Shown one piece after another: positions 1-64,000 of a DNA stretch of 64,000 bases; the first letter of the stretch is position 1; the number at the start of each line of letters is the position of its first letter. Location of the stretch: NCBI GenBank assembly GCA_946811185.2, contig OX328106.1:31618426-31682425 (forward strand), read 5' to 3'. The notes beneath the pieces were generated by a model, which worked only from the letters and a program-made list of their open reading frames with translations, had not been told where the DNA came from and made no database searches. The position numbers and the translations under genes are program-made. This stretch comes from Hippopus hippopus. Taxonomy: Eukaryota > Mollusca > Bivalvia > Cardiida > Cardiidae.

Positions 1-73
1 TTTTCCCACAATGTTTTCAAAAGGCTTCTTCCTCAATTTCATTAAAAGTTGTCATTGTGTGGTAAAGGGTTAA
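1..73 (-). mobile_element. Family A MITE, right half cut by window edge
   Basis: Reads TTTTCCCACAATGTTTTC through GGTAAAGGGTTAA. Confidence 0.8.
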
Positions 74-294
74 TCTTACCATATTCAGAGTTTTTTTTAG
101 CCAGTGAAGATTAAGACAGGACTTGAGCTGTTGGGCAGGATTATCTCAGATCTACACTGTCAGATAATAGTGAGATTTTCTTACCGAAACAACCTTCAAA
201 ATTGCAACATCTCTGTCATTTAATAAAGGAAAAAGCTGGTTAATTGATTTGGTATGCAGCATTAATTCTACGTATCTTGCATTGATTCATTTAC

Positions 295-328
295 CTGCAT
301 CCCCTGCAGGAATGGTACATAAAAGTCG
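295..328 (-). CDS. Candidate 34-base exon (LG3 continuation)
   Basis: GTCCTTAG|C...CAG|GTAAAT encloses one base plus 11 codons (DFYVPFLQGMQ), in phase with exon 26. It is very short and unsupported by a domain pattern, so it may be chance. Confidence 0.25.
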
Positions 329-1459
329 CTAAGGACACAGATTTTTAAAAGATGTGCATCTCTTGGGCCCATATGTTTGCCAGTCGGTGCGACTGCGTTC
401 CGTGTTTTATCTATTTAGAATATTCTACTGTAAAACCAGCTACAGTTTGCGAGAGTAAGACTGATTTTGATTGGTCGCTTAAAATTAAACCAATTAGCGG
501 AGTTTTTACAATACAATCTGACAAGTATGGCTTCCCATGGAAAACAAAACTAATTTGTCGCATTTTTGGTAGCGATTTTGTGGGTTTTCTCGGCTTTGTT
601 ATGTCATCAAAGAAATACATAAAGCTGGACGCGAACCAGCGTACATTGACAGGACTTTTTGGTGCCTCCCTATCTCAGGTGTCCATTTCTTCAGACTGTG
701 AGACTGAAGATCAACACGGAGGATCTATGAGCTAAAAAAGCTCAAATAGGCATCCTGTCTTTGGACAGATGTTCCTGTATTGTATTAACTCTGAACTGAC
801 TGAGGTTTTGTTTTTGTTTTGATTCTGGTCTCTAGTCTCATAGTCATTTTTGTTTAATGAACCACTGGCACAGTGACTTATATCTAGTCTCATCATCATG
901 TTGAAGGAACCAAACATTCAAGTTATTGTCATGTCTTACTCTTAGCATGGTCTAGTCTGAGGTGCTGTGCTTTTACACCCTTAGTCAATAAAAATTTTGT
1001 TTACTGCCTAAAAACCAAATGAATATACCTCTAGTCTAGTCAAAATTAAGTTTTTGTATAAGAAATAAAAAGGTATTGAGGTTGTAGTTTATTGATTGAT
1101 TTTGTAACGAGCACCCAACTTGGCAAGTGCAATGATTTTAACAAAGTTGGATATGACAAAAAGGGACTCATAAATTTCACAGATGTCCCATACTCTTCAA
1201 GGGTAGTGGGCCCTGTGTCCCACCGTTTCAAATTTGTAAAAATACCACTGGTCTTGTAACAATGTTCTCCACCACTTCATAGAGAAATTCAATCATTTGA
1301 GTCTGATTCAATCTCCTGTCTGCTAATGCTTTTAATATATAGTATAGGTCTAAATAATTGTAAGTCTAGTAAAGAATTTACTGGTAAAGGCCATATCTAG
1401 TGTGAAGTGTATTCTAAGTCAGTGAAATCACTTTTTACCCAGACATTACTTGTACTTAC

Positions 1460-1605
1460 ATTTTATCTTTATCTGTTACCATGACAACAACATCATCCCC
1501 TTCTTGGAAATGTGTTTCTGACAGTTCTAGACTCTTTGAATTATCTTTAACTGTCTCTATCATATCCAGGCCTTCACTATCAATCAAGATATTTAGACTG
1601 AATTT
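1460..1605 (-). CDS. Exon 26: LG3 second part, last firm exon
   Basis: Acceptor TTCACTTTCAG, donor AAAAT|GTAAGT, phase 0 to 2. Reads KFSLNILIDSEGLDMIETVK ... FQEGDDVVVMVTDKDK. The remainder of LG3 and any LG4-5 lie to the left, apart from a weak candidate at 295-328. Confidence 0.85.
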
Positions 1606-4600
1606 CTGAAAGTGAAGAATTCGTTTTTATCATACCAATCAATAGCAAAAGATGGTTTAACCCTTAAAGTGCCATATAAACATGAACTATTCTTAGTCTC
1701 AAATTAAGACCCATTTAAGTGTAAGTTAAAGGTATCTTTTGTATTAGAGCATTTCAGCAATGTCTATCAAAGATCAGACTGAGTGTTTTTTACAATCTGG
1801 TCTTATCTACCCTGGCCACAATGGTAACAATTGTTTTCACAATTGGTTTAGCCTTCTCGGTAAGGGTCTTTAAAAATTAGGACTATTTGATAACGACTCA
1901 ATCCTTTACCATACATTCCCATTTCCTAACGATCCTTATGCATGCAAAATTATATTTTCAGTCATCAAAAAATGTGAAAGTCATATGTCTGAAGATCAAA
2001 TAAAATTAATAACAAAATGACATGTTCATCACCAGGCTCTTAAAGGACACACATTTTCTGCGTCTTGTATGCATACAAAATTTTAGACTTGCCCATTTTG
2101 AAAGTATTCACAGACTCTGTCGCCAGTAACAAGGTAAATACGTTTGAAATGATAGATTTGGTCTCTTTAAGGGTAGAGAATATTGTGGGAAGAGGAGAAA
2201 ATGTTGGTTTTCCAACAATGTTTTCAAAAGTCATTAAAACAAACAATACATGGTAAAAGACTAAGTGCTTAATACAAAAGATATTTCCATGCCACATAGC
2301 TAAAAAAAAAGCATTACCTCCCCTCTGCTGTATTGTAGAACTCCTCCCCTTGATCTATATTTAAATACAAATGACAGGTTGTCTCCATCTGTTACATTGG
2401 ATAATTTGATTGGCTGGCTTTCGAATGTGAAAGTCACACAGTGCTGAAAAAAAAAACAAGATGACATGAGTCAGCTTTTTTGTTAACCAATTCCCGGGCT
2501 TTAACCACCCTGAGGAAGACGACTTTTAAAAATATTGTGGGAAAAGTAGAAAATGCTAGTGATTAGCATTTTTCTGCAAGGTTTTCTTCCTTTTCAGAGA
2601 CATATTTTATCATTTGAACCACATTCACCTTGTTATTGGTAAGGTTAAAATGGATAAGTCCAAAACTTTGTTGTTTGATAAAGGGGGTAAACAGTTTGTG
2701 TATTATTATGATTTTTATGTAAGTCCCTTCAGTTGACTGCTTTTGGAAAACAAAGTGAGAAAAGCAGCAGGCAATTATTGAGAAAATGATACTCTTTGTT
2801 TTCAGACAAAACTAGGTCAACCCATGACCACAAAAGCTTAATTTGAACATACAAAAAATTGAACGTGTTGATACAAGTGACAAAACAGAGAACGAACTAC
2901 AGAAAAAAAAATTTTTTTTTTCAAATCATATGTCAAATGTTTTGCAGGAAAAGGAATGATTGTAACTAGCAATTACTTCTTTTCTCCACCATTTTTTTCT
3001 GAAGCTGTTAACCCCAAAATTGAAGTCCATAAGTATGGTTGGGATTCTAATATACTGTTTCTTCTACTTTCAAAAATAAAAAGAAAAAATCTTCAACAAT
3101 ATGTATGGGTTTCATTTAAAATTCTTGATCAACGTTTCGGCCTTCTTCAGGATGTTTACAGAATTTTCTTTTTACTGTTACTAAAACAGTAAAATGGCAT
3201 CAGCCTTTTGGGCATCAACATCAACCCAAAATGAACTGCTGTCTGATCCTGATCAACCCTTCCAAAAGTTCTCAAAAAATCTTGTATGTCCAAGTGTTAT
3301 TTTTTAGCTTGGTAAATATGGAAGTTCTAATCGCAAAAGCACAAAGGCACATGATGCTTACATCATCCTGACAGGTACCATAGGCTACATTCACAGCTTC
3401 AGTCATGGAATTCACTAGAATATCTTCATTGTTCAGGCTCATACCATGTACACAGCCCCTTATAGACCTACAAAGTAACAGAAAACCAACTGTTATCTAT
3501 GCCTTTATGCAGGTTTACAATTTGTGCCTAACTAATCAAAGTCAAGTATTCCATTTTGAATTGAAACGATTCCACCTCATTCCGGTGTCAACACAGGTTT
3601 GTTGTTGCTTTTAGAAATATGTAGTGTATATCTGATTAAACTCTTTACCAAATGACAATATACTAAACTTGTCCAAAGTCAAAGCAATGGCAGACAAAAA
3701 TGTTGATGTTGCACAAATGATAGAACTGTCTATGGAAGGGAAGAAAACTCAAAGGAAAAGGAGAAAATGCTAGTTACCAGCATTTTCTCCTTTTTCCACC
3801 ATGTTTTCAAAATCTCTCCATTTCAGGGTTGTTAAAACTCAGGACTACGTGGGAAAGGGTTAATAGTTAAAAACTAGCTTTAGTTTGAATTTAGCATTTT
3901 GAGTAGTGTGCCGAGCCCTGGCAGCTCAGTCAGTAGCGTACAGTACTTGAGAAAATGGGGTCACTGCTCCAATTCCCGACTCAGCCAATTTCTTTCCAAG
4001 GATTGATGATAGTCATTGCAACAGAGTTCATTCCTCTGCTTACCATTGTTTCGACAATGGTTATGTGGGAAATCAGCAAGTGGCTTAGAAAGAGTATTGT
4101 GTGGAGTACTGGAATAAGAAACTCTGGGAAAGCAGGAATAGGTGCTCTGGCCACCAAGATGTAAATGAAATAATGTTGAAAATGTGTTGAACACCGAACA
4201 ATCAATCAGTCAATCTTTAGTAGTGACAGGGATCAGAAAAAGTAAAAGTTTTGCATGACGACGCGGACAACTACAAAACTGACAAAACCTCGATGTTTTC
4301 CTCCCAAACCGACAAGCTAAAAGTTATATAAACTATTCCATAATAATGAATGGTTGCATTTCCTTTGAATATCTTTGAGTCCTGCATAAAAAATATTAAT
4401 GACAAGATGTCTGTTTGTAAAACAGTCATGCCCCCTACTGCCACATTGATACAGGAAGTGGCACAGTTCATAAACTGATATCAAAAGAATTGATTGGGAA
4501 ATATCGATGTCATCTTTTTGATTTATAGCCCACTTCAATTGTTAAAGGTGATAATCTGTCAACAGTTCGCATAATTATACACACCACCGTGTGTATACAT

Positions 4601-7600
4601 ACAAGATTGTAAACAATCGCCGATACACAGACTGGGTTATCGATTTTCTTTTCGGCACACGCGTTCGACTTCCGCTTTTTCCCAGTCGACTTCGATGCTT
4701 ACTATGTCCCCGATAATATGCGAATAAAATGTTGGAGCCACAAGTTGAGCCACATATGATGATTTTTGAGACACTTTAATTTTTTTTGAGCTAATGGCTC
4801 AAGTGGCGAATGGCAGTGCGGGCCCTGAATCATCTGGTGGTCAGTGTGACCTTGACCTTTCACAGATTAACCTTAAAATCGATAGGGATCATTTACACTC
4901 CAAGATGAATATCTGTACAGAATTTGAAGGACCTAGGTCAATTCTGTGTCTAGTTATCATCCGGACAAGGTTTGGTCTATATATCATTAAGTTGAAGGCC
5001 ACTGTGACCTTGACCTTTGATGGATTAATCTCAAAATCAACAGGGATCATCTGCACTCCAAGACAAATGTCTGTGCCAAATTTGACGAACCTAGGTCAAT
5101 TCTGTGTCTAGTTATCATCCAGACAAGGTTTGGTCTATATATCAACATGTTGACGGTCACTGTGACCTTGACCTTTGACCAATTGACCTCAAAATCAATA
5201 GGGATCATCTAAACTCCGAGACGCATGTCTGTGCCAAATTTGACAAACCTAGGTCAATTCTGTGTCTAGTTATCATCCGGACAAGGTTTGGTCTATATAT
5301 CAACATGTTGACGGTCACTGTGACCTTGACCTTTGACCGATTGACCTCAAAATCAATACGGATCATCTACACTCCAAGACGCATGTCTGTGCCAAATTTG
5401 ACGAACCTAGGTCAATTCTGTGTCTAGTTATCATCCGGACAAGGTATGGTCTACCAACGGACAGACCAACCGACGGACCGACCGACATTAGCAAAGCAAT
5501 ATACCCCCACTTCGTTGAAGGGGGGGCATAATAATTATACTAGGCAGAGCTACTGCCTTACTAGTAGTGGCAGTGGTAGGTAGGCTGTGGCTGGCAGTAA
5601 GAGTTAGGGGAGGAGCATAAGGCTCTCAATTCAGGGGCTACGCGCCTGGTTTCACAAAAAAACTTAAGTCTAATACTTAAATCCACAAACAGTCTCAGAT
5701 TCTGATTTGATTTTGAGTTTCTCATTTTCTTACAATGTTTTCTACCTTTTTTAAAGACTTTCCATCAATTGAAACACCTTTAATCTCATCATCTACACAT
5801 TGTTTCACTTTGGGTAAGTCCAAAGTTTTGTTTTCTAGTATGGAGTTAGATATAAAAAATAAAACTACAGCTCTATTTTCACTTAATTCTCATGTAAATC
5901 AAAATTGAGGAATGAGACAAGTACTTCTGTAATAAACAAGTTTGTGTTTACCTTGTTTTATTTGAACTGGATCCTAACTGTATCTCACCATCTTTTACAT
6001 TTAAAGTTTTGATACTATCTGTTGTTTTGTTAAGAATGTCCTTTCTTCCATTTAAAAGTATGTCTATTGTTCTCCCGTTCATAAAAATCTACAGTGACAA
6101 GGAACAACAACAAAGTCAGTCAAGTCTGTACTAGGAAACAAAACTTACAGTAGTTTTTTAAGAATATAAAATTTGTGGCAAAAGGAGAAAGCGCCTGTTA
6201 TGAAAAAATTCTCCAGCAAACAGAAAAGAAAAAAACTGCTGATCATCGTTTCAACAACAATTATGTGAGAAAGCAGCCAGTGGTTCAGGAAGAATATTTT
6301 GAACTGTATTTGTAAAAGAAACTCCAGTAAAGCATGAATAGGTACACTGGCTGCCACAATATTACTGAAATGATGTTAAAGATGTGTCAAACACCATTCA
6401 AACAAACAAACAAACTCATTATTGTAAACAAGAAAGCCATGATGGCCCTGAAGTCGCTCACCTGAGTCTTTTGACCAAACATGACCCATTTTCAATCTCT
6501 TTTGAGATATTATGACAAACATTCTACCAAGGTTTTCGTGAGTATTTGACTGAAAAAGGTTTTTTAAAGATTTGACTCAGTGACCTAGTTATTGACCCGA
6601 AATGATCCACTTGCAAACTGGTCCAAAAAATCATCAAGACAAACATTCTGACCAAGTTTCATGAGTATAGGATTGAAAATGTGGCCTCTATAGCATATAC
6701 AAGGTTTTCTAAGATTTGACCTGGTCACCTAGATTTTGACCCAACATGACCCATTTTCAAACTCATCCAAGATATAATCAAGACAAATGTTCTGACCAAC
6801 TTTCAAGAGTTTTGGACTGAAAATGTGGCCTCTAGAGCCTACACAAGGTTTTTCTAAGATATAACCTGGTGACCTAGTTTTCGACCTAACATGACCCATT
6901 TTTGAACTTGTCTGAGATATCATCAAGGCAAACATTCTGACTAGCTTTCAAGAATTCTGGACAGAAAATGTAGTACACAAGATTTGTCTAAGATTTGACC
7001 TAGTGACCTAGTCATTGACTGGACATAACCCATTTTCAAACTCATGCAAAGTATCATCAAGACAAACATTTTGACCAATTTTCACAGTTTTTGGACTGAA
7101 AATGTTGCCTCTAGAGTGTACACAAGGTTTTTCTAAGATTTGACCTAGTGACCTAGTTTTTGACCCAACCTGACCCTTTTGCACACTCGTCTAAGGTATC
7201 ATCAAGACAAACATTCTGACCAACTTTCAAGAGTTTTAGACAAAAATGTAGCTTCTAGGGCATACACAAGGTTATTCTAAGATTTGACCTAGTGACCTAG
7301 TTTTTGACAGGACATGACCCATTTTCAAAGTCATTCAAGATATCATCAAGACAAACATTGTGACGAACTTTCAAGAGTTTTGGACTGAAAATGTGACCTC
7401 TAGAGTGTACACAAGTTTTTTCTAAGATTCGACCTAGTGACCTAGTTTTTGACCCCACATGACCCATTTTCAAACTCCTTCAAGATATCATCAAGACAAA
7501 CATTCTGACCAATTTTCAGGAGTTTTGGACTGAAAATGTGACCTCTAGAGCGTACACAAGGTTTTTCTAAGATTTGACCTAGTGACCTAGTTTTTGACCC

Positions 7601-10600
7601 GACATGACCCATTATCAAACTTGTCCGAAGTATCATCAAGAAAAACATTCTGACCAAGTATCACGATACTTCAAGACAAACATTCTGACCAAGTATCACG
7701 AGTATCGGACTGAAAATGTGGCCTCTAGAGCATACACAAGGTAAAAGTTGACGACGCACAACGGACGACAGACGCCCGACAAAACATGATCACAAAAGCT
7801 CACCTTGAGCACTTCGTGCTCATCAGGTGAGCTGAAAATATGATATGTGGTTCCAGTGCAGCTAACAGCTTTGGAAAACAAAGTGCAAAAAGGAGATATT
7901 GCTTGTAAGAAACAGGTGCTCCTTTTCCAAAAACATTCTGAAAAACAATGGTTTCTTTCCTTCAAAAGTTTGTACCTTTTGCTGTTTGATTTTGTAATGG
8001 TGTTCAAGCATTACCTCTAAACTCAGTTTGATCCCAATCACATCACTGACAGACATAAAGTCTGATTGAAGTCTGTGTTGTTGAACTGTCACTAGAAATT
8101 TTCTCCCTTTCACTGCAGCCATTGCTTTAAACCTCTGCAGAAAAACATTGCAAGGAGTTGAGAAAAACCATTATAAATAACAACAAAGGTTATATTCTAT
8201 ATATGAAATAAAACAAATGACAGATAAACAAGCATCCTGCACTATGACCTTCAGCATGCATACTGCTTTAACAATCCATAAATACAGGTGAAGTCTGGTT
8301 AGAAATGTGTACATATATATACACAAGAAGATAGCTACTTGATAATTACATGGAAAGTACAATGAAAAAGTAGACTGAGTAAACCAAGATATTTCATATG
8401 TCTGATGATGCAAAATAACTTTCATAGCATTCCACACTGTTATTAAAAATATAGACTAAAAAAACTCACAACTTGTTAACGACATAGGTATAATGATGTC
8501 ATTTTCCACAACATGGCAAAGTAATACTAAACACAGCACTCACAATTGGTTGTTACATGTAGTTCAGTCATCATAGTTAAAACAAACAAGAACCTGGACC
8601 AAAAAACGTTAATACAACCCCTAATAATTCAACATTATTTTTTTTCATGAGCATCGGCGAGTTCTGATTGGCTGAAAAAATTTTTTCATAGCTCCATGAA
8701 AAAAAAATTTAAGCAGTGCCAGAACTACTTTTGCAGTCAAACTAATGCAAACAAACATGTATACGAGATTCCATAATGTTTTTCTGTCTGATTTTATATC
8801 CAGTCCGAATTTCAAATTGCTAGCTAAATTTATTTTCTCTGAACATTGAAAAAAATATCCAACAGTAAATTCACAGAGAGAGCTTAAACTCATTGTCACT
8901 TTGCTGGGTCCTAACAAACTTATTTTCAACTTACTTCTAGCGGATTGAACTTCTAATAATAAATCTACTAAATCTGCCAATGTTCAATACTATAATGATG
9001 TCATGAATTACGTCATTATTACGTCATGAACGAGCAGATTTACCGCGCTATGAATTATCAATGAAATGGACATTATATAAATACGCAATGTTGGATTTAC
9101 AAAAAAAAAGCAGTTAGAGTAAATTTAAGTGCATATTTGTTGTCTGTGATATTGAATTATAAGGAATGAAGAGAATTTTTTTTTGTTTTCATGGAGGTAT
9201 CAAAAAAAAACCTAATCACACTTTTGTATGAAACCGCTTTGCAGTTTCATACAGTGTGATTAAGTTTTTTTTTTCATACCTCCATGAAAACAAAAAAAAT
9301 TCTCTTCATTCCTTAAATGAGTTTTCCGTGACTTAATTGCCTTTGTAGCCAGCAAAGATCAAGATTGGACTACAAAGAACATCAAGTGAACAAGACATTC
9401 TTAAGCAATTTCAACAATAAAATTGCAATCATCTAGGTCATTTCTCCAATAAAAGTCTGTTGTGTTTATTTGGCGCTCAAAGGGATAATAGTGTATTATC
9501 AAAATTAGATATTAGTAGCATGTTTGATATATTGCTCTGATATTACAAGAACTTCACTTACATTATTTTCAGCATTCACTGTAAAAATGGCACCATCAGA
9601 CTGTGCTGTTACATTTATAGTAAACTTTGATACCCTTATTCTCTGTTGTCGAGGTTTCAACTTATACAGGGCATGACTAGAGCCATCTAAAACCAGACTT
9701 CTCTCTTCTCCAACTGTGTCACTGAAAAGTCCAACAATTGGCAAGCATAAATAGAAAGCATGAAGATTTATATATTAAGTTAACTCTTAATTAAGGATCA
9801 TGATGCACATTTGAGAAGTCTGATCTTAATCTACACTGGTTGCAAAGGCAACAAAACTAATGAAAGGTGATATAAGAATTAGTACACTAAGTAGTCATTC
9901 ACATTCTAAGATTGTATAACACTCTACCAAACAACCCTGTGTTTTAACAACACTGGGAGAGAAGGCTTTTGAAAACATTGTGGGAAAAAGAGAAACTGCT
10001 AGTTATCAAAATTTTCTCCTTTTCCCAATTCTACTAAGACAACTCTCATCATTAAAGCCATATTTAATTTGTCCGCTGCAACAATTACTGCTCTCAGCTT
10101 TCAGACCAATCTAAAATTTTGTCATCTGGTATAGATTTAATTTGAAACATAAAAGAGAGTAGATATAATATCAGTTAAGAACATTCATTCTGAAAGAAGA
10201 AATTTGCTAATTTTGTCAGAAGAAATCATAAAGATATGACTGTTTACCCATAGTTGGGAAAAGAAAGGTTGCTGAAAAAACTGCCTTCCATGTGACTTAA
10301 ACCCACAACATTCAAAACATAGTAAGGCAACTCTAACAACTAAGCTCTGGGTCCATCCAATATGTTATTGTGACAAAAATGTATTTATCCCTTGTTATGC
10401 AAAACAACTATACTATTAGCCAAATGAATCAGAAATTTTAAGATTGAAAGAAAAATGAAAAAATGGTTAATTTTCTCATGTTTTCTACATACATGTTTAT
10501 CTATGTTTTAATTTTAAAGCAATCTTTGCATATGCATGGAAATTGGCAGTCTTTGTTAAGATTTTCTGTCAAAACTTCTGAAAACAAATCTAGTTTAACA

Positions 10601-13600
10601 GATCTTTAAATTTCACCTTACCTCAACACAGTACAGGATTTTGGCATTGTGTCATTGCTATCCGCTGTGAGTACATTCAAATATTCTCCATTCACTCGGA
10701 CATCACCAATACAACCACTCCAAGTCTCCAAGTCGTATGCTTCTGTGGCACCACTAATAAACACAGAACTAGGGGGATGATAAACAGTGGGGTAATCGTC
10801 CTCTTCCACTCTTGTAATTAAGGACTGAATCAATGAAGTACCATTGTACACTGTTAGATTGTAGATGGTGGCAAATCTGAAATATGACACAAAAGCTACA
10901 ATCTGTATTGTTTTGATGACCATAAGCGCATATCCTAGATGATTGCAAAATACACATTTTAATGAAATAGTACTGTACACCTTATTGTTCATTTTATCAG
11001 TGATTTTGATGGCAATATCTCTTAAATGATGGTATTTGTTTTTGAATTGTTAAAAATCCTTGTAGGAAATGTAGAAAATGCTGGTTACCAGCATTTTTTC
11101 CTTTTCCCACAATGTTTTCAAAATGCCTTTACTTCAGGGTTGTTAAAACATGGGACTATGTGGTGAAGAGTAAACTGATTGCTAGATAAACTTTTAGAAA
11201 GCAAGCTCATTTTGGACAAGAACTATATATAGAAAGATGCAAAATGTCAAATTGCTCAAGATACTTGCAATTTCATCCTTTGTCACTCTGTTTTGAAAAC
11301 CTATCTATATAGCCTAAGCCTCTACATTTTAAAGAAAGAAGTAACTTCAGGCAGATAACTGAACTTTTCCCTGTTATTAGTGTCTGCTAAGCACGGTCCA
11401 ATATTAATTACCTTTCAAAACTGAATCTGTACCATGTGTTGTTCATCAAAGGAGTATTTCCTGAATTCTCTTCTATCTTGTAATTATCGTCATCAAAAAT
11501 GCCTAACTTTGGAATAAAGTCTTCTAAAGAAATAACAACTGTACCCTGAAAAAGTTGAGGAAAAATGTCAATCATACATGAAGTTTTCATGAATGAATAA
11601 ATAACTATCCTGCCAAACTGCTATTCAACCCTCTACCACACAATCCCGAATTCTAACGACCCTGAAGAAGAGGCCTTTTAAAAACATGGTGGGAAAAGGA
11701 GAAAATGCTGGCAACCAGCATTTTCTCCTTTTCCCACAATGTTTTCTCTCCTATCAAAGGAAAATTCTATAATTTGATCCACATTTAACTTATTGTCTGC
11801 AAATGCTTTGGGTTCTTACAAAACTAAGATCTTGTTGTGTGGGAAAGGGTTAAAAAGAGGTTAACATGTGAAGGAAAAGACAGCAACCTCAATTTGGGAA
11901 AAAAAAATGAAAACAGAATTATAGTAAAGGAAACAACTTGTTGTAATAAGCAAAATTGCAAATTTATTGATGTTTTATTTGTTTATATTGCTGGTGCATG
12001 AAAAAGCATTTTCTTTAGAAAAAAGAAAATGCAGTAAAGATTTAGTATAAACTAAATTAATTAAAAAGACTAAATAAATATGAGCAATGCTCTGTGAAAA
12101 GGGAGCTTAATGCATCTGCAAAAAGTATTGACCAAGGTCAGCCTGCGCATTCCGTGCAGGCTGACCTTGGCTGAAACTTTTCGCTATCAGTAAATTTTCT
12201 GCATGTCAATGGACCAGTGTACCTCATTATTCAGTCGGTTGTTATACATAGTGGATTTTTATAGATCCATAATTATATGATGACATGCTAGGTATGATCA
12301 CAGGCCTTTGAAGCTCTATTGGGCTATCACGGAACACTAACATTGTCCTTGGTCGATCATCGAACACTTATAGCACATTGGTGCATCGCCCATTTATCCT
12401 GCAATATGTATTCAAATTTTCATTAACACTGTTTCTATAAATAGCACATTGGCAACTCCCTCTATATCGTATTTAGTAAGACAAGGTGTGCAACGAAATT
12501 GAAAAAGAAATTGACCTCCGTCCCCTTTTCAGAAATAATATTTAACAGAAAATGGAAAAATAGACCTAGTTACCGGTGCAGATGGGTTCACAAATGATTT
12601 TTCTTCTGTACCCTGACCCTCAAAAGTTCCAAACGGCTCTTGACATTAAGCAGTAGCTCTCATCTCAAAAAAATTAAAAAGCTTCCACATTTTCCGGATC
12701 GCCGTGCGCTGACGTCACACGATTCGTTATGACAAAGCGAATTATAACTCGAGTGAATTTTCTATCCAAAGATGTGCCAAAGCTTTTGACCAATGAATGG
12801 TAAAAACGCATTTGAAAATATGCGAAATGGGAGATGAAACTCGTGAAACTGGATTAGATGAAAAGATAAATTATATCAGACGAAATGTTAATTTAATAAT
12901 TTCATCAATACACCAACAAAAAAATTTTCAATCTATGTTTGAAAAAAAAGAATTTAATTCTTATTCGCTGCAGGATTACAAATCGTGTGACGTCAGCGCA
13001 TGGCGATCCAGAAAATACAGAAGCTTTTTAATTTTGTTGAGACAAGAGCTAATGCTTGCTGGCAAGAGGCGTTTGGAACTTTCGAAGATCAGGGTACAGT
13101 AGAAAAATCATTAATGAACCCATCTGCAACGCTAACTAGGTTCATTTATCCGTTTTCGTTTAAATCTTATCTCTGAAAGGGGGCAGGGGTAAAATTTTCT
13201 TCGATTTCGTTGCACACCTTATCTTACTATAAAGGATACAGAGGGAATCCCCAATGTGCTATTTATAGTAACAGTGTCGGATAATGAAAATTTCGTTATC
13301 CCTTGATAGACCAATGGAGTTTCAGAGGCCTATGGCATGATGTATCACGGGGATGCATTAAGCTCCCTTTTGCCACAGCATGGCTCATATATAGATGAAA
13401 AAGAAGGACACAATGGCCTTGTATTGCTCCACTACCTTCCAAATAAATATGTCCTACACACAGATAGAATCTGTCTTTGAAAAATAAGACATCATTGTGG
13501 GGAGAAAATGCTGATTACTAGCATTTTTTTCCCTTTCCCCACCATGTTTTCAAAAAGCCTTCTCTTTCGGGGTCGTTAATGGTAAAACCCGAAGCTGCTG

Positions 13601-16600
13601 AGTATGACTTCTTTAAGGAGCTTTTGGACAGTGTAGATCTACACCGTCTGATATGGAGATATCCCCCCCCATAAAAAACACTTTGAAATGGCATGTATTT
13701 GGGTTTGTCCTGTGGGCTGGAGAGTTTCATTTACTTTGCAGGTGAAAGATTAAATTATACAATCTGTCTATAATATAAAAATTTCATAGAGAAAATAAAC
13801 GTAATTCAAAAAACAATCATATTTTTTCACATGCAATGATGATGTTAATGAATACAAGTAGGTCAAGTGAAGTGTCATTCTTATCAAATATCACTGATTA
13901 GGCCTTTAACTTAATATTAATGTACAAAAAAAAAAACTTACTGTGTTATTTGTCTGTAACATTGCAATGGTACCGGAGTCAGATTTGGATTTAACCATCA
14001 TATCCATGTGCATTGTGGACTGTTTCTTGGCTTCTTTGTTCCGTAGCGGTATTTTCAAATGGTTACTACCTTCCATATTGACTGCAACCTTAAACCACAT
14101 CGCAACATATTACAATTGATGAATAGTATATCTTACAAAAAAAGTGCAGTATTACTAAGTCTTGTATTAAATAATTGCCTTTTTCCCAAAAATGTTTTCT
14201 ACCACTGGTTACAGTACGAGTCTTATTTTATAGACATGATTTATCCTTACAGTGACAAATAAAATGAGCCATGCTCTGTGAAAAAAGGGGCTTAATGCAT
14301 CTGCGAAAAGTATCAACCCACGTCAGCCTGCACAGTCAGCGCAGGCTGACCTGGGCCAAACCTTTTCGCTATTGGTCACAAGTCTACCTAATGATTCAGT
14401 CTGTTGTTAAAATAAGTGGCTATTATAGATCCATAATTATGTGATGGCTTGCTTGGTATAATACTTCACGGAGATACATTTAGCTTCCTCTTGCCACAAC
14501 ATGGCTCAAATAATTAAATTCAGTCAGTTATAAGGGCACAAATGTTGCCATTTCTTTGCTGGTATGGTCAGGTTATAAAGTTATTGTGCATTTCCACATT
14601 CAAGGTAGTCTGTATCTTTTGTACAGTCTGATCTTGATCTACAATGTCTGCAAGAAAACAAAAATTGTAATTGATTATGGGTTAAGTCAATACTGAATTA
14701 TTATGACTTTTTACATCCCTTACATAGCTTATTCTGTGAAAAAATTGGTGAAAAGCAATCAAACCTTTTTTAGCATATCAGCAAGAAAGACATTTTCCCT
14801 CTCTTCAAAATCTTTCTCCATAGTCCTAACCCTTTACCTAACAATCCCATGTCTTAATGACCCTGTGAAAGAAGCATTTTGAAAACATAGTTGGAAAAGG
14901 AGAAATTGGTTTATACAATTTTTGTCAAGTGGTAAAGAGTTAAAGAAAAAAGAATAAAAGCTCACTTTCAGTGAAGAAGCTAACAACTTGGCCTGTTTGA
15001 TTTTCTGTCTGAGTTGAGAAATGTTAGCTCTGATCATGTTGTCCATGTCTTGTAGTTTCTTACAAGGTGTGGGATTCAGTTGTGTCAGGGCCACTATTTC
15101 ACCTACATTGTCTTTCACCTTTAAAGCTGAAATGAAAAAAAAAAAAATCCTAAACTCTTCAGCCTTTCAAAGCAACCCAACTTTTAATAGGCTTAAATAC
15201 TATCAAAGGGTTGGTGAAAAAAGGGCCCTATATACCTAGCTCTATAGCATTCTGTGCTGTATCTGGACCAATATCATCGTTCACCCTGTCCTTGTTCTTC
15301 TCGTATAACTCTTCCATTCTCTTCAATTTAGCATCAGCTTTTTTCACAGATTTTGCACTCTGTTCCACAAATACTTCTTGCTGTACAAGATAAAAATAAG
15401 GAAACACTTTACCAGAAGTGAATCAACACATTAAGCACACTAATTGTAGACCAACATGAATATTCAATATTTTTTTTAACAGGAATTGTTAACTATAGGG
15501 AGTGTCCTTGATTGAGGTTTCGCTGAGTCTAGGCTTAGTGCTTGTAAAATCCAGAGGAATATCAAAAAATGAGCCGTTTCTGCAAAATGAATGAAATATT
15601 GATGAAAGTAGCCTCAAACTCAATTCGAACAAACACATACATAATAAAGGCCAAATAGGAAAATGCTGGTGACCAGCATTTTCTGGTAACCAGCATTTTC
15701 TCGTTTTCCTCCAATGTTTCAAAAATCTTTAATCCTAAGGGTCCTTAAAACACAGGACTGTTTGATAGAGAAATAAGGGGAGATAAGAGCAAGGAACGTA
15801 ACCACATGCTGTTTTCTTACCTTGAATTTAATGTCCTTTGATACATCCAGCACTCTGTCATGAACAGCCTCAAACACAGCAACATTGGCTCTCCATTTAA
15901 GAACAGAGTTTTTCATTGCTATGGTCTTGTTTTCAAAATGGTTCATCTGTGCTGTCACTTTGTTGACCTGGTCTTGAAGTTCTAAAACAGAGGATCACTA
16001 TTTGAAAATGAGCTCCTCAAAGCATGGCAAAATATGACCAAACTAATTCCAAGCTACAGTGTATCATGAGCATGTCACCTTTGACTCTACTTTGACCTTG
16101 ACCTTGGAACCTGGCATCTGAGACCTCTGCATGTGGTCTCATCAAGGTGCCCACATAAATCAGAATGTTTTCAAAATCAGATAAGGGTTCATGAGATCAG
16201 CAGATGGACCAGGGGCATTAACAATGCCCCTTCAGACAAATAGAAAGACCACTCTCAGTGCGCTGCCTGTATTTACTCTCAAAGAAAATTTATAAAATGA
16301 CACCAGTCTGTTGCCCATTCTTGAGCCAAGCCTGGTATACGAAGGCTCAGTCTGCATGTACTTGGATACTAATACTGGCATTGTGAGGTCAAATCCTGGA
16401 TGGTCAAATTCTTTTCAAGGATTGATAATTGCCAATGCAACAGGTTTTTTTCCTCTTAACCACACAACAAAAGTTTAGATTTATCCATATCTAACCCTTT
16501 ACCGCACAATCCCGACTTATATTGACCCTGAGAAAGAAGCCTTTTGAAAATATTGTGTGAAAAGAAGAAAATGCTGGTAAGCAGCATTTTCTCCTTTTCC

Positions 16601-19600
16601 CACAATGTTTTCTATCCTTTCCAAAACAAATTTCAATTTTTCAGTCACTTTTATTTTGTCGTCTGCTAATGCTTTCAATTTCTACTAGTCTAAAATTTTG
16701 TTGCTTGGTAAAGAGTTAAAGCATTTGCAGATGACAAATTAAATGTTGCTTAAAAGGTGGGATTCATTTTTGAAAGGCTAGAAAACATTGTGGGGAAAGG
16801 AGAGAATGCTGGATACCACAATTTCCCACAATATTTTCAAAATCTCCTTCCCCGGGGTCATTCAAAGTTGAAATTATGTGGTGAATGGCAAAAGAATTTG
16901 ATCTATACTGTCCACAAGAGATACTTTATTTTCCTTCACTTTTTAGAAAACCACAAAATTTTAGACTGGTCCAAATTGAAAGGGTTTGCAGACGACACAC
17001 TAAATGATACCCAAATGATGAAAATTGTCTTTGAGAGGATAGAAAACACTGTTGGAATACAGCATTTTTTCACAACATTTTAAAATGGCTTTTTCCTTGG
17101 GGTTGTTAAAACACTGCATTGATTGATAAATGGTAAACATGATGAGAGTTCATTCAAAGACAAGGTCCTCTCCTTTCCCAATGATATTTTCAAAAGCTTT
17201 TTCAGCCAGTGTTGCAGAAACACAATATTATCTGATTTGGTTTAACTCACCATTTATAATGTCTCTGCTTAAAAGAAGGCTGGAAATTCTGAATGATGGC
17301 GGCTGTTTTTGAAAAGGTAGAAATATTGTGGGTATGTGTATTTTTTCCTTCCCCAACAATATTTTCAAAACCCTTTTAGCTCTGTATTGTATAATCACTG
17401 GATTATCTGTTAATCCTTTCGCACACAATCCCAGCTTTTAACAACCCTGAGAAAGATACCTTTTGAAAACCTTTTGGGGAAAGGAGAAAAGGCTGGAAAG
17501 CAGCATGTTCTCCTTTCCCCAAAACAATTGTCATCAATGGTAACACATTTAATTCATCATCTGCAAATGCTTTTAATAAGACTAGTTCAAACTTATGTCA
17601 TTTGGTAAAGGGTTAAAGGCCAGAGTCAACTACCTATTTATAAGATTATCATCAAAATATCTCTGCTAATCAAAATGCTAGAAATTCAGAATTTCAACAT
17701 TCTGTTGCACAAGTTCATTGGACCACATCTATAGATTATTTTAACTACAAGGGGAACAGTGACCTTTTTTTATTCCTGAAGTGCGTTGCAACCAAAGTTT
17801 AATTTGACAAGAGCACTGCATGCTGGTGCCTATGCTTGGCTGCAGTTGCTTGATTTTCAGCGAAACTTTTAAATCAAAAAGGGGCATAACTGTGTCAAAA
17901 ATACTTTAATGGTTATTTGCCCTTGTTGTATAGGTTCCCCTTTTGATAGTAACAACTTTTCCAAGTTGGAGTAAATATCTTCAGTAATAACAGATATATC
18001 ACAAAATGTCAAAGTTTTCCACTACGACTCAGGTGACGCTGATGCCGGACGCCAGAGCTGCGACAATACCTTGACATTTTCTTTAAAAACAGCCAAGCTA
18101 AAAATAAATACCATCTTACCGCTCACTGACTTCAAACGTAGTTGTGCTTTATTGGCCAAATCTTCATTAACATCAGACCTGTTCTTCAAGTGTTCTTGTA
18201 CCAACTCACCTGAAAGAGTGGCATTTCTTAGTTCAACACTTAACTCATTACGGAACGACAAAATTTTAGAATTTTCCAACATGAAAGCCTTTGAAGATGA
18301 CAAATTAAATACAGCACAAGTAATAATATATGTCTTTGAAATGGTAGAAAACTCTTCAGAAGAGGAGAAAATGCTAGTACCAGCATGTTCTCTTTCTTCG
18401 ACAATGTTTTTAAAAGGCTTATTCCTCCAGGTCATTAAAACACAGGATTGTTTGATGAAGAGTTAAGTCTTTCCCAAAATTTTAGACTTGTCCAGTTTTT
18501 GAAAACATTTGCAGACGTTATTTTCTATAGTCAACTGTCAGCATTTTCTAGTTTTTCCAATAATTTTTAAAAGCTCTTTTGGAGTCACTAAAGTGTGGGA
18601 TTGTTTGGTAAAGTGCTAATATGATGGTGAAATCTCAGAAATTCATTTTATAGTCGGCTGTCTGGCAAGAGGGAGTTTAATGCATGTCTGTGATGCATTT
18701 TACCATGCAAGTCGTCACATTATTATAGATCTCTAAAATCCATTTTGTCTAACAACCAATTGAATCAAGAGGTAGACTGTCCTCTTACGTGCAGAAAATT
18801 GACTATAGCAGAAAGTTTTGACCCAGGCCAGCCTGCATTCTTTGATGGCTATAGCAGAAAGCAGCCATTGGCTTGGGGGAAAAAAATGGGTGGAGTACTG
18901 GTGAAAGCAATTCAAGAAATTGTCTTATTCTCCATGTTTTCAAAGCCCCTATTCTCTAGGGATGTTAAAACAGGAGATTGTTAGGTAAAGGATTAAACTA
19001 ATTAAAGAAGGATCACAAAGAAGGGAATGTAGAGATTAACCCTTTACCACACAATGCTGATTTTTAACGACCATGGGAAAGAAGCCTTTTGAAAACATTG
19101 AGGGAAAAGGAGAAAATGCTGGTTACCAGCATTTTCTCCTTTTCCCACAATGTTTTCTACCCAATCAAAGAATAATTGTACCACTTGAGCCAAATTGAAA
19201 TTGTCATTTGCAAATGCTTTCAGTTTGGTCAAGGCTAAAATTTTGTCATCTGGAAAAGGGTTAAACCTTTAACAGGCCCATATTACTTACTAAAGGTAAT
19301 ATTAGACATGGTTTCATCTTCTGTATCCCTTTTATGTCTTGTCTTTGAGCCATAAAACTGATCTGCTAGGAACCCAAATGTGTCTGTCCAAAACCATCCA
19401 TCATCTTCATCATTCTCACTATCCACTGGGGACGGTGTGGTTTTATCCGGCACAGGAGCCACTGTGGTTATTTTTGGACTTTCAGTAGTTGTTGCCGCTG
19501 AAGTTTTGGCTTTTTTTATCTCTTCAAGCATGTCTTCATCATCAGAGTCAGGTAAGACGATTTTGTTTGCTTTCTCAGTCTCACTGCTGCTACCTTGCTT

Positions 19601-22600
19601 TTTGTCAGACGAGTTCTCGTTTGAAGTTTTACTAAGAGAAACATCTACTGATGTTTCTACAGGTAGTTCTGACCCATCCCCTGATGATTCATCTGTAAAT
19701 AAAAAAGAAAAATTAGTTAAAGAAAATGTTGTCTTACAAGATATACAGTCTTACTTAATTACATAACTATAGGTATAGCAAGGCAATACCTATACCACCC
19801 CCTACCCGCACCCTCCCCAACACTGGATCAGGAAAAAAATGAAAAGAGTAATACAGATCCAGCCATACAGAAAACTAAAGGTTTACAATCCCATGGTAGA
19901 AAGGCTTCCATTAAAATTTCATCCAAATTGTCTTGAAAACTGCTAGAATAGGTGTGGACACAAACTTGCATCTACAGCCAGACAAGGCTCCAGTATACAT
20001 CCAATAATTGTGAGAGGGTATTAACCCTTAGGCTACTTAGCGTGACTCACTGACGTTTTGCGGACAGCGTAGATCAAGATCAGACTGCACAGAATGTGCA
20101 GTCTGATCTTGGATCTACACTGTCCAATATGGAGATGTTTCCCCCCCAAAAATAAATTGAAATAACATTATTCGGGTTTTTACTATTGCTTTGAAAGTTT
20201 CATTTTTTTATTTAACAGGATAAGGGTTAAAAAAAAAAACTTTCTTGACACTGAAAGTGCTAAAGAGCTACATTGTGGTTACAGAAAAATGTGCAGTAAC
20301 TTGCTGCAAGCAATTTATTCTTGTCATGTTATGTTTTCCACAGCAGTGAGTTTTTCTTTTTTCTTTCCCTTAGCTCTTTATCAAACAATCCGCTGTTTCA
20401 AAGACCCTGAAGAAGGAGACTTTAGAAAAAATTGTGTGAATGTGTGAAAAGGAGAAGATACTGGTTACCAGCAATTTCATCTTTTCACACCATGTTTTGT
20501 ACTCCTTCATTAAGAAAAATCACATGATATGAGCCCCTTTTAATTTATCATCTGCAAATGCTTCCAGTATTTGTCATCAAAAAAGTTGAAAACATCATCA
20601 GTGTTTCTCCCAGCTTCAAATTTTTGAGGATCATCTGTGACTCCATTCCTAATTTTTGGGTGTCATACAAAAAACTTGAGGGTAACCTTTTTAAATGCCT
20701 TTTTAAAGCTACTTAAATTTATGTTTTTGGACCTTTCCCTGTGAATCCAACGACTCGGAACCGGAACTTAGTCTGACAAGACCATAGGGGTCCGTAGTTT
20801 GACTCCTGTCACCCGTAGACTATATATTGTAAACAAGGGATTTAACTTTGTACAGACCATTACTCGCCCCCCGATTACAAAAAACAATGTATCTTTTCTA
20901 CGCTAACAGTTATTCTCCTTATTCTTTCAACAGTTGAGAGCGAAAACATTTTTCTACCAGAAAAACACAACTGTTTGTCAGTGGCTAATGTAGTTTGGCT
21001 GCTACAGTCCTTGGAACTTGTAAACTCGCTCAAAAATCTTCGCCATTGACAAGGGTTCATACATTCGACACTAACAGTCGCGCATATCAACCAATGAAAT
21101 TCCTCGTTCCAAACAGTGTCACGTGACAAACGATGTCAGCAGCTGCACAAATTTTTTATTGGTTGAATGCGCAACTGTCACTACATATCAACCAATCAAA
21201 TTTCCCGTTCAAAACAGTGTCACATGACATAAGATGGCGGCAGCTGTACGAAATTTGCTTCCAGATCACAAATTCAACGAATTCTGAGGCATTTCGTCGT
21301 TATGGAAGACAAAGACTATAGGTCAGTAATTTTTTTAAACATGTTTAAAGGGTGTGTACCACTAATGCTGTGTTTCATTGGATCTAAAGTGCATTTTATA
21401 TCTTGAAAGTCGGATGTACGAACCCTTGTCAATGGCGCAGATTTTTTAGTGAGCTTACAAGTTCGAGCGACCGTAGCAGCCAGACTGCATTAGCCACTGA
21501 CAAACAGTCGTGTTTTTCTGGTAGAAAAATGTTTAAGCTCTCAGTTGTCGAAAGAATGAGGAGAATAACTGTTAGCGTACAAAAGATACATTGTTCTTTG
21601 TAATCAGGGGGCGAGTAACAGTCTGTACAAAGTTAAATCCCTTGTTTACAATATATAGTCTATGGGTGACAGGAGTCAAACTACGGACTCTTATGGACAA
21701 GACATGGCTATTTGTTGCATTTGTTCATTTTTTTATTTTTTCACATTTACTAGGTGTTTACTTGTGGAAGGGACAGCAAAACAGTCTGCAAGTCCTTTCC
21801 GTTTTTCTTTTTTGGTTCATCTGCTATGCTTTTTCGGAAAGCGTCTAAGATACACGTTTAAAGTGCGGCGACTAATTGACCTTTCTATAGTTATTCCATA
21901 CCTAGTTATTCATAACTAAACAGAGCTTCAAATGTGTGACTGTGTCAGAAAGAAGCCAGTTGGTAGCAATGTGTGTTTTTTAATCCTTTTTTGTGCAGTA
22001 CAGGCAGATATGTATTGGTAATTATGAATAAAATCTGCTTCAGACACTGGGCACTGTATCATAAACTGTCAATATAAATAATCATAGTGTACGAAATCTT
22101 CTCTCTCTGCATATATGAACCTTATTTTGCCACTTACTAGTTCAGCTCGACGTCACGGTGTGCATTATAAATTATTGTTTTGATTGAACTGATATTTTTT
22201 GGTTGCGTCAGAAAAGAAGCACCTGACAAATTTAAGTGCATCAGCAAAGAAATCATTGCGTCAAAAATGCAAGAAACATGCTCTGAGCGAAACACTGCAT
22301 CATTAGAAATGGAGAAAATGCTAGTTACCAGCAATTTCTCCTTTTCTCACTACGTTTTCAAAAGCCTTCTTATACGAGTCATTAAAATACGGGATTGTTT
22401 GAAAAAGCCCTAACTCACCAAGTTCATCTCCACTGGACATGTCAATGAACAAGTTATCTTTGTCATCAGTTGTACTTTCAGTTGTTTCTTCCTTGTCTCT
22501 TTTGTCCTCCTCTGTAACTGGTTGCTTAACAATACAGACCTCATACTGGTCTGTACACACATCACTCCGTATGGAAAACATTGTTGCATTTAACATCTGA

Positions 22601-25600
22601 AAAAAATTGTTGTTTATTGTTTCCTTTTAAATTTTATGATACTAGGCACAGGTATACCTGCCATATAAAGTACTTAATACCCTAACAAGGTTCTTTGGAA
22701 AGTTGAATTTTGTAAAATTTGTTAGTTAAAGAGGAGAAAATTCTCGAACACTTAAAGAACCCATAGAGACCAAATGTAGACAAGTATGTGCATAAAATAA
22801 AGGTAAACTTCACTCTTGCCCTTTAACCCTATACCCCACAATGCTGCCTTGTAATGATCCCCATGAAAAAGGCTTTAGAAAACATTGTGAGAAAAGGAGA
22901 AAATGCTGGTAACCAGCATTTTCTCCTTTTCCCACTATGTTTTCCGTCCTTTCAAAGACAACCTCATCATTTGAACCACATCTAAATAGTGGCCTGCAAA
23001 TGCTTTCAACTTGGACATATCGAAAATATTGCCATTGTGGTAAAGGGGTATCAGTATCCTGATTATTTTAAGTTTGACAATCTGTTAACCCTTACCACAT
23101 AATACCGAGTTTTAACGACCCTGGAAAACAAGACAAAGACAAATTCCATCATTTGAGCCACTTTCAAATTGTCGTCTGCAAACACTTTCAATTTGGACAA
23201 GTCTACAATTTTTTCATGTGGTAAAGAGTTAAGGTACCAAAGGTCCAAGTTTGAGTCACTGGCAGAACAATAAATATCAAAACGAGAACCATGTTGGCAA
23301 AATAAATTCAAGTTTTATTATCCATTGTTCTGCTAGTGACTTGAACTTTGACAGACTCATTGTAACAGATCCCTAGACTTATGATAATCTCCATACTTTT
23401 AATTGGCAAGAATAGAATTTACTTGTATTTTATATAAGAAATGGCTTACATTTGGCAGCTACGATATGTCCTTTTACATTGAGATATCTGAAAATTTCAT
23501 TCTGCACATGTACAATTTCTGATTTACAGTTGTAGAAGGTTTCAAAGAAATGATACAATAAACTGAGGTGGGAATATTGAGACACAAAATACTGATGTTA
23601 AAAGTGTCATGCAGGGTTTTAACCCTTTACCAGACGACAAAATTTCAGACTGGTCCAAATTGAAAGCATTTGCAGACGACAAACTGAAGGTGGCCCAAAT
23701 GACGAAATTTATCCTTAATGGGATAGAAAACATTGTGGGAAAAGGAGAAAATGCTGGTTTCCAGCATTTTCTCCTTTTCCCACAATGTTTTCAAAAGCTT
23801 TCTTTGTAGGGGATGTTAAAAGTCAGTGTTGTGTGGTAAAGGGTTCATGGATGCACTTCAGCAGAAAGAACAGTTAGACTTGTCCAAATTGATAGCAATT
23901 GCAGACTACAAATTTCTTACAAACATTTCTTAAATACTCAGATTTGTCTTTGAAACTGAAGAAAACATTGTGCAAAAAGGAGAAAATGCTGGTTAACTTT
24001 TCATACTATGTTTTTAAAAGCTTTATTTCTCTAGAGACATAAAGGGTTATGGTACCATGATTTTATCCCTGATCTTTCTCACAGCTTTCTCCACACTCGA
24101 CTCATGTGTTCCATTTTTCACTGCATCTATTATACCACCTGCTGCTTTCAAAAGTGGTTTGAATTTCCTGGAAAATTAAAAAACAATATAACACCTTGAT
24201 TACAGATCTCTGCAAATGGAGACTTACTGAATAGCGTTAGTGATTGAGGAAGATCAGATTGCACAGGATATGCAGTCTGATTCTTTATCTACAACATCCC
24301 CTGTCTGATGTTAAAATATGACTAAAATAATTTTGAATTGCAACTGAATGTGAACTCTGATTTTTGGTCTACATCGTCTGCTACCTGATACTAAGCTAAG
24401 ACTTAAATCAACTGCAACTGCCATCAAAATCTATCTTTAGACCTCAAAAAAGAAATTGATTTTATAAAGCAGGGAGGGTAAGGTTTAAACATGCCATAAA
24501 TTATATCAACTTTATCACATAACCTCCTGTGTTTTTGTAAATATCATGCTTGTTGAAGGACCATTCTAGCTCCAAATTTAGTCCTTTTATGGATCCATGG
24601 TTTTTGCGGATCCATAATTATGGTTGATTGATTGATTGATCGACTGATTGATTGTAAGGTGTTTAAGATAGTTTTAAACATAATTTCAGATATATCGCTG
24701 CAGCCAGTGCACTTATCCATGCTTTCCTGGAGTCTCTCTTACCAGTACTCCGCACAATTTTCTTTCCAAGCCACTGGCTGCTTTTCCACATAACCATCAT
24801 CAAAACAATATGCAGTGGTGGGAGACAAATCAATCCTGTCTCAATGACTATCATCAATCCTCAGAAAAAAATTGGCCAAGCTAGGGATCAAACCCAGGAC
24901 CCCTTGTTCTCAAGTCATGCATGCTACCGACTCAGCCCATAGTTTTCTCCCTTTTCCACAATGTTTTGAAATGCTCTTCCTCTTCAGATTTCATAATGTA
25001 CCATATTGTTTGGTGAAGGGTTAAATCTTGTACAATGCTGCTACTCACATTAGTATCATGGCTGCTGTATTGAACAGATCATTGGCATGGTATTTGGCAT
25101 TGTCTACAATAGCCCACTGTTCCATATGGCTCAGATCAAATCCATTTGTCTCTTCTACAGATCTGATCTGCTGGGCTCTTAGGATCTGTCTAGTTTTCTG
25201 TTCATTACTCTATCGTAAAGATAAAAACAAGAGCACTCCATGAGAGGTGCCAACGCTCAGCTGCAAGTGCTTGATTTTCTGTGAAATTTCTAAGTCAAAA
25301 AAGGGGCATAACTATATCAAAAATACTTTGGCAGTTACCTTCCCTTGTTGTATAGGTTCCCCTTTTGAGTGTTAACAACTTGTCCAAGTTTGAAGTAGCT
25401 ATCTTTGGTAGTAACAGAGATATTACAAAATGTAAAAGACTTTTGCATGATGACAATGCAGGCGAAGATGACGATGCCAGGGCAATGACAATACCTTGAC
25501 TCTTTCTTCGAAAATAGCCGAGCTAATAAGATCACCTCAAGTAAGCGTAAAGGCTTGAATTCAGTAGATTTTCAGTGAAAATCCAAGTCAAAATGAGGCA

Positions 25601-28600
25601 TAACTATGTCAAAGGAATTTCAACATTTACCTGTCTTACTGGTATTTAAAGAACTTTTGCTCTAGTTTTACAATACATTTTTCTGCCAGTGACTGGACCC
25701 TTGATAGATTGTACTGTAACACATTACTAGACTTATAATATCCATACATGAATATGAATTCAATTTGCAATTTGACCTCCAAATTAATTGAGCCATACTC
25801 TGTGAAAAGGGGGCTTCATGCATTTGTGAAAAGTACCGACCCAGGTCAGACTGCGCAGTCAACGCAGGCTGACCTGGGACGAAACTTTTCGCTACTGGCC
25901 AATTTTCTGTATGTCAAAGGACCACTGTACCTCATGATTCAGTAGACTGTTATACAAAACGGATTTTAGAGTGTTATAATACTGTGATGACTTGCTTGGT
26001 ATCATGTATCATGGAGATGCATCAAGCCCCCTTTTGCCAGAGCATGGCTCAATTACTTTTGGCTGCTAGTATGAACCGTTAATGAAGAAGGATCCAAGAG
26101 CACTTTACCCTCTGTATATAGCATTTGCTTGTACCAAATCTCTTAACTGTTTACCATACAACAAAATTGCAGACTTGTCTAAATTGAAAGCGTTTGCAGG
26201 CGACAATTTACATGTGGCTCAAACGATAAAATTTGTCTTTGATAGGGTAGAAAACACTGTGGTAAAAGGTAAAAAAATTCTGGTTCACAGCATTTATTCA
26301 TTTTCCCACAATGTTTTCATATGGCTTCTTTTTCAGGGTTGTTAAAACTCAGGATTGTATTGTGAGGGGTCAATAAATGAGAAAATGCTGGTAAGCTCTC
26401 TAGGGGTCTATGTTGTACTCTATACAGAGTCAAACAAGATGAAGAATGTTTGGATTAGTCACTATTATTTTCACTATATAGCTTACCGAATACAGTTGCC
26501 TAACATCAGCCAATATATCTCGTGCATCATTAATATAGTTTCTGGCAGTTCGCATGTCAAGGAAAGTTGAATTACCAGAACGCTGCAAAGGTAAAAATAC
26601 AAATAGTTATTAAAATAAGTAAGTACTTCTGTATATGTCTCTACCTTTCACAATCTTTAAAAATAGATGTAATATAGTTTCCTACATTATCTAACAAATA
26701 TTCTGTACTCTTTGGAAAAAAAATCCCTGCTTAAATGTTTAAAGATTAATAACATTTTTTTATACCTGAAACATGACAGAAAAAAAAGTCTGTATCTATA
26801 CATTGAGGAATACAGTTCAAAATATGGTATGATTATGTAAATCACACACTGAATATGTATGTATTGATTTGCAACATGATTGGTCAAAATTTTACAATAT
26901 AATATGCATCCGCCATTTATCATTTACAAAGTTACTGGCTACTACACCATTATTAATTTTGTTTCATTTGTAATGTCAATAATTGCAAAATTTTGTCATT
27001 GAAATTGTAGGTATATATTATTGGAATATTTTGTTGTAGTAACTTTCCTGATATTTGTATTTACTTCTTGCTGTGAAAGGAAGTTTTGACATCTCACACG
27101 GCCTCCAGTCTCGCACAGTATCAAAATTTCTCATGCTGCTCGAATCAAGTACAAGCACCACAAAATTTACTACAACATCATATTCCATATTTATACAGAT
27201 ATGCATATCATTCTCCCATGTTAACTGTTAACTAACTCTTTACCGAATGACAAAATTTTAGACTTGTCGACATTGAGAGCATTAAATTTTGCAGACAACA
27301 CAAATGTGACTCAACAATAGAAATTTGTTTTAGAAAACCTATAAAATGCTGGGTACCCGTTTTTTCTCCTTTTTCCACAATGTTTTAAAAGCCCCCTTTT
27401 TCAGAATTGTTTAAAGTCAGGACTGTGTGGTAAAAGGTTAGGGCTTCTGAAACAATTTAGAACTCCCTGCTGATGACTTTTTGAATCTTGCAGCACACCA
27501 GTTTTGACTTCAACGTTTTACCAAACAACAAAATTTTAGCCTCTTCCAAACTGAAAGTACTTGCAAATGACAATTTAAATGTGGCTCAAATGATAGATTT
27601 TTGTGAATGAAAGAGTAGACAAGATTTATGGAAAAGTAGAAAGTGGTGGTGACCAGCATTTTCTACTCTTCCCAATGCCTTCTCCCTCATGGTTGTTGAA
27701 AAATCGGGATTGTTCAGTAAAGGGTTTATCTCCATATGATACATCCATGTATAATAGTGTCACAGAGAGAGGTTAGGTATATAAGCACTTGCCTTGCTGT
27801 TGAGCTAGCTTTTACAGCAATGCGGTTTGGTGCATTTCTCTCCATGAAAGTTAAGCAACGTGCTCTAGGTTAGTGCCTGGATGGGTGACAAGGCTGTTGC
27901 ACGTCACATTTGGTGGCAGCGGTGGGATTATGACAACTGCCGGACTGGAGTTGCCTTACCCATGTATATTCCCCTGGTGTACTCGTGTATAAGTCTCAGG
28001 ATGGAGACTTCTTTAAGGGGAAAGTAATGTCACAGAGAGAGGTTAGGTATATAAGCACTTCAAACCTGCCTTGCTGTTGAGCTAGCTTTTACAGCGATGC
28101 GGTTTGGTGCATTTCTCTCCATGAAAGTTAAGCAACATGCTCTAGGTTAGTGCCTGGATGGGTGACCAGGCTGTTGCATGTCATAATAGAGTAATGGGCC
28201 AAAAACATATCACAAAAGTTGTAAGAGACTTACACGTGGAAAACGTTTCCTGTTCATTACATCTTTCATTGCTCTCGAGTACTCTAACACCTGGATTGTC
28301 TGGTTAGCTCGTCTCGCAAGATCATACAGTGCTCTTGTTGGCAATTTTTCTGCTATCTTTCGTGTAAGCTCTGTATAATCGTATCTCAGATTTCTTCTTT
28401 GTCTAGTGGAGGATAAAGGAATAATAGTCTTTCATACTGCTGGTTCTATAAACAGAACTTAAAACCTTTTGTAACTTTCTATGTTAATTTCTGAATACAT
28501 AATGAAATATTGCTATCACTTGTTTTTGCCCAGCTCAGTGAAGTTTGATGTTTATAACAAGGTTTTTAGCTGTATCTAACAATGTCAGAACACCTATTCA

Positions 28601-31600
28601 TTTGGTACTGTTATTTCCTTTCCTGCATTTATTGATGGTAAACTTCAACAGACTATATGCAGTTTATTCAACCATTGCACTGACGGAATTCCTTATTGTT
28701 CAGCATTTTACATAGAAAAATTCTACAAGTTTTGGCATGTACAAAAGGCCCTCTTCTTTAGACTTATTTAAACTTGGTGTTCTTAGGCAAAGGGTTAATG
28801 TATTTAGATAATCTATGCATGTTACTTCTGAAAATGTAGCACTGGATAAAATCAATGCATATAAAGCATAAATATGTATATTAGTCCATACCCTTCGCAA
28901 AACAATCACAATATCTAATGATCCTGAAAGAGAAGACTTTTGAAAACATAGTGGGAAATTTAACGCAGAAAATGCTATTACCCAGTATTTTCTCCTTTTC
29001 AAACTATGTCCATCCAAAACAAAAAAACATAATTGCTTTAACATTTGATTGGTCATCTGCAAATGCTTTCAATTTGGCCCAGTGCAACGTTTTATTGTTT
29101 GGTATAAGAGTTATATATTTTTAAGGCTAATACAAACAAATTTAATGTAGGTTTAAAAACTGGCTGCACTTGTACAGGAATGAAGCTAAAATTGATAGAC
29201 GAAAAAGGTCCAACCTTTTCAAACCTGATATCTTTCTCTGTAACATCTCTGCTGATCGAAGTTCGTCTCTAGCATATTGGTATTTCGCACGCAAATCCAT
29301 CTTTGTCAAATTGATACGCTTGGAAACTGGCAACGATGCCACTGCTTGTGGGTTTCCGTAGCGTCGACCTTGGTGTGCTCGTAAATACAGTTCCTTTGTA
29401 TGTAGAGCGACGTCCATGACTGCAGCTACAAGAAATGAGTGAGTGTAAAAACCAGAGACCCTCTTCATTAAACATTGTGAACTCTAATTTTGAATGTTAA
29501 AACTTGCCATCTGAATGGCTGACACTGAACTTCTAAGCAAATCAGAATACTTTTCCTGGAGTTCAGAGGTAAAAAAATATTATCATTTGTTAGACATTAT
29601 GTTCTGTGCAGGCTAAATCTTTTTTAATTCTGCTTGTACTTGTAATGTATGGAAACAAATTTCGGCTTTTCCTACAATATTTTAGGAAGTATGCGTGTGC
29701 TAAAAACTAATTCATCTTGATCATATCTATTTTACATTGTTATTTTCAATGCCATATGCTCTAGTTTTGTTCTGCGGAGAAATGATTCAATTACAAAATT
29801 TTTAACTTTTCCAAATTGAAAGCATATGCATATGACAAACTACATTGGGCTTAAATGAAAATGACATTTATTGAGGTGGTAAAAAAACATTGAGGGAAAA
29901 GCAGGAAATGCTGGTTACTAGCATTTTCTCCTTTCACAACAATGTTTTACCAGCATTTTCTCCTTTCCCAACAATGTTTTCATAGGAATTTTCCCTCAGG
30001 ATCATTTAAACATAGGATCATTTGGTAAAGGGTTCAGCAAATTATTATGGTGGGAAAATGTTTGAGTTTACATACAATATACATTGTCATTCTCCTTGGC
30101 GATATTCATCAGCTCTTCCCTTACTCCAACCATGATCTCCCATCTTGTTACATTGAAGGAATGCTTGTAGTTAAAGTCCACCTGTAATACAGGTCACCTT
30201 GCTAACAAAGGTTATATAAATATTTGTCAAAGTAAACATACAGTGAGTGTATACAATATTTCTATAATGTGATTGAAACTGTATCAGTGCCTTATGCTAG
30301 GCACATAAACAAACCACTGACAGTCTATTTGAAGAGGACATACGGTCTAGTACCCAGACTTCCTTGTATCCAATTTTTCTCTCTAGATTCTTTCTCTTAG
30401 AAGAGTCTTCCATACCAAACACGCCTAAAATATGTAGGATGTTTGTTTGTTTGTATTGGAGTTTAACCCTTTACCAAACAATCCCTGGTTTTTACGACCC
30501 TGAGAAAGAAGCCTTTTGAAAACATTGCGGGAAAAGGAGAAAATGCTGGTAACCAGCATTTTCTCCTTTTCCCACAATGTTTTCTACCTGGTGGAAACAA
30601 ATTTCAATTTTTGAGTTACATTTATTTTGTCGTCTGCAAGTGCTTTCAATTTGGACAGGTCTAAAATTTTCTCATTTGGTAAAGAGTTAAAGTCGGTTTA
30701 CCAGCTCATGTCATATCACATCTTACATGAGTACTGACACATCCTTCTTTCCAAGCCAATGACTACCTTTCGGAGGTGAGAAGCAAAATATCCTTGGAAA
30801 GTAAGTTTGCCTCAACCTGGTATTGAACCCACAACCACCAGGTGACAAGTCAGATACCCTGACCAGCGAGCAGGAATAGAGAACATAGGAACCTGAATCA
30901 TACGAATACATCAAATACGCTGGAAACACAGTTTTATACAAGTCCAGCAAAGATTCAAAGAAATGCGTACCAGAAAGACAGAGTGTTGTATCTGATGTAA
31001 CATTCTCCGTAAGGACATGATAATATCGTCCACAGGTGCCTCTACTGTTGGGTGGAGTCTGCGTTCCTGCATTGAGTAACAAACTTTTAGAGTCTTTCCA
31101 GCAAAATCCTAGATATAAACAACGGTTAGGAAGAAAGCTCTTGAAAACATTGTAGGAAAAGGAGAAAATGTTGGTTCATGTAAATTGCTATCATTTTAGC
31201 TATATCAAATTTTCCATCTGCAAATAATTTTGAAATAGAAGTCTAAAAATTTTTTGTCTGGTAAAAAGTTTATTTTTGAGCCCTGCTTAAATAGAACAGA
31301 TGACATAAATATATTTTGATTTCAATTTTTTAGTTCTTGCTCAAAAAATCTTGTGAATTATCATAACTGCACCTTTTTACTGAATGTAACCATACAGTTT
31401 ATTTCATGCTTTCTGGTAGGTTATCGAGAATTATCGGTGAAATATTTTTCGATATTTCATGGTTATGACCAGTGAAAATACCAATTTTTATATTCTAACT
31501 CTTCAATTGAAGGCAGAAACAGTTGTTCCCGCGCACTAGTTACCTAGGTAAAATGCGCATGCCTCACAACCAGATGGAAATATGGCATTTACCTTACATT

Positions 31601-34600
31601 TCTCGTGCTTGACGTAATATTGTAATGTGTTGCTCTGCGAAGGGGGTACGCCAGGGGGAATAACCGAAAAGAACTGTACTGGATTTTAATTAAGTTCCCC
31701 CCAGAAACGGTCAAAAGCATGAAATAAATAGAATATTTTTTTTTCCTGCACCACTCATGAAAATGTTCACTTGATAGAATAAATTTCGATCTTTCACCGT
31801 AAAAAACAAATATCCTCTATTTATACAATTGCTAAGGAAAATAAATGTAGTCGTATAATTCATATGTGTTTAAGAAGAAATTCTCATTCATGGAATAAAC
31901 ACAAAATGGGACCATTTTATCTTGAACACTATGAGGGTAAAACGAATTGAAACTAGTAAACTGTAAGTATCTAATGTTCATAATTATAAGGTCATTCTTT
32001 TTCTTAACTCTTTACCAAACAACAAATTTTATTCACTTCCAAATTGAAGGCATCTGCAAGTGACAAATCTGAAAGTGATACAAGTGCACTAAGTTCTTTA
32101 ACAGGGTAGAAAACATTGTGGGAAAAGGACAAAATGCTGGTTACCAGCATTTTTTCCTTTTCTCACAATGTTTTCAAAAGGCCTCTTCATCAGTGTCATA
32201 AAAATCTGTGGTTCTTTGGTAAAGGATTAAAGTACATGTACATGACAGTGTTATTGTACTGTTATATTCAAATGTCACTTTCACACCAATGACCTTCTAC
32301 TTATTGGCACAGACAAGCAGACAATACTGGCAGATATTCCCATAGTTTGAAACAAACCTATCTTGTCCGATTGTAACTCCTCACCACACAATAAAAGTTC
32401 AGACTTGCCCAAACGGAAAGTACGTGCAGAAGAAAAATTAGATGTTACTCAAATGTTGAGATTTGTCTTACAAAAGGTAGAATACACTGTGGAAAAAAGA
32501 AAAATGCTGTTTATCAGCATTTTCTCCTTTGTCTCCAATTTTTTCAAAAGCTTTTTCCTACAAGGTCTTTAAAATATGGGACTGTCTGTTAAGGGTCTAA
32601 CAATAATAGATACTTTCAATAGTCCAATGTCTTTTAACATGGACAAGTATCATCCTTTACATGAAAAAATTATTGGAAAAAAAGTTAAACCTTCAGAGGC
32701 CTTTGCTCCTTTAAGTAAAATGTTTTCAATGACATTCTTTGTCTCTTTCTCAAACAACTATAGTTTTTGAAAGTTGAGCTAGATTTAGTTTTCACTTTGG
32801 TATAGATAAAGTAAGTGTAGTAATGGGCTAAAAGTGCAATTATTGCTATCAGTCAAAATTACCCCTTATAGTCCTAAAAATAAATAAGAAGACACAGGTA
32901 ATTATTACAGACCCAATAAAAATATTAATTCTTATCCTGCTAAATAACTAAAATGAAATTTTCAGTTCAATAGTAAAAACCCTACTACATGTGTTGCTAT
33001 TTCAAAAATATGGTTTGGGTAATAATATCTCCTTCTCAGACAGTGTAGAATCAAGATCGGACTGCACGTTCTGTGCAGTCCGATCTTGATCTACACTGTA
33101 CGCAAAAGGTCAGCAGATTAGCAGCTTAAAGGTTAAAGGATTCTAAGTTTTTAACCCTTTACCACACAATGACGCCTTTTAACACCCCTGAAAAAGAGGC
33201 CTTTTGAAAACATTGTGGGAAAAGGAGAAAATGCTGGTAACCAGCATTTTCTCCTTTTCCCACAAAGTTTTCTACCCTATCAAAGAAAAGTTGCGTCATT
33301 TGAGCCACTATGAAATTGTTGTCTGCAAATGCTTTCAATTTGGATAGGTCTTAAATTTTGCCGCGTGGTAAAGGGTTAAGCTACTTTAGTAAGAATACTG
33401 GTAATGCATAAATCATCAAACAGTTAAGATCTCAATTCAGCCCACAGATTCTGTGAAGTTTGGATCCTGATCTACACTCTCTGAAAAAGGCTTACCCTTT
33501 ACCACATGACAAAATTTCAGACTTGTCTAAATCTAAAGCACTTACAAATGACAAATTAATTGTGGCTCAACAATAGAAGTTGTCTTTGATAGGGTAGAAA
33601 ACGTGAAAAAAAGGACAAAAATGCTGGTTACCACTACCAGTATTTTCTCCTTTTCCCACGATGTTTTCTAGCGGCTTCTTCCTCAGGGTCTTTAAAACGC
33701 AGCATTCTGTGGTAAAGGGTTAAAACCTTTTAAAAATGAAACTATGTTTTTTCAAACTTAAGGAAAATAGCCTTTTGATAAACACTATGGGAAAAGTTGA
33801 AAATGCAGGTAGTTAGTATCTCTTCTCCACAATATTTTCTACCCTTTCATACACAATTCCAATTATTTGTGCCATATTCAATTTGTCCTCTGCATCCAAT
33901 ATGGACAATTCAAAAATTTTGTCCTCTGCATCCAATATGGACAATTCAAAAATTTTGTTGTCTGATAAAGAGGTGAAAGTCAAATGATAGAAGTAAGTTA
34001 TATGGTACATGCATGACTAACAAGCCTTGTTTCATTTAAAACACCAAATAAATCCAACAGACATTTTTAGTCTAGAAATAAGATTCACAAAATTGCTACA
34101 TTGCGTCACATTTTGTGCAGTCTGATCTTGATCTACACTTGCAAAGGCAACTTTAGTTATGAAAGGCACTTTTAGAGTTAAATTGTGGTAGAAAAAAGAA
34201 CAGTGGACCTATACTCTTGCTTTGCCCATAGAAAAATATCATCCTATTACGTAAAGTGAATATTCTCTCACAGGCAAGTTACTGTGAAAAGAAAAAAGTT
34301 AAATGTCAATTGAGCATTATATCTGTATTGTGACCTTTACTTATCACATAATGAGATAGTTCATGTTATCATTGTTATCATTGTCTTCTACAGCACCCAC
34401 GGGCTTTAGAGACCCTTTCCCAAAAGACAAATCTCTGACCCTTTCAAATTGAAAGAATCTACGGACAATTAATTTGAAAGTGGTACAAATGAACTTAAGC
34501 CATTTGATACAGATAGGGTAGAAAAATTTGTGGAAAAAGGAGAAAATGCTGGTAACCTGCATTTTCTCCTTTTCCCACAATGTTTTCATAAGGCCTTTCC

Positions 34601-37600
34601 TCGGGTTGTAAAAAAAACATGGGATTGTTTGGTGAAAGGTTAAATGATCATGTGTTTCAATGTACCATGTTTAACCCCCCCTTCCCAAACGACAAATCTA
34701 AGACTCTTCAAAACATCTGCGGATGATAAATTTTAAATTGACACAAAGGATAATAAGTTCTCTGACCGGGTAAAAACATTATGGATAAAGGAGAACTCCT
34801 TGTTTCTAGCGTTTTCTCCTAATCCCTCCATCTTTTTGACAGGCTTCTTCCTCTGTGTTGTTAAAACAGGGTATTGTATGGTAAAGGATTAACTCTTCCT
34901 AAAAACCAAAATTTCAGACCCTGGAAAGGACTTGTAGAGAAAAAAATCAGATATTGCTAGAATGATGAGATATGGCCTGCAACATGCGAAAAGGGGCATT
35001 CGGACATTTGCGTAAAGTGTCGTCTCGGATCAGCCTGTGCAGTCCACGCAGGCTAATCCGAGATGGCACTTTCCCTTTTTATGTAATTTTCTGTTATGCG
35101 CAAGTCTACTGAGGAACAAAATCTAATGTAGACGTAAAGTGCCGTCTCGGATTAGCCTGCACGGACTCCACAGGCTGATCCGAGACGACACTTTACGCAA
35201 ATGTCCGAATGCCCCTTTTGGCGTGTTGCAAGCCATATGGTCTTAAAAGGTTAGAAACACAGCAGGAAAAGAAGAAAATGCTTGGAACCAGCATTATTTC
35301 CTTTACCCACATTTTTTTCAAAAATCTTTCTCAGGGCCATTAAAATAGGGGATTGTTTAGTAAAGGGTTAATGCCCTTTTCAACATTATTTCAGTTACAT
35401 TGTGGTGGCTAGGGCACCTACCCATGCTTTCCTAGAGATTTTATTTTACCAGTACATCATGCAGTATTCTTCCCAAGCCACTGGCTACTCTACCACATAC
35501 CCAACATAGAAACAATGATGAGCAGTGAGAGAGGATTGAATCATGTCACATTGATCAGAAAGAAATCAGCTCAGCTCTGGTATCAAACCAGCCATCCACA
35601 GGTTTCAAAAACTGTTACCTACTGACCTACAGTGCTCAGCAGGGTTTTCAATAAGAGTTTGCCTGCAAAATAAACATTATAGCAATCTTTAGATAATTGA
35701 GCCATGCTCTGCCAGAAGGGGACTTAACCCTTTCCCAAACGACAAATTTTGGACTCTTCCAAACCGAACGAGTTTGCAGACGACAATTTTAGATTTGGAG
35801 AAAATGGCAGAAAGTTCTCAAGAAGGGTAGAAAACACTGTGGGAAAAGGAGAAATTGCTCGTTACGAGCAATTTGTCCTTTTCCCACAGTGTTTTCAAAA
35901 GACTTTTACTGCAGACACGTAAAAACCAGGGCTTGTTTGGGAAAGGGTTAATGCGTCTCCGTAATGCTTAATACAAAGCAAGCCATCACACTATTATGGA
36001 TACGAAATGGTCACTTTTTTTAACTCTTTACCACACAGTCCCGACTTTTAACGACCCTGAGGAAGAAGCCTTTTGAAAACATCGTGAGAAAAGGAGAAAA
36101 TGCTGGTAACCAGCATTTTCTCCTTTTCCCACAATGTTTTCTGATCTATCAAGGAAAACCTGTGTCATTTTTGCCACCCTTAATTTGTCATCTGCAATTG
36201 CTTTCAATTTGGACAAGTCCAAAATTTTGTCGTTTGGTAATGAGTTAACAACCAACTGAATTATGAGGTAGACTGGTCCTTGGAGTTACAGAAAATTGAC
36301 CAATAGCGAAAAGTTTCCGCCTAGGTCTTCCTGTGCAGACTGAGCAGGGAGACCTAGGTCAATACTTTTCGCTGATGCCTTACGCCCCCTTTTCACAGAG
36401 CATGCCTCATATGCATGTGAATATTTCAATGTACAGATGCAGATGGATTCTCTTCTTTTTAAACCCATTATTAACTCTTTACCAAACAACAAAATTACAG
36501 ACTGGTCCAAATTGAAAGCATTTCCAGACGACAAAATTAATGTGACTGAAAAATTGAAATTTGGTTTGGGAAGGGTAGAAAATATAGTGGGAAAAGGAGA
36601 AAATGCTGGTTACCAGAATTTTCTCCTTTTCCCACAATGTTTTCAAAAAGCTTCTTTCTAAGGGTCATTAAAAGTCAGGATTGTGTGGTAAAGAGTTAAA
36701 CAATCTCAAGTTCTAACAAGCCTGACGAAGACGATTTTTGAAAACATTCATGGAACAGGACAAAATGCTGGTAACTAGCATTTTCTACTCGTCCAAAAAT
36801 GTTTTCCTATCTTCCAAAAAGAGGGAATCTATAGCTGAAAACATAAATTTCTACATGTACAAGGACCATTCTACCTTACAGTTCAGTCAGTTGTTAGACA
36901 ACATGGATTTTATGGATCCATAATTATGTGATGAATGGCTTGGTGTAATGCATCACAGAGATGCATTGAACCCCCTTTTGCTAGAGTGCCGCTCGTATAA
37001 ATAACTTACAAGTCTTTCGACATCCGGAACCTGAATAAGACCCGGTCTTGACCATCGATCATCTTGCACCATATCGGAGGGTAATGTCCTCTCTGAAAGA
37101 TTCTTAGGCCCTCTAGCAAGTTGTTTCTTTTTCCCTGGTCTCGACTTGGTTTTTCTCTTCCTCCCTCGTCTGTTGTTTACCGTACTAGATATTGCATGTG
37201 TATCATCCTGAGTCACTGTGCCTGTTTTAGTCTTTTTTTTCTTATCAAGTGTCTTGTTGCCAGAGTTTTCTTCAATGAAATCAGTTTAATTTTTTGTATA
37301 TACATGTACTTCAACACCCCCTTTACCCCACAATCCAAAGTTTTAACAGTCCTAGGGAAAAGCCTTTTGAAAACAATTAGGGAAAAGGATAAAATGCTGG
37401 TAACCAGTATTTTCTCTTTTTCCAAAATGTTTTCTACTTTGTCAAAGAACTTACGTTCATTTGTCACTTACACATGCCTTTGACTTGGAAACTTTGAAGT
37501 TTATAATTTTGGTAAAAGTGTTAAACTGTATAGTGTATAGTGTTTACTGCAGTTTTCAACATCATTTTGGTACTATTGCAGTGGCCAGTGCACCTATCCA

Positions 37601-40600
37601 AGATTTCTTGGAATTTCTTGTTACAAGTACTTTGCACACTGTCTTCAATTGCCACTAGCTCTTTTCCAACATAACAACCCTCAAAATAATGATCAGCCAA
37701 GAAAAAGGAATCAGTACTGTTGCATAGACCAACATCAATCTTCAGAAAGATATAAGCTGAGCTGGGGATTCCACACAGTAACCCCCTTGTCTCAACACCT
37801 GTACATAACCATTTGAGCAAACAACCTCAGCCCACTAATGAAAGACGATGTGTCGTGTCTTTACTCTTCACTTATTGTAAAGCTGGACAAGTTTTATATT
37901 TTGCTGTGTGGTAAAGAGTTAAAACTGAACAGACAACATCCCACCAGCGTACATTGTGATGGGTCTTTTTTTTGTAAGTCAGTGGGAAAATGTCCCAGAA
38001 TTCCAGCCTTAACAGAAAAATGCTTTTGCCACAATTTTTTCATTTGTATGGATGGATGTGAAGCTCAATTTATGTTCATTATTACCGATCTCACAATGAT
38101 GTTTTTGTACCTTTCAGCTGCCAGTTTGTTGTAATGGATGTAATGAATTAAATCTTTACCATACAATCCCAACTTTTTAAATAACCTTCAGAAAGAAGGC
38201 TTTTGAAAACATTGTAGAAACAGGAGAAAATGCTTGTTACCAGCATTTTCTCCTTTTCCCACGGTATTTTCTTCCCATTCAAAGCCAATTTCCACTAATT
38301 TAGCCACATTCAATTTGTTTTCTGTAGATAATTTGGATTTGGGAAAGTCTAAAATTTTGTTGGCTTGTAAAGAGACCTTTACATGACGGAGTTTATCCCT
38401 GAAAAGATAGAGAATATTGGGGAACAAGAGCGGCAAATTGTCGCAAGATACGCCCGTCCCACAGCCAGTTGTCGAGGGGGGATAATAATCGTAAAGGGCA
38501 GGTAGAGGAAAATAGTAGTGCAGCATAAATCATGTAAGTGACTGAAATAGGCATGAATGTCTCCTCTAATGTTAAGGAAACATGCATATAAAGTTTCAGG
38601 TCATTCCAACATGAAAAGACAAAGTTATATTGTAGAGAAGAATAAAAAGGTGTACAAAAAAAATAATGAATAGGGAATAATTCCAAAAGGGCATTAGGTA
38701 AGGTTATGGCTCCAGTGCATTGCACTTTTCGTAACTGCAACAAACATGTTTACCAAGTCTCAAGTCAATTTGACTTGAGGTGACAAAGTTCCCTTCCGGA
38801 CAAGCAAGAAATACTGTAAAAGATCAAAATGGAATTACTCAAAATCCGCGCTAGGTAGAGTTATTGTTCTTGTGCACTGTACTCCGTAATATTGCAACAA
38901 ACATGCATACCAAGTTTGAAGTCGTTCTGACTTGAGATGACAAAGTTATATTCCTGACAAGCGGTCTGACGAATCACCGAAATACCACCGAAACACCGAA
39001 ATACCCCTATTTTTCATTGTTGGGTTCAGATAACTGACACAAGTATGCAAGATTTTTTTTTCCAGAAAACACTCTTAATCAAAGTATTTATCATTACTGA
39101 GAAAAATTATGTTGTTTGTATACACAAATAATTGATTTACGTGGAGAACAATCACCGAAACACTCGAATGTCTGACCTGTTACACACCGAAATACCCGGT
39201 CTTGATTTTGACAATCTAGACTAAAGATTTATCAATATGACATCATCACAAATTACTTATATTTCTTTGAATGAAAAACACACACAAAAGAGAGTGCTAA
39301 TCCACTTCATTTGCGAAAGAAGTAGACCCAAATCAGACATTAGATGATGTAGGTCTCTGATCCGTCGAAACACACAAGTTCCTCGTGACGTTCCGTTCTC
39401 TTCTGTTAAAGTGAACCGATCATAATTGAAGATGTTCGGCTGACATAGTCCAATCTGTTTGAAGTGCAGGTTTGTGTTTGTTATTTTTGAAGTAATATTG
39501 TTATTATTCATAATCTTATTGGTGGAAATGTAATTGTCTTATCAATTTACGCCTGGTACCATGTTAACTACAGGCTCAAAATGGCTTCCAGTTTTCTAAT
39601 TTGGCGATATTTTAATTTCATATTCCCACTATAAAAAAAGGAAAACTATTTTTTCTAGCATACTTATGGATAAAGATCAGACACATCAACCTAGTATAAG
39701 AGCTACTGAAGTAAGATGGCGTAGGTATAATCCCTGAATGGACCAATTTTAGTACGTGGAGCGGGTATTTCGGTGGACATTTAAAGTACGGTATGCTATT
39801 CCGGTGCACATTCTTCACGGCGAGCTTCAATGGCATGTTGCTGTTTTTACATTAGGTTTAATACTAACCCTCCTTTATAATTACAATTTGTGTCTAAAAA
39901 CACGACATCAGTTATCTAAAGCTTAATAATTAAAAAAAATTGGGGTATTTCGGAGTTTCGGTGGTATTTCGGTATTTCGGTGATTCATCGGACCCCTGAC
40001 AAGCACTAAATGCTGTAAAAATGATGATCAAAGGGAAATAACTCAAAGACAGCACGAGGTAGAGTTACAATTCTTGCACACTGCACTTCCAAATATTGCA
40101 ACAAATAGGCATACCATATTTCAAGTCATTCCTACTTAAGATGACAAAGTTATGCTCCGGACAAGCAAGAAATGCTATAAAAATGAAGATCAAAGGGGGA
40201 ATAACTCAAAATTCATGCTAGGAAGAGTTATGGTTCTTGTGCACTGCACTCCGTAATTTTTCAACAATCATGCATACCAAATTTGAAGATGTTTAGACTA
40301 GAGATGACAGTTATACTCCGGACAAGCAGAAAATGCTGTAAAAATGACAACTAAAGGGAAATAACTCAAAGACAGCACGACGTAGAGTTATGGTTCTTTC
40401 GCACTGCACTCCATATTATTGCAACAAACACAAATGCCACGTTTCAAGTCAATCGGACTGGAGATGACAAAGTTATGCGCAGGGCAAAGAACTGGACGCC
40501 ACCTGCCCGCCGGGATGCCCGCCTGTACGCCATGGGTGATCCCATAATACGTCCCGTCTTCGACGGGAGTATAAAAGTAGAAAATGCAAGTTACACACAT

Positions 40601-43600
40601 TTTCTCCTTATCTCACAAATGCTTTCAATAGGATTTTTCCTCAGGGACATTAAAAGACCGGATTTTGTGGTGAAAGATTATAAGACCTACAGTTCATTAC
40701 CTGACTGTTCAATGAGTTTTTCGCCAGTACTTTGTTCCTGTTGTTCATTGTTTTCCTGCTTATCCTCGTTTATCTCTCTTTCATTTCCCTTTATTTTATA
40801 TTTCCTCTTTCTCTCATGTACTATCGTTTCATGATGGCTTCCTTTTATAATTTCTGAAGATCCATTTCTTTGCCCTAGACCACTTTCCCTTGGACTTTTG
40901 AAATTGTTGTCACTATCTGAGTTGAGACTCTTTTTTCCCTCTACCCTTGTTTCAGGTCTATCAGTAATCTTACTGAGAAATTTGCTTTGAATATTTCCAT
41001 GATTATCACCCAAATAAACTTCTCCATCTGTCTTTTCATTTTCTCTTCTTGGCCTAGAAACCAATTTAATCTGACCACTTTTCTTTCCCCTTTTGAATGC
41101 ATCATTTTCAATGTCACTATCCAAAGTTCCTGCTAACTGAATATTACCGGTAGACAAGTCTTTATCTCTACTATTGGCATGTTTTCTGATGTCTCTATTC
41201 AGTTGATGTGTTTTGCCTTTCTTACCACCACTTTTACTGACAGTGACTTTAACCCCAGATATACTGAGAAATGGTTTTGATATCTTTTGTGTCTTGACAT
41301 GACGTCTTCTATTTTTTTTATTTCTTCTTGGTTTTCCTGTTTCTTTCTGAAAAAAAATTTGCTGTCTTATTGTGTTGGGAAAGGGTTAAACTCACAACCA
41401 ATCTTCAGTTATAATTTACATCCCCCTCTGGCTGACAGCTTTTTGAAACCATCGTGAATAAAAGCTTGTTTCATACAGAAAACCAGGATCCAGAGCAAAT
41501 CAAGAAATCATTCAGACAAATATGGAAGTTGCCTGCAATTAGCAATGTTGCAGTTTTCAAAGCTGCTTACTGCAAATGTTAAATTCATATCTTATATGTT
41601 TAGCCCTTTACCACAACATCCCAAGTTTCAGCAACCCTAAGAAACAGGCCTACTGAAAACAATCTAGGAGAAGGATAAAATGCTGGTAACCAGTATCTTC
41701 TCCATTTCCCACAATGTTTTCTACTATATTTGACACAAATCCCATGATTTGTACCATATTATTATATCGTCTGCAAGTGCTTTCAAATTGAACCAGTCTA
41801 AAATTTTGTTGTTTGGTAAAGAGGTAAACCTTTTCATTTCAAATCGATTGTAAAACAAGCGGTTATGACTATCAATAATCACTCTTGATGATTGCTCCCA
41901 AGAAACCTTAACCAGTACTTGCGCCATAGTGTTGGTAAATTAAAAGGTTGACCCCATTCATCACAGTATTCAAACCCTGGGGTAACTTTGGTTTTAGAGG
42001 TTGACACTCTACCACTATACCAATGTCTCCCACATACTAGTATAAATATATACATGTACAGTCGTCCTTGCTGGTACCGTGTCATCTATGATACTTCTGT
42101 AATCCAAAAAATACCTAATTTGCATACGTAGGGCCACCTAACAACTTTTTACACTATCAAATCAAAAGCAGAAGTGTTTTTGCATCGTATCGGTTAAAAA
42201 ATATCAGATATGTCTTCATAAATGATAAGTTACTTTCAATATAATACTTTGCAATAATAAAGCACAATTTTCCTCCATGTTTTGAAAAAATTACCCCCTA
42301 TTCTTCATAAAACCAATAATTCATGTTTGACAAGTGACAGGTCGTCTGCTGTGGCGTTATAGCCCTTGCCGGAAACAAAAACTACGGCACTTAAATCATT
42401 TTCTCAAAATAAAAATCATATTTTTTACGATTTTCCAAATTACAGGAGTTAATGCGGTACCATAGCGGACTCACTTCAGAGCACCTGTAGTCAGTATGAT
42501 AGCTTGACCTAGATATTTTTGTCTGAAAAACACGACTTAAAGGTGGGTATTTAGATTTTTCACATCTCACCAAATTAAAAAATATCAAAGCTTAAAGGTG
42601 GCCCTTCAGATTTTGGGACAAAAATTTTACAAAAATACAAAAAAATCATCCTTATACTCCCAAAGCCTTTTAATTTTCATTCATAAAACCCCAGTAGTCG
42701 AAAGCCATCCGACAAGAGAAATTAGAGATTCACTACGGCCCAGGTCGACACCGACGGGAAACACGGTCTATTTTTACATGAGCAACTCGCTCATTTACAT
42801 ACCGGAAATACACAGACGAAGCTTCAAACATAGCGTCCGAAGAAGACATTATGGAAAATAATTACATGTTTGTTGTGTTATGGAATTTAAGCGTCATTAG
42901 TCACGTGCCAGTCACTTGATATTCCCACAATGCTTTTTTGATTTCTGGCGCGAAATCTAAAAATACCTTAAGAGGCTACGTAGCCTTTTAAGGGAACACC
43001 ATCAAAAAAAATTGTTTTTGTAATTTTATGATTCTTAATTATTGTAACTTTACATGCAACAATTTATCACAGTATTGGAAAATTATGCATGTGAGTTCTC
43101 TCTCTTGTAGTAAATTTTCGGCGAAATTAAGTACCGCGGTACCTGCGAGGACCATCCTAGCAAATGTCAGGGAGTAAATGCAAATTAGAAAAAAAACAGC
43201 ATAAGGGTGAAAATGACAGTAGTCATCTTTTTCTCTTTACCATAATGTTTTGGCAAGCTTAGCTACATGTATCTTATTCAAGATCTATAAACATACTGGA
43301 TCATTTAGTAAAGGGTTGTTAACCTTTTACCTGGCAACAAAATTCTACACCCGTCTGTATTGAAAGCACTTGGAGATGACAAATTCAATGTCGCTAAAAT
43401 TAAGATATATATTTGCTTGTGACAGGATCAAAAATATTATGGGAAAAGGGGAAAATGCTACCAGCAGTTCCTCCTTTTCTCAAAATGTTTTCAGAAGTCT
43501 TCTTCTTCAGGGTTGTTAAAACAAAGGGTTATTTCATAAAGGTTTCAATTTATTTCCTGGCACTATCATACGCTAGTACAGATAACTGTCCCCAAAGGTG

Positions 43601-46600
43601 ATGTTACTTTTTGACTGGTCGCCTCTGGGTACAGAGACGATCAAGACAAAATCAGCTGAAAGCTCCACACAGATTTTGTGCGCAAGTTTGAACTCTTAAA
43701 ATTTTGCAAATACAGCACAAAACTAGGATTTAAACATACCTGTTGCTTGCGTATTTAATAACCCTTTGTTTGAAATACAAATATTTTCAATTTAAACGCT
43801 GAACAGAGAAAACCGTGCATTTCATGTTACTCGAGTTGTTTACGTTCCCGAAAACATACAAAATGGCCGCCACACACGATAAAGTTCGTCAGTGATTTTT
43901 CCGAGATTTACATGTTATAAACGACTTTTACAAGCTCTTTATGTAATGAAGGGTTTAATAATTTGTCTTTAGTCATGTTTGTTACTAAAAGTTAATTGCA
44001 TTTCGCTGCAATACAGTTTAAACCGACGAAACAGAAAGTCAGTATAGCGCTCTATCTTTGCTACCAGAAAATTTACGATGGACTTGAGATGGTACGGTGT
44101 ACAATAAATGTCCAAATATGAAAAAAATCACCGTAGCATCTCATTATTGTGACTATATCATACGCCAACTAGTGATGTTTCACCTGTACCTATAAATATG
44201 TAGTATACCTACCAGGTCACTGGTTGTATTCAGCTGACGAGTAGTTGATCTGTGTCCAGTTTTGGTAATACTATGAAAATCAATTGGTTTTTCTTCTTGA
44301 ATTTCTTTCCTCTGCTCATTGCAATCTAAAAGTAAATACATGTACTTATTGTAAGGATGACATGGATTTCTAGGATTATCTAAATATAAAGCAATGCTAT
44401 CTAATGTCTCTCCAACTGTACTACCAACCCTCCTTCATAATTCCAGGGATCGTATATACACAGGGATAGGCAACGCAACTGGAGTTAAGACCAATTATCG
44501 ATTTTTCACTGACTTACCTGTACGGCGTCCAATAATCCGTTGTCGTTCCTTGCGAGTTATTATCTTCCTTTCAGATAATATAATTCCTTGCCGATTCCGA
44601 CAATTTTTATATCTGCCAAAGAAGCGTTTAGTATGAAATGCGTTTCAATGTTTATGTCAATGTTTTTCTATTATTGTTTTTTTCAGTTAAAGTGTTATTT
44701 TTTTTTATCTGGAAAATTTAAAGTGTCGACTAACTGGGCGTTTCAGATATACAGGTCATGTTGTCAGTCTTGATTTCACACGAAGTGTAAATTGTGAATG
44801 GAGATCAAAACGGCCCGGTGCCAAAACGACCCATTACCGAAACAACCCTCTTTTTCGTAGTAACTTAAAATATTTTGATATTTCTGCAGTGGATATCTAT
44901 TGCAAACAATTCGGGAAAAGCACACATCGCCTGTTGAAGGATTAAGTCCGTCTAACGTTTCGGAAGTGGGCTGCTTTTGTCCACTCCCTGTATTTGACAT
45001 GATCACAAGTGGGATATATCAAGTTGTGTATCTGTCATGACACATCTACTGTTAGTAGTGTCCTCTTCTGTTTATAGACAATACGCATCATTGAAATTAA
45101 ATATGTATTTTCTGATTTTCTTCTCCAAATGTTTCAATTTGGTCAGGTCAAAAGCTTCTCATGTTATCAGGAGTGACAAACATTTCACTTGTATGTAGTA
45201 CAATGTATTAGGCCAGTAAACACAGAGATCTGTTAATAGTTATATACCCATTTTTCAATAGCAAACTACACAAAGGGCATATAGAACCAGACAATTGCCT
45301 TCACTGCCCATTAAATGGACCTTCCAGTACATTTTCAGTTCAGCTTGCAGCTACTCTTAAATCACTGTCTTTGACAGAAAAAAAGGAGAATTTCCTGCAA
45401 AATGGAAAGAATTAGTGAACTTTCTGAAAAAGTAGACTGGTGAAGTGTGAGGACCTGTCTGCAACTCTGTTCCTACTTTTATACTTTGGAATCAATTACA
45501 TACACCAGTGGCCTTCACAATTGCATCATTTCGAATTAACCTGTGTACCTTACAACCTTGTGTGTTTGATGACTTCGGAATATTTAAAGCTTTTTGAAAA
45601 ATATTACAAAATTTTGGACATGTCTAATTTGAAAGCATTTGCAGACGACAAATGAAATGCAACTGAAATGAGGAGACTTGTTTTTCCTGGGGAAATGAGA
45701 AAATGTGACATGTACTTACCGGTAGTTTCTTCTTTGTTCACAATGTTTTCGAAAGTATGGATATTCCCCAGGTTAGTGAAAACTTGGGATTCAGCAATAC
45801 TAGCATTTGTCACAGATAATTAAATAACTCCATACTTCTAGTGGCTTATTGAGCTATACATACTAAATATACTTTGGTGGTAGAAGAAGCCCACAGCTTT
45901 CATATTCAAATATATTAATTTCACTTTAGCATTTTTCTTGCAGGTTTGTACGGTTCACAGCTGATTTGGTCTTTAATATTCCAAGTTTTCAAGCCCAGCT
46001 TCAGTTTTATACTAGCCCACTTTATGCAGAATTACAAAACCATCTTCAATGTCATTCTTCTGTTCACAGGATGCATCACAACAGTATGTTGACAGCTCTT
46101 GAAACCATGTTTTGAAGTGTTTGTGCTCTCACAATACATATCTGGAAAAAAAAATATAGAACCAACTGAATTTCAAATTTCTCCTTTTTACAAAACGCAA
46201 CATTTTAATTCTTCAGTTACGTTGCAAAATATGGTTTTATTTTCACATGGTTAGGCTATAATGAGAATTTGTTCAGGATATGGCCAACTATCAGAGATCC
46301 AATCATTTTTGAGTAATGTGCGGTACTGCGCTTCCACCTTTACTGAAATAACCCCTTTTTAGGCTGCCATCTTGCAATTAAGACCGAAAATAGCCAAGTA
46401 TTTGAGCCCACAGTTATCCAACCTTGGCATCGAAAATCACTAGATTTGATTTAAAAACAAAAAGAAATACTTACTGCTTATAAATATGTCAAAATCTGAA
46501 CAAATTTACTTCTAAAAATAAATTGAGAATGCTACAACTATCACTAGGGTCCCGCCAAATTCACCACATTGGTCCGCCATTTTGTGATGAAATACCGAAA

Positions 46601-49600
46601 ATAGCCCAGTTTTGAGCCCATAATTATCTATCTTAGGAATCGAAAATCAGCACAAAACTAGCTTTAATACAAGGAGATGTACTCTATGTCGTGACTTTTA
46701 CCAACATGTTGCTATTTGGACGCTACTTTATGTACTTAAAAAGTACTTTTGCACGTCACTAAATCCTCCTGCCGAACATCCCCTACGGGGCAAACATGAT
46801 TAGGTCATGATTTTTTAACGCCAAAATAAGCATATAAAACAAAATCTCCGAAAAAAATTGATGTTACATATATTCTAAGCATGTAAATATTCGGTAACTT
46901 ACCTGTTGAGAAGGACGTATGGGATAACCAAGCAAAACGTTGATTAAAACAGTGACCGTCGTATGCCGAAATTTAAGATGGCCGCCGTTTTTTCCTTTGC
47001 GGTCAATTCGAAAGAAGACAGTGAATAACCGGAAGTTATACCGCGTTTCCTATCCCTGTATATACGATCCCTGATAATTCACCATTTGAAGAGCAACAGA
47101 TAAAAAATCATTTCTTGAACATTTATCTGTTAATGCTTTTGATTGATCAATATACCTTTGAAAATGTAATAAGATGCTAGTTAAGCAAATTCAGTCAGTC
47201 GAATCATAGAGAAACTTGAAAGTACGGACTCTGCTCAATCTAAATCACAAACAGTTGTTTTCTTAATGCAAAAGCTTTGCCGCTCTGGTTTTAAGACAAA
47301 GCTTAATGAAATTTAAAAATGAATAGGGTGAAACAACCTCCTTTGAGAAGAGTATCAATTAAGACTGGTATACACCATTAATATTACTGGAATGTAAAAT
47401 GTTTCAAAATTTCACGAAATGTAGATAGCTGAATACCGGAATGTAACGAAACGTGGAAGCGGCAATAACAAAATGTTATGAATTGTAATTTTAAAGGCCC
47501 AAATACTGGAATGCAACGAACTGAAGAATAAATTTAGCTAATACACACAACACACACATGCAAGTAAGCACGCATTCACGCACGCCGACAAAACAGCCTC
47601 AAAATGTAAATTGTCACTAATGGAACATAAAAATAGTAAGATTTTGGGGCTGGGGTGGCGGGAAGAGGAAACCAATTTTTGCCACTCGTCACAACTCGGC
47701 CGATTCCGTACCTACATCTAATCCCGGTCGTTTCCATTTAAACTGCCAATCACGTGACCTTATACATTGCGGCGCCACTGTAATTCGTTTAACAATGACA
47801 TAAACAACCTCGATCAAGTTATTCACATCTATCTATCTGTCGGTGAAAACTTCAATCGGAATTGATAAACCACGTTAAAAAATGAACATACGGACTGTTT
47901 GTCAACTGAAATATAGTTAGAAAGATTTCGATAGAAAACTGAGAGTCAAGTTTTCTTTTTTAAGAGGAGCCCTACAATTTTCAGAACGGTGAACCGGCGT
48001 ATTTCCGGCGAAGAAATGTACCGTATAGGTGCATATCAAGCTGCCAGATACAGCCGAGGGATTTGATGGCTTCCATCACCCGAGGTATGCCGAATGCAAT
48101 TTTTGCCTGAGCTTTTTTAATTGCTCTCGTACATTGTGTAGAATATTGGGTGTAGTAAGAATATGTAAGAGGTTTCATTGCCGTGTAGAACCTTAACAAT
48201 GTGATGTTACAATTTGTTACAGATGTTGAAAGCAGGGCAATCAATCAATCAATTCTAGAGCTTGCACTACCTAAATGTAAGGGTATACTTATCACCGGAA
48301 TGTAACAAAATGTGCAGCCTATACTCCGGAATGTAACAAAATGTATATGCTACAGCACCAGAAGGTCATTTTAAGAGCCTAAATGCTGAAATGTAGTTCA
48401 CAGAAGAATAAATGAAGATTAAAATACGCTCGTACACACGCCTACACAGACAAAACTGGTCCGAAATGTAAATTTTGATCAATAGAACAAAAAAAAATAT
48501 AGTAAGATTGAGGGAGAGGGGGTAGAACCATTGTTTACATGTGCTTCTTTGATTGCTCCTGTAAAAGAAGTGAAAACTTTGGTGAACGAGTGTGCAAGAA
48601 TTTGTATTGTCGTGTACAGCATAAAGGCTGTGATGCAACAACTTGTTCGGAAATAAAGAAAGTGCACCACCAGAATGCAACAAAATGTAATCTCAGAGCC
48701 TAAACAATGGAATGTAGCGATACTTGTATTTATGTACTAATTAAAGAGCAAAATAGCAGTACCGAAATGTGATTCTTGATCAATAGGTCTACATTAAAAA
48801 GAAATAAGCTCTTTTTAGATGCAATTATGATCGCCCTGTTTCAAAAGGTGGAAGATCTGACCAGTGTATAAAAGTGTAAAAGTAAACCAAGGACAAAAAT
48901 GAATAAGCAAGCTGTCGCCGTTACATGACTTAAATATTGTTGAAAGCGGCGCAAATATCTATCAATCAATCAATCAATCAACCAACAAAACCAACCAAAT
49001 ACAATTGCTTTCAAAATGAATTAGTCGAAAATTTTGTCACATACAATCATTGTAAGGAATTAGTCGAAAATTTTGTCACATACAATCATTGTAAAGATTT
49101 AAAACAGCTACACATGTTGCACTAATGAGCTCTTCTTTCTAATTTATATGTAGGCCTCATTCTAATGTATCCATTTGTTATGATTTATTATGACGAAATT
49201 TAAGCTAGAAACCATAGATCTACATTCAAAATATGCACAGCATGATGCATATCGAGTACGACCGACATAAATTTATATTGATGCAATGTAAATGAGCCGA
49301 GTGTATGTATACAACGGGTTATACAACTTATTTTCCGTTCAATCCATCACCACCTTCATGAAGACGAGTTTTATTTTCTTTTTGCAACAGACCACTCTAA
49401 AAACCATCCTGAAAGACGGAGAAATTGCTCTTAACCTTTTTTCAAACGATAACATGAATTCTAGACTTGTCCAACGTGAAATCATTTGCAGACGACAAAC
49501 AAATGTGCCGCAAACAACAGAAACTTTTTAAGAGTAGAAAACTTGTGGAAAAGGGAGACTGAAATGCAGGTTACCAGTATTTTTTTCATTTTTCCACAAT

Positions 49601-49931
49601 GTTTTCAGAAGCAGTTTCTTTCACAAGGTCCTTAAGAAACGGGCGAAGGTTTCAAGAGCATTTTCTCACTCGAACAAGCATACATGTATTGATCAATATT
49701 TACTTCTATTTATTCATATATAACAAAAAGATTTCCAAGTTGCCCGGGGCAAGTTTGCTTCAAACTCTGAGGAAACACTTCGAAAATGAACAATATTCGT
49801 GCGTCATAAAGTAAAATCTATATCTAAGTAAACGAACGACTTTTAACGTTTTTTTTTTTAATATAAAGTCATTTAATATGAATCTCATTTAGACACATCC
49901 GTCAAACATTGCTGTGAGGCAGGGAGTTGTG

Positions 49932-49983
<52 letters not shown>

Positions 49984-52900
49984 TCCTCGCTGTGCAATAA
50001 TAATAATTTAATTATTAGGAGGAGGAGTTAGTTACATGACAAGCTTGTTAGCTAGCTAGACCGACAGAGAGACAGACAGACAAACCAAAGATCAGGCTGC
50101 ACATTCTGTTCAGTCTGATCTTGATCCATGCTGCCTGTTGAAGCCCCCGTTTTTGTCCATTGCGCTGAAAGACCGTTAATACTGCATCAATTTCGTGTTT
50201 GACACGGCAAGGTAAAAATCACTTTTACAAGTGCCGGGTATCTAAATATACACATACACTTAAAACTTTTAATTTACATATTTCAATAAAAAGCACACCG
50301 GGACTTAATATCGTATGACTGATGACGCAACCATTTCATGACTGATCAGTCACTTAACAACCTAGATTGGTATACTCCCCTGATACAGAGTAGGGTTGTA
50401 ATACCTGTAAATGTACAACAGGGACCAGTTTATCCACCCTTTGGCTGCTAAGCGCGACTTAAGGACCTTTTGCGGACAGTTTAGATCAAGATCAGACTGC
50501 ACAGAACGTGCAGTCTGATCTTGGATCTACACTGTACGATATGAAGATGTTTCTCCTAAAAATAACTTTAAAACGACAACATTTGGATTTTTACAACAGA
50601 CTTGAAGGTGTCGTTTAATTTATTCAACAGGAAAAGGGTTAACAGCCCCTTTCCCCCACCCAGTTACCTGTTTTACTCATTTCTTATTATTCACTTAAAA
50701 ATAATGGTAAAATGACAGAACCTTCAATTTTTTTCTTTTATGCGATGCTTTTTCTCGGCGTATCTGTTTGAGCTGGCTTTGGACCTACTTCTTGCTATTG
50801 GTCACAAATGAATAAATAGTAAATTGGTATAAAATGTGGACATGTTTATTTTTTCTGGCTTCTGCGGACCTTTCTGTGGGCTTATTTTCGGGACCAATTA
50901 TGACACCAATTTAAAACCACTGGTACCGTTAATTGATACCACGCGGTGCTTACTCACGCCATGATATGAAAGGGGAATACTAGTACATGTAATCCTTTTC
51001 TTGTACCAGTTGGTATACCTTTTTTTTCTAATTACCTAGTATTTAAAAAATCATTCGTTACCCTACACCCCATTATTATACAGTAAATATGTATTTTCAG
51101 TCATGCCATTTTTAGCAGCAACTGCTCCATTTTCCATTGATGAGTACGTATTATTTAACCTTATCTTGAAATTTGTATCTAATTGCAAATTTCAGTTTTC
51201 AATAATACGCAAAACAGTGAGGAAAAGATACAATTGCCGGCGTAGTCATTTTTTTTTTTTTTTTTTTTCATTATTTTCTACATAATGACTACTAGACGGT
51301 TTCAATATTCAAATTCCAGTACCTCTCAGCCGTCAATCTTTTTTCAAAATCCTTTCTTTTTGGTCTTGGTGTTACCTCAGTCTTTTGTAAAATACACACG
51401 TTCTCTTTAAAAAGACGGAACGCTAATTTTCCAAATGATTTCATCAGAAACATGGACCTAACACAAATATGACATTTATACGCCTTTTTCTAAGAGTTGA
51501 ACGTATTCTGCATTTACCAGTCCTTGAATTGCTACGAAAAATGAAAATGGATATTAAACTTTTTCAGGAAATCGTCGATTTGTTCTCTGGCGGCGGTGGT
51601 CACGTGTGTGTGTGGGGAGGGGTTGTTGAGGGCGGGGATGTGGGTCGCACGTGATCACGGTCTAGTACTGATGAACTCAGCTGAGAGTGTAAGACATTGA
51701 ACAAGACAAATTTATGATGCATGGCATCATAGAAGCCGCAATCTTTTGGTGGACAATTTCAGAAATATTGACTTTCTAGAAAAAAATGTGATGACATTTT
51801 TGTATCTGTTTCCCCCCCCCCCCCCATACTAACGGAAGATCATGACAAATGATACTAAAATGCAGGATAAAAAAGACAGAAGTTAAGAGAGGAATCTTAA
51901 ATTATCTTGTACCATTATTATCATCATAATCATCATTATCATTTAAAGTGATGATGCGTATGTGAGAAGACATGTAAAAGCATTGGAATTCTCAAAATTC
52001 TACTCAAAGTTTGAAAATGGAGAAATTGCGCATGAATTCAAGTACAGAATTTTTCATTATTAAATGATTTTAAAAAACAAACTTCTGTAGGGGCATCAAA
52101 GGCGACACTGCATAATTATGTAAGTTAGTAATTCATTATTCATATTTAGATCGTTATTCACGTAGATCTACATGCATTTACACTTTTTAGTGGTATTTTC
52201 TTTGTGTTTCATTTTTTTACAAATACAAAAAAGAAAAAAAATATTCAACAACTTTCTTCTAAAACATTGTCATTTTGCTTGTCAAAAAGAATCTTAGCCT
52301 GCTTGTAACAAAGTGAATCTTTACATTTCTACTCCAGAATTACAGACTTTTGCATAGTATTTCCAAAATTCTTCCAATCATAGCCTTCACAGTTGGCGCA
52401 AACCACTAAAAAAAATCAAAAATTATTTTTTAAATCTTTAAGGATCTGGATATATTCAACAACAACATAGTAACTTTTACTATATATATATCGTTTAGTA
52501 GAAATTAGTTTGAACTAATTTCTGCAAATGCCTTGTACAAAACCTATAAAACTTCTAATGTAAACTGCAAGAGCCATTCAAAAGCCTTGACCAGCAGCGA
52601 CGTAAAAAGTTGTATAAGCAGTGATAGGTTTAGTAATAACTTTATCCTTTCAAGTACACCGAATGAAATAAATATACTGAGTAATTAAGGAAAATGAAAC
52701 AAGAATTTTTTACGTTTACAATATCTTATAAAATATTTAAAAAATATTACACAGGTTTATGTACTGTCTGATCTTGATCTATTTCTGTCATTTTCGAACA
52801 GTTTCAACCCTGAGAGCACTATGCACCACTTTGGTAATTTTGTGGACAACGTAAATCACGATCCATACATTTTTCACGGGTATTGTAGATCAGGACCTTA

Positions 52901-55900
52901 CTGTACAGAACTAAAAGTCTGATCATAACAGCTTCGACACACAATACATTAAATGCTAAATTTTATAGGGCTCATAAGGTATATCGTCCATGTTACAAAA
53001 TTCCATGAGGCTAAAGTGTCGACGAAGGGAAGAAAAAGGGTTATCTCTTCACAAGTAGGCCTATTCTATAAATAGCTGATGTCAGCTCTTAGTATTGATT
53101 GATTGTGTGTAGGCAGGTAACCAATCTATACCTTGATCAAAGGTTAACCGCCCTATTATCTTTACAGATTAAAACTGCACGAAACACTTGTACATAAAAC
53201 TGCTTCTGATTATCATATTCTAAGATGCTCTCCATCTCATAATTGTTATTAGCTTGTTTTGCAAAAAAGTAGACAAATGCGAAAACCGTTTAGAGGTGGG
53301 AGAGCCTATGATAAACGGAAAGCATTATAATTTCGTTTGGGAACAAGGAAGGAATCCTTTAAGTTGGAAAAGTTCGAGGGACTAGCCAATAAAAGGAAGT
53401 CTATTTTTCTGTATTTTCATTGTTATTTGAGAATGAACATATATTGCAAGAAAACCAGACTTGATGTTCATGTAGGTCTGATTGAATATTTGAGAAAGAG
53501 TCATGTGGAGTAATTTTGTAACACTAACACGACATTATTAGGAAATTTCCAAAAATAATAACCAGTCGAATAATTACTGATCATCTACATGGTAAATAGT
53601 TTAGGTACATTCCTACTGGAAGCCGCTTTCGAGCGGCTTCCAATAAATGAACTGTCAGCGTGATATGACTTAGCTGATACTGAATGTTACGTAAAATATC
53701 ATATTAAACAGCAATAAAAATCAAAAGAGACGATAACTAAATAGCGATATTGTACTTTGTATGTATTTATTCCATACCGTTTCCGCCTTCCGCGAAATAT
53801 TCCTCTTCTAGGAGGCTAAACCCTTTTCCGGTTGATGACATTTTAGACTGGTTCACATTGGAAACATTTGCAGAAAACAAATTAAATGAGGGTCAAATGA
53901 TAGACGTCGTTTCTGAAAAATATAGAAAACATTGTGGGTAAAGGAGAAAATCCTGTTACCAGCATTTTCTCCTTTTCCCACAATGTTTTCACTCTTTCCT
54001 CATGGTCGTTAAAACATGGGATTGGTTGGTAAATGGTTAAAGAGGCTTCCTTATTTGATAAACTTAGATCATACAACAAGTTCATTGTACCAGTGCATGT
54101 CTCTAAGATTTAACTTAACTGTTCGGTTCCACGTAAACAATTTCTACTCAAATAACTATTTGAGTGTTTATCAACCCTTACTTTGCGTTTGTGGACAGTG
54201 CAGATTAAAAGCAAACCCTATATAACGTGCAATCTGAACTCTATCCTGTTTGATATTTTGTTAAATATTCAGAAAAAAAAATAGCCATGACATTACAGTT
54301 TTAAAGTATCATTTATTGTCCAAGACCGAAACTGTCCATTTACTTGATGTTAACTGTATGGACTTGCTAAGTGTCCGCGTGGTATCTTTTGTTCAGTTTT
54401 AGCTGTATAATGTAGCTTTTGACTTCTTGATATTGTTTTCAACTGAATAAATACTAATATCCGATTGGTCAAAAATGTTCAGTTTTGGCTGTATAAGCTA
54501 CCTTTTGACTTCTTCGTTATATTGGTCTCAAATGAATAAATAATAATATCCGATTGGTCAATATTGTGGACATGTTTAATCTGTAGTTTTTTTTTTTTTG
54601 CCGGCATATTTATGACATCATTATAATGTCTAATTATATCAATACGTTCTGTTGAATATTTCATATGAAAATCTAAACATTCCCTTCCAAAAAAGGTCGA
54701 AATCACTATAAGTGGGTCTTCTTTTCAATATACATGTACATGTACTTAGTTGAAAAATACATTTCATTTATAAAAGCTGAGTGTATAAAGTAACTCGAGT
54801 CTGTCTGTCTGTCTGTCTGTCTGTCTGCATGCTTCTCTCTCTCTCTCTCTCTCTCTCTCTATCGTTTTGCACGTGTATTTTATTGAAAAAAAAATTAGTT
54901 CATGTATTTAAACCGTTATGATTTACGACCTATCGACCTACAGCCTATTATAGTAATCAAGCGCGGCCATCCAAAACAATAGACAGATAAGACTACCATG
55001 GCATGTGAATAATAGCAATAAACTGTTTTATGGCGTAATCCATAACGTGAATGAACTATTGAATACCACACATAACTTACAATCAGTTATAGCTCACACA
55101 ATTTTATCCGTCCTTCACTCGTTCACTACCATTTCAAAAATCCACTTTTTTCTTCAAAATTTGAATCTAAAGTCGATTTACTGAGAACGACTATGGTCAT
55201 AGCTTAGTACAAGATACCGGACGGTATCGATCCAATATCAGACCGAACATTTTGTGCTGTCGGATCTTGGTCTACATCGTCTGCAAAAGTCGCCATTGGT
55301 AATGAAAGATTTTATTGAATAATAAACTCTACCGTTGATCTTCTGACCTTTCATTTTCACAGATGTTGGACCATACTGACATTGCTTTTGCGGAAAGTGT
55401 TAATCTAAGATAAGACTGCACAGAACGCGCAATCTGATCTTAGATCTTCACTGTCCGCTACTTTGTTACAAGAACATATTTTGGCCGTAACAACATTGAC
55501 AAAGCAATATTTCAACTGATATTTCGACCTCAATTAACAAATGCACCTTTATCGTCGCATTTCAGTCCCTTATTTATTTTTTTTGAAAACAGAAAACAAA
55601 TGATCACTTAATACAAGACCATATCTACATTTAATTCATTTATCCTGAAAACTAATACTTTGTTTGACCCAGGCTGCTAAGCAGGGCTTTGCAGATAGTG
55701 TAGATCAAAGATCAGACTGCACGAAACGTGCAGTCTGATCTTTATCCCACACTGCCTGGTCTGGTGAGAAGGAATAGATAATCGCAGAATTGTTTTTTTT
55801 TTAACTGTTTGCTTGAAATTCGCATATATTTATTTAGCAATGTAAGGATAAGAGTCCGATGGGTCTAAATGGCACCATTGGTATCATTAGATTTCGTTAC

Positions 55901-58900
55901 AACTCAATCAACATTTATTTATAATTCAGGCCTATGGCCCAAACTACAATTAAAAGTTTGTTAAATATAACACACAGCTGATGTGCTTGGTCTTTAATTT
56001 ATTGAATTTCTTTTATTTATCGTCGCCAACGGTTGCCCATATGGGGCGATGCCTAGAGTCTGTAAGTCTGTTAGTTATGTCACGGAGGATAGTGCAAGAT
56101 GGGGGGGGGGGCGCGAAACCCATCCTATGTTACGCCTTGTTCTTCAACCTGCTCCGCGTATAGCGTCGCCATACAGGACTAAGGTTTAACGTCTCACCCG
56201 AAAGACTATTAGTAATATTAAATTGCTAGCTTTGGGAATCGAACCCAAACCCTCGAATGGCCCGAGACTTGCCGTTTACAAGTCTCATGCTCTATCACTT
56301 GAACTATTCGGGCTAGTCGAGGATCATTTATGTTTGCCATTGTCTATGTTTATGACAGAGGACATCAATGGCAAGTTAATATTTGTATGTTCAATTTTTT
56401 CGGAAAGGCCGGTTGGATAGTTTTTGCAGCGACATAATTATTCTTTTCAGCTCTTTAACCCTTAAGCTGCTAAGCGCGACTCACTGACCCTTTGCAGACA
56501 GCGTAGATCAAGATCAGACTGCACAGAACGTGCAGTCTGATCTTGGATCTACACTATCCAATAAGGAGATAGATTTCCTCCAAAAATACCTTTCAAATGG
56601 CAATATTTGGATTTTTACTATCAGATTGAAAGTTTCGTTTCTTTTATTTAGCAGGATTACGGTTGACAAAGAATCACACGTTTTCATGATTCTGAAATCA
56701 GCAACTAAGGATGTGTTCAAAGTCGCTGGATGAAAATTTTGTTAACGATGTATTTGTTTATTTGTTTGATTGAACGGTGTTTAATTCAGTTTACGATGTT
56801 ATTTCAGTTATATTGCGGCGGCCAATGCACCTATCCATGCTTTGGAGTTTTCTTTGTACCAGTCCTTCGCAGGATGTTCTTCCCAAGCCATTAGCTGCTT
56901 TCACGCATAATCTTCGTCGAAACAATGATCAGCGGTGAGAGAGGAATGAATCCTGACGCAAAGACTATCAGCAATCCTCGAAGAGAAGTTGGCCGAGCTG
57001 GGGATTTGATCGTTTCGTGATGTTAACAGTTACTATCAAATACAAATGGCGTTTTTAAGTCTCCATACATTTTGATATCTATTTAGAACGCGAGTTAGGT
57101 AGTAAATATCTGATAAATGATACATATATACGTTTTATCCCTGAACACTACTTACCAAATAATCATGCTTTAACGACCCAGGGGAAGAGGCCTTTTGAAA
57201 ACATTGTGGAAAAGGGAGAAAATGCTGGGAACCAGCATTTTCTCCTTTTTCCACAATGTTTTCTAACCTTTCATAGAAAAATACCACCATTTGGGCCGCA
57301 TATAATGCGCCGTTTGTGAATGTTTTCATCATCGGACAAGTCTTATACTGTCAAAATATAGTAAAAAGTAAACTTTCAAATAAATTCGGGGAAAAGTTTA
57401 GCCAACAGTACCAACACAAATACATGTATTCCAGTTTCGACGTTCTTTTCGCCGACAAAAAAATCTCATCGCATCGGACAGAATAAATAAAAGATCAGAC
57501 TTCACGTTCTGTGCAGTCTGATCTTAATCTACACGGTCCTTAATTCTTTTAAGCGTGTTGAGTCGCACCTAGCTGCCTAAGGGAAGACCAGTCCCCTATT
57601 TACTCGTATATTTACATAAGATCTATACCCAAACCTTAAGATATCATTTTTCGAATTAAAACAATTCAGAACTCTTCCGGGTTCTTTTTTTCATTAACCC
57701 CTGCATGGGTCAGTGGTAAAATGTAGGAATCGTGATCTGAATGCCCTGCGTTTGAGCTTCACTGGAAGCAGTGGCTTTTTCGTAGGAGTGTACTTAGGCA
57801 AGGGCAAGGCACCTTAGGGCTCTAGTCTAGTACCCATGAAACCTAGGACAAACATAAACAGGCTAGCTATCGCCGTGATACGACAGAAATGGCGTGAAAC
57901 ACAGCTCAATCTAACAATCATTCGTTAATCCCAAAGTTATTAAAGGTGAATCAATGCTGTACATGTATATAGCGGACAACGTAGATCAAGATCAAACAGT
58001 TCGAACTTGCAGTCGAATCTTGGATCTATCTTGTCCGTTACGGTGAGATTTTTCTGGCAGGACAGGAGTTTGATATAGCAAGATCAGGGTTCGTACTATC
58101 TACCTAGAATTTTGATACGATTAATTAAATAACAATGATATGAAGATTTCTGAGTTCAGCCCATTGGCACTTGTGTTTCGACAAAATTTGCCAGACTTAG
58201 CCTTATTATTCAAGACATAATAATATAGCTTGCAACACGCGAAAAGGGGCATTCGGACATTTGCGTAACGTGTCGTCACGGATCAGCCTGCACAGCGCAG
58301 GCTAATCCGAAACGACACTTTCCGTTTTTATGTAATTTTCTGTTTTGCACAAGTCTACTGTAGCACAAATTCTAATGTAGTCGTAAAGTGCCGTCTCGGA
58401 TTAGCCTGCGCGGACTGCGCAGGCTGATCCGAGACGACACTTTACGCAAATGTCTGAATGCCCCTTTTCGCGTTTTGCAAGCCATATTTGAGCGGCGCTC
58501 ACGAAGTTTAATGCATCTCTATGATGCACTTTACCAAACAAATCAGCACATAATCATTGATCCATAAAATCCATTCTGTCCAACAACCGACTACAATTAT
58601 GAGATAGACTGGTCCTTTGACTTACAGAAAGTTGACCGATAGCAAGACGTTAGGTCAGCCTGTGCGGAGTTCGCACGCTGACCCGAGTCGATAGGTTTTT
58701 TTTTAAGAGGCATTAAACCCCCTTAATTTTTCTTTGATGAGGTAGAAAAATTATAGGAAAAGGAAAATGTTTTTTTTTTTTCTTATAAAACAACACTTGC
58801 AGCTGCGCACTGGCACCGGTATACTGCGTTCTTGCTGTGATTCTTTTTCTCTGTAGTTGTTTCTGAACTCTAGGGGGTCCTGCATGGCCCTGTGGTAATG

Positions 58901-60244: not shown

Positions 60245-60290
60245 GGCACATACGGAAGAAAAAAAGACCGGTGCGATTTAATCTCCCTGA

Positions 60291-60297
60291 TTTTATA
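60291..60297 (-). promoter_or_regulatory. Possible TATA box of the laminin-like gene
   Basis: On the minus strand GAATATAAAATCAGG lies about 47 bases before the ATG of exon 1. A start site 25-30 bases downstream would leave a 5' UTR of roughly 20 bases, so an upstream noncoding exon is an alternative. No further promoter element recognised. Confidence 0.3.
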
Positions 60298-61127
60298 TTC
60301 ACGACGAAATTGACACTAAATTATGGAATATACACCGCATGCGTCCTTTTCAACTTGTCAACCAAAATTAAATCGTCTGTTACGTTGTTTGGTATAACAT
60401 ACGTGGGCCATTCATAATGTTCAAAGTTGGACGTCTTTAACTTTTTACCTCGTGCAGACGACATTTAAACCCATAAAACTTCATCTGCTAGCATATGATT
60501 TTTGAAAACATTGTGAAAAAAAATAGAAATTGGTCTTTAGAGACATGTGATCAGCTTCAAGATGAAAACAGTTTCTTGTGGGACACTGTGTATGATATCG
60601 GAAGACTTTCGATATAATTTTAAGACACTGGTAACAGCTCGGCGGTTTCCGTAACTACATCTAACCTCATCCGTATTAAGGAGGTTTTCCATTTTGATGT
60701 TGTCTGCGCATGTCATATTTTTCGAAGATTTCAACTGTCTGCTATTACGGATCACTATCCTGTACAGGATAAATATTGATACGCGGTGTGTAAACTTAAT
60801 CTCCGCCGCTAAAATGTAGCAATGAAGAAAATTGCAATGAATATTACTTCTGTAGAAATATCTTCACTGTTTTTCGCTCTTAATTTCTTAAAAATTCAAT
60901 TACGTAATAGATTATGTGCTAGCTAACCATGGCGAAATGAATCGTACCAAGTAGGTTGTTTTGAATAAACGAATATTTAACTTTGACATTCGCTGAATCG
61001 ATTGCCATTTTCAAAAGAATTCCGGTTCTTTTTCCAAGAATGCCCGAATCAGAAAGGTATGTATTGCAAAAATGCCACCTAGCGGTCCAAGATAATGCCA
61101 TTTTTAAACATTGTCTGTCACATGATT

Positions 61128-61355
61128 TTAACCCTTTACCAAACAATCCCTGGTTTTTACGACCCTGAGATAGAAGCCTTTTGAAAACATTGTGGGAAAA
61201 GGAGAAAATGCTGGTAACCAGCATTTTCTCCTTTTCCCACAATGTTTTCTACCCTGCTTGAAAGAAATTTCAATTTTTGAGTTACGCTTATTTTGTCGTC
61301 TGCAAGTGCTTTCAATTTGGATCAGTCTAAAATTTGTTGTTTGGGAAAGGGTTAA
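61128..61355 (+). mobile_element. Family A MITE, CCTGG subfamily, perfect hairpin
   Basis: TTAACCCTTTACCAAACAAT to TTTGGGAAAGGGTTAA. The palindrome at 61183-61249 has 33-bp arms with no mismatch around a single central base. Confidence 0.92.
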
Positions 61356-62429
61356 GCATGGAGGCGCCTATGAAATTAAGTTAGCAACGACAGCACCGAC
61401 CGCAGTGACATTATTCTCATCAGTTTGTTTGTCAGTGAAAAAAAAAGTATAGATTAACCTCGTTAAAAAAAGATTTACGAATTGTTTGTCAACAGAAATC
61501 TATTTAATGAGATTACGGTAAAAATTGTGACTCGTTATTTCAATTTGCAAGTGGAGCCTTACGATTTTAAAGACGGTAAAGTGGTCTACTTCCGGCAAAG
61601 GGATAGCATTGCTGTGTAGGAACATATCACTATTCTTATTACAACCGAGGAACTATATCGATGTATCACAGAGATTTGCGGAATGAACTATAAGGGTCTA
61701 CCCAAAAATCTACCCTTATATATCTACATTGCTTTAATTAAAGTCAAATTTCCAACCGTGCCCTGAACGTCCCGAGTCAAAGGGATTCTAGTATCCCTGG
61801 ATCAGATAACTGACATTTTTATATAGATCTGCCTAAAAATCATTCGGCTCAAATACATGTATCGCACGCGGATAAAATCAAACACGACGATTCCAAGCAG
61901 AAACCCAGTACAGACAGTGTCAAATATTGTCTCAAATATGGTATGATGACGTAACTAGCGTTCTGACTACTTTTGAGTTTTAATCACCATTTGTTTTAAC
62001 TTCTAATCCTTTTCAAGTAACATTGTCAACAACTGAAATATTTTGTTACCAAAGTTTGTATATGCATGAACATAATGAATATTATGTTAAAACTTTCTTG
62101 GTGCTTGCATTTGCTTCTTGCTGTGATGGAAAATATTGACATCCGGCTCGACCAGCGGTAGCAGGAAATTTCAAATTTTCTTATAGAGCTCGAAGCTAAT
62201 CAATCTGCAGGAAAGCTACTAAAACATAACACTCCGTATATAATGGTGTTAGAAATACGCCATAACTGTCACGACTTTATTTATGTGAAATATGTAGCCG
62301 AGTGACAGTGGCTTTTGTGAAATTCCAGGAATGCATAAGTGGGTGTTCTGGCCGCCATGGTATAACAGAATAAAATCTTGAAAACAGTGTTATCTAAACA
62401 CCAAACAACCACCCCTCCCCCACAAACAA

Positions 62430-62560
62430 AAGAAATAATAATAATGATACATGTAATAATAATAAAGATAATGATAATAAATGTATGATTAATATAACAA
62501 AACTACTAATCATAATAATAATAATGATGATGATGATGATGATGATAATGAAAAAATACA
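62430..62560. repeat. (AAT)n/(GAT)n microsatellite
   Basis: AATAATAATAATGATAC, later (GATGAT)n. It gives a false poly-Ile open frame on the minus strand. Confidence 0.9.
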
Positions 62561-63243
62561 ACTTGTTACACCTCTGCACTAAAACAGCCCTTTGAAAATA
62601 TAGAGAAAAAGGAGCAATTGCTCATTCCAAACAAAAGCTCCTTTTCCCTCGATCCTTTCAATATCACATTTGCCCGGCCTCCTTTCCCCCAGCCCCCCCC
62701 CCCCACCACCTCAAATGTTATTGCATCACCTGTTCTAGTTTTTTTGGCTAGGATTAAAACTAACCTGTACAGTAAAACATGCTTGATTTAATCATCCGGT
62801 TTAGGGGTTTAATCCTTTCGGCAGCCCTAGGTGAAAAGAACAGTTTTTGCGGGCGGCACATATCAAGATTAGACGGCACAGGACGTGCAGTCTGATCTTG
62901 GATCGAAACCGTCCGCTTGTTTTGTCATGGCTATACGATAAATATCATTGTGTTTTGAACAGTGGATAATATTTTCAGCGGTCAACAGAGGTCGTGTGTA
63001 TATTTGATGATCAAAGAGTGTAGTGTAACCTTACCGCTCGCAAAAATTTTTGACTACCTTTTTGAAAATTTCTTTTTCTAACATCGTTGAAAAAGAAGTT
63101 ATTGATCGATCCCATTCGAGCACTTGCTCCTTTCCCTTATGCTCTCTATACCTTTTGAGTGTCATCTTTTTTTCCTTCTTTGGCCATGCATTGCCTGTTA
63201 GGTTTGATTTGATTCGTACCAGATTTTGGTTTCCCGGCTCAGC

Positions 63244-63432
63244 CTTTAACCAAACAATCCAGTGTTTTAACGTCCACGAAGAAAGAGGCATTTGAAAACA
63301 TTGTTGGAAAAGGAGGACATTTTGGTAACCTTTCGAAGTCAACCCTCATCATTTGAGCCATATTTAACTTTTTCGTATGCGAGCGGTATGAATTTATACA
63401 AGTGTAAAATTTTATCGTACGGTAAAGAGTTA
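63244..63432 (+). mobile_element. Family A MITE, half palindrome deleted
   Basis: TTAACCAAACAATCCAGTGT to TACGGTAAAGAGTTAT. The hairpin stops at TTTTGGTAACC. Confidence 0.78.
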
Positions 63433-63474
63433 TCTCTGTAAAAGGAATTGAACGGCCCTCACAAGAAAACGAGG

Positions 63475-63700
63475 TTAACGCTTTACCAAACGATAAAATT
63501 TTCGTCTGGTCCAAATTGAAAGTATTTGCAGACAACAATTTAAATTCATACTAAAAATAATTATCTCTCGAAGAGTAGAAAACATTTTGGGAAAAGGAGA
63601 AAATGCTGGTTACCAGCATTTTCTCCTTTTCCCAAAATGTTTTCAAAAGCCTTCTCCTTCAAGGTCTTTAAAAGGCCGTGCTTGTTTGGTAAAGGGCTCA
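63475..63700 (-). mobile_element. Family A MITE, full length
   Basis: TTAACGCTTTACCAAACGAT to TTTGGTAAAGGGCTCA; hairpin arms match completely (both arms carry CATTTTGGG). Confidence 0.88.
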
Positions 63701-64000
63701 CATAACCCCTTTCAGTCTGAGTAACTTCAACTTTTACATCTCGCGATAAACATAGAAAGTTAATACTAATTTAAAAAAAGATAAGACCCCGAAAAACAAT
63801 GTTTTGTACTTATATGGATGTCCTTTTGTTTTTTTTTTTCTTGTAGGATAATGGTTTATTGCCGGCTGAAAAAAAAAAGAAAGAAAAAAGCGGGAAAAAT
63901 GAGGTGAAATTGGCAAACGAATTACCACGAGTTATTTTGTTTTCTGACAGACCGTGTACTCTTTAAGCAACCTGACGACATAATTTGAGACCCTTGTGCA

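Follow-up and report, generated by a model that had tools for sequence, protein, structure and literature searches.

TRIMs whose LTRs carry the Pol III promoter of a small-RNA gene are grouped as TRIMp3 (PMC10886601). Among them is Ajax, a 5S-promoter TRIM of the nemerteans Notospermus geniculatus and Lineus longissimus (Kojima 2024, PMC10886601). According to the part of that report available to us, Ajax is 421/434 bp long, uses a tRNA-Leu primer, gives 5-bp target duplications and has only box A, the intermediate element and box C of 5S rRNA in its LTRs. The same part lists Cassandra, the 5S-TRIM of plants, at 565-860 bp, and Helenus, the tRNA-promoter TRIMs of fungi, animals and plants, with 51 families in pteriomorphian bivalves. 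Cassandra is further described in PMC7215508, which reports 5S RNA sequences together with promoters and terminators as well as tandem arrays, and it is also the subject of PMC10853983; the T. maxima genome paper is PMC11700175. Here we describe a TRIM of the clam Hippopus hippopus with a 5S promoter segment in both LTRs.

Anatomy of the element in the window

The window is the whole 64,000-nucleotide stretch of H. hippopus DNA that was analyzed. Within it, positions 27758-28185 of the + strand form a 428-bp TRIM with LTRs of 151 and 158 bp and an interior of 119 bp. Its features are as follows.

27754..27757, no strand: 5' target-site duplication ATAG, 4 bp, the length found in 16/30 copies with the window copy counted
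27758..27908, + strand: 5' LTR (LTR1), 151 bp, TGTCAC...GTCACA, without 7 bp that LTR2 has
27778..27784, + strand: TATATAA in LTR1, possible upstream promoter element, LTR position 21-27
27810..27813, + strand: TTTT in LTR1, at LTR position 53 in the window copy and 60 in most copies
27848..27889, + strand: segment of LTR1 homologous to the 5S rRNA gene (positions 49-91 of 5S), aligned to the host 5S gene
Boxes of LTR1, + strand: box A from 27849, intermediate element at ~27865-27870, box C from 27878
27909..28027, + strand: non-coding interior, 119 bp
27911..27928, + strand: primer-binding site (PBS) TGGTGGCAGCGGTGGGAT, 18 nt, separated from the LTR by a 2-nt spacer
27991..28010, + strand: inverted repeat AAGTCTC...GAGACTT, just upstream of the purine tract
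28015..28024, + strand: polypurine tract AAGGGGAAAG, followed by TAA and then the 3' LTR
28028..28185, + strand: 3' LTR (LTR2), 158 bp, terminus altered to GTCATA
28048..28054, + strand: TATATAA in LTR2
28087..28090, + strand: TTTT in LTR2, candidate Pol III stop, LTR position 60-63
28125..28167, + strand: segment of LTR2 homologous to the 5S rRNA gene (positions 49-92 of 5S)
Boxes of LTR2, + strand: box A from 28126, intermediate element at ~28142-28147, box C from 28155
28186..28189, no strand: 3' target-site duplication ATAG, 4 bp

The direct repeats, tRNA-type primer-binding site, purine tract and ordered 5S boxes on which the original prediction was built are all present, but the lengths it gave (LTRs of 149/156 bp, interior of 121 bp) needed correction to 151/158 and 119 bp, the LTR ending two bases later. 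The mapping of 30 genomic copies, described below, places the end of the window element at 28185 and its duplication at ATAG. The predicted 6-bp duplication TAATAG is therefore this 4-bp repeat with two further bases that agree by chance, and a 6-bp duplication was rejected since none of the 30 copies has one.

Upon alignment of LTR1 with LTR2, 146/151 aligned bases agreed and one 7-bp gap remained. The usual LTR terminus in the 30 mapped copies is GTTACA or GTCACA, whereas the 3' LTR of the window ends in GTCATA. The window copy has a 7-bp deletion in LTR1 and a short interior of 119 bp. It is a partly decayed insertion. No stop-to-stop frame of at least 90 aa overlaps it. The element thus combines a short LTR pair, a PBS, a purine tract, a length of <1 kb and no coding sequence, as TRIMs do, with promoter sequence of a small-RNA gene inside the LTR, as in TRIMp3.

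Elsewhere in the window, positions 4839-5453 and 6556-7657 hold tandem arrays whose repeat units measure 158 bp and 145/289 bp, and a weak Laminin_II match, below cut-off (E=0.00096), lies on the - strand at 14834-15166. The TRIM may sit in or near a laminin-like gene of the opposite strand. An ARAGORN tRNA scan of the window found none.

A dispersed family of copies

We searched the same assembly (1.068 Gb, 34 contigs) for further copies and found at least 44 matches, namely 43 near-full-length ones, including the window copy, and one partial; this count is a lower bound because just 40 of 876 candidates were scored. Three pairs among the 43 near-full-length matches overlap in tandem arrays. 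The best 30 matches (L001-L030), a sample biased toward those nearest to the window copy, were fetched, oriented and mapped. The LTRs were 158 bp long in 57 of 60 cases, the interior was 133 bp in 21/30 copies (range 119-134 bp), and whole elements measured 428-450 bp. An exact 4-bp target duplication flanked 16/30 copies, and exact 5- or 6-bp duplications flanked 0/30. Six of the 14 copies without an exact duplication lie within or adjoin tandem LTR-interior-LTR units (L008, L010, L014, L015, L021, L024); among the other eight, six mismatch at one of the four duplication bases and two mismatch at two. Copies dispersed in the genome, with the LTR pairs and target duplications that the original prediction anticipated, are thus present.

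The array formed by L014 and L015 (C8:52814865-52815609) has the structure LTR-interior-LTR-interior-LTR, and a 4-bp AAAG duplication surrounds it as a whole. L010, L021 and L024 represent further tandem units of this type. Such arrays are what a tandem dimer of a 5S-derived SINE resembling an LTR element could also produce. SINE3 elements are 5S-derived SINEs that are moved by LINE proteins and have no LTRs, PBS or purine tract; they share with the clam element a promoter from 5S and differ from it in having none of its LTR-element features. The TG...CA ends, the PBS 2 nt from the LTR, the purine tract and the 4-bp duplications in 16/30 copies contradict a SINE dimer, which we rejected as highly improbable. 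Nor are the fetched copies simple tandem 5S-SINE units devoid of PBS, purine tract and duplications, the outcome that would have told against the original prediction.

The lengths also bear on whether the element is biv-TRIM, an already described bivalve TRIM with tandem and solo forms that is reported from another cardiid, Cerastoderma edule (PMC6934838). As described in the available part of that report, biv-TRIM has repeats of 202-218 bp and an interior of 77-80 bp, compared with LTRs of 151-158 bp and interiors of 119-134 bp here; its conserved interior motif TGATCCCAAAGGAC occurs in 0/30 clam interiors; and it is without a clear PBS, whereas the clam TRIM has one. That part mentions no 5S sequence (PMC6934838). 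Identity with biv-TRIM, compared by description, was accordingly rejected on lengths, interior motif and PBS, and we give it next to no credence.

The two LTRs of L006 (C17:2838877-2839321) are identical over 158/158 positions. Exact duplications in 16/30 copies together with one copy with identical LTRs argue that the family moved recently, and judged from its sequences we regard it as a recently active TRIM family. L006 and L020 (C18:709156-709600), on different contigs, agree in the eight bases that flank them on either side, which suggests a duplicated segment or an assembly duplication.

The perfect 9-bp form of the inverted repeat (AAGTCTC...GAGACTT region) was found in 17/30 copies. An LTR-type 23-mer that reaches across the intermediate element and box C occurred 150 times in the genome, compared with 0 times for its reversed control. 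Among the 100 places listed, we found 20 neighboring same-strand pairs within 330 bp, 16 of which are spaced 289-295 bp, as expected for LTR pairs. One further 23-mer place that we inspected (L062) matches LTR positions 25-158. The 23-mer had no match in a viral collection. The last contig of the assembly (C34, 23,957 bp) is mitochondrial, and its ND4 matches that of Tridacna derasa at 100% identity, followed by other Tridacna at 75-76%; this makes the host a giant clam, in agreement with the mollusc of the original prediction. On this contig (L063, C34:1-6000), a repetitive stretch at 2457-2895 beyond ND4 reads in several frames as LFLS or SVPI repeats, and an ARAGORN scan of L063 found no tRNA.

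Primer-binding site and a candidate Gypsy partner

The 18-nt PBS is the complement of a host tRNA-Leu(AAG) terminus, counting the 3' end of the gene and the added CCA; five genomic places have that tRNA end, one of them typed as tRNA-Leu(aag). It is exact in 10/30 copies, the others having base changes, often GCAGAGG for GCAGCGG. The exact 18-mer occurs at 66 genomic places (control 0), of which we inspected 20, all on the + strand and outside previously recognized TRIM copies. These comprised 12 further TRIM copies with variant central segments (e.g. GGTTATAGTTAGTGCC) and 8 other LTR-type loci.

One LTR-type family with this PBS (L069-L071) ends in ..GTGCACGTCACA, compared with ..TTGCACGTCACA in LTR1 of the window. 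In its copy at C3:470903 (L086-L089), the 854-bp LTRs are identical, the target duplication is GTAC (4 bp), the tRNA-Leu PBS is that of the TRIM, and long open frames contain domains of reverse transcriptase (RT), protease and the integrase C-terminus. A match to the integrase core falls below cut-off, in a frame that starts at the edge of the fetched piece. The locus is a young Gypsy-type element. Its LTR end, TGCACGTCACA, equals that of LTR1 in the window, and a local match between the TRIM and C3:470903 across LTR end and PBS reached E=5e-5, largely owing to the PBS itself. On the basis of PBS, LTR end and duplication length, this Gypsy element is the best candidate for supplying enzymes to the TRIM. 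We treat the assignment as a lead because several other LTR-type loci carry the same PBS, some with similar ends.

The LTRs hold the promoter segment of a 5S gene

Host 5S genes were found on C2 and C8 (at least 47 matches; 47 were scored of 18950 first-look candidates), and the 30 that we fetched, all from C2, share one identical 119-nt sequence. LTR positions 99-140 align with host 5S positions 50-92, covering box A, the intermediate element and most of box C, whose limits we take to be 50-64, 67-72 and 80-97, respectively. One base is missing from the LTRs between box A and the intermediate element, which is the weakest part of the match. LTR1 of the window differs from host 5S at position 92 (box C) and LTR2 at position 61 (box A). 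The alignment scored 46 for LTR2 of the window and 49 for LTR2 of L003, compared with a maximum of 24 among 1000 dinucleotide shuffles of each. With 5S homology far above shuffles and paired LTRs, the prediction of an animal TRIM of the LTR type, with an internal 5S promoter in both LTRs, was borne out. In the covariance-model comparison proposed alongside that prediction, the Rfam 5S model had no match in 27600-28400 at E<=10. This rules out a complete 5S gene there and implies that the LTR holds a promoter segment and not the whole 5S rRNA.

Mean variation in the LTRs was 0.024 for box A, 0.042 for box C and 0.0875 for the intermediate element, compared with 0.018 for LTR positions 1-20, such that neither box A nor box C is clearly better conserved than the remaining LTR. 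When the 12 further copies were taken with six of the first set, exact cores were found in 9/18 for box A and 14/18 for box C.

Proposed transcription and mobilization

We consider it probable that the element as a whole is a Pol III-transcribed 5S-promoter TRIM that is mobilized by Gypsy proteins with a tRNA-Leu primer. Transcription by Pol III is inferred from the sequence. TATATAA at LTR positions 21-27 is invariant in the 60 LTRs of the 30 best-matching loci, and TTTT lies at or within one base of LTR position 60 in 59/60 LTRs, the exception being LTR1 of the window with TTTT at 53. Other T-runs of at least four occur in 3/30 copies. The invariant TATATAA and the single conserved TTTT would be compatible with start and stop signals for Pol III.

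In the mechanism that we propose, TFIIIA and TFIIIC would bring RNA polymerase III to the 5' LTR, and transcription would start near LTR position 50, as judged from 5S spacing, placing TATATAA at ~-29. The polymerase would pass the promoter-proximal TTTT ~10 nt after the start, continue through the interior and stop at the TTTT of the 3' LTR, position 60-63. The resulting RNA would span ~284-305 nt, as measured on three copies, and its terminal repeat (R) ~14 nt. A Gypsy element that shares the PBS and has a similar LTR end could then provide the proteins that reverse-transcribe this RNA from a tRNA-Leu primer and integrate the DNA, giving 4-bp duplications. The model is weakened by the TTTT ~10 nt past the start, which would have to be read through. 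Three of the 12 further copies have no TTTT, and four have no TATATAA at position 21. That TTTT does not occur between the T-runs of the two LTRs carries little weight, as 17-31% of the shuffles made from three copies showed the same. The predicted fold of the window-copy model transcript (z -2.99, ends paired) was not counted as evidence.

Alternatively, RNA polymerase II could transcribe the TRIM from TATATAA, with the 5S segment being a relic, a TFIIIA-binding element or an RNA-structure element. Most LTR elements are transcribed by Pol II, and TATATAA is better conserved than the 5S boxes in the 60 LTRs. However, AATAAA and ATTAAA are both absent in 30/30 copies, the 5S homology does not extend beyond the promoter part (5S 49-92) and persists, with changes, in variant copies, and some 5S genes also carry TATA-like elements upstream. 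We therefore judge Pol II transcription from TATATAA to be unlikely, though deserving of some weight.

Returning to Pol III transcription, a broader proposal would be that the family represents a third independent capture of a 5S promoter by an LTR element, following those of Cassandra in plants and Ajax in nemerteans, that the Pol III start and a single Pol III stop, spaced ~10 nt apart within the LTR, define a minimal R, and that a Pol III RNA replaces the capped, polyadenylated RNA usual for retrotransposons. We advance this proposal only tentatively.

Comparison with known systems

The clam family is a genuine 5S-promoter TRIM, a known kind (TRIMp3) now in a new phylum. Our literature search, with Repbase and most subscription journals outside its scope, found no earlier description of a mollusc 5S-TRIM. 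The original prediction likewise named no mollusc counterpart; an animal counterpart, Ajax, has been published (PMC10886601). With the clam family, 5S-promoter LTR elements would reach a third major lineage. Recently active copies sit in an animal with a chromosome-scale assembly, and the genome also contains a plausible autonomous Gypsy partner, which offers a direct test of whether a Pol III transcript can sustain an LTR retrotransposon cycle. A caution also follows, as short 5S-like matches of mollusc genomes may be LTRs.

Animal Helenus, as far as the available text of its description goes, resembles the clam family in giving 4-bp duplications, in being thought to use Gypsy proteins and in occurring in bivalves, here pteriomorphian ones; it differs in that its promoter derives from tRNA and not from 5S rRNA. 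Cassandra is likewise a TRIM with a 5S promoter in its LTRs and forms tandem arrays. The claim that the clam element has exactly the Cassandra build did not hold, since Cassandra, from plant hosts, is longer in the account available to us (565-860 bp, compared with 428-450 bp) and the clam TRIM has only the promoter segment of 5S.

The closest described kind is Ajax, and on the published details accessible to us the anatomy of the clam TRIM works like that of Ajax. Both are TRIMs of near size (421/434 and 428-450 bp) with only the 5S boxes in the LTR and a tRNA-Leu primer. These likenesses would also suit descent from the nemertean Ajax lineage, by a shared ancestor or horizontal transfer, which is compatible with the Pol III-transcribed TRIM that we favor. 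The hosts belong to different phyla, however, and the duplications are 5 bp in Ajax as opposed to 4 bp in the clam family, leaving such descent possible but doubtful in our estimation; independent capture of 5S by a TRIM, as originally predicted, is plausible. The two were compared by description. Because its duplication is 4 bp, we do not file the TRIM of this mollusc as Ajax.
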